IMG/VR virus record: IMGVR_UViG_3300018080_000002
Span: 1 to 64,000 of that record
DNA: 64,000 bases
From: a virus
Direction: 5' to 3' (one strand)
Shown here: positions 1 through 64,000 of the stretch, in pieces
How the letters are laid out: every line of letters starts with the position of its first letter
Numbering within the stretch: position 1 is the first letter of the stretch
Notes under the pieces: model-generated
The model's input: the letters and a program-made list of their open reading frames with translations, nothing else
Database searches by the model: none
Told to the model about the DNA's origin: nothing
Program-made: the position numbers and the translations under genes

Positions 1-1
1 G

Positions 2-520
2 AAGCTGGATGAGTTCGTAGTGGAGTTCTGTAAGCAGATAAGTTACAGGGTTCCACTACAGTTTTTTGAAGATGAGGAGGTTTGGGGTTTATATAAGGAC
101 GGAAAACTTGTTGGTGGATTTGCATTGATCAGCAAAAAACCTCTGAGATCGTTAGAGCAGATACCTAATGCGAGTTGGGAATCGTTATGGGATACCGATT
201 ATTTTTGTGAGTTTACTGGATATTGGATTGACGATAAGAAATTGGGTGTTCCGTTTACGATTTGGTTGGTGATTCGATCGTTATTACGCAAAGAGAGCTA
301 TTTCGTTTACAGTTATCCGGTGAGTGATACCAAATTAGAGAGGTATTATTCGTATGGCAAACCGATCAAAATATATAAGGGTGAGCCTCAGAAATTAGAG
401 GGTCATACGAGTTTCATGGAACCGGAATTTGTGGAGATATTAACGAAGCTCGGAATTGTGAGGATTTTTTGGTATCGTACTAAAAAGGTATTGAAACGAA
501 TGTTTGGAGTTTCAGGATGA
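2..520 (+). CDS. GNAT-acetyltransferase-like protein (5' end outside window)
   Basis: The reading frame is open to the window edge, so the GTG at 20 is probably not the true start and the N-terminus is missing. The visible part begins with a beta-strand pattern (GLYKDGKLVGGFALI) typical of the GNAT core, where the enzyme binds acetyl-CoA; the rest is aromatic-rich and ends in a basic helix. No catalytic residue can be assigned. The stop overlaps the start of the next gene by 4 nt, so the two are probably co-translated. GNAT assignment is tentative; it could be an unrelated structural-region protein. Confidence 0.6.
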   Translation, partial: KLDEFVVEFCKQISYRVPLQFFEDEEVWGLYKDGKLVGGFALISKKPLRSLEQIPNASWESLWDTDYFCEFTGYWIDDKKLGVPFTIWLVIRSLLRKESYFVYSYPVSDTKLERYYSYGKPIKIYKGEPQKLEGHTSFMEPEFVEILTKLGIVRIFWYRTKKVLKRMFGVSG

Positions 521-1323
521 GTGCAATAAGTTCGTTGGCTAGTGTCGTAAAAATGGCGTTTGGTTCGGAGCCTGTTTATGCAACTATCGTTCCTTTGAAA
601 GACGATGGTACACAGGACGATGATTATGAGCGAGGGTTTCAGTATTTCCCAGAAACCATCACCTCGACGAGAGGTGCCAATTGGGTTGCTAAACCTGTTC
701 CTGGTGGATCTCACCCATTGTATCAATTCATAAACGGGACAGATCATGCGATATCGTTTCCTGCTATTTTTACGGCTGACGAAAAACCGTTTGAGGCATC
801 TATTGGAGGAGTTTTAGATGCGTTAAGTGGTGGATTTAGTGTTTCATCGGCTGTTGGCGGTATGTTTGGAAAAGTTAAAAAGCATACTGCTGATGTGGGT
901 GCTGCTGTTGGTTGGCTGAGATCGTTCACATATCCTGACTATAAGGGAAAGACGGGTGAGGCCAAGCCGCCTCCGGTCCTTCGTTTATATTTGCCGAATA
1001 GCGGTATCAATGGAAAAGTTGGCAATAATGTTGTGAAAGACTCTATTGATGTGATCATGACTCAGTGTGATGTTACCTATGAGGCGTTTTATCGATCGGG
1101 TCATCCAAGGATCGTCGTTGTTCAGTTATCGTTTTTTGAGACGGTTCAGGTTGGTTCTAACTGGGGATTTGTTAGTAGGACAGCCTTTGATAAAGGTAGC
1201 AATTGGGCTAGTAGTTATGGTCGAGGAAAAGGGAAAAATGCTGGCCTTAGCTCCAAATCAGCGGAATCATATGCAGGACTTTCAGATTATGCTTCAAAAA
1301 AAGCTGCGGCTGTGTTTGGTTAA
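517..1323 (+). CDS. baseplate / tail-tube-associated structural protein
   Basis: 268 aa. The N-terminal third (residues 19-90) has the pattern VPLKDDG, then FQYFPETITS, then PGGSHPLYQF and ISFPAIF, which resembles the tail-tube-initiator/LysM-linker proteins of contractile and long-tailed phages (T4 gp53/gp54 or Afp7-like). Residues 155-212 repeat the theme (LRLYLPNSG, then VTYEAFYRSGHPRI and VQLSFFE). A Gly/Ser/Ala-rich middle and tail look flexible. The role is inferred from this layout; no structure-level match could be run. It overlaps the upstream gene by ATGA. Confidence 0.5.
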   Translation: MSAISSLASVVKMAFGSEPVYATIVPLKDDGTQDDDYERGFQYFPETITSTRGANWVAKPVPGGSHPLYQFINGTDHAISFPAIFTADEKPFEASIGGVLDALSGGFSVSSAVGGMFGKVKKHTADVGAAVGWLRSFTYPDYKGKTGEAKPPPVLRLYLPNSGINGKVGNNVVKDSIDVIMTQCDVTYEAFYRSGHPRIVVVQLSFFETVQVGSNWGFVSRTAFDKGSNWASSYGRGKGKNAGLSSKSAESYAGLSDYASKKAAAVFG

Positions 1324-1371
1324 GATTTTATTGATTATATATGGCTTATTGGATTCTTCGATAGCATTAGG

Positions 1372-1545
1372 ATGGTAATGATGAGTGATGGAAAACCGAA
1401 TGTTGATTTAGTCATGATTTTGGTGGATCAAGAGACTTATGATGAAATTCGTAAGATTGCAGTATCGCAACAAAGAGATGTTGCGGAAGAGACTGCAATC
1501 GCATTGAAATCCCATATTGACAAACACAACTCAAAAAACGGTTGA
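1372..1545 (+). CDS. small ribbon-helix-helix-like protein
   Basis: 57 aa; a second ATG at 1378 could also be used. The sequence has one beta-strand (VDLVMILVD) followed by two helices (YDEIRKIAVSQQRDVAEE and TAIALKSHID), the arrangement of ribbon-helix-helix DNA-binding proteins and antitoxins. The stop codon lies inside the -35 box of a strong promoter. It could regulate that promoter, which is inference only. Confidence 0.55.
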   Translation: MVMMSDGKPNVDLVMILVDQETYDEIRKIAVSQQRDVAEETAIALKSHIDKHNSKNG

Positions 1546-1571
1546 CCAACACTATATTAATAAGATATAAT
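1542..1571 (+). promoter_or_regulatory. sigma-70-type promoter
   Basis: TTGACC at 1542-1547 and a perfect TATAAT at 1566-1571, spaced by 18 nt. This is one of the best promoter matches in the window. It would start transcription near 1578 and drive the small genes from 1701 onward. Confidence 0.7.
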
Positions 1572-1579
1572 GCCTATAT

Positions 1580-1687
1580 AATCAGGTTTATCTGCCTGAT
1601 TTCGTTTGGAAATACATTTTTTCAAAAAAAAGTTAAAGTTTTTTGTTTAATATGCCGATAAGGCAGTTACCACCCGTTTATTCGGGT
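1580..1687 (+). promoter_or_regulatory. structured 5' leader with three hairpins
   Basis: Just after the promoter the leader holds AATCAGG/CCTGATT (1580-1586 with 1595-1601), TGCC/GGCA (1653-1665) and ACCCG/CGGGT (1672-1687). The last hairpin ends directly before the GGGGGA ribosome site of the 1701 gene. A regulatory role is inferred; no known riboswitch consensus was recognised. Confidence 0.4.
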
Positions 1688-1700
1688 ATGGGGGATCATC

Positions 1701-1817
1701 ATGATTTGGTGGATACTGGGCATCGGATGGCTCGTTAGTGGCGTGTTATTAGTGATGTTTTTCAAAGGTGCTCATATGCGTGAGGAGCCTCAGCCAGATC
1801 CAGATAATAATAGTTAA
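1701..1817 (+). CDS. 38-aa single-pass membrane protein
   Basis: Starts MIWWILGIGWLVSGVLLV, a single hydrophobic helix, followed by a short Pro/Asp/Asn tail that ends DNNS. A GGGGGA ribosome site sits 6 nt before the ATG. Such tiny membrane proteins are common in phage early regions; function unknown. Confidence 0.55.
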   Translation: MIWWILGIGWLVSGVLLVMFFKGAHMREEPQPDPDNNS

Positions 1818-1853
1818 TGACCCTCTGTTCATCTTATACGGCAAGGTTTATGG

Positions 1854-1880
1854 GGGATGTGCTATACTTTAGTGCATCCC
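1854..1880 (+). terminator. hairpin, possible terminator
   Basis: GGGATGTGC pairs with GTGCATCCC (six Watson-Crick pairs extended by G-U pairs). The tail is only moderately T-rich, so it may be a processing or pausing hairpin instead. Confidence 0.35.
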
Positions 1881-1925
1881 TCTCCTTGATTGTCGCCAGC
1901 GATTTCGCTTTTTTGGAGGTATATT

Positions 1926-2132
1926 ATGCTTGAGCGGTTAAAACGGCGTTTAAAGCTCCTTGAGGATAGGCGTGATACGATATCAGGTAACGAATATTTG
2001 ATCGTCTACGGGCAAATTAAAGAGCTTAAGGCGATTATTTGTTGGCTGGAATCTCCACTGGCGAGATGCAATAACAATCGCAATCGATTGTATTTACGAC
2101 GAGATCAGGTTCGATTGCGAAAACCCTCATAA
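1926..2132 (+). CDS. small coiled-coil protein
   Basis: 68 aa from the ATG at 1926, which has GGAGGT 5 nt upstream; the longer frame from 1890 lacks this. Residues 1-45 are charged helix (LERLKRRLKLLEDRRDTI, then IKELKAII). The tail is Asn/Arg-rich and basic. Not recognised; a nucleic-acid-binding helper is possible. Confidence 0.6.
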   Translation: MLERLKRRLKLLEDRRDTISGNEYLIVYGQIKELKAIICWLESPLARCNNNRNRLYLRRDQVRLRKPS

Positions 2133-2216
2133 TTTCTATCAAACCCCTCGATTTTTCCCCGAAGTTTAGTCCTTAAACTCTTGAAATCCCAATAAAAATT
2201 TAATACTAGGTTCTCA

Positions 2217-2245
2217 TTGACAAACATGATATTAACAGATACATC
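2217..2245 (+). promoter_or_regulatory. possible promoter
   Basis: Consensus TTGACA at 2217-2222, then 17 nt and a weak -10 (TACATC). It lies in a 217-nt gap before the 2350 operon. Confidence 0.35.
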
Positions 2246-2349
2246 GTGGTATGGACTGGTAATGGTATTCATTTAGATGTTGATGCGGTTTTATTCTAAG
2301 ATTCTTTGTTTTACTCTTGGCAGCTATGATTTGTCATCCAGGAGTGTTT

Positions 2350-2616
2350 ATGAAAATGATCAAGTCGGTTTATGTTTATACGATAGTTGAGCCTGGAACA
2401 AAAAAAGAATCCGTTGTCGTAGCGAATGTTGGCGGTGAGTTTTTGCCGTTGTTTGGCAACGATTTGAAATCGGTTCAGGAGTTGCGAGATATTGCAGTCA
2501 ATCTTGCATTAGAATCTGGTTGCGATGTTTGTTTGAAAAAATTTTCAGGTGGTGAGTTGATGGATATCATTACTCCGAGAGATCGTTATTACATGAAATC
2601 GGACAATTTACATTAG
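2350..2616 (+). CDS. hypothetical small alpha/beta protein
   Basis: 88 aa. The ATG at 2350 is chosen because AGGAG lies 6 nt upstream; upstream in-frame starts lack a site. It has two strand stretches (VYVYTIVEPG and ESVVVANVGG) and a helix with SVQELRDIAVNLALESG. First gene of a run of closely spaced genes to 3357. Family not recognised. Confidence 0.65.
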   Translation: MKMIKSVYVYTIVEPGTKKESVVVANVGGEFLPLFGNDLKSVQELRDIAVNLALESGCDVCLKKFSGGELMDIITPRDRYYMKSDNLH

Positions 2617-2626
2617 GAGGATAGTT

Positions 2627-3070
2627 TTGAAAAACGATGTTGAGACTAAGGTGATGGAATCTCCTGTTAGGATCTCTGTGATTTATGCAGACGGTAGTGA
2701 GGATGATTACGGTTTAGATGAGGCTGGTGATGAGATCGCGGCGTCATGTGATAGCGGAATCATGGCTAGATCTATCAGAGGTTTGGGTAAAACTGGAGAC
2801 GAGGTATGTCGTTTTAAAATGATATTTAAGGTTTCGTTGGTGGAGCGTAAGCATGATCATGATACTCCAGACAGCAAGCCAGATAAAATTGCGGTAGTTT
2901 ATCGCAATGGTAGGGATGATGTTTACGATGTACCGAGTGCAGCAGATCGTATTGCGGCATTTTGTGATCGTGGATTAATGCCTCGTCGGACAGCGGGATT
3001 GAACGCTAAGGACGAGGTGATTTGTCATTATAATATTAGATTTAAGGTTAGATTAGAAAGGATTGTTTAA
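2627..3070 (+). CDS. hypothetical protein with tandem duplicated domain
   Basis: 147 aa, TTG start supported by AGGAGG 8 nt upstream. Residues 15-73 and 84-145 are two copies of one domain: each reads I-x-V-I/V-Y-x-(D/N)-G-x-x-D-x-Y, then A-x-x-I-A-A-x-C-D-x-G and K-x-x-(D/E)-V, ending F-K-V. The linker is His/Asp-rich. The duplication shows directly in the protein; function unknown. Neighbours suggest an accessory operon. Confidence 0.7.
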   Translation: MKNDVETKVMESPVRISVIYADGSEDDYGLDEAGDEIAASCDSGIMARSIRGLGKTGDEVCRFKMIFKVSLVERKHDHDTPDSKPDKIAVVYRNGRDDVYDVPSAADRIAAFCDRGLMPRRTAGLNAKDEVICHYNIRFKVRLERIV

Positions 3071-3357
3071 TGAGCGACACTCGTAAAGTGGGTAAGGAAG
3101 TTAACAAGAATCATCAGGATCATTTGGAGCTGAGAACTTATAGGGCAAAATTAGATGTTTTAAAGCTTATAGGTCCGATTATTAGTGTTTTGATTGGTAT
3201 GGATGCAGAGGTCACTAAGATTGCGGAAAAGGAGCAAGTAAATTCCAAGTATTTATGGGAATGGCTTAGGGATCAACTTCCTCTTGAAAATATTGTTAGC
3301 GAGGATGTCTTAGATGACAATGATGAAGGTGTTGAGGACGACGAGGACGTTGAATAG
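3070..3357 (+). CDS. hypothetical protein with HTH-like core and acidic tail
   Basis: 95 aa, start overlapping the previous stop by 1 nt. The centre (VTKIAEKEQVNSKYLWEWLR) looks like a helix-turn-helix of the transposase/terminase-small-subunit type; the C-terminal 20 residues are almost all Asp/Glu. DNA binding is inferred and unproven. Confidence 0.6.
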   Translation: MSDTRKVGKEVNKNHQDHLELRTYRAKLDVLKLIGPIISVLIGMDAEVTKIAEKEQVNSKYLWEWLRDQLPLENIVSEDVLDDNDEGVEDDEDVE

Positions 3358-3400
3358 ATGATATTCTGTAAGATAGCTCGAACTATTACAGGATATTTTT

Positions 3401-3610
3401 ATGAGGTATCTATTTTTAGCGGTGATGTTGTTTGGTGGTTGCAGAGTTGATGAGGTTTATGTGTGTAAATGGGTGACTGCCAGACAGCGATATTTTGAAG
3501 AGATGTGCATTTATTTAGATGTCGAGAATGGGAAGGATCGGGAAAACGCTACTATTGATTGTTATCAATTATCGGCAAAGGTTTTCTGCGATAAAAAAAG
3601 GTTAAAATAG
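3401..3610 (+). CDS. small lipoprotein
   Basis: 69 aa with a short signal peptide and lipobox (LAVMLFGGC, Cys 14). The mature part has four more Cys and is otherwise charged. It should be lipidated and placed in the envelope, assuming the host lipoprotein pathway. Function unknown. Confidence 0.6.
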   Translation: MRYLFLAVMLFGGCRVDEVYVCKWVTARQRYFEEMCIYLDVENGKDRENATIDCYQLSAKVFCDKKRLK

Positions 3611-3679
3611 GGGATAAAAGAAAGGGGATTTGTAGTATGAGTTGTGTCGTATCGTTATACTTCGTTAAGAGGTTATTTG

Positions 3680-4084
3680 ATGAGATTATGGAGAAATACC
3701 AAATGCTGTTTATGCGGTACTCCGCATCCTCGTCGATTTCGTGTGAGGGTAGGAGATGTAGACGATCGCATAGACTATTGCTCGGTTTGTCTGAGTGATT
3801 TGTTGTCAATGTCTAACCATAGATGGTTGCATTTTGAGCGTTTAGCTCTATCTCGGATCAAGGATGAATTACAGAAAGTAATGTTTTTAACTTTGCCTGC
3901 TGATAGCAGGAGGATTTTAGTTTTAGCTATGATGGAAACGGGCATGTTGCCCAGAGAACCAACTTTAGATAAGGATGGAATAAATGTTAGACAAAGAAAA
4001 ATTAGAGCAAGATCTAAACTTGAACGATTTAATAAAAAACAAAATTTTGGAGGACAAAAACAAGTTCACCGAAAGAGTTTATGA
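3680..4084 (+). CDS. zinc-finger protein
   Basis: 134 aa from ATG 3680, which has AAGAGG 7 nt upstream. Residues 8-34 carry CCLC and CSVC pairs 20 residues apart, a zinc-ribbon layout. The C-terminal 34 residues are basic and overlap the next gene by 101 nt, so the true C-terminus function is uncertain. Confidence 0.6.
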   Translation: MRLWRNTKCCLCGTPHPRRFRVRVGDVDDRIDYCSVCLSDLLSMSNHRWLHFERLALSRIKDELQKVMFLTLPADSRRILVLAMMETGMLPREPTLDKDGINVRQRKIRARSKLERFNKKQNFGGQKQVHRKSL

Positions 4085-4352
4085 GACTGCTATGGAGGAG
4101 CTTAGGTCATCTTTAAGCTGGCAATTTAAAGAGGAGGTCACAGCGGAGTTAGTAGAATTTGCTAAAGAGGAGTTAAGACCAGCTATTAGGGAATATTTCG
4201 AGAATAACAAAGAGGAGGTTTTGAAAGCTGTAGTGAATAGCGTTGCTCAATCGATGGCTGATGTTGGCACGATGATGTGCAAACGAGCGGCTGATAATGT
4301 TGGCAATAGCTGGCGGTTTGAGAAAGTTATTAAGGAATTGTTTGGAATATAG
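3984..4352 (+). CDS. hypothetical helical protein
   Basis: 122 aa, almost entirely charged helix (for example FKEEVTAELVEFAKEEL), consistent with a coiled coil or oligomer. Its first 101 nt lie inside the 3' end of the zinc-finger gene in another frame, an unusually long overlap here. AAGGATGGA precedes the ATG. Not recognised. Confidence 0.65.
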   Translation: MLDKEKLEQDLNLNDLIKNKILEDKNKFTERVYETAMEELRSSLSWQFKEEVTAELVEFAKEELRPAIREYFENNKEEVLKAVVNSVAQSMADVGTMMCKRAADNVGNSWRFEKVIKELFGI

Positions 4353-4362
4353 GGGGATTTGT

Positions 4363-4578
4363 ATGGACCATATTGTTGATTGTTTAAATTCTATTACTCC
4401 AAAGCCTGATAAAATAGATGTTTTGGAGAAAGGTGTTGTTGGTATTTGGTATGATAGCAAGTTTCACGCATCTAATATGAGCAGGACGTTACTTCGTAAG
4501 ATCACTGATGCCAAATCGGTATCTGTTTGTATTCAGGACGTCAGATCTAATGGGACGGTGGTGGAGGTGGATGTATGA
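4363..4578 (+). CDS. hypothetical 71-aa protein
   Basis: Start at 4363 is set by AGGGGGA 6 nt upstream. The product (MDHIVDCLNSITPKPDKIDV onward) is a small mixed alpha/beta protein with a final strand VVEVDV. It overlaps the next gene by ATGA, indicating coupled translation. Confidence 0.6.
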   Translation: MDHIVDCLNSITPKPDKIDVLEKGVVGIWYDSKFHASNMSRTLLRKITDAKSVSVCIQDVRSNGTVVEVDV

Positions 4579-5486
4579 GTCAATTTATAAACGTTGATAA
4601 TGGCACTGGATCAACCAGCATAACTGCTATGGGTGGATCTGTTGACAATCTGATTATATCTGGAGTTGCATCATCGGAGATAAAAACTCCTGCTGGAACG
4701 GAGGTATCTTTCTCGAAAGAGCGGGGTATATCTCCATCGTTGTATTTTCGGTTTGTGAAATCGAAATTGGAGCATATTCAGATTCGAGAGTTAGAGCGGT
4801 CGTTACAGAAATTGCAGATGATGATCGAAAGTGCGAAAGAACTTGGACAGGATGCTCTATATGAGGATTTGATGGTTCAATTGGCGGTGATTATCCGAGA
4901 GCAGGAGGCGGTTTCCTGCGGGATTGACAAGGTGATTATGCGGGAAGATATCGATAAATTTCGATATCAGCTTAAGGAAAAAAAGATTCTTTTTGTCAAA
5001 CTTGAGAATTTTTGTCGTCCTATTCCTGATGAAACAGAGAGAGAAATCAAAAAAGTTAGGGATAAACAGTTATTTGATGAGTATTGGGTATTAGCTATTG
5101 ATAGTGATGGAGCCAGTAAAAAGACGACGAAAGAGAAAATAGTTGAGAAAGATCCTATTTTGTTTGGTCAATATTCGTACAGTAAGGATAGGTTTTATTA
5201 CATAACGGATTGGGAAGATGAGTATTGTGATTTGTCATTAGATAAGATGATCAAAAAATACAATACCCCTGTGAAGGATGTATTGCCGATTACTGCTGAG
5301 ATAGCCGAGCAGATCAAGGATGAGGTTTTGAAACGTCATAAGGGGTTGCAGGATGCCAATCGAGAAAATTGGCGTCAAAAAGCCTTGGAGGAAGAGAATC
5401 GCAGGAAGCAGTTAGAGTCTGAGATTGCTCGTAAAAATCGATGGTTTGAGAGGATGAAAAAGTTTCTGAATATACGGGGACTTTAG
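4575..5486 (+). CDS. hypothetical 303-aa protein, central coiled coil
   Basis: Residues 1-50 are Gly/Ser/Thr-rich and may be disordered or beta. Residues 60-140 form long helices (LEHIQIRELERSLQKLQMM). Residues 195-225 contain an aromatic stretch (FGQYSYSKDRFYYITDWED), and the C-terminus is a basic helix. No known family recognised; a virion or cytoplasmic complex component is possible. Confidence 0.7.
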   Translation: MSQFINVDNGTGSTSITAMGGSVDNLIISGVASSEIKTPAGTEVSFSKERGISPSLYFRFVKSKLEHIQIRELERSLQKLQMMIESAKELGQDALYEDLMVQLAVIIREQEAVSCGIDKVIMREDIDKFRYQLKEKKILFVKLENFCRPIPDETEREIKKVRDKQLFDEYWVLAIDSDGASKKTTKEKIVEKDPILFGQYSYSKDRFYYITDWEDEYCDLSLDKMIKKYNTPVKDVLPITAEIAEQIKDEVLKRHKGLQDANRENWRQKALEEENRRKQLESEIARKNRWFERMKKFLNIRGL

Positions 5487-5534
5487 GTGTATAATTTGTT
5501 TTATGTTCAATGTTTTTTTTATGGAGGTTATTTT

Positions 5535-6032
5535 ATGTTAGTTAGATTACTATTTTTATCATTATTGATGTTTGGGTGTGGTGAGGAATGGGATGGTCGT
5601 GGTGATGATCAGGTCACGGTTGAGGCTCCTCCTGGAGAACGCGGTCCTGCTGGTCCTATTGGGGAAGATGGAGAGCCTGGAGAGCCGGGGGAACCTGGAG
5701 AACCCGGTCAGCCTGGAGAGCCAGGAGAGGCTCCTAAAGGCTGTTGTGCGGAGGATTTGGGAGATAGGATCAAAATCACCTGTGATTATGGAGATCCGAT
5801 CGAAATTCCAAAGCCTACTGAGTTTAAGTTGAAAGTTTGCGTTTGGGTAAGTGCGTTAGATGTTGAGACGATGGAGTTAGGCGTACAGGATATTAACGGT
5901 GGGAATTTTGATATCCTACATTTAGGTCAGTGCAGGAACGATAAGGATTATAAGAATCCTAGAACCAATGTTAGTCCTGCTGCTCAAAGACCAGTGGAAA
6001 CTAGAAATCAAAACGATGGAGGAACACAATGA
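5535..6032 (+). CDS. collagen-like lipoprotein
   Basis: 165 aa from ATG 5535 (GGAGGT 8 nt upstream). It has a lipoprotein signal ending LLMFGC (Cys 14), then 13 consecutive or near-consecutive Gly-X-Y triplets at residues 32-70 (GEPGEPGEPG core), then a Cys-containing globular domain. Collagen triplets in phage proteins form trimeric stalks; with a lipobox the stalk would sit on the membrane rather than the tail. It overlaps the following exported protein by ATGA, so they may act together. Confidence 0.75.
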   Translation: MLVRLLFLSLLMFGCGEEWDGRGDDQVTVEAPPGERGPAGPIGEDGEPGEPGEPGEPGQPGEPGEAPKGCCAEDLGDRIKITCDYGDPIEIPKPTEFKLKVCVWVSALDVETMELGVQDINGGNFDILHLGQCRNDKDYKNPRTNVSPAAQRPVETRNQNDGGTQ

Positions 6033-6571
6033 GATTTTTATTGATTGCAGCTTTTTTTATGAGTTGTTTAGCCTTTGGAGGCACAAAAAAGGGGGAGGTT
6101 TATTACGAAAAGTATAATGAAAAGCCGCCTAAAGCATTAAAAGACGGCAAAGTCAGGGTATATCTGAAAGATGGTAACTCGTATGAGTTCAGCTCCAATA
6201 CTCATAAGGTAATCCCTAGAGGATTGAAGTGCAAGGCTAGATGTACTGTGGATGAATGCAAAAAGCAATGTCCGAAATGCCCTAAGCAGAAAGAATGCGA
6301 GAACAGGCCGCCAGTGGTTAGAAAGGACAAGATCTGGTTGAAAAACCGAATATCGATTGTTGGTGGTTTAGGTCCAGCGGGTTTGAGGCATAAGGAGGAA
6401 GGTCATACTGTTGTTGTAGAGCAGGACATAACTCCGTTGATTGGTTTGAGGTATTCACGGTATTGGACGCCTGAATGGGATACAAGTATTGAAATCATGT
6501 CGGTTCCTAATGAGGAAATGCTTCAGGAGCATAACACAATTGGAGCGATAAGCTTAGGGTTTGGGTGGTAG
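6029..6571 (+). CDS. exported Cys-rich protein
   Basis: 180 aa with a signal peptide (MRFLLIAAFFMSCLAFGG). Residues 70-95 carry seven Cys (KCKARC, then CKKQCPKCPKQKEC). The C-terminal half has alternating hydrophobic strands and ends in Phe-Gly-Trp, an aromatic end typical of outer-membrane or surface beta proteins. Co-translated with the collagen-like lipoprotein. A surface complex is inferred. Confidence 0.65.
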   Translation: MRFLLIAAFFMSCLAFGGTKKGEVYYEKYNEKPPKALKDGKVRVYLKDGNSYEFSSNTHKVIPRGLKCKARCTVDECKKQCPKCPKQKECENRPPVVRKDKIWLKNRISIVGGLGPAGLRHKEEGHTVVVEQDITPLIGLRYSRYWTPEWDTSIEIMSVPNEEMLQEHNTIGAISLGFGW

Positions 6572-6602
6572 TGTCTACCCAAGCCTATTTTTGAGGTGAT
6601 GT

Positions 6603-6833
6603 ATGAGTCGTTTTCGTGAGTTGTTTTCGTTTTTGTTTTCGGATCAGGCTGAGTTGAAAAAATTGTCTGATTATATAGCGGAGCGCAATGCTTTGGCTAA
6701 GACATTGACTGGGATAGATCCTATATCTCACCCCCTAGAGTTTCAGAAAAAGTTGAATACGGATGAAATAAAGGCTGCTATGGTTACGTTTACTCGTAAC
6801 AATTATCCTGAATTTATTGATAGAGGAGTATAG
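6603..6833 (+). CDS. hypothetical 76-aa protein
   Basis: GAGGTG precedes the ATG. Helical protein (FRELFSFLFSDQAELKKLSD) with no recognised motif, 2 nt before the next gene's start. Confidence 0.65.
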   Translation: MSRFRELFSFLFSDQAELKKLSDYIAERNALAKTLTGIDPISHPLEFQKKLNTDEIKAAMVTFTRNNYPEFIDRGV

Positions 6834-6835
6834 AT

Positions 6836-7243
6836 GTGAACCCTTTTGACTTCAGTAATTTTGATGAAATGGAAAAGCATAAGGATGAGTTGTTGGAGAT
6901 GATGAAAAGTGCGTTGCCGTTTGGTCCTAATGATATTGTGATCCATGTCGCTGAGAAAGCCTTAGAAATGATGGACTACTCCAAGAGGATGTATCTGACG
7001 GCATGGAATGAGGGTGTCAAACGGGGTTTGAAAGAATTTGAAGAGAATAAGGCTAATGAGAATGGAGCCAAGGTGAAGTTTCTCAGCAGGGAGGAACGGT
7101 TTGTTGTGGCTGAGGATTTGAAAAAATTGACCGATGAGGAGCTGTTACAGTGTTTGGTTAGGTTCGAGACTTTACCTAGTTGTTTGCAATTGACGCATAA
7201 AGAGATTGAACGGAGGAAATTGAAAATTGATGGACGAAACTAA
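6836..7243 (+). CDS. hypothetical 135-aa protein
   Basis: GTG start. Acidic N-terminus, central helices and a basic C-terminus (HKEIERRKLKIDGRN). The 3' end overlaps the start of the phosphatase gene by 14 nt, suggesting one operon with the nucleotide enzymes. Family not recognised. Confidence 0.65.
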   Translation: MNPFDFSNFDEMEKHKDELLEMMKSALPFGPNDIVIHVAEKALEMMDYSKRMYLTAWNEGVKRGLKEFEENKANENGAKVKFLSREERFVVAEDLKKLTDEELLQCLVRFETLPSCLQLTHKEIERRKLKIDGRN

Positions 7244-7757
7244 AAAACAAAGAGCGATATTGGTGGATCTGGATAGCACCCTATGTAACTGTGATCACAG
7301 GGTTCATCACATCAAGACAGATAAAACTCCCAACGCAGATCGCAAAGGCAAAAAGAACTGGATGAAATTCTATGAGGAGTTGGTTAACGACACTCCGAAT
7401 AGCTGGTGCGTAGAGTTGATCAGGGGGATGGCGCATATCGGGGTTATTCCTTTGTATGTTACAGGCAGACCGCAGGAATATGAGTATATCACTCTGAAGT
7501 GGTTCGGGGATCAGTTTCCATTGATGCCGATGGATAATCCGCATTTTGTATTTTGTGAGCAGTATGTCGCCAGTCATTTGTTCATGAGAGCTGATAAGGA
7601 CTATCGGAAAGATTGCATTGTGAAAGAGGAGTTGTACCGGACATTCATAGAGCCGAAATACGATATTGTTTTCGCTTTGGATGATAGAAAACAGGTGTAT
7701 CAGCATTTTAGAAAAATTGGGTTGACGTGTTTAGCATGTGCCGAGGGAGATCATTGA
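7230..7757 (+). CDS. HAD-family 3'-phosphatase (T4 Pnk C-domain type)
   Basis: Carries the HAD motifs in order: DLDSTL (nucleophile and acid Asp), VTGRP (motif II), KDYRKDCIVKEELYR (Lys motif; the RKD...VKEE run is specific to the T4 polynucleotide kinase phosphatase domain) and ALDDRKQV (metal-binding Asp pair). T4 Pnk removes 3'-phosphates from nucleic-acid ends during RNA or DNA repair. Here the 5'-kinase domain is absent, so only the phosphatase activity is expected. A separate P-loop kinase gene follows immediately. ATG 7230 is preferred to TTG 7227, though both fit GGAGG upstream. Confidence 0.75.
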   Translation: MDETKKQRAILVDLDSTLCNCDHRVHHIKTDKTPNADRKGKKNWMKFYEELVNDTPNSWCVELIRGMAHIGVIPLYVTGRPQEYEYITLKWFGDQFPLMPMDNPHFVFCEQYVASHLFMRADKDYRKDCIVKEELYRTFIEPKYDIVFALDDRKQVYQHFRKIGLTCLACAEGDH

Positions 7758-7758
7758 G

Positions 7759-8346
7759 ATGTTGTTCAGTAGCTATATCATTTTTGAGGGTGCAGACGGT
7801 ATTGGAAAAACGGTTTTAGCGAAGAATATGTGTGAGAAATACGGTTACGAGTTTACTTACGAGCCGTTTGGATTCGACTACCATACGGGGTTTTTGCGGA
7901 ATTTAGCTCTCATGAAAGATACCCCGAAATTAGCCAGAGAGTACCTGTTATTGGCGAATAGGGGATTAGGATACGAGAAAGTCAATGAGATCCTATCCAA
8001 TGGCGGCAAGGTTATCTCTGATAGGAGTTATATCAGCGGTGCTGTTTATGCTCATATGGAGGGATTTGATTTTAAGCAATGGTGGAAAATGGCTCGACCG
8101 TTGGTTAGGGATCATGGCATTAGAGTGAAACCGATGTATATTTTTTGTAAAAATAAAAAATACAAAAATAAAGATAACTCAGAGGATAGATACGATAGTC
8201 AGCCTGAGTCGTTTCATAGAGATGTGGAGACTGTGTTCAGGATGGCGTTTAACTATTTCGGGGTAGATCCTGTTGAGTTTGAGATAGATTTCGATCTGCA
8301 ACCTCTGGAAAACCTGGATCGATTATGTGAGGTGATAGATGCTTAA
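7759..8346 (+). CDS. thymidylate-kinase-like dNMP kinase
   Basis: 195 aa. The P-loop FEGADGIGKT is at residues 10-19 and the DRSYISGAVY segment near residue 89 matches the DR(Y/W) motif of thymidylate kinases, which use ATP to make dTDP and related dNDPs. ATG 7759 has a GA-rich site upstream; the frame could be opened at 7738. It follows the Pnk-type phosphatase by 1 nt, so nucleotide salvage or end repair are both possible roles. Substrate is not deducible. Confidence 0.7.
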   Translation: MLFSSYIIFEGADGIGKTVLAKNMCEKYGYEFTYEPFGFDYHTGFLRNLALMKDTPKLAREYLLLANRGLGYEKVNEILSNGGKVISDRSYISGAVYAHMEGFDFKQWWKMARPLVRDHGIRVKPMYIFCKNKKYKNKDNSEDRYDSQPESFHRDVETVFRMAFNYFGVDPVEFEIDFDLQPLENLDRLCEVIDA

Positions 8347-8512
8347 TAAAGTTTTTGCAGTTTGTTCTATTATAATTACTGTTATATGCACAGGGATATG
8401 TTGTTATTTGGTGATTTTTACGAGACCGAATCCTGTGAGTATGGCGTGTTTAGTTATCTCGTTGGTGTGTCTATGTATAGTTGGTTTATGTTCGTGTGTT
8501 ATTTGGAAATGA
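8339..8512 (+). CDS. 57-aa two-helix membrane protein
   Basis: Starts at ATG 8339 behind GAGGTGATAG. Two hydrophobic stretches (residues 6-27 and 35-56) with many Cys. It overlaps the kinase gene by 8 nt. Tiny phage membrane protein of unknown role. Confidence 0.6.
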   Translation: MLNKVFAVCSIIITVICTGICCYLVIFTRPNPVSMACLVISLVCLCIVGLCSCVIWK

Positions 8513-8520
8513 GGTGATAG

Positions 8521-8664
8521 ATGGGTGAATCGATTTGGCAATATGTAGTCTCGTTAATAGTTGTAGCGGGAGTGTTTTTGGTATTTAAGGACGGTTTGTA
8601 TACCTGGAAAAACTGGAGACGAATTAAAAATACTGGAAAGGTAAGTAAAGATGATGAGACATAA
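8521..8664 (+). CDS. 47-aa single-pass membrane protein
   Basis: Same GAGGTGATAG ribosome site as the preceding gene. Residues 6-23 form one hydrophobic helix, followed by a basic segment (WKNWRRIKNTGK). Overlaps the next gene by 14 nt. Confidence 0.55.
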   Translation: MGESIWQYVVSLIVVAGVFLVFKDGLYTWKNWRRIKNTGKVSKDDET

Positions 8665-8920
8665 AATTTTGCGAGCAAAAACAGTGGCTATGTATATTAA
8701 TTGGCCTGAAACATGTGAATGGGTTTTATTGGATGGTGATAAACGTCATTGGGATGGAGTTTATGTGAATAGTGATGGAGATAGGAATATTCAAAATGAG
8801 ATTGTGAATGAGATGTATTCGGATGAGGGTGAATTTAGAGGTTTAAAAATTACTAGAGAAACAGCCGAAACAGAGGTTCGTAACGGTGCTTACTTAATTG
8901 ATTGTGGGTTTATTTTATAG
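8651..8920 (+). CDS. hypothetical 89-aa protein
   Basis: Begins at ATGATG (8651 or 8654) after GGAAAGG. Mixed alpha/beta with a Trp-rich first half (INWPETCEWVLLDGDKRHWD). No family recognised. Confidence 0.65.
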   Translation: MMRHKILRAKTVAMYINWPETCEWVLLDGDKRHWDGVYVNSDGDRNIQNEIVNEMYSDEGEFRGLKITRETAETEVRNGAYLIDCGFIL

Positions 8921-8941
8921 ATTTAAGGAGAATGATGATCA

Positions 8942-9694
8942 GTGAAAACAACAGTAATGTCGAACCCGTTCACCGATGCCTACATGGCTAGGGAAGTAAA
9001 GGCGTATGGAGTTAAGGAGTATGAGAAAGGTGCTGTAAAGATCCGGTCTATGCCTATCATTGGTCGGTGCGATGACTACCTCAATGTCCAGTTCAGAACT
9101 AAAAGTCCTCTGATGCCGATTATGACTATCGATGGTGAGTTATGGATGAGTTTATCGTTCATGGAAATTCAGAGTCAGTATTTGCCTATCCTGAGAGCTA
9201 AGGGGAAAGTGGCAACTGGAGGCTTGGGTTTAGGCTATTACGCGATGAGAGTTGCACAGAAAGACGAGGTTGAATCGCTCGATGTCTATGAAAAAGATCC
9301 CAGAGTTATTGAGTTTTTCATGGACAAATTCAAACGAAGAAAATGGTTTAAAAAGATCACTTTGATTGAGGGTGATGTAAGACGTTTGATGAAAGATTGC
9401 ACGTATGACCTTGTGTATATGGATATTTATCAGACGTTATTGCCGGATGCTGTAATCAAAGATGCAGAGACGTTCCAGTGGGAGAATTATATCGATACCT
9501 ATCATTTCTGGGGACAGGAGTTGGTGCTGTGGAACGCTCTGGAGCAGGGTATCGATGTGCATATTGAGAAAGATGAGGGTTTGTTTTTCTCCAAGTTTAT
9601 GAAAAGTCCTGGGTTTCAGTTGAAAAATGCAGCTACGCTCAGTGAGAAATTTATACGAAATTGTTTATCGGCTATGGGTAGAGATTATTATTGA
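8942..9694 (+). CDS. class I SAM-dependent methyltransferase
   Basis: 250 aa, GTG start with AAGGAG 9 nt upstream. Residues 88-118 (ATGGLGLGYYAM, then DVYEKDPRVIEFF) are the glycine-rich motif I and the acidic strand-2 end that bind S-adenosylmethionine; EGDVRR and YDLVYMDIY match the later Rossmann strands. The closest general type is the spermidine-synthase-like fold. Target (DNA, RNA, protein or small molecule) cannot be told. Confidence 0.7.
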   Translation: MKTTVMSNPFTDAYMAREVKAYGVKEYEKGAVKIRSMPIIGRCDDYLNVQFRTKSPLMPIMTIDGELWMSLSFMEIQSQYLPILRAKGKVATGGLGLGYYAMRVAQKDEVESLDVYEKDPRVIEFFMDKFKRRKWFKKITLIEGDVRRLMKDCTYDLVYMDIYQTLLPDAVIKDAETFQWENYIDTYHFWGQELVLWNALEQGIDVHIEKDEGLFFSKFMKSPGFQLKNAATLSEKFIRNCLSAMGRDYY

Positions 9695-9701
9695 GGTGAT
9701 A

Positions 9702-9941
9702 ATGTTCCAGTTTATTAAAAAAGATTTGGAATTGTATGTAGAGTCTAAGCCGTATCCATGTGGTTGCGACAGATGGTTTAGTGCGTGGTGTTTGCCTGTA
9801 AGTCCAAACGGGAAGATGTATTCTTCGGAGCAGGTCTTTAGATGTAGTTGCGGTGAACGGTTTAAGGTTATTCACGATAGGGAAAATCGAGATTATAGTA
9901 TGGTGTTGCTATCCCTGACATCCGAATACGACAAAGGATAA
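9702..9941 (+). CDS. small zinc-ribbon-like protein
   Basis: 79 aa from ATG 9702 (GAGGTGATA site). Cys pairs CGC near residue 20 and CSC near residue 49 suggest zinc binding. The 9942-10018 gap holds nothing recognisable. Confidence 0.6.
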   Translation: MFQFIKKDLELYVESKPYPCGCDRWFSAWCLPVSPNGKMYSSEQVFRCSCGERFKVIHDRENRDYSMVLLSLTSEYDKG

Positions 9942-10018
9942 CGGAGCGTACTGGCTGGTGATCGTTCTCTCTGGTGTGAGAAAGAGTCAGCCCAACACCT
10001 CTTATTTAGGAGGCATTT

Positions 10019-10324
10019 ATGAGTTTAATGGGTGAAGCGTACAGAAAGTTAAATGAGGATACGGAGAATAAGAAAAAAAGTGAGCGAGTGGAAAGGCATG
10101 GATTAGATCTAACGGTTCATAGGGTGACATTAGAGGTGGATTATGTTTTCTATCCTAGCACTACGAATGAAGATGTAGAGGAGATGTTTAGCGAACAGAA
10201 TATCAATGGATCTCATGCTTATAGGGATAGTGCTAAGTTTCGTAGTAAATTCGTTAAAGCTGAGAGATTGGGAAATATCATGGATGTGTTGAAATCGGAG
10301 AAAGAGCAGGAGAATGAGTCATGA
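10019..10324 (+). CDS. hypothetical 101-aa protein
   Basis: TTAGGAGG lies 7 nt before the ATG. Charged, with a central strand (VTLEVDYVFYP) and helical ends. Stop overlaps the next start by ATGA. Confidence 0.65.
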   Translation: MSLMGEAYRKLNEDTENKKKSERVERHGLDLTVHRVTLEVDYVFYPSTTNEDVEEMFSEQNINGSHAYRDSAKFRSKFVKAERLGNIMDVLKSEKEQENES

Positions 10325-10428
10325 GTATAGGTAAAGATCTGGCTAACGGTATATTGATTGGACTGCTGTTCTACGGGACTATATTGGTTTTGATAGGTAT
10401 TGGGATCGGATATTTGATATGGGGTTGA
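10321..10428 (+). CDS. 35-aa membrane protein
   Basis: One hydrophobic helix (LIGLLFYGTILVLIGIGIGY) with a short charged N-terminus. ATGA overlap with the upstream gene supports translation. Confidence 0.5.
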   Translation: MSIGKDLANGILIGLLFYGTILVLIGIGIGYLIWG

Positions 10429-10431
10429 TCT

Positions 10432-10602
10432 ATGGAATGGGAATGTGAAGAGTGTGGTCATGAAAACATAAGTCCTACTGTTTGGGGTGAAGGTGTTACA
10501 TGCGAGAAATGTCAGACTGAATACGAGACTGATTGGGAGGAGCATTGGGACGGTGTTGATAATTGGATAGTATGTCGCAAGGAAATTGAAAAATTGCATT
10601 AG
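10432..10602 (+). CDS. 56-aa zinc-ribbon protein
   Basis: Cys pairs CEEC (residues 5-8) and CEKC (24-27) form a rubredoxin-type zinc ribbon; a fifth Cys lies at 48. Acidic and Trp-rich. Common in phages, often with unknown nucleic-acid or protein partners. Confidence 0.6.
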   Translation: MEWECEECGHENISPTVWGEGVTCEKCQTEYETDWEEHWDGVDNWIVCRKEIEKLH

Positions 10603-10610
10603 GGGGATAT

Positions 10611-11288
10611 ATGTCACTAGATTCGTTACTAAATGTCACTGCTTATTTTTATGATGCAGGGGATGATTTCGACTATTTGAATGAAGTTGATGATGGACGG
10701 TTTTGTAGTTTCGGACATCTGGAGACTGATACGGAGGACGAGTATATTTCTGGTATTCCTTCAGATGAAGAGGTTGAGAAATGGAATAAAGCTCAGAAAG
10801 ATGAGCACGAACGGTCTCGTGGTTTGTTCTGTAATTTTATAGAGGGTCCGAAAGCCAAGGTGATCAAAGATTTCGTGATGTTTGAGATTGATGTGATTGG
10901 GTTGCACCCTCAATCGTGTATTCATGGCACTGGGATTTCTCATGATATAGAGGCTCTTGGAGAGTATGACGCTTTTGATGGTTTACAGGATACGTTGGTT
11001 GGTTATGCGAAAGAGGTTAGGGCTGAGGTTATAAAAGGTCAAGAGGATCAATGGGAACAGAAAAATAAGTGGAAGAAACCTGAATATAGATCGGAGAAAA
11101 AATTCGAGAAAATAGATCGGGTGAATTTCTTGCTAGTTGGAGAATACGACTGCTATCGATGCAGTTATGAGTATGAGGAATATGATTGTGAGATAGATAT
11201 CGCTGGTCGGGTAACGAAACAGGATTTTAATGAAATGCTTGATATGAGGGAACATGAGGATAAAGGGGATTTAAGTGAGTTGGAATGA
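10611..11288 (+). CDS. hypothetical acidic 225-aa protein
   Basis: AGGGGGA precedes the ATG. Strongly acidic N-terminus and C-terminus, with a central FVMFEIDVIGLHP strand pair and a Cys/Tyr cluster (EYDCYRCSYEYEEYDCEID) near residue 180. Not recognised. Confidence 0.7.
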   Translation: MSLDSLLNVTAYFYDAGDDFDYLNEVDDGRFCSFGHLETDTEDEYISGIPSDEEVEKWNKAQKDEHERSRGLFCNFIEGPKAKVIKDFVMFEIDVIGLHPQSCIHGTGISHDIEALGEYDAFDGLQDTLVGYAKEVRAEVIKGQEDQWEQKNKWKKPEYRSEKKFEKIDRVNFLLVGEYDCYRCSYEYEEYDCEIDIAGRVTKQDFNEMLDMREHEDKGDLSELE

Positions 11289-11306
11289 TATTGAGGTGAT
11301 ATTAAT

Positions 11307-11735
11307 ATGACATATATTCGTTCAACATCGAGAGAGGTATATTTCAAAATCAAAGAGGATGGTTTACTGAGTAAACGACGATTAGAGGTTTATGAGATAC
11401 TTTATAAACATGGTCCATTAACAGCTAACGAGATTGTCAGGATAGCGAAAGAGAAATACCCGAATGCAAATCAAACTGGATTTAATGCTCGTTTATCTGA
11501 GTTAAAACGGATGGAGGCTATTATTGAGGTCGGTGAAAAACAGGATGCTGTCAGTGGTCATAGATGTTATTTATGGGATGTAACGGACAAAATGCCTAAA
11601 GCTCTGCCTAAAAACGCTCGTTTATCTAGGTCTCATCTTGAAAAATGTCGGAAAATATTGGTTGAGGTTTGGTCTGACAAATCCCTTCCGAAACATATCA
11701 AAGATTATATAACTAAAAGTTTTAAAGAGGAGTAA
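11307..11735 (+). CDS. winged-helix DNA-binding protein
   Basis: 142 aa. Residues 20-92 form a winged helix: helix 1 KRRLEVYEILYKHG, helix 2 TANEIVRIAKEKYP, recognition helix ARLSELKRMEAI and a wing with VGEKQDAVSGHRCYLW. Probably a phage regulator or a DNA-binding adaptor. The C-terminal 45 residues are a basic helix pair. Confidence 0.7.
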   Translation: MTYIRSTSREVYFKIKEDGLLSKRRLEVYEILYKHGPLTANEIVRIAKEKYPNANQTGFNARLSELKRMEAIIEVGEKQDAVSGHRCYLWDVTDKMPKALPKNARLSRSHLEKCRKILVEVWSDKSLPKHIKDYITKSFKEE

Positions 11736-11740
11736 GCAAG

Positions 11741-12148
11741 ATGGATGAAATAGATGATTTTGCAGCGGTTGGTAAGGATGATTCTATGGCATTGGATGTG
11801 ACTCAGGCGAAATTATTGTTGTCGTTAAGGTTTATGGATGAGCATGAGATCCCTAAAAAAAGTTTGGAGGAGGATTTTGTGTGTCAGGTAGTGATGAAAC
11901 GCATTAATGCCTGTGAATTACCTCTTAATATCGATAACCGAGCTATAGCCTATATCTCGGTATTGAGCAAAGGAAATCCTGGCCGAGCTGTGATTACCCT
12001 GATCGATATACTGGAGAGAGATATCGAGAATGTGACGTTGGATACTTTGGTTGGTTTATATCCGTTTGGTCATTATTCGGAGGATGCTTTATGTAGAAAA
12101 ATAGATGAGCATCAGGCTAGAAAATACAAATGGAGCAAAATTTACTAG
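11741..12148 (+). CDS. hypothetical 135-aa protein
   Basis: Helical protein with an acidic start (MDEIDDFAAVGKDDS). Located 6 nt after the winged-helix gene, so co-transcribed. No motif recognised. Confidence 0.65.
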   Translation: MDEIDDFAAVGKDDSMALDVTQAKLLLSLRFMDEHEIPKKSLEEDFVCQVVMKRINACELPLNIDNRAIAYISVLSKGNPGRAVITLIDILERDIENVTLDTLVGLYPFGHYSEDALCRKIDEHQARKYKWSKIY

Positions 12149-12156
12149 GAGACGTT

Positions 12157-12432
12157 ATGAAATTTATGAATTTATCGGTGAGTATTGGTGGTGTGATCTC
12201 GTTCAGTTGTGAGTATAACCAGGATGTTATGATCACGCTGAGACAGCATCGAAGTGACAGTATTCTTTGTCATAGTGAGTTAGAGGTTTATGAGAAAATA
12301 GAGGAGGGTGGATACGGTGATGTCATGTTTAGAAAAACCTATGACCGTTACACTCCGAGTATGGAGGAAATGGTTGCTGATATCAGAGAGGGTATAAAAG
12401 ATTGGGAAAGGGTGCAGGAGGATGATGTATGA
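12157..12432 (+). CDS. hypothetical 91-aa protein
   Basis: ATG 12157 is chosen because AGGAG lies 7 nt upstream. Beta-rich N-terminus (NLSVSIGGVISFSCEY), helical C-terminus. ATGA overlap with the next gene. Confidence 0.6.
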   Translation: MKFMNLSVSIGGVISFSCEYNQDVMITLRQHRSDSILCHSELEVYEKIEEGGYGDVMFRKTYDRYTPSMEEMVADIREGIKDWERVQEDDV

Positions 12433-12638
12433 CTGATATTCCTACTATTAAAGAGTCGAAATCTGTTAAACCGTATCGGTATGTGGTAAAAAAGAATGGC
12501 AAAAACCATACGAAGCTGAGTGCTTGTCATGAAATCAGTCCTCCTGTTGAGGTTAGGATCGATGGTAAGCGACATTATTTAAAGGAGTTTGACCCTTCGT
12601 TTAGGGTTGCTTGGTATAACGATTCAATGACGTATTGA
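12429..12638 (+). CDS. hypothetical 69-aa protein
   Basis: Basic N-terminal half with Lys/Arg clusters, ends in NDSMTY. Translationally coupled to the gene before. Unknown. Confidence 0.6.
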   Translation: MTDIPTIKESKSVKPYRYVVKKNGKNHTKLSACHEISPPVEVRIDGKRHYLKEFDPSFRVAWYNDSMTY

Positions 12639-12661
12639 CGCTTATGAAGAGGTTTATTGTA

Positions 12662-13063
12662 ATGTCTGAAAACAACAAAGAGGACACGGTATTTTCGAGG
12701 TTATTGAGTGAGATCGATGCTCACAAAAACTCTGGTAACAAAGGTTATCCTTTGCCTCTCCGCAAAAAAATCATGGATTACATTTCTACAACCAACATCA
12801 CCATTAATAATTTTGGGATAAGATCTGGGATTACTCCTGGCACTATTGGTCGTTGGTTTAAAGAGGATGGAGATGTTGAGGAGCCTAAAAAGAAAGAGCC
12901 AGTACCATTGTTAAATCCGGTTCCTAAAAGAGATCCGGTATCTGAAATTAGTAACCCAAAGCCAGTTGTAGATGTTAAGGCGACCATCAGAGTTGATGGA
13001 TTTGAGGTTGATGTGCCTATTAGTCATCTAGGATTGGTTTTAAAACAATTGCGTAATTCGTAA
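12662..13063 (+). CDS. putative HTH protein with Pro-rich linker
   Basis: 133 aa from ATG 12662 (AAGAGG upstream). Residues 32-66 (LRKKIMDYISTTNITINNFG, then SGITPGTIGRWFKE) look like a helix-turn-helix. A Pro/Lys-rich linker leads to a short beta domain (KATIRVDGFEVDVP). DNA binding inferred. Confidence 0.6.
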   Translation: MSENNKEDTVFSRLLSEIDAHKNSGNKGYPLPLRKKIMDYISTTNITINNFGIRSGITPGTIGRWFKEDGDVEEPKKKEPVPLLNPVPKRDPVSEISNPKPVVDVKATIRVDGFEVDVPISHLGLVLKQLRNS

Positions 13064-13079
13064 AAGGAGGATTTTTGAA

Positions 13080-13361
13080 ATGATGATCGTAGGACACATA
13101 GAGAAAAATGGAGTTAAGTTTACAGCTAGATGCGTCCCTATTGTGAAACGTAAGGGGTACGACAAACTGGGCTATCAGATTATTAGGTATGGAGACCATC
13201 AGGAATCTGAGGATAACATTTTTGATTTTATGATTTTAGATAGCATGTTGCCTCTTGACATCGATGCTAAGAATTTGGAGAAAGCCAGAGATCAGTTGAT
13301 CGAAATGTTAGGCAATAACTATTGTTCGTGTTGTTCGGTAGATAGGGATGCGAAAAAGTAG
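13080..13361 (+). CDS. hypothetical 93-aa protein
   Basis: AAAGGAGG lies 8-9 nt before the ATG. Ends in a Cys cluster (NYCSCCSVDRD). Not recognised. Confidence 0.6.
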   Translation: MMIVGHIEKNGVKFTARCVPIVKRKGYDKLGYQIIRYGDHQESEDNIFDFMILDSMLPLDIDAKNLEKARDQLIEMLGNNYCSCCSVDRDAKK

Positions 13362-13370
13362 GAGTTATTA

Positions 13371-13781
13371 ATGGAATGTGATGTTTCTTGGGATGAGTGT
13401 ATTAAACGGTTTGAGCAGGAACAGATCATTGACAATATAGGGAAACATTTCAACCTAGTTGAGAAACGATATGATGGTTATAGATGGATGCACAATCTGT
13501 CTAAGGATTTGAGTGCTATCATGTCGTTCTCATATAGGGGTGAACAGGTTTGGAAACACGTATCGTTTGCTAGGCGAAAACAGATGATTCAGTATGAAAA
13601 ACTGGAGGAATTTAAATCGATATTTTGTGGTGACGATGTCTACGCGATGATCGTGTTTCCCCCGAAATCGAAATGGGTGAGCATTCATAAATATTGTGTT
13701 CATCTATGGGAACCGATGGAAACGTATCCGTTACCGGAGTTTTCTGGGTTTTTGCCTGGTAAAAATTTTAGGAGTATTTGA
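13371..13781 (+). CDS. DUF7694-like phage protein
   Basis: 136 aa. The second half (WKHVSFARRK, then GDDVYAMIVFPPKSKWVSIH and HLWEPMETYPLPEF) fits the conserved phage family in which a His-Leu-Trp motif follows a Pro-Pro and an (N/S)-I-H step. The family has no known function. Recognition is from memory and unverified. Confidence 0.55.
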   Translation: MECDVSWDECIKRFEQEQIIDNIGKHFNLVEKRYDGYRWMHNLSKDLSAIMSFSYRGEQVWKHVSFARRKQMIQYEKLEEFKSIFCGDDVYAMIVFPPKSKWVSIHKYCVHLWEPMETYPLPEFSGFLPGKNFRSI

Positions 13782-13821
13782 AATCGAATGCGTTTTCGTA
13801 TTGTCGTATAGGAGTAAATTG

Positions 13822-14190
13822 ATGAACAAATTTTTTAATGACAACCAAATGATGAAAAAATTGTCCAAAGTTCTGGTTTTAAATTGTGTCAGAAATACTT
13901 TTCTTGAGGATTTACATGCCGGAATAGTCCCTTCGTCGAAGGCGGGTGATTATAGCGATGTTAAAGTGGTATCACCCTATGGAGAGATCCCTTGGAATAG
14001 ATTGTCTCGGTTAAGTGATGATGAGATGAAGGATCTCATGAAGGAAATAGTAAATAAGGTTTATACTTTATTAGCTGGATTGTCTGTCGAGCAAGATCTT
14101 CCAACCGGGTATTTAGGATATCGTGTCCCTGATGAATGGGATGAGCCAGAGCTAGATGATGAACATATAAGGATATGGGATAAGTATTAA
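13822..14190 (+). CDS. conserved phage protein, unknown function
   Basis: 122 aa from ATG 13822 (AGGAG upstream; the longer frame from 13696 overlaps the previous gene). Contains NTFLEDLHAGIVPSS and GDYSDVKVVSP, blocks I associate with a widespread small phage family, followed by LSRLSDDEMKDLMKEIVNKV. Function unknown. Confidence 0.6.
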   Translation: MNKFFNDNQMMKKLSKVLVLNCVRNTFLEDLHAGIVPSSKAGDYSDVKVVSPYGEIPWNRLSRLSDDEMKDLMKEIVNKVYTLLAGLSVEQDLPTGYLGYRVPDEWDEPELDDEHIRIWDKY

Positions 14191-14276
14191 TTTGGCTATA
14201 AACCCTTAGTATTGGACTTTGGGTAGAGCATATAATCATTACGCATAGCGTAAATTTCGTACAGGAGTAATGTCGT

Positions 14277-15251
14277 ATGACAGAAAAACAAGAGACTGCT
14301 GTTGCAGCAGAAACCAAAGAACCCGCCAAAAAGAAACCTACGAAGAAAGAGCGTAACTACAAACCGGAGGAAACGAATTGGGTCTACAAAAAGCTGTCGA
14401 TCCATTTGTTGAGACCGCAGTTAGGTACGTGTCCAGAGGCATCGATCTATCATGAGCATATTTTGAAAAAAGCTCAGAAAGAGATCAAAAAAGCGAACAA
14501 ACTTACCGCGAAACTGACGAAAGCACTGCAAAAATACAAGGATGTTGAGGAAATTCCTTTTCAGAAACAGATTGAGGAATTGTCCGGTATCATTCGAGCG
14601 TACCAGGAGATCGTCGGTAAAAAAGAGGACATCCCACAGGCTCTTGATGAATTGCTGGAGTATGCGAAAGAGCTGAAAGAGGAATGTGATGAGCTGCTGA
14701 AAGGTGGTGGAGCGCAATCTGCAACAGTTTTCATGAGAGATAAGGATGGTTGGCCGATGATCAGCACTCACATGATTCTCGGAAACCTGAAAGAGAATTT
14801 AAAAATCGTCGTGAATAACTCGGATCTGCCTAAAGAGAGTAGAATTTTAGCCAGCAAAGTAGCTGTTGGAGAGTCTATGGCTTTAGATATTAAGCCCGTA
14901 GAGCAGTTCATTCGACCATCTAAGGACATTGTAAGAAAACCTGATGGAGAACGAGAGTTGCTAGAACGTCCGATAGTCTTTGATAGGCAGGGAGTGAAAA
15001 CGACAGCAATCGCTATCTCAGAGTATTTGCCAGAGGGTACGGAATATGAGGTACATCTTCGTTGTCGTAAACATTCTCTGGTGTTAGAGGCACTTGAGGA
15101 GCTTTTTGACTACGCCAAGAACAACGGACTGGGTTCCTGGAGAGGGTCTGGAAATATGGGTGCCTATGTTTACAAGCTAGAGGATTTGTCTAAGGAACAG
15201 GCTGATGAGATAGCCATCCCTAAACATTTGAAAGATGCTGGCTGGAAATAG
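14277..15251 (+). CDS. conserved phage protein, possible RAMP-like fold
   Basis: 324 aa. Lys/Glu-rich start, then LSIHLLRPQLGTCPEASIYH, a long coiled coil (residues 60-140), then a conserved-looking core: GWPMISTHMILGNLKENLKI and, near the C-terminus, LGSWRGSGNMGAYVYKLE. The motif order P-x-I-x-x-x-x-(I/L)-x-G-x-L-K followed by a C-terminal Gly-rich loop resembles Cas7/RAMP proteins that bind RNA, but this is a weak visual analogy. AGGAG precedes the ATG. It directly precedes the gene-free 1.2-kb region. Confidence 0.6.
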   Translation: MTEKQETAVAAETKEPAKKKPTKKERNYKPEETNWVYKKLSIHLLRPQLGTCPEASIYHEHILKKAQKEIKKANKLTAKLTKALQKYKDVEEIPFQKQIEELSGIIRAYQEIVGKKEDIPQALDELLEYAKELKEECDELLKGGGAQSATVFMRDKDGWPMISTHMILGNLKENLKIVVNNSDLPKESRILASKVAVGESMALDIKPVEQFIRPSKDIVRKPDGERELLERPIVFDRQGVKTTAIAISEYLPEGTEYEVHLRCRKHSLVLEALEELFDYAKNNGLGSWRGSGNMGAYVYKLEDLSKEQADEIAIPKHLKDAGWK

Positions 15252-15258
15252 TTTCCAG
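15242..15258 (+). terminator. terminator overlapping a stop codon
   Basis: CTGGAAA-TAG-TTTCCAG is a perfect 7-bp hairpin whose 3-nt loop is the stop codon of the upstream gene plus flanking base, followed by a T-rich tail (TCTTTGTTTT). Confidence 0.5.
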
Positions 15259-15259
15259 T

Positions 15260-16489
15260 CTTTGTTTTGACGCTGTCTGTCCTCAATCCGGTCTGAGGTA
15301 AAGTTACAATTGAATAGAGGTGGGATACCCTTATGTTTGATGCGTTCTTGTTCGTTGGTGGTTGAGTGATTTATGGTTGAGTCCTGTGAAGTGTTGGTAA
15401 GATCCGCTCTCATCTTATGATGTATGGTGCTATGTCGGTGGTGTCCGTTAAAGTGGTGTGATATCCAATGGAGCGATGGTTAGGTCAAGTCACACAAGAT
15501 GTTGTTTGGGTGGATTTACGCATGGTCAGGTTGTTTTTTGTGATGGTTTTGGTGATATAGGGCTAAATATTGCAGAGGTATACTTTAGATAGTATAGCGA
15601 GGTTTGGTAGCGGTATAGTGCCTTTTTGCTTGGTCGTATGTCGGTATCATGATGTGCTCTGAAGTACATTAGGGTTACGGTGAAATGTAGCATCGTTATG
15701 AATGTTAGGTCACGGTTCCGTAATTTATGGTCAATTGCGTTTTTGGTTTTATGACGTGATTTTGGGCTATGTTATCTGTGGGTTTTGTATGGTGATCTTT
15801 GACAACGCGGTTTTATGTGACGGTAAGGTGTCGTTGGATGTCATGCGGTTTTGTATTGGTAAGGTGCGATTGGGTTGTGTGAGCCAATGTATCGGCTATG
15901 TAATGTAACTTATAGTTCGGTATTGTCGCATATTGGTGCTATTAAGTAAGGCAAGATATAGTAATGCCTCGGTGAGTTTGGGCTATGCCTGACAAAGTAA
16001 TGTCGCGTGAGGTCTTGGTGATCCGATGTATGGTTCGATGCGTTTTTGTGTTGTTTTGGTGTTGTATGATTCAGTAACATAGAATGACTTTTAGTTTTGG
16101 TGGAATGTTGCGAATCTTTGCAGGATCATTTGGCGGTAAACTAAGGTAGCGTCTTATTTATTGTAGGTGTGGTGGATTAGTGTGGGATACTGTTCTGTGG
16201 GGTTTTGGTAAACTGAGCTGCTATGAGTTGATGTCTTGTTCGGGTAAGATTGCTTTTAGTATTGTAGGGCTGCGTTTAATGCAGGCGATGTGATATCCTG
16301 CTCAGTCCAGTTTTGTTATGGTATTTCTAATGTGATGTGCCTTTCGCTTTGCTCATGTGGAGTATCGGTTTAGTAGAGCAAAGTTAAGCTGCGCCGAGTC
16401 TCGTAGCGGTGAGTCGAAGTCACGCGGGATGTTGCTATGTAGTGGCATCCCATACGTTTGTTTAATTTTTTTGTAAGGAGTAATGTTTT
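15260..16489 (+). ncRNA. candidate large structured noncoding RNA region
   Basis: About 1.23 kb with no credible gene on either strand; the 68-aa frame at 15702 has the Val/Phe/Cys/Gly bias expected from G+T-rich noncoding sequence. G+T is far above the neighbouring genes by eye. Several helices rely on G-U pairs, which points to RNA: 15652-15669 (7 bp, loop CTGA), 16426-16451 (11 bp), TTACGG/CCGTAA (15675/15718), GTGTGA/TCACAC (15456/15490), CCAAT/ATTGG (15884/15932) with nested pairs. Large phage RNAs such as GOLLD or ROOL are the known precedent; membership was not tested. Confidence 0.45.
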
Positions 16490-16831
16490 ATGGATCATGT
16501 TCAAGGTGATGCAGGAAGTTATGCAATGTCAACGGCCTTTGAGAATAAACGAAATTTAGCGGTATTGGCTGAGAGAGTATCTGTTTTAGAGAATTTTGTT
16601 TGTGAGAAATTAGGTTTTAATAAGGAGTTGGAGACTGTCAGGAATAGAGAGTTTCATACTCAGATGAAATTGTATGAGGACATGGAGGAGAAAATTGGAG
16701 AACTGAGAGGTCAATACCATCAGGTTAAGGAATCGATGCTGAGAGTTGATAAAACGATATATAAGTTAGCTGATGTCATTGAAAAATTGTCGGATAAATT
16801 GGGTGCAACTGAACCGCCAGTGGAGGGATAG
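16490..16831 (+). CDS. coiled-coil protein
   Basis: 113 aa, AAGGAG 8 nt upstream. Heptad-like helix from residue 22 to 105 (LAERVSVLENFVCEKLGF, then MEEKIGELRGQYHQVKESM). Short Pro-rich tail. Probably an oligomer; unknown role. Confidence 0.65.
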   Translation: MDHVQGDAGSYAMSTAFENKRNLAVLAERVSVLENFVCEKLGFNKELETVRNREFHTQMKLYEDMEEKIGELRGQYHQVKESMLRVDKTIYKLADVIEKLSDKLGATEPPVEG

Positions 16832-16833
16832 AT

Positions 16834-17121
16834 ATGGATTTTGATCTTTGTAAATTCGATATGCCCATTTTTCCGGTGGTAGCGGGACAGCATTATATTG
16901 TTCCGTTTGATTCTGAGTTGAGCAATTGGGTGATTTCGTTTTTTGACTGTGAGCCGTTTCCCTGTAAATTGCAGTTTATCGGTTCCGATGAATCTGAGCC
17001 TGGTTTTGATTTTGAGAGAGGTGTTTTTGTTGCTGGTGGATCGAAATTGAATGCGTATTTTCCAGACGGGCAAAGGGGGGATGTAAGAATAACTGTTAGG
17101 TTGGAGAAAAGAAAAGTATGA
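16834..17121 (+). CDS. hypothetical beta-rich protein
   Basis: 95 aa of alternating strands (HYIVPFDSELSNWVISFFD, then GDVRITVRLEKRKV), an Ig- or jelly-roll-like pattern. Overlaps the exonuclease gene by ATGA. Confidence 0.6.
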   Translation: MDFDLCKFDMPIFPVVAGQHYIVPFDSELSNWVISFFDCEPFPCKLQFIGSDESEPGFDFERGVFVAGGSKLNAYFPDGQRGDVRITVRLEKRKV

Positions 17122-17813
17122 AACACGGTGAATGTAGATTTATGCTGGATATTGAGACTACTGGTATCCAGAAAGAGTTGCACGATTTATTGCAGATCGG
17201 GATTTTAGAGATTCGTTGGAACGAGAAATTTGGGTTGTGGGTTCCTGGGAGAACGTTTGAGTTTACGCAGCATTCGAGTCGTCAACCCGAAAGCGCATTC
17301 GCAAAAAAACATATGGTCGAGCTATATGAGAAAAGTAACAATGCTGATTGGATTTCTCGTAGTGAGGTGAGAAAAAACATTCGTAGTTTTTTTCAATCCT
17401 GTGGAGTTGGTTCTCAGCCGTATTATCGTGAGAAAGTGATTATTTCAGGATGGAACGTGAGCGATTTCGATCTGCCATTTCTCTGCTATCACGGTTATCT
17501 TGAGGCTCCAGGATATGTTGTTAAAAACGGAAAAGACGAAGAGGTAGGCGACTACAACTATCGGATAGACGAAATTAGTGGTGCGATCTATTTCGTTGCC
17601 GAGCAATATGGTTTTGATCGTGATAAACTCGTCAAATATATTCAGGACAAGATAGAAAACGGACAAGACTATTTCGAGATGCCAGAGGGTAAAGAGCATG
17701 ATGCGTTGTACGATTGCTATAAACAGGCTAAATTTAAAAACGTGCTATTGAGTTTTTGCAGGGAGTTGAAAGATGGGTTACATGAAAACCTTTCTGAGAT
17801 GGTTTCGTCGTAA
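17118..17813 (+). CDS. DnaQ-like 3'-5' exonuclease
   Basis: 231 aa. Exo I motif LDIETTG (Asp/Glu metal ligands) at residues 10-16, Exo II GWNVSDFDLPFL near residue 115 and Exo III HDALYDCYK near residue 194 (His-x4-Asp: DEDDh type). These enzymes remove 3'-terminal nucleotides from DNA or RNA. No polymerase domain is attached, so proofreading, repair or RNA trimming are all possible. Overlaps both neighbours, hence operonic. Confidence 0.8.
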   Translation: MKHGECRFMLDIETTGIQKELHDLLQIGILEIRWNEKFGLWVPGRTFEFTQHSSRQPESAFAKKHMVELYEKSNNADWISRSEVRKNIRSFFQSCGVGSQPYYREKVIISGWNVSDFDLPFLCYHGYLEAPGYVVKNGKDEEVGDYNYRIDEISGAIYFVAEQYGFDRDKLVKYIQDKIENGQDYFEMPEGKEHDALYDCYKQAKFKNVLLSFCRELKDGLHENLSEMVSS

Positions 17814-17949
17814 CTGGAAACGGTTGTGGTGCGATCACGATTTGAAAATAATCGGGTTCGCATCAGACGATTATTTTCATATGGAGATTTTCCGGTGTCG
17901 TAAATGCAATGCTATCGTATGTAAAGAGCGAGATAATTTTAATGGTTGA
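17773..17949 (+). CDS. 58-aa zinc-ribbon-like protein
   Basis: Begins inside the exonuclease 3' end (41-nt overlap) after GGGAG. Basic N-terminus (RWFRRNWKRLW), then CDH and CRKC...C, a zinc-knuckle layout. Its stop overlaps a promoter -35 box. Confidence 0.5.
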   Translation: MGYMKTFLRWFRRNWKRLWCDHDLKIIGFASDDYFHMEIFRCRKCNAIVCKERDNFNG

Positions 17950-17974
17950 ATAACATTATATTATCATTGATAAT
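17946..17974 (+). promoter_or_regulatory. promoter with palindromic operator
   Basis: TTGAAT (17946-17951), 17 nt, GATAAT (17969-17974). The -10 lies within ATTATC-ATT-GATAAT, an inverted repeat like those at 31710 and 55508, suggesting a shared repressor site. Confidence 0.5.
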
Positions 17975-18010
17975 CTCTTAGCAGTCAAATTGTAATGGAG
18001 GTATATCGTT

Positions 18011-18358
18011 ATGGATATCATGTATCGCATGGATTTTACTACTAAAGACGGTAAAAAACTGTTTTCTTTCAATTCACCATTTGCCATCAAAAAAACGCAG
18101 AAATTTTTAGAGGATGGAATCGTTTACAAAGTTACCAATATCACGAAACGCCAGGGTAGCGATTATGTCGATCTGGGTACGTTGTCGAAACGTCAATTGT
18201 TCAACCTCATCATAACTGTTGAGCCTATTAGCGATTTTACGGGATCGACAAGAGAGATCACGACTGGCATGGAGTTGCAATTATTGCATCGGGTGTATTA
18301 TCTTGAGAACCTTGTGAACAATTTAATTAGGCCGAGAGACCAGAATATGTATGGGTAA
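18011..18358 (+). CDS. hypothetical 115-aa protein
   Basis: GGAGGT 8 nt upstream of ATG, first gene after the promoter. Mixed alpha/beta, with LGTLSKRQLFNLIITVEP in the middle. Not recognised. Confidence 0.65.
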   Translation: MDIMYRMDFTTKDGKKLFSFNSPFAIKKTQKFLEDGIVYKVTNITKRQGSDYVDLGTLSKRQLFNLIITVEPISDFTGSTREITTGMELQLLHRVYYLENLVNNLIRPRDQNMYG

Positions 18359-18672
18359 TGATTATGGTGAAAAACATCAAACAGTGTGTTGAGGATGAGT
18401 TGTTTAGCCGTGGATATCGGAAAATCGTCTATGATAGTATCAGAGTGAAATATCATCTGCTGTATCGTAAATCGTTTAGTCCAGGGCTGAGGATAGATAT
18501 CTGGTACTGCAAATCGTCTGAGCTGTACGAGATGGATCGGGTATGTTTGAATCGGACAGATAATACCTTAGAGATCAACTCCAGTAGGATGTATCAGGTT
18601 TGTGGAGAAAAACTGCTTAGAAAATTGGACGAATATGAGATGAGTATATTAATGTTAAAAAACGGTCACTGA
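18358..18672 (+). CDS. hypothetical 104-aa protein
   Basis: Start overlaps the previous stop by 1 nt. Alpha/beta with a Tyr-rich middle (VKYHLLYRKSFSPGLRIDIW). Unknown. Confidence 0.65.
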   Translation: MIMVKNIKQCVEDELFSRGYRKIVYDSIRVKYHLLYRKSFSPGLRIDIWYCKSSELYEMDRVCLNRTDNTLEINSSRMYQVCGEKLLRKLDEYEMSILMLKNGH

Positions 18673-18697
18673 TCCAATTCATTCTAAGGAGAAAAAA

Positions 18698-19069
18698 ATG
18701 TATAAAAAAGACGATGTGGTAGTTTTAGAAACGGTAAATGGCTTTTATATCGGGAAAATAGACAGCATTGACAATGACAGTATTAGCATGATGAAAGTAG
18801 CATCGCTGACCATGGTTCCGATTAGTGAGATGCCGCCAGAGATGCAAGCCAAAATTAGAAACAACCCTAATGCCTTTCCTATTGGTATGGGGTCGTTTCC
18901 TCCATTTTACGATACTAGCAAACCGATCAAATTTCTCAGATCTCAGGTGATCACTATGGGGTTGCCCGGAGTCAATGTTGAGCAACTATACACGAAAAAA
19001 ATGAGCGGAATAGTTATTCCTAACGGTCCCTTACCGAAAGAACCCGCAGTTGGTCGTCCCCTTGGCTAG
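18698..19069 (+). CDS. hypothetical 123-aa protein, SH3-like start
   Basis: AAGGAG precedes ATG. Residues 1-40 (KKDDVVVLETVNGFYIGKID) look like a small Sm/SH3-type barrel; the rest is Met/Pro-rich (MPPEMQAKIRNNPNAFPIGM) and ends in a Pro-rich tail. Unknown. Confidence 0.65.
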   Translation: MYKKDDVVVLETVNGFYIGKIDSIDNDSISMMKVASLTMVPISEMPPEMQAKIRNNPNAFPIGMGSFPPFYDTSKPIKFLRSQVITMGLPGVNVEQLYTKKMSGIVIPNGPLPKEPAVGRPLG

Positions 19070-19124
19070 TAGTTTTAAGTTAAGCTATAGTTATGACTTT
19101 GGGCAATTTTGGGGAGGAATAGGT

Positions 19125-19433
19125 ATGCACATCTCGACTGATAGGAGTCATTCGTTTTCTGAGACTCCGTTTCAATGTTGGAAATATGGCGCGGGTAGTT
19201 TGGCTGGTCTGATGGCAGAGTATCGTTTCACGAATGAGGGAATAGATTCTCTGAACGGTTGGGCTGACCAATTCGATGATGAGGAATTGACAGATGCTCG
19301 TAGGGGTGAGCTGATGTTAGAATTTCGAGACATCATGGAGGATTTGGTCGCTGACGGTCACGCCTGGAAACAAAAAAATGATGAGTTTCGTATTACTGCA
19401 AAATGGTGGTTGACTACCACTCCCCAATCATAA
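19125..19433 (+). CDS. hypothetical 102-aa protein
   Basis: ATG 19125 has GGAGG 8 nt upstream; the longer frame from 19050 would overlap the upstream gene. Acidic helices in the second half and a final TAKWWLTTTPQS. Unknown. Confidence 0.6.
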   Translation: MHISTDRSHSFSETPFQCWKYGAGSLAGLMAEYRFTNEGIDSLNGWADQFDDEELTDARRGELMLEFRDIMEDLVADGHAWKQKNDEFRITAKWWLTTTPQS

Positions 19434-19454
19434 TGACATGACAAGGGGGATGGT

Positions 19455-19817
19455 ATGGGTGAGATTCATGGAAAATTAAGGTCTAATTATGTTTATAGTA
19501 ATTTTGAAATTTTTATAGAAACCGGGAAAGGTAATAAGGCTTTTAATAAAGACGTTAGTGTTTTAGAAATGTTTCGATTTTTACATGGTCATGGCATAGG
19601 TGACATTATAGGCGAGATAAAATCAAAGGCAATTTCTAATAAATCTCCAGCTTTATTAATAGTTAGGTTTGATCAAAAAATGGCCAATCGGTTGAAAAAA
19701 TTGAGGGAGCCAGGTTTTCGGTTGTTTAATGAGCAAGAGTTCGATAAATTTGTTTCCGTTTTAGAGAACGTGATCCAGAAAAATTCTGGAGCTGGAGTTT
19801 TAGTCGCTTTAACGTAA
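19455..19817 (+). CDS. hypothetical 120-aa protein
   Basis: AGGGGGA precedes ATG. Alpha/beta protein, last gene before a double terminator. No motif recognised. Confidence 0.65.
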   Translation: MGEIHGKLRSNYVYSNFEIFIETGKGNKAFNKDVSVLEMFRFLHGHGIGDIIGEIKSKAISNKSPALLIVRFDQKMANRLKKLREPGFRLFNEQEFDKFVSVLENVIQKNSGAGVLVALT

Positions 19818-19837
19818 TTGTTTTTTTTTATGCTGCT

Positions 19838-19872
19838 AAAAACTTAGGCTCTAAACGGTCTAGGTTTTTTTT
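19838..19872 (+). terminator. intrinsic terminator
   Basis: AAACTTAGGC pairs with GTCTAGGTTT (10 bp with G-U), followed by a run of nine T. Confidence 0.75.
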
Positions 19873-19877
19873 TACGT

Positions 19878-19915
19878 AAAAAACCCCCGAATCTTTTTAG
19901 GAAACGAGGGTTTTT
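19878..19915 (+). terminator. second intrinsic terminator (possibly bidirectional)
   Basis: AAAAACCC...CG pairs with CGAGGGTTTTT, with A-rich and T-rich flanks usable from both strands. Confidence 0.65.
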
Positions 19916-20022
19916 ATGGAACCACTTAGTTTGCGCTAAGTAGGATTCCGAAGAACCTCTAAATATACGCCAAGAGGTTCCAAACCGACTACTCTGTGTT
20001 GGAGTAATCGGGTAATTCCATA
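19915..20022 (+). other. three-hairpin junction element (origin or ncRNA candidate)
   Basis: TATGGAA (19915-19921) pairs perfectly with TTCCATA (20016-20022), enclosing three hairpins: ACTTAG/CTAAGT (19924-19941), GAACCTCT/AGAGGTTC (19953-19980, 8 bp perfect) and CCGACTACT/AGTAATCGG (19985-20011, 8 of 9). It sits between a double terminator and a replication-initiator-like gene. It could be a DNA origin with cruciforms or a small structured RNA. 20023-20158 holds no gene; only AT-rich sequence is seen. Confidence 0.5.
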
Positions 20023-20158
20023 TGAAACAGGCATAGGAATCACGTCATGATCCTATTAAATCCTCTGTTATATTTCAATCACGTTTTATACACAGATCTA
20101 TATTTTTCCTTATTTTTTGATGTTTTTTTTGCACAAGCTGTCTGTTATGGGAGGTCTC

Positions 20159-21811
20159 ATGCAGATTCCTGATGTTATGTTGTTAGATGGCGAACGTAGG
20201 CGTTTAACTCCTTGTGGCACAAAGGTTTACAACTTTTTGGCGAAAGCGTTCGGTTTTGATAAAAAATTTACCACGACATTCGAGTATATAGCTAATGGGT
20301 CAGGAGTAAGCCTGAGTACGGCTAAACGGGTTGTGCCTCATATGGAAAGGGTGGGTTTTTTAGATAAATTTTCCAATGGGTTTAATGTTGAGAAAAATAT
20401 AAATTGCCCGAATAGTTACATACTTAGACCAAAGATAGACGTTAGTTTGACTACTAAAGCCTCTGGTCATTTGATTTGCATCGAAACTCCTGAAAGAATT
20501 TCTACCATAACAAAAATTGCGAATATCATGGATCAGACGTCATCTCTATTGGATGGTCGGTCTGGTGTCAGGGTTGAAGGGTACGACAATTTGGTCAATG
20601 AGGTGTTTAGACTTAACACTGTCAAAGACAGCATTGATGCTCAAATTTCTCTCATAGAAAAGAAAATAGCGAACAGCAACATGACGGTGTCAGAGCCGCG
20701 TCAATTTTGTAGCATGGGTTCAAAAAATGACACCAATACTATACCTGAACCTAATCTATATAATGTAAATTTATATAATAAGAATTTAGACGATTCTAAA
20801 GAATCGCCAGATAATCCTCCCTCTCAGTTTTCTGGGGAAAATGACCGGATAGGAAAAAGGGAAGGAGAGTGCGAGAGTGATGAGAGGGTACGGGACATCC
20901 AGGTAGGATGTGAGAACTCCCCCCCTACCCCCCCCTCAGTCGATTTGACGTTAGTTAGGAACGATGATTTTAGCAATAATTTGGAGATTAAAACGATGGA
21001 TGACAAATTCAGTAGACCGAGCAAGAAAAAAGTGGCGAAAAACGATGATTTTGAGCATGTCAGTGAGATAAATGATGACGAGGTATGTGATAGCCCTCCT
21101 GAGCCTGTAAAACGATCTGAGCGCGTTTTACGGGTTTTAACGGAAACCAAACGGAATACCGAAATTGCGAGGGATGCCAAAACGGCTAAACAGGCGAAAA
21201 AAGCGAAATCGCTGGCGACTAAAAAACCGAAAAAACCGAATATCAGCCAAAACATGATGAATCTGTGGATTGGTCTGGTTCGGGAAAAATTCGGGGTTGT
21301 GGTTCCTCCGTTTATGGGGAAAGAGCGGAATATCATGAAATCCATCTACACCAGGTTAGGTGAGCAGCGGACAATTGAGCTATTGGAATATGCGGTGTCT
21401 AACTGGGATGAATTGCGGACAAGGTATTTCAAACTGAAAGATGGTCCAGGATATCCCGATATCAGCAAACTGGTTTTGGAATCCAACAATATCGTTTTGG
21501 AAATGGAAAACGGTGTCCGACCTATGCCAGTTAAACCGAAACCATGGGAAAAACCCAAAAAACCTGAGTTTAAATCGAAATATCCTCCTGAGCTGTTAGC
21601 CAAAGTGAAAGAGGCTACGTTCAACGAAACCCTCCAGGGTGGTTTTGGGGGTGAGGATAGCAATGGCAATTTGCTGTCTGGGGATGAGAGAAACGAATAT
21701 CTGATAGCATATTACGAGTTTAAAATGAAAAACGGTGGTCGGGAATGCCCATATGAGTTTCATTATGTAGTCCAATCGGCTGATGAACGCAGGAAAAATA
21801 GGTGGAGGTAA
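20159..21811 (+). CDS. replication initiator / helicase-loader-type protein
   Basis: 550 aa from ATG 20159, chosen for GGGAGG 6 nt upstream. Residues 15-75 form a winged helix (FTTTFEYIANGSGVSLSTAK, then RVVPHMERVGFLDK) like phage replication proteins of the lambda-O/DnaD type. Residues 170-360 are a long polar, probably disordered linker. Residues 375-460 are a compact helical domain (MMNLWIGLVREKFG, RTIELLEYAVSNWDEL) like replisome-organiser C-domains. Expected to bind the origin and recruit the helicase encoded at 27179 through the loader at 26509. The three-hairpin element directly upstream could be its site. Assignment rests on layout, not on a search. Confidence 0.6.
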   Translation: MQIPDVMLLDGERRRLTPCGTKVYNFLAKAFGFDKKFTTTFEYIANGSGVSLSTAKRVVPHMERVGFLDKFSNGFNVEKNINCPNSYILRPKIDVSLTTKASGHLICIETPERISTITKIANIMDQTSSLLDGRSGVRVEGYDNLVNEVFRLNTVKDSIDAQISLIEKKIANSNMTVSEPRQFCSMGSKNDTNTIPEPNLYNVNLYNKNLDDSKESPDNPPSQFSGENDRIGKREGECESDERVRDIQVGCENSPPTPPSVDLTLVRNDDFSNNLEIKTMDDKFSRPSKKKVAKNDDFEHVSEINDDEVCDSPPEPVKRSERVLRVLTETKRNTEIARDAKTAKQAKKAKSLATKKPKKPNISQNMMNLWIGLVREKFGVVVPPFMGKERNIMKSIYTRLGEQRTIELLEYAVSNWDELRTRYFKLKDGPGYPDISKLVLESNNIVLEMENGVRPMPVKPKPWEKPKKPEFKSKYPPELLAKVKEATFNETLQGGFGGEDSNGNLLSGDERNEYLIAYYEFKMKNGGRECPYEFHYVVQSADERRKNRWR

Positions 21812-21851
21812 AATTGATGTTGGAATTGGTCGGGAATACTGTTATCAATGA

Positions 21852-21880
21852 TTGACTAACAACAGTTTAATAAGTTAAAT
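21852..21880 (+). promoter_or_regulatory. sigma-70-type promoter
   Basis: TTGACT (21852-21857), 17 nt, TTAAAT (21875-21880), in the gap before 21898. Confidence 0.5.
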
Positions 21881-21897
21881 TACATTAGGATGGTAAT

Positions 21898-22221
21898 ATG
21901 AGATATCAAGAATATAGACCGAATTTTTTCTCAGGTGGTCCAGAGCTGAAAGAGTTTGAAATCTCCAGTATGGATTCTCTGCTAGAGAATGACTGTGTGG
22001 CGAGTAGGTTTGCCAGCGGAGATGATTTTGATCGGTTTTCGCAGAGTAGTGAGGATGGTTTTATCAGGTTGATGGCTGAGTTGAAAACCGGAAAATTTTA
22101 TGTAGCTGGTCATATCTGGGGAACGAAAGAGGAATTAGATTCTCTGGGTTTGCCGGAATGGAATCAGGGTGAGGTTAGCTTTAAAGGAGATGCGAAAGAC
22201 CATGGAGAAATTAGAGGTTAA
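21898..22221 (+). CDS. hypothetical 107-aa protein
   Basis: First gene after the promoter. Acidic, with Ser-rich centre and FYVAGHIWGTKEELDSLGLP. Overlaps the next gene by 20 nt. Unknown. Confidence 0.65.
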   Translation: MRYQEYRPNFFSGGPELKEFEISSMDSLLENDCVASRFASGDDFDRFSQSSEDGFIRLMAELKTGKFYVAGHIWGTKEELDSLGLPEWNQGEVSFKGDAKDHGEIRG

Positions 22222-22462
22222 AAATTGGGGTACGAGTCAGATTGATTTGAGCGGCATCTGTTTTCTCAAAAAATTGGGTTATCCGACAGTAGAATCACGA
22301 TTAGACCAGGTGCATATGAAAGAGGATGGAGCGGTTGGAGATAAACCGTCTTTTCTGTTTCTGTCTACAATTCCTATGAGGCAGTTTGTAGTTTTTCAGG
22401 CGTCAGAGGAAACGTTAATAGATGTGTTTGATCGGCTTGGTTATAGATTGGAGAAAAAATGA
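22202..22462 (+). CDS. hypothetical 86-aa protein
   Basis: ATG 22202 preferred over 22190 because AAAGGAG abuts the earlier ATG. Mixed alpha/beta, ends FDRLGYRLEKK. ATGA overlap downstream. Confidence 0.55.
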   Translation: MEKLEVKNWGTSQIDLSGICFLKKLGYPTVESRLDQVHMKEDGAVGDKPSFLFLSTIPMRQFVVFQASEETLIDVFDRLGYRLEKK

Positions 22463-22680
22463 CAAATAAAGAATTTGCTAACAGTGATGCTAAGTTCAAG
22501 AAAGCATGTGAGATGGCTGGTATTGAGAATACCTCTAAGCAAGCCAGTAAATATCGCCGACAGTTTGGTTTAGCCTATCGAGTTGGTTTGGCGATGAAAA
22601 ACGGATCTTATGATGATCTGGATTACATTAAGAGGAAAATTCTCGGTAGTCTGAATGTCGAGATGAAAACAGCGGGGTGA
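22459..22680 (+). CDS. hypothetical basic 73-aa protein
   Basis: Helical and basic (SKQASKYRRQFGLAYRVG), ATGA-coupled to the gene before. Unknown. Confidence 0.6.
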   Translation: MTNKEFANSDAKFKKACEMAGIENTSKQASKYRRQFGLAYRVGLAMKNGSYDDLDYIKRKILGSLNVEMKTAG

Positions 22681-22684
22681 TGTT

Positions 22685-22951
22685 ATGAAGTTTGTCAGGA
22701 TGAATCTGAACAATTACATCAGGGTAAAGTTGACGGATACGGGTCGGAAGATCCTGAGTGAAAAGGGGTTGTGCCAAGCCGCTATGACTAGCGATGATGG
22801 TTACACTTCATTTCAACTCTGGGGATTTATGATGTTGTTAGGTGAGTATTTTGGAGCTGGAAATGTAGAGCAACCATGTGAGATGTGGTGTGAGGTTCAG
22901 GTAGAAACAGTAAAAATGGAAGAAAGAGATATTAGGTGTAAGGATGCTTGA
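22685..22951 (+). CDS. conserved phage protein
   Basis: 88 aa. The DGYTSFQLWGFMMLLGEYFG block together with the opening VKLTDTGRKIL is a pattern I associate with a small phage family of unknown function. Overlaps the next gene by 8 nt. Confidence 0.6.
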   Translation: MKFVRMNLNNYIRVKLTDTGRKILSEKGLCQAAMTSDDGYTSFQLWGFMMLLGEYFGAGNVEQPCEMWCEVQVETVKMEERDIRCKDA

Positions 22952-23123
22952 TTATAGTTGTTTGACGATCTTTCATGACGTTATTGATGATGATACTAAG
23001 GCAATGGCTGATAAATTGTATCATGAGATTGTGTCAGGAGTTAGTGATGAGGATTCTGCGATGGCTATGTCGGATCTTCGAGAGAAAATCGAAAATCACG
23101 GCAGAAAGCAAAGAACTAGATGA
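22944..23123 (+). CDS. 59-aa acidic protein
   Basis: Begins after GTAAGGATG; starts MLDYSCLTIFHDVIDDD and is helical. Its 3' 77 nt are overlapped by the next gene in another frame. Confidence 0.55.
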   Translation: MLDYSCLTIFHDVIDDDTKAMADKLYHEIVSGVSDEDSAMAMSDLREKIENHGRKQRTR

Positions 23124-23643
23124 AAAGATTGAAGCATATTCAGAGTTTCTGGAAAAATTGGATGGGGAGGATGCCGAGCTTTTAAACAAAGTATTGGGAG
23201 CCAAAGATGAAAAATCATTTGAGAAATTGGTTGACGCCAAGGGTAGCGATAATTCTGCTGGAGAATCGCATTCGGGTATTCAGATATGTCGTGATGGCAA
23301 AATGGGCATTGGGATTCCAAGCAAGGATGAAGTTATAAATTGTGTCTCTAATAGTAGTTTTAAGACTATAGGTGAGTCTGGTTGGGGGTGGTCGAAAGAT
23401 CATTTTGATGAACCTTTGTATCAACGATGCAGGTATATCTACGATGTATATATTGGATGTGGGGTGATAAAGTTAGCTGGTGGAATAGTGTGTAGGAATA
23501 AAGGTGCGCCCAAACACGAAGAGTTGGGAGAGGTAGTTTTTATTGATCCTATAACGAATGAGGTTGTGGTTAGGCTTGGTGATCATCGACCAGAGAGGTA
23601 TTTCCATTTCCCTTCATCGCCTATGCAAACAGTTACAGAATAG
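23047..23643 (+). CDS. hypothetical 198-aa protein
   Basis: ATG 23047 is chosen because AGGAG lies 6 nt upstream; the frame can be opened to 22975, but that stretch reads as a shadow of the previous gene. Acidic coiled-coil residues 20-60 (DEKIEAYSEFLEKLDGEDAE), then a small beta domain (GVIKLAGGIVCRNKG, GEVVFIDPITNEVVVRLG) resembling a KOW/SH3 barrel. Function unknown. Confidence 0.6.
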   Translation: MRILRWLCRIFERKSKITAESKELDEKIEAYSEFLEKLDGEDAELLNKVLGAKDEKSFEKLVDAKGSDNSAGESHSGIQICRDGKMGIGIPSKDEVINCVSNSSFKTIGESGWGWSKDHFDEPLYQRCRYIYDVYIGCGVIKLAGGIVCRNKGAPKHEELGEVVFIDPITNEVVVRLGDHRPERYFHFPSSPMQTVTE

Positions 23644-23651
23644 GATTTTTT

Positions 23652-23966
23652 ATGGATGAGCAGAAAAAAGATAGTTGGTGGGTGGTTGTAGTAGCCTGGG
23701 TGATTTGTTGCATTGTATCTGTTGTTTTGATTATGGTTGTAATGTCTGGTGGTCTAGGTTTTGTATCAGGTATACATGACGGTTGTGTTGGAGGCAAAAA
23801 GTGGACGTTTACACAGAGGATTGATTACGTGTTGCCTCACGATTTAATGTATGATTTTGGACACGTATTGGTGAAAGATAGTTTTTTCTGTGATGTGGAA
23901 AATTGGCTAACAGAAAAAGTATATTTGCATGAGGTTCGGGAAGAATGGAGAAATAAAGATAGATAA
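23652..23966 (+). CDS. small membrane protein
   Basis: 104 aa. Hydrophobic segment at residues 9-38 (VVVVAWVICCIVSVVLIMVV), charged C-terminus ending EVREEWRNKDR. Inner-membrane location expected; role unknown. Confidence 0.65.
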   Translation: MDEQKKDSWWVVVVAWVICCIVSVVLIMVVMSGGLGFVSGIHDGCVGGKKWTFTQRIDYVLPHDLMYDFGHVLVKDSFFCDVENWLTEKVYLHEVREEWRNKDR

Positions 23967-23977
23967 TAGGAGTTTTT

Positions 23978-24184
23978 ATGGAAAGAGCGAGTAATGTTCA
24001 GAAAGTAGTGGATAATTTCGCTAAAGAGGCATTTGGTGTCAAAGAATCAGAGCAGCCAGATAATGTCTGTATAGGATGTCAGAACACGATTGATTTAGAT
24101 TCTTTAGATGAAATGGATTTAAGGGAGTTTAGAATTTCTAAGTTATGTCCTAAATGTTGGATGTTAATAGGGGACGAAGAATAA
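23978..24184 (+). CDS. zinc-ribbon protein
   Basis: 68 aa with CIGC and CPKC pairs 21 residues apart, acidic. Preceded by TAGGAG. Confidence 0.6.
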   Translation: MERASNVQKVVDNFAKEAFGVKESEQPDNVCIGCQNTIDLDSLDEMDLREFRISKLCPKCWMLIGDEE

Positions 24185-24202
24185 ATAGTTTGGAGGTTTC
24201 GT

Positions 24203-24571
24203 ATGCGTACTCGTATTTTTAGTGAGGATGTTTGGTTTAAGATTTTTTTGGGTGCAGTTTGTGTTGTGGTGATCGGTATCGGTATATGGTTGTATCAGGT
24301 GAATAAAGATCCAGGGGAGGTCGTAAATAATCAGGCAGAGTGGAAATGTACTAAAAAGGATGTTGCTAGGGTAGTCGATAAAACCATGAAGATCTCGAAT
24401 ATCGAGGATAAGCTGGTCAGGATTTTGGTCAAGATGGATGAGAAAAAGTGCCGAAGATGTTCCAAAAAAGATAAAAAGGTTATATTACAACTAAAGATGA
24501 TGCACAGCATCAGGATGGGTGAAGTTGAAGATGCTCAAGAGTATTTGAGTGCATTGAATAAATATATGTAG
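24203..24571 (+). CDS. membrane-anchored protein with CRRC motif
   Basis: 122 aa. One helix (residues 13-31), a linker and a charged helical domain containing KKCRRCSKKDKK. GGAGGT precedes the ATG. Followed by a strong terminator. Function unknown. Confidence 0.6.
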   Translation: MRTRIFSEDVWFKIFLGAVCVVVIGIGIWLYQVNKDPGEVVNNQAEWKCTKKDVARVVDKTMKISNIEDKLVRILVKMDEKKCRRCSKKDKKVILQLKMMHSIRMGEVEDAQEYLSALNKYM

Positions 24572-24612
24572 GTTCCATTGCTGGAAGCTGTTCTGTAAAC
24601 AAGTTTAGTAAA

Positions 24613-24652
24613 AGGCTCCTGGCTAAAAGCTGTTAGGGGTCTATTTTTTTTT
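24613..24652 (+). terminator. intrinsic terminator
   Basis: AGGCTCCTGGC pairs with GTTAGGGGTCT (11 bp including G-U), then a run of nine T that ends at the next gene's ribosome site. Confidence 0.75.
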
Positions 24653-24662
24653 GAGGTGTGGT

Positions 24663-24902
24663 ATGGGTCATGTATTCATTAGGACTGTTACGTTTTTCTA
24701 TATTGGCGAGATGTTTGCTATGGATAATGAGTGGTTTATTTTGAAAAAAGCATCTTGGATAGTGCGAACAGGTCATTTCTCGAAATTTGTCAGAGATGGA
24801 GTGATTGAGGAATACGAAAAATACCCAGAGGATTTGGAAGTGAAAATAAGAAAAAAATCTGTCATTGAAATGTTTGAGTGGAAACATGGATTACCAGCTT
24901 AG
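24663..24902 (+). CDS. hypothetical 79-aa protein
   Basis: ATG 24663, GAGGTG upstream. Aromatic start (MGHVFIRTVTFFYIGEMF), helical end. Overlaps the next gene by 17 nt. Confidence 0.6.
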   Translation: MGHVFIRTVTFFYIGEMFAMDNEWFILKKASWIVRTGHFSKFVRDGVIEEYEKYPEDLEVKIRKKSVIEMFEWKHGLPA

Positions 24903-32565: not shown

Positions 32566-33609
32566 AAGCAAGGTAGATCTATTAGTGATTTAGCGTTGGA
32601 GTTAGAACGACAGGCAGAGGCCAAAAAAGATTTTATGGTCCCTGTCAGTGCGATGGGAATGCAGGGTAATGGACAGATATCATTTGGTGAATCGCCTGTA
32701 GAATTTACGCGACATGCCCATGGCCAGGTTGCAGATTTTTTAGGTATCCCTCGAAGCTATTACGAAAAGATGCGAAAAGAAAATCACTTTGAACTTTTGA
32801 GTGAAAATGTTAACCATTGGTTAAGCACTCACCAGGACAAAAAGAGAATGATCCGAACCCTTGATGGCTATGGAAGGGCTTTCTTGTCATCGAGATATCG
32901 ACGATTGGATAATAAGGAAGTGGCAGAGACAGTATTACCTGTTTTGGTAGACCAAGAAGTTCAGATCATGTCGTCTGAAATAACAGATCGGAAAATGTTT
33001 ATCAAGGCTGTGTTTCCTAAAATACAAGGGGATGTAGCAGAGGGTGATGTGGTTCAATCTGGGATTATTATTTCCAATTCTGAGATTGGAGCAGGATCAT
33101 TGTTGGTTCAGCCATTGATTTATAGGTTGGTATGTGAAAATGGTATGATCTTGCCTGATAGCAAGTTGAACAAGTATCATATTGGTAGGGTTAATAGTCC
33201 TGAGAGCAAGATTGCTCATTTATTGACATCGGAAACACTTGATGCAAACGATAAGGCATTTTTTCTGAGCGTTAGGGATGTGGTAAAATCTTGTTTTGAG
33301 ATCGATCTTTTTAATGGCAGTCTTAACAAATTGAGAGAGGCATCTGGTATTAAGATTGAAAGCAAAAAGATTGAGAAAGTGGTCGAAGTAACCCAGAAAA
33401 AATTCAATATTTCGGAGTCGAATGGTAGTAGTATTTTGCAGCATTTGATTGAAGGTGGAGATCTTAGCAAGTACGGGTTGGCCAATGCTGTTACCAGAGC
33501 TTCCAGTGACGTTGAAAATTATGACGATGCAACAGATATGGAAGAAATCGGCGGCAAGATCATCAATTTAACATCTGGAGAATGGAAAACTATTTCTGAG
33601 GTATCATGA
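32563..33609 (+). CDS. DUF932 phage/plasmid protein
   Basis: 348 aa. The order SPVEFTRHAHGQVADFLGIP, SYYEKM, RTLDGYGRAFLSSRYRRLDN and LVCENGM is typical of the DUF932 family, widespread in phages and plasmids and often found near replication genes. The role is unknown. It stands just before the primase gene, consistent with early expression. Confidence 0.75.
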   Translation: MKQGRSISDLALELERQAEAKKDFMVPVSAMGMQGNGQISFGESPVEFTRHAHGQVADFLGIPRSYYEKMRKENHFELLSENVNHWLSTHQDKKRMIRTLDGYGRAFLSSRYRRLDNKEVAETVLPVLVDQEVQIMSSEITDRKMFIKAVFPKIQGDVAEGDVVQSGIIISNSEIGAGSLLVQPLIYRLVCENGMILPDSKLNKYHIGRVNSPESKIAHLLTSETLDANDKAFFLSVRDVVKSCFEIDLFNGSLNKLREASGIKIESKKIEKVVEVTQKKFNISESNGSSILQHLIEGGDLSKYGLANAVTRASSDVENYDDATDMEEIGGKIINLTSGEWKTISEVS

Positions 33610-33613
33610 TTGT

Positions 33614-34783
33614 ATGGATTTGGAAGAGGCTAGAATTGTTTTAGAGCGGTTAGGATCTGTAAAATTTAAGTCAACGAATAGGGGGTTTCTGACTAATTGT
33701 CCTTTGAAAGACAGGCATAAAAATGGGGATAAAAACCCCAGTATGAATGTGTTTAGCGGAGATCCTACTATTTGTTATTGCTTTTCCTGTAAATTTAAGG
33801 GGAAGCTATTTTTTTTAGCAAAGGATGCTGGAGCCTCTAGCGATTTATTGGATTACATAGACGGTGCAGAGGGTCTTGATCTTATCAAGAGAGCTGGTCA
33901 TTTGCCAGATTATGAGACTGTTCCTTATGCCGCGACTATGTTATCTGATAAGGAGCGAAAAGCGCAAAATAGACTAAGGGATATACAGCGGAGGGGAGGG
34001 TGGTATTATTATGCCAAGGAAGAAAAATCAGCATATTTATCCAATATCCAAGAAAATGAGCTGTCGGGATGGCTCTCTAACCCCTATCCTGCCTATCTTA
34101 CTGAGCGTGGAATCACACAAGCTACGACCGAAAAATGGGGGATTGGTTACGATGATATTGGTTTGGTTGGGCTTAGAGAAAAAGAAACTGAGGATGGATC
34201 TAGGACCAAGTATTTTCTCTCGATTGGCGAAAGGGTTGTCTTTAGCATCCGAGACCAGTCCGGTAAAACGGTTGGATGGAGTAAAAGAACCATCCATGAT
34301 GAGAAAAGAGTGCAAGTCATCAGAAAATGGAAAGATGACATAGATTTGGTTATTATCAGGGGTGGTAATTGTAAATATTATCATATGCCTGGATTTGATA
34401 AGAAAAAGTACCTGTATGGTATGGATTTGATCGATTTAGAGCGGAGTCGGACGTGTATCGCAATGGAGGGTTTTACTGACGTCTTGAACTTATGGCAACA
34501 TGGATTGCCTAATGTATTGGGGTGTATGGGTGGAGATTTCAGCGATTGGCAGTTAAGCTTTATGGTGCGTAATTTTGATCGGGTTGTCTTTTTCCCCGAT
34601 GGTGATCAGGCGGGGTTGACGACTGTTGAGACTGCTTTTCAAAAAATATCTGGTCATGTTGATGTAAAAATTGCAGGATGGATTGATAAGAAAGACCCTG
34701 ATAGTTATGATGCGAAAACTGTCTATGAATTATTGGCTAAAACTCACAAGAAAAGCGTAAGGAGTCGTAATGTCGAAAAATGA
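33614..34783 (+). CDS. DnaG-like primase
   Basis: 389 aa. N-terminal zinc finger (C29, H35, C54/C56, C59: NCPLKDRH and CYCFSC), then the RNA-polymerase basic subdomain (YLTERGITQATTEKWGIGYD) and a TOPRIM domain with the metal Glu in AMEGFTDVL (about residue 285) and Asp pair in FFPDGDQAG (about 328). It makes RNA primers for the fork opened by the DnaB-like helicase. No helicase-binding C-domain is seen, so it is shorter than DnaG. Confidence 0.85.
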   Translation: MDLEEARIVLERLGSVKFKSTNRGFLTNCPLKDRHKNGDKNPSMNVFSGDPTICYCFSCKFKGKLFFLAKDAGASSDLLDYIDGAEGLDLIKRAGHLPDYETVPYAATMLSDKERKAQNRLRDIQRRGGWYYYAKEEKSAYLSNIQENELSGWLSNPYPAYLTERGITQATTEKWGIGYDDIGLVGLREKETEDGSRTKYFLSIGERVVFSIRDQSGKTVGWSKRTIHDEKRVQVIRKWKDDIDLVIIRGGNCKYYHMPGFDKKKYLYGMDLIDLERSRTCIAMEGFTDVLNLWQHGLPNVLGCMGGDFSDWQLSFMVRNFDRVVFFPDGDQAGLTTVETAFQKISGHVDVKIAGWIDKKDPDSYDAKTVYELLAKTHKKSVRSRNVEK

Positions 34784-35426
34784 TGAAGTTAAGAACTTGA
34801 AAGCACAACAATTGCTGTTAGGCAAAGAGATTGATGAGTTAAAGAGGCAATACAATAGATTTGTTCAAACCATCAATAATTCTAATGAGTTAAATACTCT
34901 AAAAAAAGAACTGGGATCTGTGAAAAATGCTATGTTTGAGATAACTGAGTCGATTGATTCGATCGATCAAGTTCTGATAGACAAGGGCATTTATTCTTCG
35001 CAGGAGGTTAAGGACAAGCTGATTCAGTCCTTTTTAGACCGCAGAAATTACACGAAGGACGTTAAAAAGGAGGCGTTGGAAAGTGGTGATTTGACATTCA
35101 TCAAATTTGTTTGTGTTGATGAGAATAAACAGGTGGTGTTTGCAGAGCCTCATCCGGTCAAATATCAAATCGGTATAGGTGCGTTGCCGTTCGAGAGTAA
35201 GATTGTTTCTTGTAAGCCTGGAGCAACCGAGGAATTTGAAGTAGATTTTCCAGACAATTTCTTTAATAAAAATGCGGCAGGAAAGAAATTGAATGTTGTC
35301 TTAACTTGCCAGTTGTGGGCTACTCCTGATCCTAGCAAAAAAAAGACACCACAGAAAAACCCGCCAGCGATTTCGCCTCATGACAAACCTAAGACGATGA
35401 ACGATGATGGGGAGCTTGAGACATGA
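34770..35426 (+). CDS. coiled-coil protein with FKBP/trigger-factor-like domain
   Basis: 218 aa. Residues 1-75 are a coiled coil. Residues 125-180 (GALPFESKIVSCKPGATEEF, then EVDFPDNFFNKNAAGKKLNV) follow the trigger-factor/FKBP prolyl-isomerase pattern, where the lead-in is L-P-x-E-x-x-(I/L) and F-P-x-x-(Y/F). The catalytic aromatic residues are not all evident. Overlaps the primase gene by 14 nt and the next by 4 nt. A phage folding helper is inferred. Confidence 0.55.
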   Translation: MSKNDEVKNLKAQQLLLGKEIDELKRQYNRFVQTINNSNELNTLKKELGSVKNAMFEITESIDSIDQVLIDKGIYSSQEVKDKLIQSFLDRRNYTKDVKKEALESGDLTFIKFVCVDENKQVVFAEPHPVKYQIGIGALPFESKIVSCKPGATEEFEVDFPDNFFNKNAAGKKLNVVLTCQLWATPDPSKKKTPQKNPPAISPHDKPKTMNDDGELET

Positions 35427-35782
35427 GTGATGTAGATGTTGGTAACATAATCTCAAAAATTAAAAAAAAACCTACTCGCAAAAAAAGAGCGCAAAAACAG
35501 AAAAAAGAATCGGCAAAACCGATAGTGGTTGAAGTTGAAAAGCAGGAGCCTGTTGCAGATATGTCCTTAGATCAGGATTTATCATATCTGGATAATCTGT
35601 CACCAGAGATGGTCAAATCTCTGAGGTTACAGGCTGGTTTACCTGAATTGAAGGTATTCAGTGTGTATCCGTATTGCATGAAACATGGGTTTATCAATCC
35701 GACAGATCCAAATGCAGCGAGGAGATTTTGCTCTATTTGCGGTTGTAAGATGATAGATAAAAAGTATCTCGGAGAGCTATAA
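35423..35782 (+). CDS. zinc-finger protein with basic N-terminus
   Basis: 119 aa. Lys/Arg-rich residues 12-32, acidic middle, and a C-terminal zinc site (C85 with H88 in YCMKHG, then CSICGC). Similar short zinc proteins occur near phage replication genes. ATGA-coupled to the gene before. Confidence 0.6.
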   Translation: MSDVDVGNIISKIKKKPTRKKRAQKQKKESAKPIVVEVEKQEPVADMSLDQDLSYLDNLSPEMVKSLRLQAGLPELKVFSVYPYCMKHGFINPTDPNAARRFCSICGCKMIDKKYLGEL

Positions 35783-35793
35783 AAAGTATGCGA

Positions 35794-36011
35794 ATGCGTT
35801 GGGTAGTGTAAATCGGCAAGAGGCAGTCTCGATTTATAGAGAAAATGTGCTTGTCGGGGTAGCGGGTGCCAGGTTCCAGTACTGTCTAGGGTCTTGGCGG
35901 TGGCCATGTAAACACTGTCCAGTGAAGGGTTAAGGCAGACAGCCCGAAAAGGATCATTGGGGATGTACCAGCTCCCCCCCAACGCATCGTTTTTGTTTTG
36001 GAGTATGCGTT
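35794..36011 (+). promoter_or_regulatory. structured leader with alternative pairing (riboswitch-like)
   Basis: ATGCGTTGGG (35794-35803) pairs perfectly with CCCAACGCAT (35978-35987), closing about 174 nt that hold AAATCG/CGATTT, CTGTCT/AGACAG with CACTG/CAGTG inside, and GGGGA/TCCCC, followed by a T-rich run. ATGCGTT recurs at 36005-36011 right before the start codon, so AACGCAT can pair there instead and trap the GGAG ribosome site in the loop. This is the logic of a translation switch. No known riboswitch class was recognised. Confidence 0.55.
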
Positions 36012-36212
36012 ATGCCAAATGAGATTCCTGATAATTACGAGCATATCGATCGTATCGAGATTCATATGGTTACAGGGGAAAAGTTGGTTTTGAGCGGTGA
36101 TGATGCTTATGCGTGGGCTGAGGCAGTTGACTGGGCTATACGAAGATTCCATGTTGAGCAATATGCTAGGTATGACAAGATAAAACGTGATTTCATATGG
36201 CGAAAGGAGTAG
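36012..36212 (+). CDS. hypothetical 66-aa protein
   Basis: Start codon lies directly after the switchable ATGCGTT segment of the leader. Mixed protein with a Trp-rich helix (AYAWAEAVDWAIRRFH). Its function is the best clue to what the leader senses, but it is not recognised. Confidence 0.65.
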   Translation: MPNEIPDNYEHIDRIEIHMVTGEKLVLSGDDAYAWAEAVDWAIRRFHVEQYARYDKIKRDFIWRKE

Positions 36213-36215
36213 ATC

Positions 36216-36599
36216 GTGGAAATGAATAAAGAGCTGCTTGAGGCGGTTAATAAGTATTTGCAACCTAAACAGTATTTCAGAGCTGAGACAGTCAAAGGCA
36301 AAAAGACGATTATTACGATCATGGGGTTTGATAATCCAAGACAGCCGAGATGGGTTTATTTCGCTCATGCTGGAAGGGATAAGAGGACTGATAGAGCCAA
36401 GGTCACGAAACACACCGTTGGAGAAACTATCAGAGCGATAGAGGCTGGAGATATAGAGCCAGTCGCAAGAGAGACGATAGATCCGCATGATATGGGGATG
36501 CTGGCTATTGGCCTTACAGCTCTAGCAAAGGGTATGGGTGTTCATGAGTATTTGGACAGACGAACAGATGGAAGTTTGCCTCCAGAGGGGATGAAATGA
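36216..36599 (+). CDS. hypothetical 127-aa protein
   Basis: GTG start with AAGGAG 6 nt upstream; ATG 36222 is an alternative. Basic centre (HAGRDKRTDRAKVTKHTVGE). ATGA overlap downstream. Unknown. Confidence 0.6.
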   Translation: MEMNKELLEAVNKYLQPKQYFRAETVKGKKTIITIMGFDNPRQPRWVYFAHAGRDKRTDRAKVTKHTVGETIRAIEAGDIEPVARETIDPHDMGMLAIGLTALAKGMGVHEYLDRRTDGSLPPEGMK

Positions 36600-36796
36600 A
36601 TATATTTGAAAAACCGAACAAAGGCGGTGGTTGGGAATGCCCTATATGTAAGACGAATAAGGATGGTCAAGTTATTTTAGCTGGGATCGTTGGAACTGAG
36701 GATGGAAACAACATGCAGGCTGAACAGATCCATGTCGATTGCCTTGAGCTGTATATTCACAAAGACCAGCATTGGATAGGGATGAAATATGACTAA
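36596..36796 (+). CDS. small zinc-binding protein
   Basis: 66 aa. CPIC at residues 15-18 and H-x2-C near 47-50 form a possible zinc site. Overlaps the next gene by 8 nt. Confidence 0.6.
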   Translation: MNIFEKPNKGGGWECPICKTNKDGQVILAGIVGTEDGNNMQAEQIHVDCLELYIHKDQHWIGMKYD

Positions 36797-36977
36797 GGAT
36801 GAAGCTAAAGAAATTTTAGAGGACGTTTTAGATACTTTGGTTGAAGTGGGTAATGGGACAACGGATGAGATGCTTCACGATGCTGCGAATAAGTTGTTTA
36901 GGTTTCGGGATGAATATTTCAACGAGGTTAATAGGAGGAATGAAAATGCAAGTAAGAAAGTATTGTCCGAAGTGTAA
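36789..36977 (+). CDS. hypothetical helical 62-aa protein
   Basis: Acidic helix pair (KDEAKEILEDVLDTLVEVGN). Overlaps the next gene by 32 nt. Unknown. Confidence 0.55.
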   Translation: MTKDEAKEILEDVLDTLVEVGNGTTDEMLHDAANKLFRFRDEYFNEVNRRNENASKKVLSEV

Positions 36978-37104
36978 GAAAGACTATTACATTGAGCTGT
37001 CTCCAGTAATGAAATGCCCTAAGTGCGGCATGACGTTGAATGAATTGAATGAAATTATAGGTAATAAGGAGCAGCAAGACAAAGAATTGCAGGAAAACAA
37101 ATGA
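36946..37104 (+). CDS. zinc-ribbon protein
   Basis: 52 aa from ATG 36946 (AGGAGG 7 nt upstream). CPKC...CPKC zinc ribbon then a charged helix. ATGA overlap with the intein gene. Confidence 0.6.
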   Translation: MQVRKYCPKCKKDYYIELSPVMKCPKCGMTLNELNEIIGNKEQQDKELQENK

Positions 37105-39620
37105 AAGAAAAAAAGACGTTATATTACCTAGTTAAGCAACTTGATGCTTGCTTTAGCTATCGGATTTTATGGCCGAGCAAATACCTCCAGAGGAATCACA
37201 ACTGGGAGTGTTACTACGACAAGATTGATGATTTGTTCTACATGAATCAGGATGGATCGTATAACTACGACAAGATCAAGCCTGGTCGGTTAGAGATCTT
37301 AGAGCAATGTGATTTAGTAGTTCTCCAGAGGGGTACGGATGCAGGACATTTGCAGTTGCTTCGGTTTATCCGAGATCAGTTCAAAAAGCCGATCATATAC
37401 GAATGTTTTACATATGATAATGAGGTGATGACTGAGTTTGGTCTCATGAGGATTGGAGATATAGTTGAAGAGGGATGGGATGTTAAAGTTTATAGCGATG
37501 ACGGTAAGTTGTATCCCATAGATAAGCATTTTTCAAGAGAGTTTGATGGATGGGTTTATCGAATAAAGACTTGGTATTTGTTTGATGAGATAGAGTGTAC
37601 GGATTCTCATAAGTTGATTGCTCATAAAGGCGGTTTTAACGATGAGATATTTGAAGAGATTGAAGTAAAGCATTTAAGAAAAGGTGATTTTTTAAAGATC
37701 CCATTTTTGAAGATCAATTGTGAAGTCCCGATGTCTTTTGATTTAGCGGATTATATTCCTGATGGATGGAATGTTGAAGATGATTTTGTTTATAAAGTGA
37801 GTAATTGTAAGACATTAAGATATATTGATTTTGATTACGATCTTAGTAGGCTGTTCGGTTATTTTTTATCTGAGGGATGCGTCAATAATAGTAATAGGTC
37901 GGTTACGTTTTCTTTCCATATAGATGAAAGAATATATATTGATGATGTTTTGTCTATTGTTAAGTCTAAGTTTGGTCATGATGCTAGTGTTTATTCCGAT
38001 TATCATGAAAGTTCTGTTAGGATTCAGATTAACTCTAAGATAGTAGGTTTATTTTTTAATGATATTTTTGGGGAGAATGTAAGAGCACCTACAAAGAAAG
38101 TGCCTAATTTTTATTTTTCTAGTATTGATCTGCGGTATGTTAAAGAAATGTTATTAGGTTTGTTTCGAGGAGATGGTAGTAACGTTAAAAATATCGGTTT
38201 TCGTCGTGGGGCTAGGTTAACAACATCGTCTAAGACTATGTTGTATCAGGTTCATAATTTGCTTTTAAGATTTGGGATCATTGCCAGTGTTTATAAGTTG
38301 TGGAGATCAGGGAAAGAACATGAAATCCGAGGAAGAACAGTTAATTCAGGTGATGGCTATGAGCTTAAGGTTAATGTAGTTGATGACATAGAAAGTATTG
38401 ATTTTAAAGAAAGATGCGAGTTAAAGACTAAGAATTTGAATCTAAAGGGTAAGGTGGATTTAGAGAATGAGTTTGCTTGGGTAGAGATCCAGAATATTTC
38501 AAGGGAAAAGAAGAAAGTCAAAGTTTTTAATATCTGTGTTAATCCCAGACATACTTATAATGTAAGAACTATCGCCAGTGCAAATAGCGACGACGACTAT
38601 ATTAACGTGCCGGAATGGAACACTGGCTATAGGTATTTTGCGCCAAGAAAAGCAGAGATAGTTCAGATGATTTCTGAGGTTGATGCTGTTACAGTCACAG
38701 TTCCGAGTCTTCGAGATTTGTATAGTAAGTACAATCCAAGAATTAAGATTCTGAAGAATTGTCTGGATTTCGAGAAAATAGATAAATCTCCTGCATTGGT
38801 GAATGACAGCAAGATGCTTAGAGCATCGATGTATAGATGTCCTAGAGATTATCTTGAGGAGTCCTTGAGAGATATTGTTTTAAAGCAGGTCGAGGCAGTC
38901 ATTAATAAAGAGGGTAAGCCTCTCAGCCAGGAGAACATCGATGCTGTTATGAATGGTCCCGTTCAGTTTAACGTGCCTGTGAATTTTGATTGGTATCGAG
39001 CGATACGTGATGACGAGAAAAAATTGTTGCTTGGTTGGGGTGGTTCTCCTACTCATATTCTCGATATTGAGGTGATGAGAGATCCTGTGATGAAAGTAAT
39101 GTCCAAGTATCGGTTTTTACACTTGGTATTTGTTGGATATTTGCATATGATGTCCTTATTGCGAAATTCTCCATATGGCGCGAATGTTCGTAAATGGCTT
39201 ATAGGGATGGATCTGAAGAGATTTTGGATATTCCATTTAGTAGGCGTTAAACACTACTATTCCCTATATAAAGCACTAGAATTTGATATTGGTCTGGCTC
39301 CTGTTTCTCCGGTCCAGTTTAACGCTTCCAAGAGCAATCTTAAGGTGATTGAGTACATGGCATTGGGCATGTATCCGATGGCTAGTGATTTCACCACTTA
39401 TCACGGCGTTATGGTTCCTGAAGGAAAAGAGAATGAGGATGTTGGAGTAGGGAGATTATGTAAGACCCAGGATGATTGGGAGCATAATCTTTATGATGTT
39501 CTGAATGATCACGATATGAGAGCTGAGTCGGTTTACCATAATGACCTGTTTGTAAGAAAGCACTACGACATTGATTTCGAGTCGGAACATTGGGATAAAT
39601 TTTATCGCAGCTTGCTGTGA
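37101..39620 (+). CDS. glycosyltransferase interrupted by an intein
   Basis: 839 aa precursor. Residues 1-101 and 496-839 are the two halves of a GT4-type glycosyltransferase: joined they read KPIIYE then SDDDYINVPEWN, and later KSNLKVIEYMALGMYPMASD, the donor-sugar-binding motif. Residues 102-495 are an intein. After splicing the enzyme is about 445 aa and probably adds a sugar to a surface or virion glycan, since RmlC, RmlD and other glycan genes follow. The substrate is unknown. Confidence 0.85.
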   Translation: MKEKKTLYYLVKQLDACFSYRILWPSKYLQRNHNWECYYDKIDDLFYMNQDGSYNYDKIKPGRLEILEQCDLVVLQRGTDAGHLQLLRFIRDQFKKPIIYECFTYDNEVMTEFGLMRIGDIVEEGWDVKVYSDDGKLYPIDKHFSREFDGWVYRIKTWYLFDEIECTDSHKLIAHKGGFNDEIFEEIEVKHLRKGDFLKIPFLKINCEVPMSFDLADYIPDGWNVEDDFVYKVSNCKTLRYIDFDYDLSRLFGYFLSEGCVNNSNRSVTFSFHIDERIYIDDVLSIVKSKFGHDASVYSDYHESSVRIQINSKIVGLFFNDIFGENVRAPTKKVPNFYFSSIDLRYVKEMLLGLFRGDGSNVKNIGFRRGARLTTSSKTMLYQVHNLLLRFGIIASVYKLWRSGKEHEIRGRTVNSGDGYELKVNVVDDIESIDFKERCELKTKNLNLKGKVDLENEFAWVEIQNISREKKKVKVFNICVNPRHTYNVRTIASANSDDDYINVPEWNTGYRYFAPRKAEIVQMISEVDAVTVTVPSLRDLYSKYNPRIKILKNCLDFEKIDKSPALVNDSKMLRASMYRCPRDYLEESLRDIVLKQVEAVINKEGKPLSQENIDAVMNGPVQFNVPVNFDWYRAIRDDEKKLLLGWGGSPTHILDIEVMRDPVMKVMSKYRFLHLVFVGYLHMMSLLRNSPYGANVRKWLIGMDLKRFWIFHLVGVKHYYSLYKALEFDIGLAPVSPVQFNASKSNLKVIEYMALGMYPMASDFTTYHGVMVPEGKENEDVGVGRLCKTQDDWEHNLYDVLNDHDMRAESVYHNDLFVRKHYDIDFESEHWDKFYRSLL
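37404..38585 (+). mobile_element. intein with LAGLIDADG homing endonuclease
   Basis: 394 aa. It begins at Cys 102 (CFTYDNEVMTEFG, block A), has TDSH (block B Thr-x2-His) at about residue 180, two DOD endonuclease motifs (LFGYFLSEGC and LLGLFRGDGS), and ends NPRHTYNVRTIASAN before extein Ser. The usual penultimate His is Ala here, a known but less common variant. The insertion site is the conserved D-D-D motif of the glycosyltransferase. The intein is visibly more AT-rich than the extein, a sign of transfer. Confidence 0.9.
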
Positions 39621-39629
39621 GGGATTCGT

Positions 39630-40202
39630 ATGTCTTATGCGTTTTATGATGATGTTTATTCGCCTGTATTGGAGGGAAGGGCTGATCGCATTGTGGTTAT
39701 TGCTGGGGGTCATGAGGAGTTGGGGGATCTTTCCATACTAGCAAAATTGATGGGGATTGAAGAATGTGTTGATCGGCTTGTCTTTGAGTTCCCTTATGGT
39801 TATTTAGACGACCTAGAACTGATTTCAGTGTTTCCTAATTATACTCCTGATTCTAATCATCCAGTTATAAGGAGGAGAATATATAAAACTGATATTTTGG
39901 CGTTCTTCGCAGGCTTTGTTCATGAAGGAGATCGCATCGGTGAGAATGAAAATTACTGTTTAGGAAGCCGTAATTTATCTTGTGATACGTTTGGGCAATT
40001 GAAGGAATTGCAGAAACGAGATTTCTTTGAAAGAGGATACCAGCTCAAAAATACGATAAAGGATTTTATAGATCGGTTTGGGTTTGATAGATTGAATAGC
40101 ACAAGTCCAGAATATTTTTTAAAAATTTTCATGCCAAAGTTATCGATTGGAGAAATCGGATGCCATTTGAGTTTAAAGAAACAGATATTGAAGGAGTCAT
40201 AG
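39630..40202 (+). CDS. hypothetical 190-aa protein in glycan operon
   Basis: No family recognised. Alpha/beta start (RADRIVVIAGGHEELGDLSI) resembles a nucleotide-sugar-binding fold, but no motif is firm. Overlaps the rmlC gene by 43 nt. Confidence 0.65.
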   Translation: MSYAFYDDVYSPVLEGRADRIVVIAGGHEELGDLSILAKLMGIEECVDRLVFEFPYGYLDDLELISVFPNYTPDSNHPVIRRRIYKTDILAFFAGFVHEGDRIGENENYCLGSRNLSCDTFGQLKELQKRDFFERGYQLKNTIKDFIDRFGFDRLNSTSPEYFLKIFMPKLSIGEIGCHLSLKKQILKES

Positions 40203-40732
40203 AGGTTTCCCCACAGATTTTTCCTGATAGTAGGGGAAAGTTTTTAGAATTTTTTAGGTGGGATCTCTTTAGTCAGGACGGGATTCATTCAGTATATAGC
40301 CAGGTTAATGTCTCAGTGTCTAAAAAGAACGTTATTAGAGGCTTGCATTACCAGGATGGATTGAAACCCCAGGCTAAATTGGTTGGAGTTATAGCGGGTA
40401 AGGCTACCGATGTGGTTGTCGATTTAAGAGCAGATTCCAATACCTATTTGCAATATAGGAAGTTCGATTTAGATGCCAAAGCTCACAAGCTGATCTTAAT
40501 TCCGGTTGGGTGTGCTCATGGTTTTGCTTCATTACAGGACAATACAGTGCTAATGTATATGTGTAGCAATGAGTATGACATATTGTGCGATAGTGGAATC
40601 AGGTATAATGATCCAGATCTCAATATAGATTGGGGTATAGAATCGCCTGTCGTGTCGTCAAAGGATAATCGATTACAATCTTTAAAAAGGTTTTTGGAAT
40701 GTGGTGGATTACAGGTGCGAACGGTCTGTTAG
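40160..40732 (+). CDS. rmlC: dTDP-4-dehydrorhamnose 3,5-epimerase
   Basis: 190 aa cupin-fold enzyme of standard length. Signature IFPDSRGKFLEFF, VIRGLHYQ with the catalytic His, VVDLRADSNTYLQ, and PVGCAHGF. It epimerises dTDP-4-dehydro-6-deoxyglucose at C3 and C5. Overlaps rmlD by 34 nt, so co-translated. Confidence 0.9.
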   Translation: MPFEFKETDIEGVIEVSPQIFPDSRGKFLEFFRWDLFSQDGIHSVYSQVNVSVSKKNVIRGLHYQDGLKPQAKLVGVIAGKATDVVVDLRADSNTYLQYRKFDLDAKAHKLILIPVGCAHGFASLQDNTVLMYMCSNEYDILCDSGIRYNDPDLNIDWGIESPVVSSKDNRLQSLKRFLECGGLQVRTVC

Positions 40733-41583
40733 GCAAGGAAATATCGGCTTTTTTCGGTGAGAATAATGTAGAATGTTATCTCACTGATTTTAATGTGGAT
40801 ATCACGAAAGAGAGATCTATTCTCAATTTCTTGAAGGATAGAAAAATTACTGGAATTATTAATTGTGCTGCTTATACGAATGTTGAGGAGTGTGAGGAGT
40901 GTCCGATTGATCATGTTAATGTTAATATGATCGGTGCATATAATTTGGCTTTAGTAGCCAAGAAATTCGATGTTCCTATTATTCATTTTTCGACTGATTA
41001 TGTATTTAGTGGCACCTCCAAACGTCCATACCAAGAGTCTGATATTACGGGTCCAATTAACAAGTACGGTCTGAGTAAACTGTATTCCGAGAATTACATC
41101 ATGACTAATTCTGATAAATATTTTATTTTTCGGATTTCCTGGCTATATGGCCGTTTTGGTAGTAGTTTTGTTAATAAGGTCATGGACAAGATTATGGCAT
41201 TTGAGGATCTTAAGATTGTTGATGATCAAGTCGGAAGTTTGACTAATGCGTTTGATGTTGCCAAGTTGGTTTATGCTTTAGCAGTTCAGCCTGTGGATAA
41301 ATATGGGGTGTATCATTTTACTGGCTATGGTGCTGCTAGTTGGTTTGATATAGCCAAATTCATCGGTAGGTGCATGTTTAGTATGGGTATTGTATCCAGA
41401 GAGCCAAAAGTGGAGCCTATCAGCTCATGGGCTGCGAATTTAAAGGCAAAAAGACCAGTTTATTCCTACTTGGATAAGTCAAAAATTGAAAATGAATTGG
41501 GAATTGCTTCAGCAGATTGGAAGGATTCCTTGGTCGGTTACATAATAAATAGGTACGAGCATGTCTATCGTAGTGATTGGTGA
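40699..41583 (+). CDS. rmlD: dTDP-4-dehydrorhamnose reductase
   Basis: 294 aa short-chain reductase. NAD(P)H-binding TGANGLLG at residues 5-12, FSTDYVFSGTS, and the catalytic Tyr-Lys in YGLSKLYSE. It completes dTDP-L-rhamnose from the RmlC product. Overlaps the next gene by 23 nt. Confidence 0.9.
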   Translation: MWWITGANGLLGKEISAFFGENNVECYLTDFNVDITKERSILNFLKDRKITGIINCAAYTNVEECEECPIDHVNVNMIGAYNLALVAKKFDVPIIHFSTDYVFSGTSKRPYQESDITGPINKYGLSKLYSENYIMTNSDKYFIFRISWLYGRFGSSFVNKVMDKIMAFEDLKIVDDQVGSLTNAFDVAKLVYALAVQPVDKYGVYHFTGYGAASWFDIAKFIGRCMFSMGIVSREPKVEPISSWAANLKAKRPVYSYLDKSKIENELGIASADWKDSLVGYIINRYEHVYRSDW

Positions 41584-42550
41584 TTTGATTTTAGACGATT
41601 ATCGTTTTGTTGATGTCAGTAGAGTGAGTCCTGAAGCTCCATGTTTGATTGGTCTGGATAAATCTCAGGATTTGAGGCTTGGTGGTGCGGCCAACGTTGC
41701 CTGTAATATAAGACAATTGACTAACAATTTGCTGTTGGTTGGCCAGTGTGAGGAGAATGAGTATCGTCCGCTTTTGGATAAATACGATGTGGATTGTAAG
41801 ATTCTCGATGGCAAACACTCCATTAAGATGCGTTTTATTGATGAGAGAACGAACGTCCAGCTTTTTAGGTATGACATAGAAAAAGTGATTCCTCAGAACA
41901 GTCGGGATAATTTTACAAATTATGTTGATTTTGTTGATAAGATAGATTTTAAAAGCTTCAATATATGCGTAATAGTCGATTATAAAAAGGGCATGATAAG
42001 AACATGCGATATTAAAAGGCTATCTGGCAGTAAGATCAATATTGTCAGCACTAAGAATGAACGACCTCATCTGGTTTTACCAAGACCGAGACATTGGAAA
42101 CGCTTAAAAAATGCTCCTGTTAATATACTGATCTTTAATAATAAAGAATATAATGCAGCTAAGGAGATTTGGGGTTATAATTATATTATACGTACTGAGG
42201 GTGATCGTGGAATGACGATCTTTAAGGTGATTGAAGATCCTGAAGAGATAGATCACCGTGAAGATGTTCTGGCGAAAATAGATGCGATCAAGGTTGATAT
42301 TTTTGACGTTACTGGTGCTGGCGATACTGTGACAGCAGTAGTAGCATTCTGTTTGGATAAGTACGGATTCAGTGAAGAAAATTTGGTTAAGGCGTGTAGA
42401 TGCGCTAATTATGCAGCGTCTAAGGTGGTAACGATTTCAGGAACGGCGGTCGTTCAGGATAGTGTCGATGAAATCTCTGTGATGTTTGAGGGTGTGAATG
42501 AAGATAAACGTAAAGAGATCAAAGACGATTCGGAAAAATTGGGGAAGTGA
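41561..42550 (+). CDS. HldE/RfaE-type sugar kinase (PfkB family)
   Basis: 329 aa. GDLILDDYRFVDVSRVSPEAP at the start, GGAANVACN substrate motif and DVTGAGDTV with the catalytic Asp near the C-terminus mark the heptose-7-phosphate kinase domain of HldE, which makes the ADP-heptose precursor of LPS core. The usual C-terminal adenylyltransferase domain is absent. Overlaps both neighbours. A different sugar phosphate as substrate is possible. Confidence 0.75.
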   Translation: MSIVVIGDLILDDYRFVDVSRVSPEAPCLIGLDKSQDLRLGGAANVACNIRQLTNNLLLVGQCEENEYRPLLDKYDVDCKILDGKHSIKMRFIDERTNVQLFRYDIEKVIPQNSRDNFTNYVDFVDKIDFKSFNICVIVDYKKGMIRTCDIKRLSGSKINIVSTKNERPHLVLPRPRHWKRLKNAPVNILIFNNKEYNAAKEIWGYNYIIRTEGDRGMTIFKVIEDPEEIDHREDVLAKIDAIKVDIFDVTGAGDTVTAVVAFCLDKYGFSEENLVKACRCANYAASKVVTISGTAVVQDSVDEISVMFEGVNEDKRKEIKDDSEKLGK

Positions 42551-42884
42551 GGAAATCATCTGCAATAGTGAAAAATATTGCGGAAAAATTATGGTTTTGT
42601 TGAAAGATAAGTATTGTTCTCTTCATTATCATAAGCTTAAGGAAGAGGATTTTTATGTAATGGTCGGTCGTATTAAGCTTGAGATGCAGCAGAGTGACCC
42701 AGATGGTCAGCCTGTGGGTGAGAAAGCTGAAACGATTTTAGAGGTAGGCGATTCTGTAAACGTCAAGCCTGGAATGTTGCATAGATTTACTGGCTTAGAA
42801 CCAGAGAATTTATTTGTAGAATTTTCATCTCAAGATTTTGCCGAAGATAGTTACCGCATAGAGCCTAGCTGTCCTGCCGAATAA
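42498..42884 (+). CDS. cupin-domain protein (phosphomannose-isomerase-like)
   Basis: 128 aa. Metal-binding motif 1 SLHYHKLKEEDFYVMVG, Gly-rich strands, and motif 2 KPGMLHRF. Similar cupins act as sugar isomerases or epimerases or sugar-binding modules. Overlaps the kinase gene by 53 nt. Confidence 0.7.
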   Translation: MKINVKRSKTIRKNWGSEEIICNSEKYCGKIMVLLKDKYCSLHYHKLKEEDFYVMVGRIKLEMQQSDPDGQPVGEKAETILEVGDSVNVKPGMLHRFTGLEPENLFVEFSSQDFAEDSYRIEPSCPAE

Positions 42885-42937
42885 TACGTCATTGTGATAC
42901 ATTATAAATAGAGATAACAACCATACAGGAGGGTATC

Positions 42938-43558
42938 ATGTATCTAATTACAGGTATTCCGAGGAGTGGTACGTCTTTTTTACAAAGATGTTTTGATTTG
43001 TATGGTCATTCGATGAGTCCAAAATGTTATTCTGATTTTGTGCCTAGAGATCCGTTAACGTTGGCTGAACCTGTGGCTGTTGCAAGGGGAATCAGTAATG
43101 GTTGTAATCGACATGAGCTGATTGGTATTTTTGATTCAATTAAATCAAGGGCGAAGGGGTTTAGCGATGGTATTCCTGTAATGAAAACACCGCAAATGGT
43201 GTTTAGAAAACCAGAAATTGAGTATTTTGATTTTGTTATTGTATGTCTTCGTTCCATAGATGAAGGCTGGCTAGATTCAGCTAGATTTCAGAATATGCCG
43301 ATGTGGATATACAATATGAGTAATGTTGCATTTCTACGACCGTATGCGAATAGAATTAATAGATCGAATGATAAGTTGAGAGAGCTTGGTTTGATCTGGA
43401 GGCAGTGTTCTCAGGAGGTCATTAAATCTCTCGATAACAGTAAAGTTTTCATTTTTGATTTTGATAATGCCAAGGAGTCTTTTGGCAAGTTAGCCGATAG
43501 ATTCTCGATAGGGGAAGAGGTTTTTGATTCCGTCTGGCATAGGAGGAGAAAAAAATGA
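42938..43558 (+). CDS. sulfotransferase-like protein
   Basis: 206 aa. N-terminal PAPS 5'-phosphosulfate loop GIPRSGTSFLQRCF, then VMKTPQMV and the 3'-phosphate site VCLRS. This is the fold of carbohydrate sulfotransferases that use PAPS. The APS-kinase gene two genes downstream would supply PAPS, so glycan sulfation is a reasonable inference. AGGAGGG lies upstream. Confidence 0.7.
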   Translation: MYLITGIPRSGTSFLQRCFDLYGHSMSPKCYSDFVPRDPLTLAEPVAVARGISNGCNRHELIGIFDSIKSRAKGFSDGIPVMKTPQMVFRKPEIEYFDFVIVCLRSIDEGWLDSARFQNMPMWIYNMSNVAFLRPYANRINRSNDKLRELGLIWRQCSQEVIKSLDNSKVFIFDFDNAKESFGKLADRFSIGEEVFDSVWHRRRKK

Positions 43559-43737
43559 AGATAGCATTAAAGACTCTGTCTTGGCGTCTTTGTGCTACCG
43601 CTATTACTGCTATCGTAACTTGGTTTGTCACAGGTAGCGTTGACATCGCTGCTAAAGTTATGTCGGTAGAATTTATTGTTAAAATGTTTGCTTATTATGG
43701 ACATGAACATATATGGAGGAGGATAGGTAATGTCTAA
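43555..43737 (+). CDS. DUF2061 membrane protein
   Basis: 60 aa. TLSWRLCATAITAIVTW and KMFAYYGHEHIWRRI fit the DUF2061 family, small membrane proteins often found beside cysC in bacteria and phages. Overlaps both neighbours (ATGA and 8 nt). Confidence 0.75.
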   Translation: MKIALKTLSWRLCATAITAIVTWFVTGSVDIAAKVMSVEFIVKMFAYYGHEHIWRRIGNV

Positions 43738-44647
43738 GTGTCTGTTTTTAACTGGTATTCCTTGTAGTGGAAAGACCACTATAGCTAAGGAGTTGATGAA
43801 GTATTATCCTAGAGTTCAGCTCTTGGATGGTGATGAGATTCGTGACACTCCGATTTCTGCCGGAGCTGGTTTTACGCCAGAGGATCGAAAACGGCATTTG
43901 CTTCGGGTTGGATACCTGGCTAAGATGTTTGTTGATCAGGGAATTTGGACTATTTGCTCATTTGTATCGCCGTTAAAAGAGGTAAGAAATGAAATTAGAT
44001 CCATGTTTAAGGAAGGGGATTTTTTAGAAATATATGTAGATCCTGGCATCGAAGAATGTAAGAAAAGAGATGTCAAGGGAATGTATGCAAAGGCGATCAA
44101 GGGTGAAATTAAAAATTTTACGGGTATTTCGGCTCCTTATGAGGCTCCTGATAATCCAGAGTTGGTTATTGATACCAGCAAAGAATCGGAGACAGTTGAG
44201 GTAAGTGCTGCTAGAATACTCGAAATAGCGTCTCCGTTTGATGATCCTGTTAGCATTTTTATTGGCAGATGGAATGGCGTGTACCATAATGGGCATGACC
44301 ATATCGTACATGAGCCTCTGAAAAAAGGTCGTAGAGTTTTGATGTTGATTAGGAATGTTGAACCTGACGAAAAGAATCCGATGACTGCATCCGAGGTTAA
44401 GGAAATGCTTGATTTCAGGTTTCAAGATGATTCAAGAGTGGAGACAATGATCATTCCAGATGTAAAAAGTGTGGAATATGGTCGAGGCGTAGGTTATGAA
44501 GTTAATGAAATAAAAGTTGACAAGAAAATAGCCGGGATTTCTGGTACTGAATGTCGAAAATTGATTGCTGAAGGTAACGATTCTTGGAAGGAATTTGTTC
44601 CAGGTCGGATTGTAGAGTTTTTAGAGAATAAGATATCTGTTAAATGA
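43730..44647 (+). CDS. cysC: APS kinase fused to an NMNAT-like nucleotidyltransferase
   Basis: 305 aa. Residues 1-165 are APS kinase: P-loop GIPCSGKTT, LDGDEIRDT, GFTPEDRKRHLLRVG and the FTGISAPYEAPD loop. It makes PAPS from adenylyl sulfate. Residues 175-305 add a nucleotidyltransferase with HNGH in GRWNGVYHNGHDH and the ISGTECRKLIAEG end motif of NMNAT/NadM-like enzymes. The first activity would feed the sulfotransferase gene; the second substrate is unknown. A hairpin terminator follows. Confidence 0.8.
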   Translation: MSKCLFLTGIPCSGKTTIAKELMKYYPRVQLLDGDEIRDTPISAGAGFTPEDRKRHLLRVGYLAKMFVDQGIWTICSFVSPLKEVRNEIRSMFKEGDFLEIYVDPGIEECKKRDVKGMYAKAIKGEIKNFTGISAPYEAPDNPELVIDTSKESETVEVSAARILEIASPFDDPVSIFIGRWNGVYHNGHDHIVHEPLKKGRRVLMLIRNVEPDEKNPMTASEVKEMLDFRFQDDSRVETMIIPDVKSVEYGRGVGYEVNEIKVDKKIAGISGTECRKLIAEGNDSWKEFVPGRIVEFLENKISVK

Positions 44648-44654
44648 ATGTTGT

Positions 44655-44677
44655 GTGGGGAGGGAAATCTTCCCCAC
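44655..44677 (+). terminator. hairpin terminator
   Basis: GTGGGGA/TCCCCAC, 7-bp stem with a 9-nt loop, but little T-run after it. Confidence 0.45.
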
Positions 44678-44698
44678 GGTTGTTAATTGGAGTAAATT

Positions 44699-46390
44699 AT
44701 GCCTGTCACTCTTGTTATCCCCACGATAAACCAAACTCAGATGATTGATGATTGTTTAACGTCCTTTTTTAAATTTCATAAAGACGAACATGAGATAATT
44801 GTTGTTGACGATGGTAGTCCACCTGACACTCAAAAAGCGGTTCAAGCAATATGCGAGAAACATGGTGCGGATTTTTTATCAAATTCCTTTAATGTTGGAT
44901 TTTCCAATACAGTCAATCGTGGGATTGATAGAGCTACGAATGACATCGTTATTTTGGTGAACAATGATATTGTTTTTACCGAAGAAATTACGAGTAAATT
45001 TGAGAGCAGTTTCAAGAATGATGAGCGGATCGGTATCGTTGGCGGTTTATTGTTCTATCCGAACGGTACGATTCAGCATGGAGGCATATTTAGGACCGAA
45101 AGCTGGTTTATGCATAGAGCTTGGCATAAAACCCTGAAAGATTCTCCGGTGGTCAAACAGGATTGTTACATTATAGCGGTTACAGGCGCATTATTTGGCA
45201 TCAGGAAAGCGATGTCGGATAAGATAGGGGTTATGAACCCAACGTATTTCATCGCCTGTGAGGACACTGAGATGTGTCTGAGAGCGTGGAAAAATGGCTG
45301 GCGGGTTTTTTATAATGGATCGATCCAAGCGATTCATGCTGAAGGAGCCACTAGAGGCCATAACAACGAAGTCAAAATGAAAAAAGGCCGAGATTGGATG
45401 ATCAAAGAAAAGGAAACCAATCGTCGGTTTGCCCAAGATATGAAAAGATTTGATTTCAAGGTGATTGAATCTCGCATTAAAGATGCAAACTCGAATATTA
45501 GTCGAGTCAAGTTGGCTAAGTTAGATCAAGGTTGTGGAGTGGTGGGTGTTAACAGAGCGGGTGCGTTGGGAGACGTTCTCCTAACCACTGGATTGATTAG
45601 GAAATTGAAGAAAAAGTTTCCAAATTATGACATTCATGTTGCTACTGGTTGTGGCGCAGTCTTTAAAAATAATCCAAATATTAGTCGGCTGGTGAGGTCA
45701 AGGGATCAGTTAGTAGGCAATATCATTTTTGACCTGGATCTGGTTTATGAGAAATCTCCTAAAATGCCGATTGTCGAAGCATACCATCGGTCGGTTTTTG
45801 GCGATGGAGATCTGGTGTCAGATACACAGCCTGAGATGTTCCCAGATGAAAATGACGAAAAGTCTTTAATGGAAAAATTACCGCCAAGATTTTTAATTCC
45901 TCCAGTTGCAGTAGTCCATATGGGGGTTGGCTGGCCGAATAGAACATGGCAAAGGCAAAAATGGTTGAGAGTAATTGATCATTTGGTCAGTAAGGATGTT
46001 CGGATTGCGGTTGTCGGTAAGGCTGGAGATTTTAAGCCAGAGACCAAAAACAATGTTTTAAATCTGACAAATAAGCTTTCTATTCATGAGATCATGATAT
46101 TGATTCAGAAAAGCAATGTTTTTATCGGCATGGATACAGGTTTGTTGCATATAGCATCATGTACGGATACTCCTTTAGTGGGTCTATTTACGTGTGCTAA
46201 TCCGATTTATCGATTAGTTGAGAGAAAAGCTCAGAGTGTAGCATTGATTCCCAAAGTGAGTTGCCGTTTTTGTTTGCATGAAGAGGAGCCTCCTGTCACC
46301 TTTGCAGGATGTAAACGGGGGAATTATCAGTGTTTGAATGATATCACTGTAGCGGATGTTATCAAGTCTGCGAATAAGTTTTTGTTTTGA
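44699..46390 (+). CDS. GT2-GT9 fusion glycosyltransferase
   Basis: 563 aa. Residues 1-235 are a GT2 transferase: VIPTINQT, VVDDGSPPDT, LVNNDIVF (DxD-like) and EDTEMCLRAWKNGWRV. Residues 280-560 are a GT9 heptosyltransferase-like domain: GVNRAGALGDVLLTTGLIR, MGVGWPNRTWQRQKW and GMDTGLLHIA. The two would add successive sugars. The GT9 half fits the HldE-type kinase upstream, which makes a heptose precursor. Confidence 0.8.
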   Translation: MPVTLVIPTINQTQMIDDCLTSFFKFHKDEHEIIVVDDGSPPDTQKAVQAICEKHGADFLSNSFNVGFSNTVNRGIDRATNDIVILVNNDIVFTEEITSKFESSFKNDERIGIVGGLLFYPNGTIQHGGIFRTESWFMHRAWHKTLKDSPVVKQDCYIIAVTGALFGIRKAMSDKIGVMNPTYFIACEDTEMCLRAWKNGWRVFYNGSIQAIHAEGATRGHNNEVKMKKGRDWMIKEKETNRRFAQDMKRFDFKVIESRIKDANSNISRVKLAKLDQGCGVVGVNRAGALGDVLLTTGLIRKLKKKFPNYDIHVATGCGAVFKNNPNISRLVRSRDQLVGNIIFDLDLVYEKSPKMPIVEAYHRSVFGDGDLVSDTQPEMFPDENDEKSLMEKLPPRFLIPPVAVVHMGVGWPNRTWQRQKWLRVIDHLVSKDVRIAVVGKAGDFKPETKNNVLNLTNKLSIHEIMILIQKSNVFIGMDTGLLHIASCTDTPLVGLFTCANPIYRLVERKAQSVALIPKVSCRFCLHEEEPPVTFAGCKRGNYQCLNDITVADVIKSANKFLF

Positions 46391-46401
46391 TTGGTGATTT
46401 T

Positions 46402-46608
46402 ATGTTTATAGAAAAATATGTATTGATTGGTGTGATATGCCTGATCGCGGGATATTGTATTCGTGGGGTTCAATCGGCAATTGCAAAACGTCTTTTTGAA
46501 AGAAAGATGACGGTCGAAAGAGAAAAGTTAAAACAGTCTGCAATCGAGTCTGGATTTTTTGAAGCTAGAACATTACATCCAGAAAAAAAATCTAATATAA
46601 ATAATTGA
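46402..46608 (+). CDS. small membrane-anchored protein
   Basis: 68 aa. One hydrophobic helix (IEKYVLIGVICLIAGYCI) then a basic helix. Weak ribosome site. Ends the glycan module. Confidence 0.5.
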   Translation: MFIEKYVLIGVICLIAGYCIRGVQSAIAKRLFERKMTVEREKLKQSAIESGFFEARTLHPEKKSNINN

Positions 46609-46627
46609 TTTTTCAGCGATAATCGAG

Positions 46628-46656
46628 TTGACTTACGATGGTTTATTAAGTATATT
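46628..46656 (+). promoter_or_regulatory. promoter for the recombination module
   Basis: TTGACT (46628-46633), 17 nt, TATATT (46651-46656); a CGATAATCG palindrome sits just upstream. Confidence 0.6.
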
Positions 46657-46697
46657 CTTTTAGGATTATTTAATGATTCATAGTGAGGATTATTGAT

Positions 46698-47414
46698 ATG
46701 AGTTGGTATTCAACAGGTTATGAAGGAGCTTCGGCTGCTGCTAAAAAATCGGATAACAATCGTAAAATTCCTAGATTTTGGATGCCATCTGGCGTGTCTA
46801 AGGAACTTATTTTTATTGATGATGTTTGTTTTGCTATTGACGAACATAATTTAAAAATTAACGGGAATTGGGGAAATTATTATACCTGTTTGGGAAAAGA
46901 AACGGGTTGTCCTTATTGTCAATTGGGAGATCCTAAGTACACTGGATTTTTTACGGTTCTCGACTTGACTGGTTACATAGACAAGAAAGGTCAGGTTCAA
47001 GACAAGAATACGGTCAAATTATTAGCGGCTCATGCAAAGGTCGTTGAGACTATCGAATCTTTGAAAAAGATGAGAGACAATCAGTCCTTGATTGCGTGTA
47101 GGTTTCGAGTTAGCAGGAAAAATACTAAGAATGATTTTAGTACAGGCAGTTCATTTGAATTTTTGCAGGCATATGATCCACAACAGCTATTAGCGAAATA
47201 CCAGGCATATGATTATGTTGATTTGTTAAAGCCGTGGGATAGATCCTCTGCAACTAATTTGGTGTCGAGAATTATGGGTCATATTCCGAATAGCAATGGA
47301 CCGATGTATAATGCAGCACCTCAACAGCAGCAGCCACAGAATCAACAGCAGGGTAGTCCTGTTGGTCAGCCAGGTGTTGAAGGATGTCCATCGTTAGACG
47401 ATATTCCATTTTGA
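46698..47414 (+). CDS. ssDNA-binding protein (gp32-like role)
   Basis: 238 aa. IPRFWMPSG, LIFIDDVCFAI, a Cys pair with CPYC (possible zinc site near residue 75) and OB-type strands, then a Gln/Pro-rich linker and an acidic tail ending SLDDIPF, the protein-docking tail shape of SSB. It probably coats ssDNA for the helicase and recombinase encoded just downstream. A separate classic SSB gene lies at 52942, so the phage would have two. Confidence 0.65.
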   Translation: MSWYSTGYEGASAAAKKSDNNRKIPRFWMPSGVSKELIFIDDVCFAIDEHNLKINGNWGNYYTCLGKETGCPYCQLGDPKYTGFFTVLDLTGYIDKKGQVQDKNTVKLLAAHAKVVETIESLKKMRDNQSLIACRFRVSRKNTKNDFSTGSSFEFLQAYDPQQLLAKYQAYDYVDLLKPWDRSSATNLVSRIMGHIPNSNGPMYNAAPQQQQPQNQQQGSPVGQPGVEGCPSLDDIPF

Positions 47415-47428
47415 TGTAAGGTTTATTG

Positions 47429-48835
47429 ATGAAAGTTCGTATAAACTCTTTAGCTTGGCTTTCTAAGTCGTTGTTTAGTGAAGTCGATCTATATGTGTTG
47501 AAAAGAAAATTGATTATAGTCCCGAAGAAAACCTCAGAGTTTAGTGATCCCAATCCTATTCAAATGTATGCCGAAACCGATGATGAAATTGGTGTTCCGA
47601 GAGAGTATTTTTTTACGAATATAAATAGAGGGTATGAAGTAGATGATCAAACATCAATGGGTCATCCTTTTAATTCCAGTTTTGGTCCTATTAAGCTAAG
47701 AGATTACCAGATTGGTTCTGTAAATAAATTTTTAAACTATTTGAAGGATCATTTCGGGGGTAGCTTTGAAGCAGTTACCGGATTTGGAAAAACGGTCTGT
47801 GGCCTGTATATATCCAGGGAATTAGGCGGGACAACGTTGATTGTGGTCCATAAAGATTCATTAGCGCAGCAATGGATAAAAAGAATCAAAGGAGATCCAA
47901 ATGAGGATGAGCCTTTGTTGAAAAAAGGGTTTATGCCTGAAGCGTCTGTTGGTCTGGTCGGTGATGGAAAAGTTGATTATCAAGGAAAAGATTTCGTTAT
48001 CGGGATGATCCAGACATTATCTCAAAAAGAGCTGGATGATGATTTTTACTCTTATTTTCGTACAGTGATAATTGATGAGCTTCATAGATCTGGTGCTGAA
48101 AAGTGGGGTACTGTTGCTCCGAAAATAAACTCACGTTACAGGATAGGGCTTTCAGCTACTATTCGCAGAAAAGACAAAGCCGAGAACGTGTTTTTTTGGC
48201 ATATAGGGAAAATAGTAGCCAAAGGTGAAAAAGGCGGTGTTTTAGATCCTGCCATTTATTTTATGGAAACTGGATTTTCTTTGATTGAGACACCAGGATT
48301 TAACCCTGATTCATTGACGAGGGTTCAGGTTATAAGCGCATTGATAGACTCTTCATATAGAAATAGCATCATCATGACTGAAATGATGAAAGCTGTAAGG
48401 GCTAAGAGGCGTATAGTTGCTGTGAGTGATAGGGTTAAACATTTAGAGAAATTTATAATTGCTTTAAAGGCTTTTAGGGATAGGGAAAAATTAGAATTTA
48501 CCATAGGCGAATTTTACAAAGGAGGTAGACGAGTTACAAAGGAAGATTTGGCAAACGCAAAAAAACGTGATGTCGTGATGGCTACGTTTAAGATGATAGA
48601 GGATGGAGAGGACGTTAAGGAGCTGGATTGTCTCTTCATGCTTACACCATGCTCTGATCCAGAGCAACTTACAGGTCGAATTTTAAGGGACAAGGATGGC
48701 AAAAAATCTCCTGTTATAGTTGATTTTATTGACAATGATATTTTGAAGTGTCGCCAACTATATTTTTGCAGGAAACGATTTTATGCAAAAAAAGGGTGGA
48801 AAGTATATGAAGTCAAAAGAGACTCCCAAAGATAG
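47429..48835 (+). CDS. SF2 DNA helicase (UvsW/RadD-like)
   Basis: 468 aa. Q-region LRDYQIGSVNKFL, motif I VTGFGKT (about 116-122), motif Ia VVHKDSLAQQW, motif II IIDELHR (about 216), motif III GLSAT, motif VI region QLTGRILR. The DELH box and order match UvsW/XPB-type helicases that remodel forks and D-loops. ATG 47429 preferred to the preceding ATG. 15 nt after the ssDNA-binding gene. Confidence 0.8.
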   Translation: MKVRINSLAWLSKSLFSEVDLYVLKRKLIIVPKKTSEFSDPNPIQMYAETDDEIGVPREYFFTNINRGYEVDDQTSMGHPFNSSFGPIKLRDYQIGSVNKFLNYLKDHFGGSFEAVTGFGKTVCGLYISRELGGTTLIVVHKDSLAQQWIKRIKGDPNEDEPLLKKGFMPEASVGLVGDGKVDYQGKDFVIGMIQTLSQKELDDDFYSYFRTVIIDELHRSGAEKWGTVAPKINSRYRIGLSATIRRKDKAENVFFWHIGKIVAKGEKGGVLDPAIYFMETGFSLIETPGFNPDSLTRVQVISALIDSSYRNSIIMTEMMKAVRAKRRIVAVSDRVKHLEKFIIALKAFRDREKLEFTIGEFYKGGRRVTKEDLANAKKRDVVMATFKMIEDGEDVKELDCLFMLTPCSDPEQLTGRILRDKDGKKSPVIVDFIDNDILKCRQLYFCRKRFYAKKGWKVYEVKRDSQR

Positions 48836-49301
48836 GAGCCAATACTGGTCTGAATATTGGGGTAAGAATCGTGATGATATTTTAAAAAGGCGTAGAGACA
48901 GGTATAACTCTGATCCAGAATATAAAAAAAGGATGCAAGAAATCAGAAAACGCAATTATGAGAAAAACAAGGTTTTGAAAGTGAAAAAACCTGAAAGCGA
49001 TTTCGTTTCAATCAGGTCCAAGCCTATTATTTTAGAGTTAAATGGGCAAAAAATGCTCATGTATGATATCGAGTATTTTGCTAAGAAAATTGGTCGGAGT
49101 GTTGCTACAGTTAGATACTGGGAACGAAAGGGTATCCTGCCGAAAACTCCGTACAAAGGAAGTCGAAAATGCCTGTATTCTAAGGAAATGATCAAAGCAG
49201 TTTACAATGCTCTGGAGGAACAGGGATTTCCTGGTAATATAGATCTGGAAGATTTTTCGGATTATGTTTATGCCTGTTGGCAATCGTTAGAGGTTATATA
49301 G
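48807..49301 (+). CDS. MerR-type HTH protein
   Basis: 164 aa. Basic N-terminus (KNRDDILKRRRDRYNSDPEY), then a MerR-like winged HTH: YDIEYFAKKIGRSVATVRYW and ERKGILPKTPY. Likely a DNA-binding regulator or recombination accessory. Start overlaps the helicase end by 29 nt. Confidence 0.65.
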   Translation: MKSKETPKDRSQYWSEYWGKNRDDILKRRRDRYNSDPEYKKRMQEIRKRNYEKNKVLKVKKPESDFVSIRSKPIILELNGQKMLMYDIEYFAKKIGRSVATVRYWERKGILPKTPYKGSRKCLYSKEMIKAVYNALEEQGFPGNIDLEDFSDYVYACWQSLEVI

Positions 49302-49303
49302 AG

Positions 49304-49507
49304 ATGTTAAGTTTGTCGTTTGAGTATTTGTCGTATGTGTTTTTTTCGTGGTCTTTTTCGTTGTTTTTGACTAGATTGTTGACAGTCTATATGAGGATGA
49401 AATTAGTTAAAGATAAGCCAATTGGGTTTAGCTTTACTGATCCTCTTATGATATTGATTTTAGGTTTGTTTTTAAGATTTTTGTCAGAGATTGATTGGAG
49501 TATGTAA
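49304..49507 (+). CDS. small membrane protein
   Basis: 67 aa with two hydrophobic helices (residues 10-30 and 44-60). Placed between regulator and recombinase genes; unknown. Confidence 0.55.
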   Translation: MLSLSFEYLSYVFFSWSFSLFLTRLLTVYMRMKLVKDKPIGFSFTDPLMILILGLFLRFLSEIDWSM

Positions 49508-49508
49508 T

Positions 49509-49964
49509 ATGATTGATTTTGATAATCTTAAGCAGTTCGTTATTTGGCTTTTCTCGAAATTTGGCCTATCTGAGCGAGAGAAATTCAAGCAACCAGTCGC
49601 ATATGTTAAGTCTGAAAAATTTATTATTGGGTTTGATGGAAAAAAGGTTTCTGCTGGGGTTCTGGAAGATAGACAATATGATTTTGATATTGAACCAATT
49701 ATTGGTCCTCATGAAACGATCGGTCTTGGGATAGAGAGAACGATAAATATGGGTAATTATGAGTCTATCAAAATGTCGGTTTTCAGGAGTATGCCAGTAC
49801 ATCCTGGGTCAGAAAATATTGAATCGGCTTATGTAAAATGTAAGGAATGGGTAGGAGGTAAGCTGACGGATCAGGTTAAGAAAGTGGTAGATTATCGTGA
49901 TAGTAGATCAAAGCCTATTTCTAATTCTGGAGATCGAAATATTGTCAATAAAGTAACTTATTAA
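49509..49964 (+). CDS. hypothetical 151-aa protein
   Basis: Begins 1 nt after the previous stop. Beta-rich middle (YDFDIEPIIGPHETIGLGIE) and a charged tail. Not recognised; upstream of recA-like gene. Confidence 0.65.
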   Translation: MIDFDNLKQFVIWLFSKFGLSEREKFKQPVAYVKSEKFIIGFDGKKVSAGVLEDRQYDFDIEPIIGPHETIGLGIERTINMGNYESIKMSVFRSMPVHPGSENIESAYVKCKEWVGGKLTDQVKKVVDYRDSRSKPISNSGDRNIVNKVTY

Positions 49965-49980
49965 TGTGATTGGAATGATT

Positions 49981-51228
49981 ATGGCTGGTAAAAAAGATGC
50001 AGAGGTAAAGGACAAAGAAAAAGGTAAGACGAAGGAAAAAAAAGAGGAAAAAAAGAAAGAAAAGGAGAAAAAACCACCGACAAGGTTAGAACGATTAGGT
50101 GGTATAGTTAAGAGTGTGAACGATAAATTTGGCGTTAACACTCTTATGGTTGGATATAAGAATTTCTATGTCGGGACTAGGGTTAGTACCGGGTCTATTC
50201 TGATGGATCTAGCGACAGGTGGTGGTATCCCTATTGGTCGAGTGGTCCAATTTCACGGAAAGGAAAGTAGCGGCAAAACTAGCAATGCTATTAGGGTTGC
50301 AGGAAATTTACAGAAATTATGTACGAAATGCTATACTCCTATCAATGGGATCATTGATCCTGTGACTTTAAAGCCTATTTCGGAGGTATGTAAATGTGGC
50401 GTTCAAAGACGTGGTATGGTTGTTTTTGTTGATGTGGAAGGAACATTTGATCCCGATTGGGCTGAGTGCCTTGGTTTACTGATTGATCCTGAATTTTTCA
50501 TATATTGCCGACCTGAGAGTGGGGAAGAATCAATCGATATTGTTGAGGCTCTTATCAGGAGCGGAGATATTGATATGATTATTTACGATAGTATTGCTGC
50601 TTTTGCTCCGTTGGAAGAGATGAAGAAATCAGCAGAGGAAAATACGGTGGGTCTTGGAGCGAGGCTCTTAAACAGAGCTTGGCGTGTTTGGGGTTCTGCT
50701 ATGAGCGATGCTGCAAATAAGAATGGTGTTGCTCCTACTGTGATCACGATCAATCAACAAAGATTAAAAATAGGCGTTATGTATGGCAGTCCGATTACTA
50801 GACCTGGTGGTGAAGGTCAGAAATTTGCCAATTCAATCGAAATTGATATGAAACGTGCTACTGAAGATAAAACCAAAGATGAGGATGGTAATTTCCTCCC
50901 ATTAGTGACCTTTGCGGGGAAGGTTACGAAGAATAAGACAGCTCGACCATTCTTGGAATATGAGTTCCAGGTTGCTACAGAGGCATTTCAATACAAGAAC
51001 ATCCGATATAACAAGGGTGATATAGCCGAGCTAAAAACTCTCAGGGATCTTGCTTATCGGTATGGGATTATGGGCAAGGATGAATCTAGTAAAAAGTATT
51101 TTTATAAAAAACATAAATTTGATCGACAGATGGATCTATTTGATAAGGTTTTATATACAAATGCCGGGATAATTGCTTTAAAGCAGGATATTTTAGAGGT
51201 TATGCGGCATGGAAAAGTTTCAGCGTGA
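49981..51228 (+). CDS. RecA/UvsX-like recombinase
   Basis: 415 aa. Lys/Glu-rich first 33 residues, then the RecA core: Walker A GKESSGKT (93-100), VFVDVEGTF (about 148-156), IIYDSIAAF Walker B, and INQQRLKIGVMYGSP with GGEGQKF (L1/L2 loops). It carries an extra zinc-like insert (CTKC at 114-117, CKC at 137-139) between Walker A and the catalytic Glu strand. It performs strand exchange, served by the SSB, helicase and nuclease neighbours. Confidence 0.85.
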   Translation: MAGKKDAEVKDKEKGKTKEKKEEKKKEKEKKPPTRLERLGGIVKSVNDKFGVNTLMVGYKNFYVGTRVSTGSILMDLATGGGIPIGRVVQFHGKESSGKTSNAIRVAGNLQKLCTKCYTPINGIIDPVTLKPISEVCKCGVQRRGMVVFVDVEGTFDPDWAECLGLLIDPEFFIYCRPESGEESIDIVEALIRSGDIDMIIYDSIAAFAPLEEMKKSAEENTVGLGARLLNRAWRVWGSAMSDAANKNGVAPTVITINQQRLKIGVMYGSPITRPGGEGQKFANSIEIDMKRATEDKTKDEDGNFLPLVTFAGKVTKNKTARPFLEYEFQVATEAFQYKNIRYNKGDIAELKTLRDLAYRYGIMGKDESSKKYFYKKHKFDRQMDLFDKVLYTNAGIIALKQDILEVMRHGKVSA

Positions 51229-51601
51229 GTCCAAGAAAAAGAAAGTAGATAAGTTTAAATCTGATTCAAGTGAGTTCTGGGTAACTCATGAAGATGATGT
51301 CGCTGAGACCTTTCAAGGTGATAAGACCATCGGTAGTGGTAATAAACCTTTTTATAAAGGTGACGTGAAATCAGACATGTTTCTGGTTGAGGCCAAGAGT
51401 TCTGAGCAGAAAAGCATCGGTATTAAGGCTGAATGGCTCAAAAAGATATCTGATGAAGCTTATGGGTATCAAAGGTTGCCAGCGGTTCATTTGAGATTTG
51501 GTTCGATAGAGGATGGATTATGCGAGAGGGATTGGGTTATGGTCCCTCAGAGCGTGTTTAAAAGGATGTTAGCTAGGTTTGGGGATGATGATGTTAGATG
51601 A
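51209..51601 (+). CDS. PD-(D/E)XK nuclease (resolvase-like)
   Basis: 130 aa. GSGNKPFYKGDVKSDMFLVE then AKSS gives the D...E-x-K active site. The layout matches small phage endonucleases of the Holliday-junction-resolvase type. Overlaps the recA-like gene by 20 nt. Confidence 0.7.
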   Translation: MEKFQRESKKKKVDKFKSDSSEFWVTHEDDVAETFQGDKTIGSGNKPFYKGDVKSDMFLVEAKSSEQKSIGIKAEWLKKISDEAYGYQRLPAVHLRFGSIEDGLCERDWVMVPQSVFKRMLARFGDDDVR

Positions 51602-52397
51602 AATAGCCAGTATTGGGAATAGTCCTGTGGGTGATAAATGTGTTTTGTTTGAAGAAAAGATCAAGAGATTTGTGACATCAGAATTTGTTCGGGGGAATTA
51701 TCGAGAAAAACTTGATCCTGATGGTTATATCAGAGTGTCCAGTATTCCGTATATGTGTCCCAGGGACGAAGTCTGGTACGCATTGACTGACGAGCTTCAG
51801 TATAAAGAGAAAGAACGTCTCAGGATCACTTTTGATTTTGGTAAAGCCTTTGAAGGTATAATTCGTGATAATTACCTGGCTCCGATGGAGATATTGAAGG
51901 GGGATTGGGAGTGTGCGAAGTGTGGTTATGTCGTACAGTCTGAAGAAGAAAAGCTGATTAAGCCTTATTATGGATGTCCGTCATGTAATGCTATTCGATG
52001 GAAATATCATGAATCTGAGTTGGTCAATGAGCAGTATAAGATAACAGGCCATTGTGATGGTATTGTAGAGCTGGACGGGAATGACTATGTGCTAGAGATA
52101 AAATCTTGTAATGCTTACTTTTTCAAGCTTTTCAAGAATGACGCTTACTCATGCTCTTTTTTCTCGAAATACCTGATTCAGATACAGATGTATATGTGGT
52201 TGAGTGGGATTCATAACGGTATTTTTTTATTTTTTAACAAGGATAGTAGCACAATGTATTCATTGCCTGTATCTTATAGCGAATCAATTGTTGATGACGT
52301 TTTGAAGTTTGTTTCAGATATCAGGCATTGTATTAGAAATAGTATTTTGCCTGAGTGTACCTGTAAGAAACAGGATCATGTGGACTTGAAATTATGA
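51585..52397 (+). CDS. Cas4/RecB-like PD-(D/E)XK nuclease with zinc site
   Basis: 270 aa (start among ATGs 51585-51591). CAKC and CPSC (zinc ribbon), ITGHCDGIVELDGNDYVLEI then KSCN gives the D...E-x-K site, and QIQMYMWLSG matches the RecB motif. A final CTC may help bind a metal. Related to exonucleases that process DNA ends. Overlaps both neighbours. Confidence 0.75.
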   Translation: MMMLDEIASIGNSPVGDKCVLFEEKIKRFVTSEFVRGNYREKLDPDGYIRVSSIPYMCPRDEVWYALTDELQYKEKERLRITFDFGKAFEGIIRDNYLAPMEILKGDWECAKCGYVVQSEEEKLIKPYYGCPSCNAIRWKYHESELVNEQYKITGHCDGIVELDGNDYVLEIKSCNAYFFKLFKNDAYSCSFFSKYLIQIQMYMWLSGIHNGIFLFFNKDSSTMYSLPVSYSESIVDDVLKFVSDIRHCIRNSILPECTCKKQDHVDLKL

Positions 52398-52945
52398 GTG
52401 ATTTTAGTGTCATGGGTATAGATCCGTCATTGACTGCAACGGGAATTGCGGTGATAAAATCCGATGCTACAGCTATGGGTTGGACGAGAGGGGTTTCTGT
52501 TAAAAAAAAGGCATCCAACCTTACAAGACTAAAAAGGTTATTGTTTTTGGCGAGTTCTATTATAGAGATTGTTGATGAACATAATGTTAGGTACATTGGT
52601 GTAGAACAAGCAACATTTGGTTATTCTGTCAGAGCTATGGAGCTAAGAGAACTTTTGATTGTTTTAAATACTCAGTTGTTTTTAAAGTATGGATTCATGG
52701 CTGTAAATATTCCGTTTGCGACTATTCGGAAGTATTTTTTGGGTGATGGTAAGACTGGCAGGACCAAAAAGGATGATATTGTGGCTCATGTCAGAGAGGA
52801 ATTTGGTTATACATTATCAAGCACAGATGAGTATGAGGCTTTAGCTGTGGCTAGAATAATGTATGAAAATCGCAAATTTGATCGATCTAGTTTTTGCTCC
52901 TATAAACGAGAGGTACACGGTCGTATTGATAAGGTGTTGGCATGA
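52394..52945 (+). CDS. RuvC-like Holliday junction resolvase
   Basis: 183 aa RNase-H fold: MGIDPSLTATGIAVI (first Asp), YIGVEQATFGY (Glu) and STDEYEALAVARI (final acidic pair). Cuts four-way junctions made by the recombinase. ATGA overlaps with both neighbouring genes. Confidence 0.85.
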   Translation: MSDFSVMGIDPSLTATGIAVIKSDATAMGWTRGVSVKKKASNLTRLKRLLFLASSIIEIVDEHNVRYIGVEQATFGYSVRAMELRELLIVLNTQLFLKYGFMAVNIPFATIRKYFLGDGKTGRTKKDDIVAHVREEFGYTLSSTDEYEALAVARIMYENRKFDRSSFCSYKREVHGRIDKVLA

Positions 52946-53235
52946 CGATAGGTTTAAATTTTGCGTTTATTTCAGGGAATGTCGGGGAAGTAACTTTTAG
53001 TACGACTGGAAGTAATGTTCCTTGTTGCAGTTTTTTCATTGCGTCTGAAAGGCAGGGCTATGATGCTGTATGGGTTCGCGTGAATGTGTATGGCAAAAAT
53101 ACGAATATATGCAAGGATAAGCTTGCTAAGGGTGTTTACGTTATTGTTAAGGGTGAAATGATGAATCGGACGTCTGGTGGTAAAAATGAGAAATTTCTTA
53201 CAGAGGTAAGATGCCATGAGATCGTGTTTCCATGA
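52942..53235 (+). CDS. ssb: single-stranded DNA-binding protein
   Basis: 97 aa OB fold: FAFISGNVGEVTFST, FFIASERQGYDAVWVRVNVY, KGVYVIVKGEM. It lacks the acidic C-terminal tail of bacterial SSB, so it may not dock partners the same way. Second ssDNA-binding protein in the window. Confidence 0.8.
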   Translation: MTIGLNFAFISGNVGEVTFSTTGSNVPCCSFFIASERQGYDAVWVRVNVYGKNTNICKDKLAKGVYVIVKGEMMNRTSGGKNEKFLTEVRCHEIVFP

Positions 53236-53247
53236 AAGGTGGGTGTG

Positions 53248-54126
53248 ATGATGGAAAATAATGAGAATAAGGAATTGGAAGTAGTTGATGATAGCAATGG
53301 TTATCTCGATGAAATTGAGGAAGAAAATACTGAGGTTGAAGAAATGGATAACCTCAATCAAGAGCAGCTAGAACAGCTCAGGCAGGAGACTAAAAAGCTG
53401 TCTGAAGCTGGTGATGCTGCATACATTACAATGGCTGGAAACTTATATGAGATACGTAAGAGCAAGTCATATAAGGGTTGGAAATATGATAAATTCCGAG
53501 ATTATGTTGAGACAGAGTTAAGCATCTCTTTGAGAAAAGCTGAATATTTGATGCAAATTTGGGATTATTATGTGGAGAAAGTTGGTGGTGGTAGCAAGGC
53601 ATTATTAGACAAGGTGAAAGGTCTTGGTCTTACCAAGCTCAAAGACTGTATCAATGTAATCAAGCCAGATAATGTCGACAAGGTGTTGGATCAAATTAAG
53701 GATCTGTCTGTTCGTAGAGTTGCGGAGATCAAAAAAGAAATCAATATTAGCGTAGATATTGCCAAAGATACCGAGTCTGATTCTAAGACGGTGGATTCAG
53801 AGGACGTTGATGATTTAGCAGCATCCACTAAACATTCTATGAATTTCAAGCTCTATTCTGAGCAATATAAATCAGTTAAAGATGCTCTTGAATTGTCTGG
53901 TAAGATAGGGAATACCAAGTGCCGAAACACTCAATTGAGGTATATCTCGGAAGAATTTTTAAGTCTACATCAGACAGGCGATTCGGATAAGAGTCGTTTG
54001 GATGCCTGTGAGAGATTTGAAAAGCTATATAATGTGAAGATTTTGGTAGCTGATGCGGTTTCTGGTACTATTTTATATGGAGAGGATATTGAGGAAAAAT
54101 TATCAACCATTGTAAAGGCTAGTTAA
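53248..54126 (+). CDS. hypothetical helical DNA-related protein
   Basis: 292 aa. Acidic N-terminus, then a helical block (MAGNLYEIRKSKSYKGWKYD, YLMQIWDYYVEKVG) similar in feel to DUF3102/ParB-linked domains. Located at the end of the recombination module. Function unknown. Confidence 0.6.
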   Translation: MMENNENKELEVVDDSNGYLDEIEEENTEVEEMDNLNQEQLEQLRQETKKLSEAGDAAYITMAGNLYEIRKSKSYKGWKYDKFRDYVETELSISLRKAEYLMQIWDYYVEKVGGGSKALLDKVKGLGLTKLKDCINVIKPDNVDKVLDQIKDLSVRRVAEIKKEINISVDIAKDTESDSKTVDSEDVDDLAASTKHSMNFKLYSEQYKSVKDALELSGKIGNTKCRNTQLRYISEEFLSLHQTGDSDKSRLDACERFEKLYNVKILVADAVSGTILYGEDIEEKLSTIVKAS

Positions 54127-54127
54127 T

Positions 54128-54469
54128 ATGGCAATTAGGCTACCTATAAGTCGTGCTAGAGTCGATTTTCTTGCTGACTGGTTAGAGGAAAGAACTGGTG
54201 TTGAGGCTAGATATTTTAAGACTAAGCTGACGAATAAGTTTCCTGGTATTTCTGAGGTAGAGGCTGATGAAGGTGTATCGGGATTACATCTATATCTTGA
54301 GGCAACAGACATTAGTTCTGAGACGATATGGTTTGGGAAGTTAGATGATCTTAGATCTGATGATCAGGATGTATTTTTTACTATTTTTGCTCCGAAAGAT
54401 TTTACAGGTTCCAGATATTTTCAGTACGTAGGAGAGGTGTCAGGGGTTCCAGATCTTTCATATGTTTAG
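54128..54469 (+). CDS. hypothetical 113-aa protein
   Basis: Alpha/beta with Asp-rich middle (LDDLRSDDQDVFFTIFAP). Starts 1 nt after the previous stop. Unknown. Confidence 0.65.
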   Translation: MAIRLPISRARVDFLADWLEERTGVEARYFKTKLTNKFPGISEVEADEGVSGLHLYLEATDISSETIWFGKLDDLRSDDQDVFFTIFAPKDFTGSRYFQYVGEVSGVPDLSYV

Positions 54470-54481
54470 TCGAAAGGGGTA

Positions 54482-54802
54482 ATGATGATTTCTAAAGCGT
54501 TCAGGGATTGTCATCATATTAATGGCGTAAAAATCGATAGAGCCAGTTTAGGCACATCATCTGATTTGGTTATTGCATATGATGATAAAGCGGAAAGCCT
54601 GTTCTTAAAATTTCAAAAAGGATCGGTTAGGAAAAATGGCGTTGTAGAGGATGATTTGCTGGATATTGTGGAAAAGCTTATCGTTTCCAATGATGATGGT
54701 TGTGGTGATTTTTCGTCTAATTGGAATAAAGCTGCTTTAGAGGGTATTGCCGTAGCTCGTAAGGCTTTAAAAGAAAGAGCTAAGACGTATCCGTTGAAAT
54801 AA
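54482..54802 (+). CDS. hypothetical 106-aa protein
   Basis: Not recognised. Small mixed protein (NGVKIDRASLGTSSDLVIAY). It sits next to the Acb2-like gene, so an anti-defence role is possible but unsupported. Confidence 0.6.
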   Translation: MMISKAFRDCHHINGVKIDRASLGTSSDLVIAYDDKAESLFLKFQKGSVRKNGVVEDDLLDIVEKLIVSNDDGCGDFSSNWNKAALEGIAVARKALKERAKTYPLK

Positions 54803-54823
54803 CGTAATTGTAAGGAGGTTTCG

Positions 54824-55096
54824 ATGTCTAATAGTAATGATGTTCATTTCTCAAATAAGGTAATCAGCACGTTAAGCGATAATGATATACTTCATTTGAG
54901 CGTATCTCACCGTTGTAAGCCGGAGGTGGGTGAAAAATTCAAGCAAATTAATGAGGGCTGTGAGAAATTCATCAAGCTCATTAGAGATACATGCCCAGGT
55001 TGCGCGGATTCGCAGAATGCGATGCGATGTATCAGGGAAGCTAGAATGTGGGCAAATTCTGCCTTGGCTTTGGATCAAAAGAATTGGGATGACTAG
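54824..55096 (+). CDS. Acb2-like anti-CBASS protein (cyclic-nucleotide sponge)
   Basis: 90 aa, AAGGAGG upstream. Two-helix hairpin: FKQINEGCEKFIKLIRDTCP and NAMRCIREARMWANSALALD. The CP motif with A-x-x-x-I-x-E-A-x-M-W-A-N is the signature of the Acb2/T4 Vs.4 family, which binds cyclic di- and trinucleotides and blocks CBASS immunity. Function follows from family resemblance by eye; binding residues were not checked. Confidence 0.65.
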   Translation: MSNSNDVHFSNKVISTLSDNDILHLSVSHRCKPEVGEKFKQINEGCEKFIKLIRDTCPGCADSQNAMRCIREARMWANSALALDQKNWDD

Positions 55097-55106
55097 GAGG
55101 AATAAG

Positions 55107-55511
55107 GTGACGATTACATATAGGGTATATGATTCATATAAAGTAAGACCTGTCGTAGATGCGTTGAATAGGCGTAGAGAGGTTGAAGAGTTTCCTCTTG
55201 TGGTCGGTGATACATTGCCCTATCTGGATTTTAGTCTGATTGATGAGGATGAAAATCCGTATGATCTTACTGGGCATACAGTCAAATTTTACTTTAAAAA
55301 ATATGGGCTTGGGTATCATTCAAATAGTAGTACTGAGTGTGATATTGTCGAGGCGGTTTCTGGCACATGTAGATACAGTTGGAGCGAGGGTGATATTGAA
55401 GAACCTGGGCTGCATGTCGGAGAATTAGAATTAACTACTCAAGATCATAAGAAATTATCGATGCCTTACGTGGTCCGATTTCGAGTCAGGGATCAGTTAG
55501 AACAAACTTGA
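55107..55511 (+). CDS. baseplate upper-protein-like (BppU N-domain) protein
   Basis: 134 aa. GTG 55107 has AGGAGG 6 nt upstream; the longer frame upstream is a shadow of the Acb2-like gene. LPYLDFSLIDEDENPYDLTG, TVKFYF and GLHVGELELT form the Ig-like module typical of phage receptor-binding/baseplate upper proteins. Confidence 0.6.
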   Translation: MTITYRVYDSYKVRPVVDALNRRREVEEFPLVVGDTLPYLDFSLIDEDENPYDLTGHTVKFYFKKYGLGYHSNSSTECDIVEAVSGTCRYSWSEGDIEEPGLHVGELELTTQDHKKLSMPYVVRFRVRDQLEQT

Positions 55512-55529
55512 TAATATATTAGTTATCAA
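55508..55529. promoter_or_regulatory. operator-like inverted repeat
   Basis: TTGATAA and TTATCAA separated by 8 nt, a perfect 7-bp inverted repeat that shares TTGATAATATATT with the one at 31710. It overlaps the previous stop codon. Confidence 0.45.
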
Positions 55530-55580
55530 TTCTTGTTTGTTTTTCCTTGGATTTATGTTAATATTCAATAACAAACTGTT

Positions 55581-55611
55581 TTTGTTGATTTTAGTTAGGT
55601 TGTTGATTATG
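55581..55611 (+). promoter_or_regulatory. conserved translation-initiation leader
   Basis: GTTGATTTTAGTTAGG, then TTGTTGATTATG into the 55609 gene; third copy of the leader seen at 27153 and 32536. Confidence 0.5.
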
Positions 55612-56844
55612 TCTGTACTCAGGATTCAGGGGGAGAACGATAAAATATATGAGATTACGAGAGAGGGGAAAAAATATATTTGTCCTTGCTCTGGATATAC
55701 TCATGGTCGTTGCTCTCATACTGCTAAAGCCAAAGATTTTTTAGAAAATGACTTCAAATCATATAAAGATGCCTTGTTTTCTGCGTTTCATAAAGAGGTC
55801 AGGCGTTGTGATCTACAGCGGGGTATGACCTGGGCTTATATCATCAAAAAATTTAATAGCGATAAGGAAGTTCGGGATTTTTATTTGAAAATCTGCATTG
55901 AGGATACTCGGAATTTTGATCTATACAATTTGATCATCAATCAGTGGGGTGTCAAAGGTCAGATTGAAATTGCGAAGCTCTTGATTTTGTCAAAAAAGCG
56001 ATGGATGAACAATAAAGACGATTGGTTGGAAAAGCTGGTAAAGGGCTATATTGCTCAGATTGATGACGACCATTGGCCTGAAGATAAGGTTCGGAGGACG
56101 ATTTTTAACAGCTCTGATTTAGCCGAGTGGTACTCCTGCGTTTTTGCGGTTTTCAATTCGGATGATCGATCCAAGATGATTCGTGCTTTTGTTGAATCAT
56201 TGAAAAATCGGATGTATTCACAAACTCGTTTGCCGAATAGAAACGAGAGCAAATTTTTGATGGCTACGACTTTGGGATTTAATGAACTTTTGGCTTTATG
56301 CGATTTAGGTTTAGGATATTGGAATAGTGGAATGAATGAATATATGGGTGATGAAGAATATGTGAAACCTAATTACATCCCAAAATTTCAAGATTATACT
56401 CATGATAATATGACTACTACGGGCAAAAACCGCTTATACAAGCATTGGTTTTCGATACGTTTCGGAAAAAAACAACCTCCTAAAATTGATATGCGTTGGT
56501 CGGGAATGATGTACGGGCTGCTATGGAGACAATTAGCTTTTCGTAAAGTTAAAGGCGATTTGAGAGAAATTGATTGGAAGGAAATTGAAGTAGATGGTAA
56601 GTTTTTAGAATTGGCTCAAAGACTGGATGGATGTCTGCATAAATTGTTTTATGGAATGGTTCATTTCATGAACTTTAGGTTGGATGATGATCCGTTATTT
56701 ACGCGAATTGTGTCCGATTGTAAGGGTCATGAGGATCTAGTCAGACCTGTCGAGTTTTTCGGGACTAAGAGAGACAATGTATTATTTAAGCAGGAATGCG
56801 CTAGGATTTATGGAAACATAGATGATCAGGTTCAACTTTCATAA
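55609..56844 (+). CDS. SWIM zinc finger plus helical (MgsA/RarA C-domain-like) protein
   Basis: 411 aa. Residues 20-45 hold CPCSGYTHGRCSH, a C-x-C...C-x-H SWIM-type zinc finger. Residues 60-120 (ALFSAFHKEVRRCDLQRGMT, then YLKICIEDTRNFDLY) echo the S-A-F-x-K-x-x-R-x-x-D and E-D motifs of RarA/MgsA C-domains, but no ATPase domain is attached. It shares the replication-gene leader, so a replication or repair role is plausible. Confidence 0.55.
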   Translation: MSVLRIQGENDKIYEITREGKKYICPCSGYTHGRCSHTAKAKDFLENDFKSYKDALFSAFHKEVRRCDLQRGMTWAYIIKKFNSDKEVRDFYLKICIEDTRNFDLYNLIINQWGVKGQIEIAKLLILSKKRWMNNKDDWLEKLVKGYIAQIDDDHWPEDKVRRTIFNSSDLAEWYSCVFAVFNSDDRSKMIRAFVESLKNRMYSQTRLPNRNESKFLMATTLGFNELLALCDLGLGYWNSGMNEYMGDEEYVKPNYIPKFQDYTHDNMTTTGKNRLYKHWFSIRFGKKQPPKIDMRWSGMMYGLLWRQLAFRKVKGDLREIDWKEIEVDGKFLELAQRLDGCLHKLFYGMVHFMNFRLDDDPLFTRIVSDCKGHEDLVRPVEFFGTKRDNVLFKQECARIYGNIDDQVQLS

Positions 56845-56855
56845 GGAGTATTAAC

Positions 56856-57269
56856 ATGCGAATGAAATTTTTGATGGCAACGATTTTTTTGGCGTTATTT
56901 TCATGCGGAGAAAGAGAGGATCAGGAAAAGAAACCAAATTATGACAAATTGTTGGTTGGTGTATGGGAAATGGTTAGGCAAACCCCTACAGCAGAGGATG
57001 TGGTTAAATGCGGTGATATCATGATCCTTCACTCAGATCAGACGGTGACGAGACAGTACAAATGCGGGAATGAGGTAAGGACTACGGTAAATAGGAATTT
57101 CAGAGGTCACTATGAGCGTTTCGGAGACAGATTACATTTCAGATATGCAAATGCCATGACTGAGATCTATTTTTTCACTCTCGATGATAATGAATTGACG
57201 TTGGTTAAGAGTAATCAGGAGATCGTTTATTACCGGAGACCTTCAGACGGGTTAAGGATTGAGGACTAA
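56856..57269 (+). CDS. lipocalin-like lipoprotein
   Basis: 137 aa. Lipoprotein signal ending LALFSC (Cys 17). The mature part (LLVGVWEMVRQTP, MILHSDQTVTRQYKC, YERFGDRLHF) has the G-x-W start and strand order of lipocalin-like domains. Envelope location inferred. Confidence 0.65.
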   Translation: MRMKFLMATIFLALFSCGEREDQEKKPNYDKLLVGVWEMVRQTPTAEDVVKCGDIMILHSDQTVTRQYKCGNEVRTTVNRNFRGHYERFGDRLHFRYANAMTEIYFFTLDDNELTLVKSNQEIVYYRRPSDGLRIED

Positions 57270-57272
57270 GAA

Positions 57273-57578
57273 ATGTATGTAAAGTTCGTTTTCGTACTCG
57301 TATGTTCCGTATTTTTGTTAGGTAGTAAGATCCCGAATAGAAAACCGGATGTTGTTTCACAAAGAGCTAAAATTTCTGACTACTATATTTATGATAAAAA
57401 ATCTCGGAAATGGATCTGGAAACCAGATTACTATGCTGCCGTTAGAAAAAAAATGGCTAAAAATAGGAAAAAATATCGGAAATTGCAGGCAAAAAAGAAA
57501 CCAGTTATCAAGAAAAAGCGAAAAGTTGAGCCGTTCATATATAGAGATGATCCTGTTATACAATACATATTAAAATAG
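57273..57578 (+). CDS. exported basic protein
   Basis: 101 aa. Hydrophobic signal (VKFVFVLVCSVFLLGS) followed by a very Lys-rich region (KKMAKNRKKYRKLQAKKKP). Could bind acidic surface polymers. Last gene before the RNA array. Confidence 0.6.
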   Translation: MYVKFVFVLVCSVFLLGSKIPNRKPDVVSQRAKISDYYIYDKKSRKWIWKPDYYAAVRKKMAKNRKKYRKLQAKKKPVIKKKRKVEPFIYRDDPVIQYILK

Positions 57579-57607
57579 TTGACTCCAATTTGCTTATCGA
57601 TTACAAG
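57579..57607 (+). promoter_or_regulatory. promoter for the RNA array
   Basis: TTGACT (57579-57584), 17 nt, TACAAG (57602-57607). -10-like sequences also sit 3-8 nt before some individual units (TAGTAT, TAAAAT, GATAAT), so separate promoters are possible. Confidence 0.45.
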
Positions 57608-57613
57608 GGTATG

Positions 57614-57702
57614 GTCTATTGAACTTGTAGGACAATGGACGACTGGTATCTGAATGACACAGCTTCGAGAGTTTCACTCTTTTTTTGTCATTTAGATGCC
57701 AG
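57614..57702 (+). ncRNA. two-hairpin RNA at the head of the Y RNA array
   Basis: GTCTATTG pairs with CAATGGAC (57614-57640) and a 17-bp hairpin joins 57643-57659 to 57686-57702 (all positions paired, some as G-U). It lacks the conserved Y RNA loop sequences of the units downstream. Function unknown. Confidence 0.5.
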
Positions 57703-57755
57703 CCTGCTTGTGTTTTGATGTTTGATGTATTGCGTACTTAAAACCGTTCAAAAAC

Positions 57756-57825
57756 GGTAGCGAGATGTAAGTGAGGGCTACTTCGGCCATTATGAAATTC
57801 CCCTTGCTGATTTGTTTCCGCTATC
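57756..57825 (+). ncRNA. Y RNA-like RNA, unit 1 (plain hairpin type)
   Basis: 70 nt. Closing helix GGTAGCG/CGCTATC (57756-57762 with 57819-57825), conserved 5' loop strand GAGATGTAAG, inner helix GTGAGGG/CCCCTTGC, and conserved 3' strand TGATTTGTTTCC. No tRNA-like insert; the apex is a short loop. This is the minimal Ro60-binding Y RNA shape, matching the other four units in layout. Confidence 0.65.
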
Positions 57826-57838
57826 ATAGTATTTGTAC

Positions 57839-57950
57839 TGACGAGATGTATGTGAGAGTTACTTCGTAAGTTCGACTCTTATCCCTCCCTCCATTCCATT
57901 ACGGGGGGGTTGTCCAGTGGGGACATTTCTCTTACAGTCTGTTTCCGTCA
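57839..57950 (+). ncRNA. Y RNA-like RNA, unit 2, with permuted tRNA-like domain
   Basis: Closing helix TGACG/CGTCA. Inner helix GTGAGAG with CTCTTAC. The insert is tRNA-like in permuted order: T arm first (GTAAG-TTCGACT-CTTAT, 57866-57882), then the acceptor 3' strand CCCTCCC, a connecting loop, the acceptor 5' strand GGGGGGG, then D arm GTCC-AGTGG-GGAC (57912-57924). The acceptor stem is thus closed by a loop and the anticodon arm is replaced by the Ro60-binding helix. Bacterial Y RNAs are known to carry tRNA-like domains. Confidence 0.75.
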
Positions 57951-57966
57951 TCAATCAGGTAAAATT

Positions 57967-58078
57967 TGCAGAGTAGTGTAGGTTAGAGATACTTCGTGTA
58001 ATGGTTACACATCTGACTCGAAATCGGACGTAGCGGTTCAAATCCGCAGTTTTCCTCTTACTGATTGTTCTCTCTGCA
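57967..58078 (+). ncRNA. Y RNA-like RNA, unit 3, with tRNA-like domain in normal order
   Basis: Closing helix TGCAGAG/CTCTGCA. The insert has D arm GTGT-AATGGTT-ACAC, anticodon arm TCTGA-CTCGAAA-TCGGA (anticodon CGA at 58019-58021) and T arm GCGG-TTCAAAT-CCGC. The acceptor stem is not convincingly paired, so it is tRNA-like rather than a working tRNA. Confidence 0.7.
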
Positions 58079-58093
58079 TTAACGATATTTGAT

Positions 58094-58229
58094 ATAGGCG
58101 CAGTGTAGATTATGCTTACTTCGCATTGAAAGCGGCGGGTCGTTGGTTCGAGTCCAACTCTGGGGGTTTCCCCAGATAGCTCAGTTGGTAGAGCAGCTTC
58201 GTATGGCATTATTGATTGTTCTCGTCTAT
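58094..58229 (+). ncRNA. Y RNA-like RNA, unit 4, with permuted tRNA-like domain
   Basis: 136 nt. Closing helix ATAGGCG/CGTCTAT. Insert order: anticodon 3' strand, T arm GTTGG-TTCGAGT-CCAAC (58142-58158), acceptor 3' TCTGGGG, 4-nt loop, acceptor 5' CCCCAGA (58170-58176), TA, D arm GCTC-AGTTGGTA-GAGC, anticodon 5' strand. The 7-bp acceptor stem is perfect. This is a textbook circularly permuted tRNA fold fused through its anticodon arm to the Y RNA stem. Confidence 0.8.
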
Positions 58230-58248
58230 ACTAATTTTGCTGATAATG

Positions 58249-58386
58249 AGAGCGTGATGTAGATTATAGACTTCCTTCGCATTTTAGCTCACTTGGTAGA
58301 GCACAAAAGTTAGAATTTTGAGGTAGCGGGTTCAATCCCCGCAAATGTGACCATTAGGTCGGGTCTTATTCGCCTGTTTCCGCTCT
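58249..58386 (+). ncRNA. Y RNA-like RNA, unit 5, with a complete tRNA cloverleaf
   Basis: 138 nt. Closing helix AGAGCG/CGCTCT, conserved 5' GTGATGTAG and 3' CTGTTTCC strands, and a helix AGACTT/GGGTCT leading into a full tRNA cloverleaf (58278-58350) attached by its acceptor end, unlike units 2 and 4. Followed by TTTTA. Confidence 0.7.
58278..58350 (+). tRNA. tRNA cloverleaf inside Y RNA unit 5 (anticodon UAG)
   Basis: Acceptor CGCATTT/AAATGTG (7 bp), D arm GCTC-ACTTGGTA-GAGC, anticodon arm CAAAA-GTTAGAA-TTTTG with UAG at 58311-58313, 5-nt variable loop, T arm GCGGG-TTCAATC-CCCGC, discriminator A. UAG would read CUA (Leu), but the class II variable arm of Leu tRNAs is missing. It may be a mimic or may be cut free; sequence alone cannot tell. 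Confidence 0.6.
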
Positions 58387-58407
58387 TTTAATACGTTAGG
58401 TGATATT

Positions 58408-59127
58408 ATGCTTGTTGTTGATCAGAGTCAGTTTGATAGATTTTTTTCCATCCTAGAAAAACCCGAAAAAGATGAAGTATATTTTGTGTCTCTGTCAGCC
58501 AGAAACAAGTATTTGACTGATGAAGAACGCCAACGCTTTCGCCTTGGCAAAACGGAGATGTTTGGTCGGACCACTATCAAGGATTTTAACGATCTTCCAT
58601 ATATCGTGCGGAAGCTAGAGGGGTTCCTTGGCGCATATCGCACCAGGAGCGGTTTAGAGATCCCTGAGCAAGCGAGAGTGGTTTACATCAATGTCAACCC
58701 ATCCTCAACAATTAAGGCGTATACAGCCTTGACTAAGGATCTTAATGACGCTTTATTTCGTTGTCATCTCGGCACTTGTGATTACTCGATGTTCAAGTCT
58801 ATTGAGCGCAGGATTTTGAATCATGTCCAGAGATCCAGATCTCGGCAGGTTTTCGTAGATATTGATTTTGATAACGTATCGGAAACGCTTGTTAAGGTGT
58901 TTAGAGGTCGTATTAGAGATACCGAGAATTACTTGATACGAACGAAATCAGGTGTTCATGTTTTGATCAAAAAAGAGACTTTAACGAAAGATATCAAGCT
59001 TGGTGTGATCATTGAGAATTTCAATGATGAAGCTAAAACGAGCGGTGGAGAGGTCGAGATAAACCAGAACCAGATGGTTCCTATGCCGGGAACAATGCAA
59101 GCTGGTCATTTGGTTACGATCGAGTAA
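58408..59127 (+). CDS. possible primase-polymerase (AEP)-fold protein
   Basis: 239 aa. Residues 148-155 give VDIDFD, residues 180-188 KSGVHVLI, and the C-terminus MVPMPGTMQAGH. The order D-x-D, S-G-x-H, then P-G-(S/T)...G is that of archaeo-eukaryotic primase-type polymerases (metal Asp pair, nucleotide-binding His, and the end loop). The protein is small and lacks an attached helicase. Its place between the Y RNA array and Ro60 suggests an RNA-linked role, for example end-joining or nucleotide addition. Motif match by eye only. Confidence 0.5.
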   Translation: MLVVDQSQFDRFFSILEKPEKDEVYFVSLSARNKYLTDEERQRFRLGKTEMFGRTTIKDFNDLPYIVRKLEGFLGAYRTRSGLEIPEQARVVYINVNPSSTIKAYTALTKDLNDALFRCHLGTCDYSMFKSIERRILNHVQRSRSRQVFVDIDFDNVSETLVKVFRGRIRDTENYLIRTKSGVHVLIKKETLTKDIKLGVIIENFNDEAKTSGGEVEINQNQMVPMPGTMQAGHLVTIE

Positions 59128-59180
59128 TATCTGTCTGAAGAAACTAGAAAATCCCTAAAATACCTTATTTGACTGTTTTG

Positions 59181-59189
59181 TGGTATAAT
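59181..59189 (+). promoter_or_regulatory. extended -10 promoter
   Basis: TGGTATAAT: perfect -10 (59184-59189) with the TG extension; no good -35. Drives the 59224 gene. Confidence 0.5.
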
Positions 59190-59223
59190 ATAGCCAGAAA
59201 CCATTCCAAAAGGAGGGCTGGCT

Positions 59224-60084
59224 ATGTTTAGATTAGCAATCATAGCTTTGTCGTTTTGCCTCTCCTGCTCGATGTTTGCCCGTACAAATGTTAAGACGTT
59301 CATGCCTGAAAATGACTTACATTTAGAGGATGATCTTTTTTCTCTATATGGTACTTCCGAACAAGAATTTTATGACGTTATCGAGGATGCTGAGAGGGTA
59401 TTTGCTCCTATCGTAGAAAGGCTTGGGGGTAGATTGTATATCTATAAAAAGTGGTATGATAGCACTGTTAATGCAATGACTTATAGACAAGGAGATTGGT
59501 GGATCATTGAAATGTATGGTGGTTTGGCTCGTAGACGAGAAATAACTAGAGATGGTTTTAACATGGTTCTTTGTCATGAGTTTGGTCATCAACTTGGAGG
59601 ATTCCCTTTCGTTCAAGATTGGGCTGCGGCTGAAGGTCAATCGGATTATTATGCGACTCATGCGTGTGCTAAACTGCTTTGGGCTAATGACGACAATTCT
59701 TGGACAAGACGCCAAATTCCCGCTTTTCCGAAGGGATTATGTGATAGGACTTGGAAGTCTCAAGCTGATCGTGATCTGTGCTACAGGAGCATGTTAGCGA
59801 GTAAATCGACAAATGATTTGCTGGCTGTTTTGAGTGGAGAGAGGGTTAATTATAATACGCCAGATCGATCTGTGGTTAGACGGACGAATACCAGTTATCC
59901 GAGAACTACTCAGTGTAGGCTGGATACCATGATGGCGGGAAGTGTCTGTGTAGCTCGCTGGAATCATGGAAGAATCCCGTCAACTGAAAGGAGTTCAGTT
60001 TATTATTTGTGTTCTACGGCTAGAGGTTATAGTATGGGGGTTAGACCGCGTTGTTGGTTTGCTCCTAGAATTGGGTTGCATTAG
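59224..60084 (+). CDS. secreted zinc metalloprotease
   Basis: 286 aa. Signal peptide (MFRLAIIALSFCLSCSMFA). Catalytic HEFGHQLGG (zinc His pair and Glu) near residue 118, and a downstream acidic segment EGQSDYYATHACAK that could give the third zinc ligand (gluzincin-like). The C-terminal third is Arg/Ser/Cys-rich and may bind a surface. Would act in the periplasm or outside. AGGAGGG precedes the ATG. Confidence 0.75.
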   Translation: MFRLAIIALSFCLSCSMFARTNVKTFMPENDLHLEDDLFSLYGTSEQEFYDVIEDAERVFAPIVERLGGRLYIYKKWYDSTVNAMTYRQGDWWIIEMYGGLARRREITRDGFNMVLCHEFGHQLGGFPFVQDWAAAEGQSDYYATHACAKLLWANDDNSWTRRQIPAFPKGLCDRTWKSQADRDLCYRSMLASKSTNDLLAVLSGERVNYNTPDRSVVRRTNTSYPRTTQCRLDTMMAGSVCVARWNHGRIPSTERSSVYYLCSTARGYSMGVRPRCWFAPRIGLH

Positions 60085-60145
60085 TATGAGTGATGTTGTA
60101 TATCAACAAATTATAAGGTTGATCTTGTAAGAGAGGATTATTCGC

Positions 60146-60211
60146 ATGTTTTTTTTAGCACCACAAAAGCCAGAGATTAATGGTCATCAAGATTGGTACG
60201 ATGATCCGTAG
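60146..60211 (+). CDS. 21-aa leader peptide upstream of Ro60
   Basis: MFFLAPQKPEINGHQDWYDD plus Pro. AGAGG lies upstream. Its 5' part overlaps segment 1 and its stop overlaps segment 2 of the attenuator-like element, so ribosome position could choose between the two RNA folds. Real translation is unproven. Confidence 0.45.
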   Translation: MFFLAPQKPEINGHQDWYDDP

Positions 60212-60270
60212 GTGCTAATAAATAAAGTTTTCCCAACGCCTTAGCACCAAAAAGCTGAGGCGTTTTTTTT
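60155..60270 (+). promoter_or_regulatory. attenuator-like element before Ro60
   Basis: Segment 1 TTAGCACC (60155-60162), segment 2 GGTGCTAA (60211-60218), segment 3 TTAGCACC (60241-60248). Segment 2 is the exact complement of both 1 and 3. Segment 3 overlaps the rising arm of the terminator. Pairing 2:3 would block the terminator; pairing 1:2 would allow it. This is the classic attenuation layout. Confidence 0.6.
60235..60270 (+). terminator. intrinsic terminator before Ro60
   Basis: AACGCCTTAGC pairs with GCTGAGGCGTT (11 bp, one G-U), then a run of T. It lies 26 nt before the Ro60 start. Confidence 0.8.
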
Positions 60271-60295
60271 ATCCCGTATTTTTCGGAGGTGTAAG

Positions 60296-61876
60296 GTGTC
60301 AAGGTTTAATTCAACAGCAACTAAGGGGGTTCAGACTGTAAAAAATCACGGTGGAGCTGATTCGTACAAACTATCCAAGGAAGTAGAATTGTATTCGGTT
60401 GTTTGCAATAGTTTGATAACGGACAAGTATTACGAGAGTGGAGATAGTCAGCTCGCTAGAATCATAGAGTTGGTAAAAGACTGCGATCCAGTTTTTGTCG
60501 CTAACTTGGCATCCTATGCGCGTAACGAAATGAATTTGAGGACGGTTCCTGTGGTCTTGAGTACGTTGTTATGTAGGAATGTGGGTGGATCTGTAGCCAA
60601 AGATGCGGTTTTCAGGACGGTAAAACGTGCTGATGAAATCACTGAGGTTCTTGGTTATTTCGCTCAATTAAACAAAGACAATTGGAAAAAGATTAGCGAA
60701 AAAGGCCATATCAAGACTAAGAAAATGTCGAAATACTCTCACTCTTTAAAGAGAGGTATTGCGAAGGTATTTGAGTCTGGAAGGTTCGATCGATACCAAT
60801 TTTCTAAGTATAACAGGCAACGAGAATTTTCGTTCAAAGATGCTTTGTTTCTTTGCAATCCTAAGCCTCAGAACGATGAGATGGCTGAACTATTCAAGTT
60901 GATTGCGAGTGATGAATTGGGGTCTGCTGATACTTGGGAAGCTAAACAATCGGCTCTAGGTCAGGAGAATAAGGAGAAATCGGAGGATGAGGCGAAGGTA
61001 TCCAAGCTAGAGGTTTGGAAAGAGATGATTGCGAACAAAAAGCTTGGACACATGGCTTTGCTGAGAAACCTCAACAACATCCTTAAATGTAAGCCTGACT
61101 CTGCTTTTATGGATGATGTATGTCGAGAGCTGGTTCGTGGTGCTAAGAAAAGTAAGCAGTTTCCTTTTAGGTACTGGAGTGCCTATAAGACATTACAGAA
61201 AGATCATGGTCATCACTCAGATCCATTTCTGTTTCAGAAAGTATCTGATGCTCTGGAGCAGGCGATTAGGGATAGTATCAAGAGTATGAGTAAGTTTGAT
61301 GGAAATACTTTGATTGCCTGTGACGTTTCGGGATCGATGGTTACACCTGTTTCAGATAAGTCGATCATTCAAAATATCGATATAGGTTTGGTTCTTGGTT
61401 GTTTGTTAAAAAACGTTCAGAAACTAAATACTATTTTAGGTGTTTTCGGTGACGAATTTAAGATCATTACAGGTATCGGTAATGGGGTTTTGGCTGATGT
61501 CAGGAGTTCATTTGACTGGTCTCATAAAGTCGGTTGGTCGACTATGGGATACAAGGTCATTGAATACCTGAACAAAAGAAATTTGGATGTGAATCAGGTT
61601 CTTGTTTTCACTGACTGTCAGGTTTATGGATCTGCTGGAAATGGATACTACAGCAATGGTAATGAGATGGAGAGACAGTGGAGTATTTACAAGAGCAAGC
61701 ATCCTAATGCAAAGCTCTATATGTTCGATCTTTCTGGATATGGAAACGTGCCTCTAAGATTGGACAAAGGCGATGTTATTCATGTCGCTGGCTGGTCCGA
61801 TAGGATCTTTGAGGCGGTTGAGTATCTAAGAAAGGGATCTGATGCAGTAGATATGATTATGAACTATACTAGGTAA
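60296..61876 (+). CDS. rsr: Ro60 (TROVE/vWA) RNA-binding protein
   Basis: 526 aa, GTG start with CGGAGGT 7 nt upstream. The N-terminal TROVE region holds HEAT-like helices (FVANLASYARNEMNLRTVPV, ALFLCNPKP, MALLRNLNNILK, FPFRYWSAYKTL). The C-terminal vWA domain has the MIDAS motif D343-x-S345-x-S347 (ACDVSGSM) and FTDCQVYG (D440). Ro60 is a ring that binds misfolded RNA ends in its hole and Y RNA on its outside, and in bacteria links Y RNA to a nuclease. The Y RNA array 2 kb upstream supplies its partners. Length is close to bacterial Rsr (about 530 aa). tRNA genes follow. Confidence 0.9.
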   Translation: MSRFNSTATKGVQTVKNHGGADSYKLSKEVELYSVVCNSLITDKYYESGDSQLARIIELVKDCDPVFVANLASYARNEMNLRTVPVVLSTLLCRNVGGSVAKDAVFRTVKRADEITEVLGYFAQLNKDNWKKISEKGHIKTKKMSKYSHSLKRGIAKVFESGRFDRYQFSKYNRQREFSFKDALFLCNPKPQNDEMAELFKLIASDELGSADTWEAKQSALGQENKEKSEDEAKVSKLEVWKEMIANKKLGHMALLRNLNNILKCKPDSAFMDDVCRELVRGAKKSKQFPFRYWSAYKTLQKDHGHHSDPFLFQKVSDALEQAIRDSIKSMSKFDGNTLIACDVSGSMVTPVSDKSIIQNIDIGLVLGCLLKNVQKLNTILGVFGDEFKIITGIGNGVLADVRSSFDWSHKVGWSTMGYKVIEYLNKRNLDVNQVLVFTDCQVYGSAGNGYYSNGNEMERQWSIYKSKHPNAKLYMFDLSGYGNVPLRLDKGDVIHVAGWSDRIFEAVEYLRKGSDAVDMIMNYTR

Positions 61877-61916
61877 ATATAGCGACGATGTTAGAACATA
61901 GCATTGTCGCTATTTT

Positions 61917-61992
61917 GGGGTATGGGACTGCAAGGAGTGGTCACTGGCCTGTCACGCCAGAAATCAGGCGGGTTCAATTCCCGCATATCCCG
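61917..61992 (+). tRNA. tRNA-Asp(GUC)
   Basis: Acceptor GGGGTAT/ATATCCC, anticodon arm CTGGC-CTGTCAC-GCCAG, T arm GCGGG-TTCAATT-CCCGC, discriminator G. Confidence 0.85.
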
Positions 61993-61997
61993 TTTAC

Positions 61998-62069
61998 GCG
62001 GCTATAGGACAATGGCTAGTCCATCGGATTTTCAGTCCGGGCATCGGGGTTCGACTCCCCGTAGCCGTA
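61998..62069 (+). tRNA. tRNA-Glu(UUC)
   Basis: Acceptor GCGGCTA/TAGCCGT, D arm GGAC-GTCC, anticodon arm TCGGA-TTTTCAG-TCCGG, T arm CGGGG-TTCGACT-CCCCG. Confidence 0.9.
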
Positions 62070-62134
62070 TTTTGTATGACTGCTTCCGGTTTTTTTACGG
62101 AACCATATGTAGCAACGTTGGGAGAGTAAGGTTT

Positions 62135-62207
62135 GGAAGGGTAACTCAGTTGGTAGAGTGGCATCCTGATAAGGTGCTGGTCGATGGTTCAAGTCCATCC
62201 CTTTCCA
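62135..62207 (+). tRNA. tRNA-Ile(GAU)
   Basis: Acceptor GGAAGGG/CCTTTCC, anticodon arm GCATC-CTGATAA-GGTGC, T arm GATGG-TTCAAGT-CCATC. Confidence 0.9.
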
Positions 62208-62217
62208 CTTGTTTTAG

Positions 62218-62287
62218 GGGGCATCCTGTAGACGAGGTAACGCTCAAGTACGGGGGGATGTTGCGGGTTCGATCCCCGTGTGCTCCA
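62218..62287 (+). tRNA. degenerate tRNA-like gene
   Basis: Acceptor GGGGCAT/GTGCTCC and T arm GCGGG-TTCGATC-CCCGT are good, but no D or anticodon arm with U33 can be built between them; 70 nt. Probably a decayed tRNA or a tRNA mimic. Confidence 0.45.
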
Positions 62288-62296
62288 CTTGAATGA

Positions 62297-62368
62297 TGGG
62301 ATGTAGCTCAGTGGTAGAGCAAGCGGCTGTTAACCGCTAGGTCGCGGGTTCGATCCCCGCTTTCCCAG
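62297..62368 (+). tRNA. tRNA-Asn(GUU)
   Basis: T1 start, D arm GCTC-AGTGGTA-GAGC, anticodon arm AGCGG-CTGTTAA-CCGCT, T arm GCGGG-TTCGATC-CCCGC. One T-T mismatch in the acceptor stem. Confidence 0.85.
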
Positions 62369-62373
62369 CTTAA

Positions 62374-62446
62374 GCAACGGTAGCTCAGTCGGTAGAGCAC
62401 CAGACTGAAAATCTGGGTGTCGTTGGTTCAATTCCAACCCGTTGCA
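62374..62446 (+). tRNA. tRNA-Phe(GAA)
   Basis: Acceptor GCAACGG/CCGTTGC, anticodon arm CCAGA-CTGAAAA-TCTGG, T arm GTTGG-TTCAATT-CCAAC. Confidence 0.95.
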
Positions 62447-62456
62447 CTGGTTTTAA

Positions 62457-62529
62457 GGGTCATTAGTTCAGATGGTAGAACACGACACTTTTAATGTCGG
62501 GGTCGCTGGTTCAAGTCCAGCATGACTCA
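62457..62529 (+). tRNA. tRNA-Lys(UUU)
   Basis: Acceptor GGGTCAT/ATGACTC, anticodon arm CGACA-CTTTTAA-TGTCG, T arm GCTGG-TTCAAGT-CCAGC. Confidence 0.9.
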
Positions 62530-62538
62530 TTTGATTAT

Positions 62539-62611
62539 TGGGGTGTAGAGCAGTTGGTAGCTCAACAGTTTTTGATGCTGTCGGTCGCTGGTTCGAGTCC
62601 AGCCACCCCAG
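62539..62611 (+). tRNA. tRNA-Gln(UUG)
   Basis: Acceptor TGGGGTG/CACCCCA, D arm GAGC-GCTC, anticodon arm ACAGT-TTTTGAT-GCTGT, T arm GCTGG-TTCGAGT-CCAGC. Confidence 0.9.
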
Positions 62612-62730
62612 TTTTTAACTCATATGAGTCGAAAACTGCCCTAAAGTTATCGTTTAAAGACATTTTATGGGTAGTTTAGAGGTTGTTTGGGCTGTTAAAT
62701 ACAAATTGTGAGTATTTAGATGTTTTGTTT

Positions 62731-62804
62731 AGGGGAATAGCTCAGTTGGCTAGAGCGATAGATTCCAAATCTATAGGTCATGGGTTCGATCCCTATTTCC
62801 CCTG
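62731..62804 (+). tRNA. tRNA-Trp(CCA)
   Basis: Acceptor AGGGGAA/TTCCCCT, anticodon arm ATAGA-TTCCAAA-TCTAT, discriminator G. About 120 nt without a gene precede it; nothing seen there. Confidence 0.9.
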
Positions 62805-62863
62805 TTTGATTCGACACCGTTTGTAGGTTTGTCGGTGACTAAGTTTAAAAAACCTGCGCTTAT

Positions 62864-62937
62864 GGTGGGCTTATCTCAGTTGGTAGAGAGACGGGTTGTG
62901 ATCTCGTAGGTCGTGGGTTCGAGTCCCACAGTTCACC
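62864..62937 (+). tRNA. tRNA-His(GUG)
   Basis: Acceptor GTGGGCT/AGTTCAC with the extra G-1 opposite C73 that marks tRNA-His; anticodon arm ACGGG-TTGTGAT-CTCGT. Confidence 0.9.
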
Positions 62938-62948
62938 CTTTTTTATAT

Positions 62949-63022
62949 CGGGGTATAGCGCAGTCAGGTAGCGCACTTGCTTTGGGAGCAAGTGGTCATC
63001 CGTTCAAATCGGATTACCCCGA
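62949..63022 (+). tRNA. tRNA-Pro(UGG)
   Basis: Acceptor CGGGGTA/TACCCCG, anticodon arm CTTGC-TTTGGGA-GCAAG, T arm ATCCG-TTCAAAT-CGGAT. Confidence 0.95.
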
Positions 63023-63037
63023 CCATAAGATTGCTAC

Positions 63038-63103
63038 AGGCGTTGAAAGATCATTAATTTTTAGCCGACGACAGAGTGCTGAGATCCTTTGACGCCTTTT
63101 TAT
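63038..63103 (+). terminator. long-stem RNA hairpin ending in U-run
   Basis: 15-nt arms 63038-63052 and 63083-63097 pair at 14 positions (some G-U) around a 30-nt loop, then TTTATT. A terminator for the first tRNA block or a small RNA. Confidence 0.6.
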
Positions 63104-63229
63104 TGACATTCATTTTTACCAATGAGAAACTTGAATTTTAGGCTTTGTGTCTATTTATCTTTATTTTAGGCTTATGTATATGTTTTTAAGTTTGTACTCA
63201 AGTTTATATCTATCCTTACTCTATAAGAG

Positions 63230-63310
63230 TCAGGGGGTTGGTATGGTTTGATACGCTTATAGCATTGCATGAAAAACCCCTGATGTCTTAACCGATTTCA
63301 GGGGTTTTTT
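63230..63310 (+). promoter_or_regulatory. terminator with competing antiterminator before tRNA-Tyr
   Basis: Terminator: AAAACCCCTGA with TTCAGGGGTTTTTT (63272-63310). An earlier TCAGGGGGTT (63230-63239) can pair with the same AACCCCTGA arm and would prevent it. 63104-63229 is AT-rich with TTTTAGGCTT twice and no gene. Confidence 0.55.
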
Positions 63311-63317
63311 GATTTTT

Positions 63318-63408
63318 GGGGGAGCTGCGAAGATTGGCTGGTTTCGCATCGGATTGTAAATCCGGTCCCACAGGGTAAACGTTGTAGGTTCGAGTCCTAC
63401 CTCCCTCA
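63318..63408 (+). tRNA. tRNA-Tyr(GUA)
   Basis: Class II. Acceptor GGGGGAG/CTCCCTC, anticodon arm TCGGA-TTGTAAA-TCCGG, variable-arm hairpin CCC-ACA-GGG, T arm GTAGG-TTCGAGT-CCTAC. Confidence 0.9.
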
Positions 63409-63413
63409 CTTAT

Positions 63414-63487
63414 GGCTCAGTATCCCAATTGGTAGAGGAAGCTGGCTTAGACCCAGTTGGTTGTCAGTTCGAGTCTGACCTGAGCTA
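63414..63487 (+). tRNA. tRNA with anticodon UAG (Leu), short variable loop
   Basis: Acceptor GGCTCAG/CTGAGCT, anticodon arm GCTGG-CTTAGAC-CCAGT, variable loop only 5 nt, T arm GTCAG-TTCGAGT-CTGAC, A73. Bacterial Leu tRNAs normally have a long variable arm. Confidence 0.85.
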
Positions 63488-63497
63488 CTTGTTTTTT

Positions 63498-63572
63498 GGT
63501 CCCGTAGCCCAACTTGGTAGAGGCAATGGATTTAAAATCCATGAGTTATCAGTTCAAATCTGATCGGGACTA
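63498..63572 (+). tRNA. tRNA with anticodon UAA (Leu), short variable loop
   Basis: Acceptor GGTCCCG/CGGGACT, anticodon arm ATGGA-TTTAAAA-TCCAT, 5-nt variable loop, T arm ATCAG-TTCAAAT-CTGAT, A73. Shares the G1-U72 pair and D-arm style of the preceding tRNA. Confidence 0.85.
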
Positions 63573-63576
63573 CTCT

Positions 63577-63660
63577 GGAGGGATGGCCGAATGGTAAGGC
63601 TCTGGATTTGAAATCCAGTGGCGGGTAAAACCGATGGGGGTTCGATTCCCTCTCCCTCTG
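63577..63660 (+). tRNA. tRNA-Ser(UGA)
   Basis: Class II. Acceptor GGAGGGA/TCCCTCT, anticodon arm CTGGA-TTTGAAA-TCCAG, long variable arm, discriminator G. Confidence 0.9.
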
Positions 63661-63669
63661 CTTTTCTTT

Positions 63670-63755
63670 GGAGAGTTGCCCGAATGGTTAAGGGAGCACA
63701 TTGCTAATGTGTCGGTCTGAAATATGATCTCAGGGTTCGAGTCCCTGACTCTCCG
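63670..63755 (+). tRNA. tRNA-Ser(GCU)
   Basis: Class II. Acceptor GGAGAGT/ACTCTCC, anticodon arm GCACA-TTGCTAA-TGTGT, long variable arm, discriminator G. Confidence 0.9.
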
Positions 63756-63844
63756 TTTTTCTTCAAGTCTTTATTCAATTGATACAATTGCTGAAATGGA
63801 GGATAATGACAAAAAAGAATTTATGTCCAAATTGAGAGATAATA

Positions 63845-64000
63845 ATGTTTAATGAATTAAATTTGATTACGAATAATTGTTTTGAGAGTTTTCCTGGTAG
63901 TAGTCATCCTATAAATCGTAGGATGCAGCCTATTGTTGATTCTATTGTTGGCATGGGGACAGAGAACATTTCATTTATGATCAATGAATTGGTTCGTTGT
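63845..64000 (+). CDS. hypothetical protein, 3' end outside window
   Basis: 52 codons visible from ATG 63845, beginning MFNELNLITNNCFESFPG and continuing NRRMQPIVDSIV. An upstream 18-codon frame (63796-63852) could be a leader. Not recognised. Confidence 0.55.
   Translation, partial: MFNELNLITNNCFESFPGSSHPINRRMQPIVDSIVGMGTENISFMINELVRC

What the first reader, a model, noticed from the sequence alone, without database searches (positions are those of the whole stretch)
35794..36011. Riboswitch-like leader with three alternate segments
ATGCGTTGGG / CCCAACGCAT closes a folded 174-nt domain; the same ATGCGTT recurs right before the start codon, so a second pairing would trap the GGAG site. A clear on/off layout with an unknown ligand or temperature signal and an unknown 66-aa gene.
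Basis: partly seen in the sequence, partly recalled or inferred. Interest (0 to 1): 0.7.

Follow-up and report, generated by a model that had tools for sequence, protein, structure and literature searches.

The report
Orphan structured RNA in a phage
A roughly 200-base non-coding stretch in a T4-like phage genome probably makes a folded RNA that ends at a transcription-terminator-like U-run, but the proposed on/off switch over the ribosome site is not supported and no relatives were found to show what the RNA does.

Summary
The gap has no coding signal and is GC-rich. As RNA it folds better than 99% of its own shuffles, but 7% of windows in this genome do as well after composition correction. 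The closing stem is really 13 bp and abuts a 9-of-10 U tract (TTTTTGTTTT), so it looks more like the end of an RNA, or a terminator, than a ribosome-site switch. The proposed alternative hairpin lies about 9 kcal/mol above the closed form, has computed probability 0 at 20-45 C, and would hold GGAG mostly in its loop. Rfam, blastn, exact-pattern scans and a single-sequence covariance model over T4-like relatives found no homologue; the nearest large relative lacks the locus. So conservation, the key test, could not be made. Best reading: an orphan, lineage-specific structured phage RNA (small RNA, or attenuator of the 66-aa gene). Interest is modest. A Ro60 gene plus Y-RNA-like element in the same phage may deserve more attention.

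The parts
35790..35803 (+). 5' arm of closing stem P1 (GCG, bulged A, ATGCGTTGGG)
   Evidence: sequence; pair probability 0.83-0.95
35804..35977 (+). 174-nt interior of the RNA domain. One well-predicted hairpin (35814-35820/35850-35856 with inner stems); the rest has several near-equal folds
   Evidence: duplex -11.1 kcal/mol for the alternative 35799-35809/35912-35922
35814..35856 (+). best-supported internal hairpin (CGGCAAG / CTTGTCG, TCTC/GAGA)
   Evidence: pair probabilities 0.85-0.97
35978..35990 (+). 3' arm of P1 (CCCAACGCAT CGT)
35990..35999 (+). U tract TTTTTGTTTT directly after P1: possible intrinsic terminator / RNA 3' end
   Evidence: tracts with >=9 T of 10 number 18 in 17 kb non-coding against 19 in 140 kb coding; this is one of them
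36000..36003 (+). GGAG, likely ribosome-binding site of the 66-aa gene
   Evidence: sequence, 8 nt before ATG
   Evidence: alternative pairing probability 0
36012..36212 (+). 66-aa gene of unknown function, no family match
   Evidence: codon usage typical of the phage; no Pfam/PHROG match; AlphaFold low confidence, beta hairpin plus long helix
35423..35782 (+). upstream 119-aa gene, stop codon immediately before the element
   Evidence: no tblastn match in phages

Best explanation
The gap between the 119-aa and 66-aa genes encodes a compact structured RNA of about 200 nt (about 35790-35999) in a T4-like phage. Its two ends pair into a 13-bp stem P1, and the RNA stops at the U tract that follows. 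P1 therefore serves as the end-protecting and terminating stem of a stable RNA, made either from its own promoter or by ending or processing the upstream operon transcript. Because the U tract lies just before the ribosome site of the 66-aa gene, P1 formation would also limit read-through into that gene. An early fold in which the 5' arm pairs with 35912-35922 could delay P1, which makes attenuation of the 66-aa gene possible. Shown: the sequence features, absence of coding signal, computed stability, and lack of homologues. Inferred: that it is transcribed, that it ends at the U tract, and any regulatory role.
For: No coding signal in any + frame, unlike all flanking genes. GC is 51% in the gap against about 40% around it, as in the tRNA array (0.51). 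Lowest 194-nt MFE among sampled windows of the genome. P1 pair probability 0.83-0.95. The + strand folds better than the - strand (-75.3 against -61.2). P1 abuts a U tract of a kind about 8 times denser in this phage's non-coding DNA than in its coding DNA. Truncated transcripts fold with the 5' arm paired internally (the 35799-35809/35912-35922 duplex is -11.1 kcal/mol) and flip to P1 once 35987 is made.
Against: The composition-corrected z-score (-2.46) is matched by 7% of genome windows, so stability alone does not prove a functional RNA. A P1 loop of about 174 nt is unusual for an intrinsic terminator, and the simple terminator scan reported none on the + strand. No promoter is demonstrated; TATAAAAA at 35778 is not part of a motif enriched between genes. 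There is no homologue, so no covariation.
Confidence: 0.42

Rival explanations
1. Translational riboswitch or thermosensor: the 3' P1 arm switches partner to ATGCGTT (36005-36011) and hides the ribosome site.
For: A 7-nt perfect complement next to the start codon; the isolated hairpin is the MFE of 35979-36030 at -8.4 kcal/mol.
Against: Computed probability 0.000 at 20-45 C; about 9.3 kcal/mol above the P1 form. GGAG is mostly in the loop. The hairpin is no better than shuffles (z -0.39, 58 of 200). No Rfam riboswitch match.
Confidence: 0.1
2. Transcription attenuator of the 66-aa gene: a ligand, protein or translation event stabilises the early fold (5' arm with 35912-35922), preventing P1 and letting polymerase read through.
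For: An 11-bp alternative helix (-11.1 kcal/mol) forms in the modelled transcripts ending at 35960-35980, then P1 displaces it. P1 is followed by a U tract.
Against: Alternative helices of this kind are common in long RNAs; no homologues, no ligand candidate; the U tract is interrupted by G.
Confidence: 0.2
3. Insertion of a small mobile or duplicated sequence: 8-bp direct repeat AGTATGCG (35785-35792 and 36002-36009) flanks a 209-nt segment with internal inverted repeats, with no RNA function.
For: The exact repeat; the locus and its neighbourhood are absent at the syntenic place in relative G002; GC differs from the flanks.
Against: The inverted repeats are not placed symmetrically against the direct repeats; a single copy in the genome; no match in phages or plasmids, and only chance-level hits in pattern scans. 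An 8-nt repeat is weak evidence.
Confidence: 0.1
4. Ordinary intergenic sequence, a decayed gene remnant or chance folding, without function.
For: z-score matched by 7% of windows; repeats of this strength occur about once per shuffled genome; no conservation seen.
Against: Phage genes here are tightly packed, and a 229-nt non-coding gap with raised GC and a 13-bp closing stem next to a U tract is unusual; local shuffles give such a repeat in only 0.3%.
Confidence: 0.18

Closest known systems
manA (RF01745) and wcaG motifs of T4-like cyanophages (Weinberg et al. 2010, PMC2864571)
   Same: Structured intergenic RNAs in T4-like phages, placed as potential 5' UTRs, near sugar or exopolysaccharide genes. 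Here glycosyltransferase genes lie downstream (37101, 44699).
   Different: No match to any Rfam covariance model. Here the next gene is an ORFan and the RNA sits between small genes of unknown function.
Bacterial/phage small RNAs with paired ends and a rho-independent 3' end (for example T4 stable RNAs near the tRNA cluster; own knowledge)
   Same: A compact non-coding unit between genes, ends paired, U tract at the 3' end.
   Different: No sequence match; transcription not shown; P1 closes a 174-nt multi-branched loop.
Y RNA (YrlA, RF02553), partner of Ro60
   Same: Stem made of the two ends, U-rich 3' end; this phage does encode a TROVE/Ro60-type protein.
   Different: No Rfam match here and no tRNA-like module; a better Y-RNA-like element lies at 58135-58197.
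Riboswitches with an anti-P1 expression platform
   Same: 5' arm and 3' arm have alternative partners.
   Different: No known aptamer class; no demonstrated ligand; the proposed downstream partner is not competitive.

Membership tests
Known riboswitch class (Rfam) | Match to a curated aptamer covariance model | tested here: not met
   nothing but chance-level matches
Known riboswitch class (Rfam) | Mutually exclusive pairing that changes ribosome or polymerase access | tested here: inconclusive
Known riboswitch class (Rfam) | Specific ligand binding | not testable with these tools
   needs in-line probing or SHAPE
RNA thermometer | Ribosome site paired at low and free at high temperature by a marginally stable helix | tested here: inconclusive
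   P1 hardly changes (0.94 to 0.92) and the SD stays paired (unpaired probability 0.00-0.05) from 20 to 45 C; model energies only
Intrinsic terminator / attenuator | GC-rich stem followed at once by a U tract | tested here: met
   13-bp P1, then TTTTTGTTTT
Intrinsic terminator / attenuator | Compact hairpin with small loop | tested here: not met
   the loop is 174 nt of structured RNA; the consensus scan found no + strand terminator
manA / wcaG phage motifs | Match to RF01745 or the wcaG model | tested here: not met
Group I intron | Conserved catalytic core (Rfam Intron_gpI) | tested here: not met
   no match even at E 10
Y RNA (YrlA) | tRNA-like module plus Ro60-binding stem | tested here: not met
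   no Rfam match here; the match lies elsewhere in the window
Structured non-coding RNA (any) | Compensatory changes in relatives | not testable with these tools
   no homologue found

The most novel reading that the evidence does not exclude
An undescribed class of phage regulatory RNA, restricted to a poorly sampled T4-like lineage, in which a roughly 200-nt domain senses a metabolite or a phage or host protein and gates termination at P1 in front of a small ORFan gene during infection.
Probability: 0.1. Interest if true: 0.6.

Novelty: new member of a known kind. Interest (0 to 1): 0.3.

Why it matters
Structured RNAs of T4-like phages are under-described. If this one is transcribed and conserved it would be a new phage RNA family, and its terminator position would make the control of a neighbouring ORFan gene easy to test. 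At present it is a single-sequence candidate without conservation.

Tried and rejected
Rfam at gathering and at E<=10: only a miRNA and a lncRNA at chance level. blastn against phages and plasmids: nothing relevant. Paralogue in the own genome: none. tblastn or locus search with the 66-aa, 119-aa, 127-aa, 218-aa and primase proteins: no useful relatives. Exact patterns from the RNA in IMG/VR and GTDB genomes: hits at chance level; the covariance model found only short chance matches in them. Single-sequence covariance model over the phage, its T4-like relatives and reference phages: only itself; such a model reaches only fairly close relatives, so this is weak negative evidence. T4-type late promoter TATAAATA: the site TATAAAAA at 35778 would place a start near 35790, but the motif is not enriched between genes. 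Hidden coding: a 43-codon TTG frame in the gap has codon usage unlike the phage's genes (-0.20 against 0.25). Antisense ORFs of 136 and 200 aa overlap real + strand genes and were dismissed. AlphaFold of the 66-aa protein: pLDDT 67, uninformative.

Full report
SETTING. The window is the first 64 kb of a 157,357-base IMG/VR virus record. The genome is that of a myovirus of a divergent T4-like lineage. Its major head protein matches phrog_138 (E 4e-72), its head protease phrog_207 and its tail sheath phrog_23. The best reference head proteins are only about 30-38% identical. In IMG/VR the nearest head proteins are one identical protein on a 4.6-kb fragment, then 57% and 48% identity. Nearly all genes lie on the + strand.

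OBSERVATION. The inverted repeat is 10 bp, extended to 13 bp past a bulged A. The arms are 174 nt apart. The upstream 119-aa gene stops at 35782 and the 66-aa gene starts at 36012, leaving a 229-nt gap. None of the three + frames of the gap has the phage's codon usage, whereas the genes on both sides do. The gap's GC is 51% against about 40% around it.

IS IT MORE THAN CHANCE? Raw folding energy puts 35794-35987 first among 1,621 windows of the genome, partly because of GC content. Against its own dinucleotide shuffles the z-score is -2.46, with 2 of 200 shuffles as good. Across 481 sampled windows 7% reach that z, including coding windows. Repeats of this strength number 3 in the genome, against 1.2 (range 0-4) in shuffled genomes; within shuffles of this gap only 0.3% have one. 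The signal is therefore suggestive, not conclusive.

THE PROPOSED SWITCH. Partition functions at 20, 25, 30, 37 and 45 C give P1 0.92-0.94 and the alternative AACGCAT/ATGCGTT 0.000. Forcing the alternative costs 9.3 kcal/mol. The alternative hairpin taken alone is no more stable than shuffles (z -0.39), and GGAG sits mostly in its loop. In the P1 form the model already pairs GGAG with 36023-36027 inside the gene, so the simple 'P1 on, alternative off' picture does not follow from the energies. Thermodynamic models of 200-nt RNAs are uncertain, but a 9 kcal/mol gap with a strong competing stem is large.

WHAT THE ANATOMY SUGGESTS INSTEAD. P1 runs into TTTTTGTTTT. Tracts with at least 9 T in 10 are about eight times denser in this phage's non-coding DNA than in its coding DNA (18 in 17 kb against 19 in 140 kb). 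Some of those tracts follow hairpins, for example CGCCTTAGC...GCTGAGGCG TTTTTTTT at 60263. P1 plus U tract is thus a plausible 3' end for an RNA whose 5' end would be near 35790. A competing early fold, 35799-35809 with 35912-35922 (11 bp, -11.1 kcal/mol), dominates in modelled transcripts up to 35980 and is displaced once the 3' arm is made. That leaves attenuation of the 66-aa gene open. The standard terminator scan did not report the site; it allows loops of 3-8 bases only. No promoter was established; TATAAAAA at 35778-35785 is well placed but its motif is not enriched between genes.

RELATIVES. No Rfam family matches. No similar DNA was found in 50,697 phage records, 72,556 plasmids, elsewhere in the own genome, or in 25 related or reference virus records (only short chance-level matches). 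The single-sequence covariance model found only itself in the relatives searched and only short chance matches in the pattern-derived loci. In the nearest large relative, G002 (126 kb), the primase homologue (match ending at 76,868) is followed about 120 bases later by the homologue of the gene at window 46683. The whole 12-kb stretch that holds this RNA here is therefore absent from that place, and the element is accessory or lineage-specific.

CONCLUSION. The sequence features are real. The riboswitch or thermosensor mechanism as described is not supported. The most likely reading is a stand-alone or attenuator-like structured RNA ending at the U tract, unrelated by sequence to any described family. 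The closest described kind is the structured intergenic RNA of T4-like cyanophages (manA and wcaG motifs, PMC2864571), from which it is distinct by test. Steps shown are the sequence, codon, folding and database results; transcription, termination and regulation are inferred.

Noticed in passing
window 58135-58197 (+), with window 60296-61876 (+): A Y-RNA-like element (Rfam YrlA RF02553, 39.4 bits, E 2.5e-6 over 4.5 kb, below the gathering score of 69) with a permuted tRNA order (T arm, acceptor-like stem, D arm) lies 2.1 kb upstream of a TROVE/Ro60-family gene (PF05731, E 6e-18). The phage may carry its own Ro60 and Y RNA.
   Followed up: partly
window 57600-58400: Repeated tRNA-like or degenerate sequences (recurring TGTAGATTATGCTTACTTCGCATT-like stretches) around two odd tRNA genes; holds the window with the most extreme folding z-score found (57619, z -5.3).
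   Followed up: no
window 61904-63756: Array of about 15 tRNA genes directly downstream of the TROVE gene.
   Followed up: no
window 37101-39620: A glycosyltransferase-like gene interrupted by an intein with a LAGLIDADG domain (PF14528 E 4e-17, PF14890).
   Followed up: no
window 44699-46390 and 41561-42550: A fused GT2/GT9 glycosyltransferase (PF00535 + PF01075) and a pfkB-type sugar kinase, part of a sugar-gene region that the relative G002 lacks between primase and helicase.
   Followed up: no
window 35785-35792 and 36002-36009: 8-bp direct repeat AGTATGCG flanking the RNA element, as a target-site duplication might.
   Followed up: partly
window 60085-60295: Gap upstream of the TROVE gene with an 8-bp TTAGCACC/GGTGCTAA closure followed by a classical terminator.
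   Followed up: no

What the first reader, a model, noticed from the sequence alone, without database searches (positions are those of the whole stretch)
57579..63755. Ro60, Y RNAs and a large tRNA set gathered in one locus
Y RNA array, Ro60 and 15 clear tRNA genes lie within 6 kb. Ro60 in bacteria works in RNA quality control and rRNA/tRNA turnover. A phage that carries both tRNA mimics and real tRNAs may use Ro60 to protect its tRNAs from host anticodon nucleases or to direct a host nuclease to host RNAs.
Basis: inference. Interest (0 to 1): 0.7.

Follow-up and report, generated by a model that had tools for sequence, protein, structure and literature searches.

The report
Phage Ro60, tRNA-mimicking Y RNAs, tRNA cluster
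This phage carries a ring-shaped RNA-binding protein (Ro60), five small RNAs that pair the protein's docking stem with different tRNA look-alike heads, and next to them its own set of real tRNA genes; the parts are a known kind, but the mix of head designs and the shared neighbourhood with real tRNAs (which we find is more frequent than chance across phages) are little described.

Summary
Ro60 lies at 60296-61876 (TROVE, full length; the predicted fold matches the solved phage phiLo Ro60). Fifteen tRNAs lie at 61916-63756, and a 16th (Met) lies just outside the window. A Y RNA array lies at 57754-58389. A covariance model built only from other phages' Y RNAs finds unit U5 (E 4e-23 in 157 kb), U3 (2e-7), U4 (0.002) and U2 (3e-5, local search). 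U6 is assigned by anatomy alone. Two 'tRNAs' that ARAGORN calls in the array are heads of Y RNAs. Heads come in two layouts: circularly permuted tRNA (U3, U5, as in YrlA) and unpermuted cloverleaf on the Y stem (U4, U6), also seen in at least five other phages. Most permuted heads keep a covarying anticodon-like arm, in bacteria too. True tRNAs do lie near Ro60 more often than chance (28 dereplicated phage records, KS p=2e-6), as a regional effect rather than strict adjacency. Mechanism is untested. I favour a Ro60-Y RNP that re-targets a host tRNA-binding enzyme, first candidate PNPase; an anticodon-nuclease decoy is the main rival. No RtcB, RNA_ligase or RNase PH/PNPase match was found in the record.

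The parts
57754..57832 (+). Y RNA U2: short Y stem with a small loop head, no tRNA-like domain
   Evidence: R1 hit 22.1 bits, local E=3e-5; shares the 25-nt 5' motif with U3-U5
57835..57960 (+). Y RNA U3: permuted tRNA-like head (T arm, acceptor hairpin, D arm) without anticodon arm
   Evidence: R1 E=1.6e-7 in 157 kb
57968..58077 (+). Y RNA U4: unpermuted head (D arm, anticodon arm CUCGAAA, T arm); the Y stem takes the place of the acceptor stem
   Evidence: R1 E=0.0016 on the Y stem parts; MFE shows D, anticodon and T arms closed by a Y stem; miscalled tRNA-Ser
58092..58237 (+). Y RNA U5: YrlA-type circularly permuted tRNA head with anticodon-like arm (loop AUUGAAA)
   Evidence: R1 106 bits E=4e-23; Rfam YrlA E=5e-7; when unpermuted it is called tRNA-Ser(UGA) by ARAGORN, a permissive test (control)
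58248..58389 (+). Y RNA U6: complete class-I cloverleaf (anticodon loop GUUAGAA) inside a Y stem
   Evidence: tRNA CM 59.7 bits; flanking Y motifs; intended fold within 1.1 kcal of the MFE. Not hit as a whole by R1
60235..60270 (+). terminator-like hairpin upstream of Ro60
60296..61876 (+). Ro60/Rsr, TROVE ring plus vWA domain, 526 aa, GTG start
61916..63756 (+). cluster of 15 tRNA genes: Asp, Glu, Ile, Asn, Phe, Lys, Gln, Trp, His, Pro, Tyr, Leu(UAG), Leu(UAA), Ser(UGA), Ser(GCU)

Best explanation
The locus encodes a phage Ro60-Y RNP with several interchangeable adaptors. Shown: Ro60; four Y RNAs recognised by a model or homology (U2-U5) and a fifth by anatomy (U6), with a common type of stem and different heads, four of them tRNA-like; a neighbouring set of real tRNAs. 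Inferred: Ro60 binds the Y stem, and the tRNA-shaped heads dock a host protein that normally recognises tRNA, most likely PNPase as in the described RYPER machine, so that host RNA decay is steered toward chosen structured RNAs (rRNA, tRNA fragments) during infection. Different heads would recruit different partners or regulate access to the Ro60 ring. The real tRNAs serve translation separately; their shared neighbourhood reflects a common gene module and possibly the origin of Y heads from tRNA genes.
For: Ro60 fold and sequence. Y stem shown by covariation across 34 phage Y RNAs: 20 of 23 predicted pairs keep pairing with both sides changed in at least one sequence. A model without window sequences finds U5 at E=4e-23. 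Permuted Y RNAs lie within 4 kb of Ro60 in 48 of 95 phage loci and 44 of 80 bacterial loci. The literature describes YrlA's stem binding Rsr and its tRNA-like domain binding PNPase (PMC8394870). The record gave no RNase PH/PNPase, RtcB or RNA_ligase match, so the partner would come from the host.
Against: No binding or expression data; the host is unknown, so whether it has PNPase is unknown. Anticodon-like arms are not needed for PNPase tethering, and their retention is not explained. U2 lacks a tRNA-like head.
Confidence: 0.45

Rival explanations
1. Decoy model: tRNA heads with anticodon-like arms on Ro60 act as decoys or competitive inhibitors of host anticodon nucleases, sparing the phage's own tRNAs.
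For: Anticodon-like helix in 39 permuted heads: 90% of cells paired, 20 of 39 sequences changed on both sides at the loop-closing pair; U33 in 35 of 39. Varied anticodon triplets. True tRNAs near Ro60 beyond chance. Suggested for YrlA by Hughes 2020.
Against: Salmonella YrlA is not cleaved in that study; arms also occur in bacterial Y RNAs, so they are not a phage counter-defence speciality; U2 and U3 lack the arm; no RtcB or RNA_ligase family match in the record.
Confidence: 0.25
2. tRNA quality control: Ro60-Y captures misfolded phage pre-tRNAs, with heads gating the ring, which helps mature the neighbouring tRNA set.
For: Ro60 is known to bind misfolded small RNAs (PDB entries); the tRNA cluster begins 40 bp after the Ro60 stop.
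Against: In many phages Ro60 and tRNA arrays are far apart (W03, W06, W10, G003, G006, G021); loci without any tRNA exist.
Confidence: 0.13
3. No functional tie between Ro60 and the real tRNAs: both sit in the same accessory region, and Y heads descend from tRNA genes.
For: Regional but not local clustering; model R1 also rings across junctions of tandem tRNA genes (62306-62438, E=1.5e-8), so 3' half plus next 5' half mimics a permuted head.
Against: Heads are only about 70% like the phage's own tRNAs, so not recent copies; regional clustering itself is strong.
Confidence: 0.17

Closest known systems
YrlA Y RNAs with Rsr (Rfam RF02553; Salmonella, described in PMC8394870 and PMC7790460)
   Same: Ro60 gene with nearby Y RNAs; Y stem plus permuted T arm-acceptor-D arm head (U3, U5)
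   Different: Four or five RNAs instead of two (yrlBA); unpermuted heads (U4, U6); anticodon-like arm in U5; below Rfam's gathering score; no rtcBA
Thermus phage phiLo Ro60 (PDB 9l5y)
   Same: phage Ro60, best fold and sequence match together with the TROVE domain entry 9kop
   Different: about 25% identity; only one tRNA, 3.2 kb away, in the locus
Phage Ro60 loci with tRNAs around: Arthrobacter phage Atuin, Microcystis phage Mvi-JY20, Bacillus phage G
   Same: Ro60 within or beside a tRNA cluster
   Different: Unrelated phages, 24-29% Ro60 identity; Y RNAs there were not characterised in detail

Membership tests
Ro60/Rsr (TROVE) | TROVE HEAT-repeat ring plus vWA domain | tested here: met
   PF05731, phrog_850, AF2 and Foldseek to Ro60 structures
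Ro60/Rsr (TROVE) | metal-site (MIDAS) residues of the vWA domain | tested here: met
   D343, S345, S347, T416, D440 conserved across 14 Ro60s
Ro60/Rsr (TROVE) | NCBIfam NF041674 equivalog cut-off (bacterial Rsr) | tested here: not met
   21.9 bits against 900: not the equivalog subfamily
Ro60/Rsr (TROVE) | binds Y RNA | not testable with these tools
   needs biochemistry
Y RNA (phage/YrlA type) | 5' and 3' ends pair in a conserved stem near a Ro60 gene | tested here: met
   covarying stem in other phages; found by R1 in U2-U5; U6 by inspection and fold
YrlA (RF02553) | Rfam gathering score 69 bits | tested here: not met
   39.4 bits at 58135-58197; other phage Y RNAs also fall short
YrlA (RF02553) | permuted T arm-acceptor-D arm head | tested here: met
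   U3 and U5 yes; U2, U4 and U6 no
RNA repair operon (rsr-yrlBA-rtcBA) | RtcB ligase in the same genome | tested here: not met
   no PF01139 match in the 157-kb record, which may be incomplete
RYPER | Y RNA tethers Ro60 to PNPase | not testable with these tools
   no phage RNase PH/PNPase match; host unknown

The most novel reading that the evidence does not exclude
Phage and bacterial Y RNAs are in large part whole tRNAs, permuted or unpermuted, with working-looking anticodon arms of many identities. Arrays of them on Ro60 form a bank of tRNA decoys or adaptors against tRNA-targeting defence, repeatedly placed beside phage tRNA sets.
Probability: 0.2. Interest if true: 0.75.

Novelty: new variant of a known kind. 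Interest (0 to 1): 0.48.

Why it matters
It gives a testable link between phage Ro60 and tRNA biology. It shows that Y RNAs in phages use two head layouts and often keep an anticodon-like arm, and that public annotations list several of them as tRNAs, which distorts phage tRNA counts and codon-usage studies.

Tried and rejected
Using ARAGORN calls directly for Ro60-tRNA linkage: rejected, because many adjacent 'tRNAs' are Y-RNA heads. Using ARAGORN on unpermuted heads as proof of the anticodon arm: weak, because with the arm region shuffled about 60% of phage controls (607 of 1020) are still called, against 39 of 51 real heads; covariation was used instead. Ro60 alignment A1 was too diverse for the genome scan; A2 was used. 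PF09511 (T4 Rnl1) search was uninformative, since no control rang. The 17-bp hairpin at 57617-57726 is not a Y RNA by R1. Key primary papers (Chen 2014, Sim and Wolin 2018, Sim 2020) are not held, and no search showed Wang 2018 as held, so how far anticodon arms and unpermuted heads are already described could not be checked.

Full report
Observation. Ro60 (60296-61876) is a full-length TROVE protein. The AF2 model (mean pLDDT 82) matches the TROVE entry 9kop, the Ro60 dimer of Thermus phage phiLo (9l5y), vertebrate Ro60 and D. radiodurans Rsr, and metal-site residues are conserved. Fifteen tRNAs on the + strand fill 61916-63756; tRNA-Tyr is called by ARAGORN only. A tRNA-Met lies at 64703, outside the window, and no other true tRNA was found in the 157,357-base virus record.

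Y RNA array. Units share a 25-nt 5' motif (GATGTAnnT..TTACTTCG) and a 3' motif (CTGATTGTTTCC). Rfam YrlA rings in U5 at E=5e-7 but below its gathering score. Comparison with Y RNAs beside Ro60 in other phages gave a clean alignment (A5) with a covarying stem: 20 of 23 predicted pairs have compensatory changes. Model R1, built from A5 without any window sequence, finds U5 (E 4e-23), U3 (2e-7) and U4 (0.0016) in the record, and U2 in a local search (3e-5). U6 is assigned by its flanking Y motifs and fold: Y stem plus cloverleaf is within 1.1 kcal of the MFE. R1 does not hit U6 as a whole. R1 also rings on tandem tRNA genes (62306-62438, 1.5e-8), so hits that rest on T and D arms alone must not be trusted.

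Head layouts. U5 is a circularly permuted tRNA: anticodon-like arm, V loop, T arm, acceptor hairpin, D arm. U3 lacks the anticodon arm. U4 and U6 are unpermuted cloverleaves mounted on the Y stem, in U4 with the Y stem in place of the acceptor. The same unpermuted layout appears at L009 5806, L028 9466, L053 15433, L059 9198 and L067 9679, and by eye at L013 5371 and L004 4917. Several of these are annotated as tRNAs in public records. Across 39 permuted heads (23 phage, one of them U5, and 16 bacterial), chosen by length, T arm and acceptor hairpin but not by the anticodon arm, the anticodon-like helix is paired in 90% of cells. Taken with the T-arm helix, the register holds: 95% of cells paired, against 28-51% when slid. 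Its loop-closing pair changes on both sides in 20 sequences, and U33 is present in 35 of 39. So the arm is real, and it is not peculiar to phages. An ARAGORN call after unpermuting is a weak test.

Linkage with true tRNAs. With Y RNAs filtered out, 37 phage records holding a Ro60 and at least one tRNA (this one included) were tested against random placement in the same record: 10 within 500 bp (2.75 expected), 17 within 2 kb (4.7 expected). The 37 were partly hand-picked. The dereplicated set (one per 60%-identity Ro60 cluster, records of about 40 kb or more, window excluded, n=28) gives KS p=1.7e-6 and Fisher p=1e-4. One qualifying cluster (L074) was not searched for tRNAs. In one record (cr111_1) the tRNA counted as nearest looks like a Y RNA on inspection; the true nearest is then about 2 kb away, which changes little. 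For some records the tRNA list was cut at the weak end. Within loci of up to 10 kb either side that hold a tRNA there is little extra attraction (13 within 500 bp, 8.8 expected; Fisher p=0.42, KS p=0.01). The linkage is therefore regional, and a shared accessory region may explain it; no control gene was tested.

Function. RtcB, RNA_ligase and RNase PH/PNPase families gave no match in the record. Published work describes YrlA tethering Rsr to PNPase (PMC8394870) and proposes a competitive anticodon-nuclease inhibitor role (PMC7790460). I favour a host-enzyme adaptor (0.45) over decoy (0.25), no functional tie (0.17) and tRNA quality control (0.13). All mechanistic steps are inference.

Novelty. 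Ro60 with Y RNAs in phages is known; from memory, Chen et al. 2014 report Y RNAs near Ro60 in many bacteria and phages, and that paper is not held here. The locus is a new member. The mixture of permuted and unpermuted tRNA heads in one array and the tested tRNA neighbourhood make it a variant; how much of this is already described could not be checked.

Noticed in passing
window 57617-57726 +: 17-bp hairpin just upstream of the Y array, folds far better than shuffles (z=-4.6), not a Y RNA by model R1; function unknown.
   Followed up: partly
window 62214-62288 +: T-arm and acceptor-like sequence between tRNA-Ile and tRNA-Asn, not called as a tRNA: perhaps a tRNA remnant.
   Followed up: no
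L009 5666-5884; L013 5155-5222; L004 4917-4992: Features annotated as tRNA-Tyr, tRNA-Lys (csAssE-Sib), tRNA-Gln (CcrColossus) and tRNA-Gln (cr111_1) lie beside Ro60 and look like Y-RNA heads.
   Followed up: partly
window 62306-62438 +: The junction of tandem tRNA-Asn and tRNA-Phe scores as a permuted Y RNA (E=1.5e-8): a possible route by which permuted Y heads arise from tandem tRNA genes.
   Followed up: partly
window 59224-60084 +: Predicted secreted HExxH (HEFGHQ) metallopeptidase-like protein between the Y array and Ro60, no family match and no phage relative in the collection searched.
   Followed up: partly
L005 363-1817 and 5944-7473: Halovirus HGTV-1 carries RtcB about 4 kb from its Ro60 gene: a viral counterpart of the RNA repair pairing.
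   Followed up: no

What the first reader, a model, noticed from the sequence alone, without database searches (positions are those of the whole stretch)
57756..58386. Array of five Y RNA-like RNAs close to a phage Ro60 gene
Five units share one plan. The closing helices differ in sequence yet stay complementary (GGTAGCG/CGCTATC, TGACG/CGTCA, TGCAGAG/CTCTGCA, ATAGGCG/CGTCTAT, AGAGCG/CGCTCT), which is covariation within one genome. Loop strands are conserved: 5' (A/G)TGTA(A/G/T)(G/A)T and 3' TG(A)TTGTT(C/T)(C/T)C. Ro60 lies 2 kb downstream. Y RNAs near Ro60 are known in bacteria and some phages, but usually one or two; five in tandem with different inserts looks like an expanded system.
Basis: partly seen in the sequence, partly recalled or inferred. 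Interest (0 to 1): 0.92.

Follow-up and report, generated by a model that had tools for sequence, protein, structure and literature searches.

The report
Phage Y RNA array mimicking tRNAs
A phage carries five small RNA genes in a row, close to its Ro60 gene, each built as a Ro60-type handle holding a different cargo (no cargo, a scrambled tRNA, or an ordinary-order tRNA with its anticodon); such arrays turn out to be common beside Ro60 genes, but the cargoes that look like whole tRNAs are rare and make the unknown job of phage Ro60 testable.

Summary
Five Y RNA-like units lie at 57756-58386, 1.9 kb upstream of a TROVE/Ro60 gene (60296-61876). Arms defined by loop motifs alone pair 29/30 with their own partner; only 1 of 120 re-pairings does as well. 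Covariance models trained only on units from other phages recover all five with the right ends (E from 3e-30 to 2e-4).

U1 has no cargo. U2 and U4 carry circularly permuted tRNAs (T arm, acceptor hairpin, D arm; U4 also an anticodon arm, UGA), the YrlA plan. U3 and U5 carry tRNAs in normal order (anticodons CGA and UAG; U5 has a complete acceptor stem and ACCA). All share a UACUUC-type strand.

The number five is not exceptional: arrays are the rule beside Ro60 in the phages (CcrColossus 8, Xanthomonas phage Olaya 5) and Bacteroidota sampled. Y RNAs near Ro60 and their tRNA mimicry are known. What looks new is the heterogeneous cargo: anticodon-bearing permuted tRNAs, and rare whole tRNAs in normal order. 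Most likely function: Ro60-bound tRNA mimics that tether or decoy tRNA-binding enzymes. Expression and binding are untested.

The parts
57756..57825 (+). U1: Y RNA unit without tRNA cargo (outer helix GGTAGCG/CGCTATC, loop AGATGTA, inner helix, TACTTC, short hairpin)
   Evidence: R2 37.1 bits, 2.8e-8; fold z -2.7
57839..57950 (+). U2: Y RNA unit with a circularly permuted tRNA lacking an anticodon arm: T arm 57866-57882, acceptor hairpin 57883-57909, D arm 57911-57925
   Evidence: R1 46.4 bits, 1.5e-12; R2 29.6 bits, 4.1e-6; fold
57967..58078 (+). U3: Y RNA unit with a linear tRNA-like cargo: D arm 57996-58010, anticodon arm 58012-58028 (CGA), T arm 58033-58047; the Y inner helix stands in for the acceptor stem
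   Evidence: ARAGORN tRNA-Ser(cga) 57986-58057; Rfam tRNA 35.7 bits; R1 37.3 bits; R2 41.9 bits, 1.1e-9
58092..58231 (+). U4: Y RNA unit with a circularly permuted tRNA including an anticodon arm: anticodon arm about 58120-58135 (UGA), T arm 58142-58158, acceptor hairpin 58159-58176, D arm 58179-58194
   Evidence: R1 102.4 bits, 3.3e-30; Rfam YrlA 39.4 bits, below its cut-off of 69; ARAGORN on the circularised cargo gives tRNA-Ser(tga)
58249..58386 (+). U5: Y RNA unit with a complete linear tRNA cargo (58278-58353, anticodon UAG, 7-bp acceptor stem, encoded ACCA 58350-58353); motif variant TCCTTC
   Evidence: ARAGORN tRNA-Leu(tag); Rfam tRNA 59.7 bits; R1 20.6 bits, 2e-4
58408..59127 (+). ORF of 239 aa, function unknown, between array and Ro60
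   Evidence: no Pfam family
59224..60084 (+). ORF of 286 aa with N-terminal signal-like stretch and HEFGH (HExxH) motif, between array and Ro60
   Evidence: read from the translation; no significant Pfam family
60296..61876 (+). Ro60/TROVE protein, 526 aa, metal-site motif DVSGSM kept
   Evidence: Pfam TROVE 5.8e-18; phrog_850 6e-42; PDB 9l5y/9kop 4.8e-30, 1yvp 1.2e-11
61916..63756 (+). cluster of 15 ordinary tRNA genes just downstream of Ro60

Best explanation
The array encodes five Y RNAs for the phage's own Ro60. In each, the outer helix plus the conserved asymmetric internal loop (5' (A/T/C)(A/G)(A/G)(T/C)GTA, 3' about GATTGTT(C/T)(C/T)) is the handle that binds the outside of the Ro60 ring, and the distal part is a payload. 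Four payloads are tRNA mimics: two circularly permuted tRNAs (U2, U4) and two tRNAs in normal order (U3, U5); U1 is handle only. Bound to Ro60, the payloads present tRNA-shaped surfaces that tether or compete for tRNA-binding enzymes (PNPase, tRNA-modifying enzymes, or host tRNA nucleases), so that one Ro60 can form several different particles. Shown here: the units, their conserved core, covariation, linkage to Ro60, tRNA-like payloads and topologies. Inferred from published bacterial systems: Ro60 binding, gating or tethering, and any decoy role. The confidence below is for the identity as Ro60-linked Y RNAs with tRNA-mimic payloads; for tethering or competition with a tRNA enzyme as the function I would put about 0.6.
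For: Own-versus-cross arm pairing in the window 29/30, 1 of 120; over 102 motif-defined units 5.16/6 own against 3.47 cross. Models from other phages find all five, with no R2 hit in the rest of the record. The core motif is enriched about 100-fold next to Ro60 in sense orientation. Compensatory changes in 31 of 34 pairs. Payloads: ARAGORN finds a tRNA in 91 of 132 circularised payloads and in 0 shuffled ones, while linear scanning finds one in 17 of 230 units. Ro60 family and metal motif kept. [quoted passage not shown] the YrlA tRNA-like domain is proposed as a competitive inhibitor of an anticodon nuclease (PMC7790460).
Against: No transcript or binding data. U4 scores below the Rfam YrlA cut-off (39.4 against 69 bits) and the other units do not match that family. 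Single-sequence folding is only modestly better than shuffles. The phage record has no RtcB or RNA_ligase (PF09414) match, so the RNA-repair link of bacterial operons is not seen. U5 departs from the UACUUC motif and is the weakest model hit.
Confidence: 0.83

Rival explanations
1. Decoys against tRNA-cleaving host defences: the anticodon-bearing payloads are a set of bait tRNAs held on Ro60, and the array diversifies to match different host anticodon nucleases. (A specific form of the function left open in the best explanation.)
For: Payloads with anticodon arms are frequent in phages and carry many different anticodons; window units carry UGA, CGA and UAG; the idea is published for YrlA in general (PMC7790460).
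Against: The same arrays stand beside chromosomal rsr genes of Bacteroidota, where a phage-only decoy role does not apply; U1 and U2 have no anticodon arm; YrlA itself was not cut by the nuclease studied (PMC7790460).
Confidence: 0.25
2. Carriers of functional tRNAs: RNase P and 3' processing cut U5 (and perhaps others) to release working tRNAs, the Y helix being a transcriptional wrapper.
For: U5 has a fully paired acceptor stem and ACCA; similar whole tRNAs in Y units occur in L040 and L009, where GenBank annotates ordinary tRNA-Tyr and tRNA-Lys.
Against: U3 has a mismatched acceptor and uses the Y helix instead; Leu and Ser tRNAs of bacteria have long variable arms (established knowledge), which U3 and U5 lack; permuted payloads cannot be released as tRNAs without ligation.
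Confidence: 0.1
3. A cis-acting leader that regulates the Ro60 operon by attenuation or RNase processing.
For: In phages the array is mostly upstream of Ro60, same strand.
Against: In Bacteroidota the arrays are mostly downstream of rsr; in the window two genes lie between array and Ro60; closing helices covary unit by unit.
Confidence: 0.04
4. Degenerate tRNA genes left over from the neighbouring tRNA cluster, with helices seen by chance.
For: 15 tRNAs lie 3.5 kb downstream; model R1 gives partial hits on neighbouring tRNA pairs, because a T arm followed by the next D arm imitates the permuted order.
Against: Outer helices pair best with their own partner; U1 has no tRNA at all; the same core recurs beside Ro60 in most of about 190 loci.
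Confidence: 0.02

Closest known systems
Bacterial YrlA-type Y RNAs (Rfam RF02553; Salmonella, Mycobacterium and others)
   Same: Encoded beside a Ro60 orthologue; closing stem for Ro60; permuted tRNA-like domain (T arm, acceptor hairpin, D arm) as in U2 and U4; UAC after the inner helix and UUGU in the 3' loop
   Different: Below the Rfam cut-off; five units; U4 has an anticodon arm (UGA), U3 and U5 hold tRNAs in normal order, U1 has no tRNA part; conserved UACUUC strand
Y RNA arrays beside Ro60 in Caulobacter phage CcrColossus and Xanthomonas phage Olaya (units found here; genomes public)
   Same: Same core, same tandem layout next to Ro60; permuted tRNA payloads
   Different: 8 and 5 units, directly upstream of Ro60; payloads mostly permuted, no whole linear tRNA like U5 seen
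Bacteroidota chromosomal rsr loci (e.g. L162, L186, L204)
   Same: Ro60 40-42% identical to the window's, arrays of the same core, permuted payloads
   Different: Array mostly downstream of rsr; one linear-tRNA unit found (L194)
Units of phage L040 and gut phage csAssE-Sib (L009)
   Same: Y unit holding a complete tRNA in normal order, like U5
   Different: Other anticodons; those of csAssE-Sib are annotated as ordinary tRNA genes
Highly transcribed RNAs near the Rsr-like gene of Listeria phage CKA15 (PMC12282133)
   Same: Authors propose Y RNAs within 2 kb upstream of an Rsr-like protein
   Different: In the relative P100 the protein is DUF2828/DUF7788 and the units seen lack UACUUC and tRNA parts

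Membership tests
Prokaryotic Y RNA (broad sense) | Encoded close to a Ro60/Rsr gene | tested here: met
   TROVE gene 1.9 kb downstream, same strand
Prokaryotic Y RNA (broad sense) | 5' and 3' ends pair in a stem with a conserved internal loop shared with other Ro60-linked RNAs | tested here: met
Prokaryotic Y RNA (broad sense) | RNA binds Ro60 through that stem | not testable with these tools
   needs a binding assay
Prokaryotic Y RNA (broad sense) | Transcribed as a discrete small RNA | not testable with these tools
   no RNA data for this uncultured phage
YrlA, Rfam RF02553 | Score at or above the family cut-off of 69 bits | tested here: not met
   U4 39.4 bits (model positions 24-84 only); other units no match. 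The phage units matched all fail this cut-off too, so it may be too strict for this class
YrlA, Rfam RF02553 | Permuted tRNA-like domain: T arm, acceptor hairpin, D arm | tested here: met
   U4 and U2 only; U1, U3 and U5 do not have it
Vertebrate Y RNA | Seven-bp helix with single bulged C and 3-nt bulge opposite (PMC4726728) | tested here: not met
   The core here has about 7-nt and 9-10-nt loop strands
Ro60/TROVE protein | TROVE domain above cut-off and vWA metal-site DxSxS | tested here: met
   65.7 bits against 23; D343, S345, S347 invariant in 17 phage proteins
Translating tRNA (U5) | Complete cloverleaf with acceptor stem and CCA | tested here: met
   ARAGORN and Rfam tRNA 59.7 bits, ACCA at 58350-58353
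Translating tRNA (U5) | Leu-type long variable arm; aminoacylation | tested here: inconclusive
   variable loop is short (sequence); charging not testable

The most novel reading that the evidence does not exclude
Phage and Bacteroidota Ro60 loci carry evolving 'cassette' arrays in which one Ro60-binding handle is combined with interchangeable tRNA cargoes (permuted or in normal order, with different anticodons), so that Ro60 acts as a hub displaying a library of bait tRNAs against host tRNA-cleaving defences.
Probability: 0.2. Interest if true: 0.88.

Novelty: new variant of a known kind. Interest (0 to 1): 0.62.

Why it matters
The job of phage-encoded Ro60 is unknown. The array gives a defined set of RNAs with one common handle and five different cargoes, so binding, tethering and decoy models can be tested piece by piece. 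The survey also shows that Rfam's YrlA cut-off misses this class, that arrays are the rule in the loci sampled, and that some annotated phage tRNAs (csAssE-Sib) are parts of Y RNAs.

Tried and rejected
Duplex energies of the arms against long downstream windows did not separate units from shuffles, because a long window always offers some duplex; replaced by geometry-limited scoring and motif-defined arms. A first permutation test was wrong because an extra TGTT site upstream shifted the arms; corrected. Listeria phage P100 was checked as a transcribed relative: its protein is DUF2828/DUF7788 and the TACTTC core is absent. The RNA-repair idea (RtcB, PF09414 RNA ligase) found no gene in this record. 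Hits of R1 on the tRNA cluster 61968-63641 were rejected as artefacts of neighbouring tRNAs. Key papers on bacterial Y RNAs (Chen 2014, Sim and Wolin 2018, Sim 2020) are not held, so whether arrays or anticodon-bearing payloads were described there could not be checked.

Full report
What is in the window. The window is the first 64 kb of a 157,357-base IMG/VR virus record. Head genes are T4-like: Portal_T4 3e-67 and phrog_138 major head protein. After one unnamed metagenomic phage, the nearest major head proteins are those of Flavobacterium phages (32%). The Ro60 protein (60296-61876) matches Pfam TROVE and is about 40-42% identical to the best chromosomal Ro60 hits in Bacteroidota but only about 30% to most phage Ro60s. 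A Bacteroidota host is therefore likely, by inference.

Checking the observation. I read the five units, folded them, and placed the outer arms by the conserved loop motifs alone. Own arms make 29 of 30 pairs; of the 120 possible re-pairings only the true one does, and the mean is 21.0. For the inner helix 2 of 120 re-pairings reach the observed value. Folding z-scores are modest (-1.4 to -2.7), so the strength lies in the conserved plan and the covariation, not in energy.

Relatives. Ro60 loci were taken from annotated phages, from IMG/VR and from bacterial genomes. A strand 'UACUUC', noticed in four units of the window (UCCUUC in the fifth), marks them: GTTACTTC occurs 192 times within 1.5 kb upstream of phage Ro60 in sense, 2 times antisense and 5 times in far flanks; in Bacteroidota 95 times downstream of rsr in sense and 0 antisense. 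With geometry-limited scoring, 53% of upstream TACTTC sites reach a score that 5% reach after shuffling the downstream sequence. The consensus is outer helix, UGGYGUA, inner helix of 8-9 pairs, (U/A)UACUUC, payload, inner helix, GCUUGUUCC, outer helix. Across 102 motif-defined units own arms pair 5.16/6 against 3.47/6 for swapped arms.

Covariance models. R1 (28 permuted-payload units of other phages) has 31 of 34 pairs with compensatory changes. R2 (29 short units) models the core. The training units were chosen partly by complementarity, which favours pairing in the training set, but no window sequence was used. R1 finds U4, U2, U3 and U5, and R2 finds U3, U1 and U2, all with the unit ends given above. 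R2 has no hit in 93 kb of the same record or in the two Listeria P100 stretches. R1 also reports hits on the tRNA cluster downstream of Ro60; these are neighbouring tRNAs whose T and D arms imitate the permuted order. E-values from these short calibrations are rough.

What the units carry. In most phage units with a tRNA part, the order is anticodon arm, T arm, acceptor hairpin, D arm: a tRNA circularly permuted and opened between D arm and anticodon arm. ARAGORN finds a tRNA in 91 of 132 circularised payloads, in none of the shuffled ones, and in only 17 of 230 units read linearly (a few linear payloads are among the 91). In the window U4 is of this kind (UGA), U2 has the same order without an anticodon arm, and U1 has no tRNA part. 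U3 and U5 hold tRNAs in normal order. In U3 the Y inner helix takes the place of the acceptor stem (so UA can be read as U8-A9); U5 holds a complete tRNA with 7 acceptor pairs and ACCA. Whole linear tRNAs in Y units are rare elsewhere: two in phage L040 (CUA; CAG with ACCA), two in gut phage csAssE-Sib (annotated as ordinary tRNA-Tyr and tRNA-Lys), one in a Bacteroidia MAG (L194). In crAss001 two stretches fold or score as the reverse arrangement, a tRNA in normal order with a Y-like arm inserted between D arm and anticodon arm; this is a reading of the sequence, not a tested claim.

How common are arrays? By core motif 78 of 118 phage loci and 57 of 74 Bacteroidota loci hold two or more units, and 7 and 13 hold five or more. 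The motif undercounts: CcrColossus has 5 by motif and 8 by model. So five units is not an expansion of a one- or two-unit system. The loci were found with Ro60 queries close to those at hand, so the frequencies are not those of all Ro60 genes.

Function. [quoted passage not shown] YrlA is also a substrate of DusA and TruB (PMC8394870). Hughes et al. [quoted passage not shown] For phages, a review lists TROVE proteins as RNA-repair platforms with a tRNA-like partner (PMC7824862). In Listeria phage CKA15 an Rsr-like protein sits in virions and three very highly transcribed RNAs lie upstream, with Y RNAs proposed (PMC12282133). The best-supported reading here is a set of Ro60-bound tRNA mimics; which enzyme they address is open. 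The array position differs between phages (mostly upstream) and Bacteroidota (mostly downstream), which speaks against a cis-acting leader.

Known and new. Y RNAs near Ro60 in bacteria and phages, with tRNA mimicry, are known (Chen et al. 2014, cited in PMC12282133 and PMC8394870; its details are from memory, as the paper is not held). I found no held paper describing arrays of this size, the UACUUC strand, anticodon arms in Y RNAs, or whole linear tRNAs inside Y RNAs, but the main reviews are not held, so I rate it 'new variant of a known kind' and no higher.

Noticed in passing
57600-57740: Strong hairpin just upstream of U1 (17-bp stem, fold z -4.6, no shuffle as good), no Rfam match and no second copy in the record; might be a sixth RNA or a terminator.
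   Followed up: partly
L125:984-3929 (record about 83984-86929): T4-like portal gene of 982 aa interrupted by an intein-like insert with LAGLIDADG/homing-endonuclease matches.
   Followed up: partly
L130 reverse strand, 60-350 nt upstream of gp165: Listeria phage P100: three hairpin units with differing but complementary closing helices (AGGAATC/GATTCCT, AGAGAGC/GCTCTCT, AGGAAGC/GCTTCCT) and conserved AACAGCAATTACTA-like strand before a DUF2828/DUF7788 gene; candidates for the abundant RNAs reported for CKA15.
   Followed up: partly
L019:5572-5720 and 5832-5975: crAss001, downstream of Ro60: tRNA in normal order with a Y-like arm inserted between D arm and anticodon arm, the second closed by a GAAG loop; the mirror image of the permuted units.
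   Followed up: partly
L134:5567-5759; also L136, L139, L199: About 190-nt tRNA-like RNA next to rsr in four Bacteroidota, with conserved TTTACAG.TGCACCGAA and GTATTTACAGCCATACTG between D and T arms; no name known to me.
   Followed up: partly
L009:3666-3738 and 3811-3884: tRNA-Tyr and tRNA-Lys annotated in csAssE-Sib are cargoes of Y RNA-like units, so they may be misannotated as ordinary tRNAs.
   Followed up: partly
L008:7760-8015: Rfam permuted tmRNA hit (60.2 bits) near Ro60 of Brevundimonas phage Papperlapapp.
   Followed up: no
59224-60084: Putative exported protein with HEFGH zinc-protease-like motif between array and Ro60.
   Followed up: no

What the first reader, a model, noticed from the sequence alone, without database searches (positions are those of the whole stretch)
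58249..58386. A full tRNA cloverleaf hung on a Y RNA by its acceptor end
Unit 5 carries a complete class I cloverleaf with all four arms and a UAG anticodon, in normal order, flanked by helix AGACTT/GGGTCT. Units 2 and 4 are joined through the anticodon arm instead. Either this is a recent capture of a tRNA by a Y RNA, a precursor cut by RNase P and RNase Z, or the ancestor of the permuted forms.
Basis: inference. Interest (0 to 1): 0.75.

Follow-up and report, generated by a model that had tools for sequence, protein, structure and literature searches.

The report
Y RNA carrying a whole tRNA
A phage gene cluster makes small RNAs that should bind the Ro60-like ring protein encoded just downstream, and one of them carries a complete tRNA-shaped module attached by its acceptor end; the same design recurs in unrelated phages and a few bacteria, where annotation mistakes it for an ordinary tRNA gene.

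Summary
At 58249-58386 a complete class I cloverleaf (Rfam tRNA 59.7 bits, anticodon UAG, encoded ACCA) sits in normal order inside a Y-RNA-like stem. It is the last of five such units upstream of a Ro60/TROVE gene (60296-61876). Units 2 and 4 are permuted YrlA-type and unit 1 has no tRNA part.

It is not a one-off. I found 13 further units with the same plan: 12 in phage records (two in the gut phage csAssE-Sib, annotated there as tRNA-Tyr and tRNA-Lys) and one in a Saprospiraceae genome. Their acceptor stems covary (87/98 positions paired; shuffled mean 49, maximum 73). A shorter un-permuted form is common in bacterial Ro loci.

The acceptor stems of these modules hold 1.3 G-C pairs against 3.8 in 115 ordinary tRNAs of the same loci (p=4e-10); their T arms do not differ. 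Most lack CCA. In unit 5 the acceptor can stack continuously on the Y stem. I therefore read it as a Ro-bound tRNA mimic that keeps the tRNA elbow, not a pre-tRNA or recent capture; release of a tRNA is not excluded without RNA data.

New variant of a known kind (bacterial Y RNA with tRNA-like module).

The parts
58249..58386 (+). Unit 5: Y-RNA-like RNA holding a complete normal-order cloverleaf
58278..58353 (+). tRNA-like module of unit 5 (7-bp acceptor, D, anticodon UAG, T arm, A73, encoded CCA)
   Evidence: ARAGORN, Rfam RF00005 59.7 bits, arm parse
58268..58273 (+). 5' strand of inner Y helix (AGACUU)
   Evidence: sequence; constrained fold
58361..58366 (+). 3' strand of inner Y helix (GGGUCU)
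   Evidence: sequence; constrained fold
58249..58254 (+). outer Y stem, 5' strand (AGAGCG)
58381..58386 (+). outer Y stem, 3' strand (CGCUCU)
57758..57823 (+). Unit 1: Y-RNA-like stem with no tRNA module
57839..57950 (+). Unit 2: Y RNA with permuted tRNA-like module (T arm, acceptor, D arm)
   Evidence: sequence
57967..58078 (+). Unit 3: Y RNA with un-permuted module (D, anticodon CGA, T) lacking a proper acceptor stem
58094..58229 (+). Unit 4: Y RNA with permuted YrlA-type module
   Evidence: Rfam RF02553 39.4 bits, E 5e-07, below gathering score 69
60296..61876 (+). Ro60/TROVE protein, 526 aa, with vWA motif DVSGSM
   Evidence: Pfam TROVE E 5.8e-18; PDB 9l5y/9kop E 4.8e-30 and Xenopus Ro 1yvp; alignment

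Best explanation
Unit 5 is a Y RNA of the phage's own Ro60 protein. Its effector end is a complete, un-permuted tRNA-like module joined to the Y stem by the acceptor arm. The RNA is most likely kept whole: Ro holds the lower stem, and the module displays a tRNA elbow (D/T loops), here also with an anticodon arm, to tRNA-binding partners, so it acts as a tRNA mimic or tether and perhaps a gate on the Ro cavity. It belongs to a recurrent second architecture of tRNA-bearing Y RNAs beside the permuted YrlA. Shown here: anatomy, Ro neighbourhood, recurrence, covariation. Inferred: Ro binding, persistence as one RNA, mimic function.
For: Array of five units directly upstream of a TROVE gene. The motif UACUUC just above the inner stem is shared by Y units of many Ro loci (variant ACUUCCUUCG in unit 5). 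Fourteen acceptor-joined units with a full or nearly full acceptor; acceptor 87/98 pairs against a shuffled mean of 49.2 and maximum of 73 in 2000, with several pair types at every position. Over the 56 normal-order units that were parsed, Y-arm pairing averages 13.8 against 10.3 +/- 1.9 when arms are exchanged between units. Acceptor GC pairs 1.29 against 3.81 in 115 ordinary tRNAs of the same loci (p 4e-10) and anticodon-stem GC pairs 0.93 against 2.44 (p 1e-6), while T arms do not differ (3.29 against 3.54, p 0.34): the elbow is held, the ends are relaxed. CCA present in 2 of 14. In the constrained fold CCU 58274-58276 pairs with AGG and U58277 with A58350, so acceptor and Y stem form one continuous 5' strand with CCA in a bulge. 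Sister units with 3-5 bp acceptors, or permuted, cannot yield a tRNA.
Against: No RNA, binding or expression data. Unit 5 itself has a 7-bp acceptor, A73, encoded CCA and U33, all that a tRNA needs by sequence, and folds as a cloverleaf by itself. U33 is kept in 12 of 14 acceptor-joined modules. Ro binding of these phage stems is assumed from neighbourhood and resemblance to described Y RNAs. Pairing of unit 5's own flanks is only modestly better than shuffles (p 0.03) and not significant in a cruder test over all tRNAs (p 0.16).
Confidence: 0.72

Rival explanations
1. Precursor: RNase P and a 3' processing enzyme excise a working tRNA (anticodon UAG) from unit 5; the Y arms are leader and trailer, and the tRNA may serve as a cutting mark within the Y array.
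For: 7-bp acceptor, A73 and encoded CCA; one other member also has ACCA (L212); strong cloverleaf; no terminator or promoter pattern clearly separates the units, so processing of a long transcript is likely.
Against: The phage already has a tRNA-Leu(UAG) at 63414-63488. Most members lack CCA, acceptor GC content differs strongly from ordinary tRNAs of the same loci, and sister units in the same arrays cannot release a tRNA. Pairing of leader with trailer across -1/73 should hinder RNase P (inference and general knowledge of RNase P).
Confidence: 0.17
2. Chance: an ordinary tRNA gene that happens to lie between two pairing stretches.
For: Flank pairing of unit 5 taken alone is weak (p 0.03-0.16). 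Chance cases exist: in the ordinary tRNAs of L316 and L319 the same motif precedes the tRNA and no Y arms are visible.
Against: Same motif, spacing and double stem in 13 further units, most of them near Ro genes; it lies in an array with four other Y units; its acceptor is weaker than those of all 15 ordinary tRNAs of this window (2 against 3-5 GC pairs).
Confidence: 0.03
3. Recent capture of a resident tRNA by a Y RNA, still on its way to decay or permutation.
For: Well-kept cloverleaf with CCA in unit 5.
Against: No resident tRNA is close (best 65%, Lys); the best match in annotated phages covers 75% of it at 83% identity, in Vibrio phages; the same plan occurs in distant phages and a bacterium.
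Confidence: 0.06

Closest known systems
YrlA bacterial Y RNA (Rfam RF02553; Chen et al. 2014 RNA 20:1715, Wang et al. 2018, cited in PMC8394870)
   Same: Y stem beside a Ro60 gene and a tRNA-like domain with D, T and acceptor arms; units 2 and 4 are of this kind
   Different: YrlA has the order T arm - acceptor - D arm and lacks the anticodon arm; unit 5 has the normal order with anticodon arm and joins through the acceptor. RF02553 does not hit unit 5 even at E<=10, while RF00005 does
Y RNA and Rsr of Deinococcus radiodurans (RYPER with PNPase; Chen et al. 2013, cited in PMC8394870 and PMC7790460)
   Same: Ro60-like protein with a partner RNA encoded beside it; presumed tether function
   Different: No tRNA cloverleaf is described for that RNA in the texts read; PNPase partnership not tested for this phage
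tmRNA and permuted tmRNA
   Same: Stable RNAs with a tRNA module built into a larger molecule
   Different: Unit 5 has a whole tRNA with anticodon arm and no visible tag reading frame; Rfam tmRNA gave only a 6-bit match in this array, inside unit 4
Phage tRNA genes and pre-tRNAs
   Same: Same cloverleaf; encoded CCA in unit 5
   Different: Flanked by Y arms; weak acceptor and anticodon stems

Membership tests
Bacterial/phage Y RNA | Encoded beside a Ro60 (TROVE) gene | tested here: met
   TROVE ORF 60296-61876, 1.9 kb downstream, Pfam E 5.8e-18
Bacterial/phage Y RNA | Long stem formed by 5' and 3' ends | tested here: met
   Outer 6 bp plus inner 6 bp; E -18.0, p 0.03 against shuffles; class-wide pairing above an exchange control
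Bacterial/phage Y RNA | Binds Ro60 | not testable with these tools
   Needs EMSA or co-purification
YrlA (RF02553) | Permuted tRNA-like domain (T arm, acceptor, D arm), no anticodon arm | tested here: not met
   Unit 5 runs D, anticodon, T with acceptor outside; no RF02553 hit at E<=10
YrlA (RF02553) | Score above Rfam gathering threshold (69 bits) | tested here: not met
   Unit 4, the best in the genome, scores 39.4; unit 5 has no match
tRNA gene | Cloverleaf with 7-bp acceptor, 7-nt anticodon loop with U33, T and D loops | tested here: met
   RF00005 59.7 bits; arms
tRNA gene | Identity elements of a bacterial tRNA-Leu (class II long variable arm) | tested here: inconclusive
   Variable loop is 5 nt; but the phage's other Leu tRNAs (63414, 63498) also have short variable loops
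tRNA gene | Released by RNase P / 3' processing, CCA-ended, charged | not testable with these tools
   Needs RACE, tRNA-seq, in vitro RNase P assay

The most novel reading that the evidence does not exclude
Acceptor-joined Y RNAs are Ro-tethered whole-tRNA decoys or sensors: because they keep an anticodon arm that YrlA lacks, they could be cut by host anticodon nucleases in place of real tRNAs, with Ro at hand to handle the broken RNA. A related idea was put forward for YrlA as a competitive inhibitor of a tRNA nuclease (PMC7790460).
Probability: 0.12. Interest if true: 0.8.

Novelty: new variant of a known kind. Interest (0 to 1): 0.58.

Why it matters
The role of the tRNA-like part of bacterial Y RNAs is open. 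If the module can be attached by its anticodon arm or by its acceptor arm, what is conserved (the D/T elbow) can be told apart from what is not (acceptor end, CCA, anticodon), which narrows what the partner must recognise. It also means that some tRNA genes annotated in phage and bacterial genomes near Ro genes are parts of Y RNAs, for example tRNA-Tyr and tRNA-Lys of phage csAssE-Sib. A short un-permuted form is common enough in culturable Bacteroidota and Verrucomicrobiota to be tested directly.

Tried and rejected
Minimum-free-energy folding as proof: inconclusive, since an alternative fold is 1.1 kcal/mol better. Unrestricted flank-duplex test over 843 tRNAs: no power, dominated by GC-rich loci; 11 observed below the 1% null against 8.4 expected; its first version timed out. 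First regex scans of ACTTC gave many chance stems; control pentamers showed that loose stem criteria alone are not specific, so I relied on fixed spacing, covariation and exchange controls. Patterns for close relatives of unit 5 in viral contigs gave only coding-sequence chance hits (L330, L331). MAFFT alignments of acceptor-joined units put the 3' Y arms out of register, so no covariance model was built. Blast of the array against phages found only ordinary tRNA-Asp. RtcB not found in the own genome; T4 RNA ligase search uninformative because no control rang. Key papers (Chen 2014; Sim and Wolin 2018; Wang 2018; Sim 2020; Chen 2013) are not held, so I cannot exclude that un-permuted forms were noted there.

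Full report
What is there. Between an ORF ending at 57578 and one starting at 58408 lie five RNA units on the + strand, followed 1.9 kb downstream by a 526-aa TROVE/Ro60 protein (60296-61876; Pfam E 5.8e-18; PDB TROVE chains E 4.8e-30 and Xenopus Ro60 E 1.2e-11) and by an ordinary tRNA cluster (61916-63756). The record is a 157-kb IMG/VR virus contig.

Unit 5. ARAGORN and Rfam find a full tRNA at 58278-58353. By direct reading: acceptor CGCAUUU/AAAUGUG, U8-A9, D arm GCUC-ACUUGGUA-GAGC, anticodon arm CAAAA-GUUAGAA-UUUUG, variable loop AGGUA, T arm GCGGG-UUCAAUC-CCCGC, A73, CCA. It lies inside an inner helix AGACUU/GGGUCU and an outer stem AGAGCG/CGCUCU. Alone it folds as the cloverleaf. Within the unit, cloverleaf plus Y stem is at -39.7 and the free minimum at -40.8 kcal/mol. 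In the constrained fold the 5' strand runs without a break from the Y helix through CCU (paired with AGG) and U-1 (paired with A73) into the acceptor, and CCA lies in a bulge.

The other units. Unit 1 has no tRNA part. Units 2 and 4 have T arm, acceptor, D arm in that order; Rfam's YrlA model matches unit 4 at 39.4 bits, E 5e-07, below its gathering score. Unit 3 is un-permuted like unit 5 but its acceptor is only a few pairs. So two of the five units are un-permuted.

Recurrence. The sequence UACUUC(G) just above the inner stem is shared by Y units in other Ro loci. I collected 160 phage Ro loci by two alignment-guided scans, two by a single-protein scan, eight annotated phage regions and 80 bacterial Ro loci and parsed units around ACTTC. 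The reversed sequences gave 1 permuted and 1 normal-order hit against 209 and 67. A stricter parse with both Y stems gives, per set: bacteria (80 loci) 44 loci with permuted units, 16 with a short un-permuted form, 2 with the acceptor-joined form, 1 with the form of unit 3; phage set 1 (82 loci) 38, 1, 3, 1; phage set 2 (80 loci) 19, 6, 4, 3. These are minimum counts and the sets overlap partly. DNA patterns added L311, L314, L317, L318.

The acceptor-joined class. Fourteen units have the full plan: window unit 5; L212, L223, L175, L222, L317, L311, L314, L318, L037, L162 (phage contigs); two in phage csAssE-Sib (L007); one in a Saprospiraceae genome (L236). L222, L223 and L317 are near relatives. 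Seven have all 7 acceptor pairs in that parse and five have 6; L314 was parsed one base out of register (by eye 7 pairs) and the second csAssE unit has only 4. Together 87 of 98 acceptor positions pair, against a mean of 49.2 and a maximum of 73 in 2000 shuffles of the 3' strands, with several pair types at every position. Across the 56 parsed normal-order units the Y arms also pair better (13.8) than exchanged arms (10.3, sd 1.9). These are therefore single RNAs with two selected parts, not tRNA genes beside chance hairpins. In csAssE-Sib the two modules are annotated as tRNA-Tyr and tRNA-Lys.

Mimic or precursor. Three results favour a mimic. First, the acceptor stems have 1.29 G-C pairs on average against 3.81 in 115 ordinary tRNAs of the same loci (p 4e-10), and in this window 2 against 3-5 for all fifteen; anticodon stems show the same (0.93 against 2.44), T arms do not (3.29 against 3.54, p 0.34). 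Second, CCA is present in only 2 of 14 (unit 5 and L212); 19 of 115 ordinary tRNAs encode it, so CCA alone does not discriminate. Third, the same arrays hold permuted units and units with 3-5 bp acceptors, which cannot give a tRNA. Against: U33 is kept in 12 of 14, and unit 5 has every sequence feature of a tRNA. Without RNA data release cannot be excluded.

Capture. The module of unit 5 is no closer to a resident tRNA (best Lys, 65%) than resident tRNAs are to one another (mean 55%, maximum 73%), so nothing marks it as recent. No direction between permuted and normal forms was established.

Mechanism. Known (from cited reviews): Y RNAs bind Ro60-like rings by the basal stem; in D. radiodurans the RNA tethers Ro to PNPase; YrlA's tRNA-like domain is a substrate of DusA and TruB (PMC8394870). 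In a Listeria phage a Ro-like gene lies within 2 kb downstream of abundant non-coding RNAs, which the authors suggest may be Y RNAs (PMC12282133). Inferred here: unit 5 is bound by the phage Ro at its base and shows a tRNA elbow, with or without a role for the anticodon arm, to a tRNA-binding partner.

Novelty. Rfam holds only the permuted YrlA; un-permuted units are scored as plain tRNA. No text I could read describes an acceptor-joined form, but the main papers are not held, so priority is unsettled. I call it a new variant of a known kind.

Noticed in passing
L232, L237, L240, L249, L259, L278, L284, L286, L302, L305 (bacterial Ro loci); L154, L168, L222, L223, L230 (phage): Short un-permuted Y RNAs: UACUUCG-UA-D-anticodon-T with an acceptor of about 4 bp (UUCG/CGAR; varied as UUCU/AGAA in L223 5646 and UUCA/UGAA in L058), often followed by an extra hairpin after the T arm that could itself act as a closed acceptor, i.e. 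a different permutation opened between positions 7 and 8.
   Followed up: partly
window 57986-58057; L025, L212 748, L227, L294: Units in normal order where UACU of the motif pairs with AGUA after the T arm and the Y stem replaces the acceptor; in L294 and L025 it is a near-continuous helix.
   Followed up: partly
all classes; window and most Ro loci: The motif UACUUCG just above the inner Y stem is conserved even in units without any tRNA part; its role is unknown.
   Followed up: partly
window 63414-63488 and 63498-63573: Both ordinary tRNA-Leu genes (UAG, UAA) have short variable loops although bacterial tRNA-Leu normally has a long arm; the Ser and Tyr genes of the same cluster do have long arms.
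   Followed up: no
OR575929 (csAssE-Sib) 72756-72828 and 72901-72974: Annotated tRNA-Tyr and tRNA-Lys are the cloverleaf parts of two acceptor-joined Y RNAs just upstream of a gene annotated Ro sixty-related protein.
   Followed up: yes
acceptor-joined units L175, L222, L223, L317, L314, L318, L212, L311: Anticodon loops tend to hold GG (UGG, AGG, CAGG, UAGG, UUGGU); no explanation.
   Followed up: no
window 59224-60084: ORF between the Y array and Ro has a signal-like start and a CHEFGHQLG metalloprotease motif; no Pfam hit.
   Followed up: no
L037 7112-7267 and 7488-7631: Rfam's tRNA model places 144-156-nt tRNAs here, apparently bridging two neighbouring permuted units.
   Followed up: no
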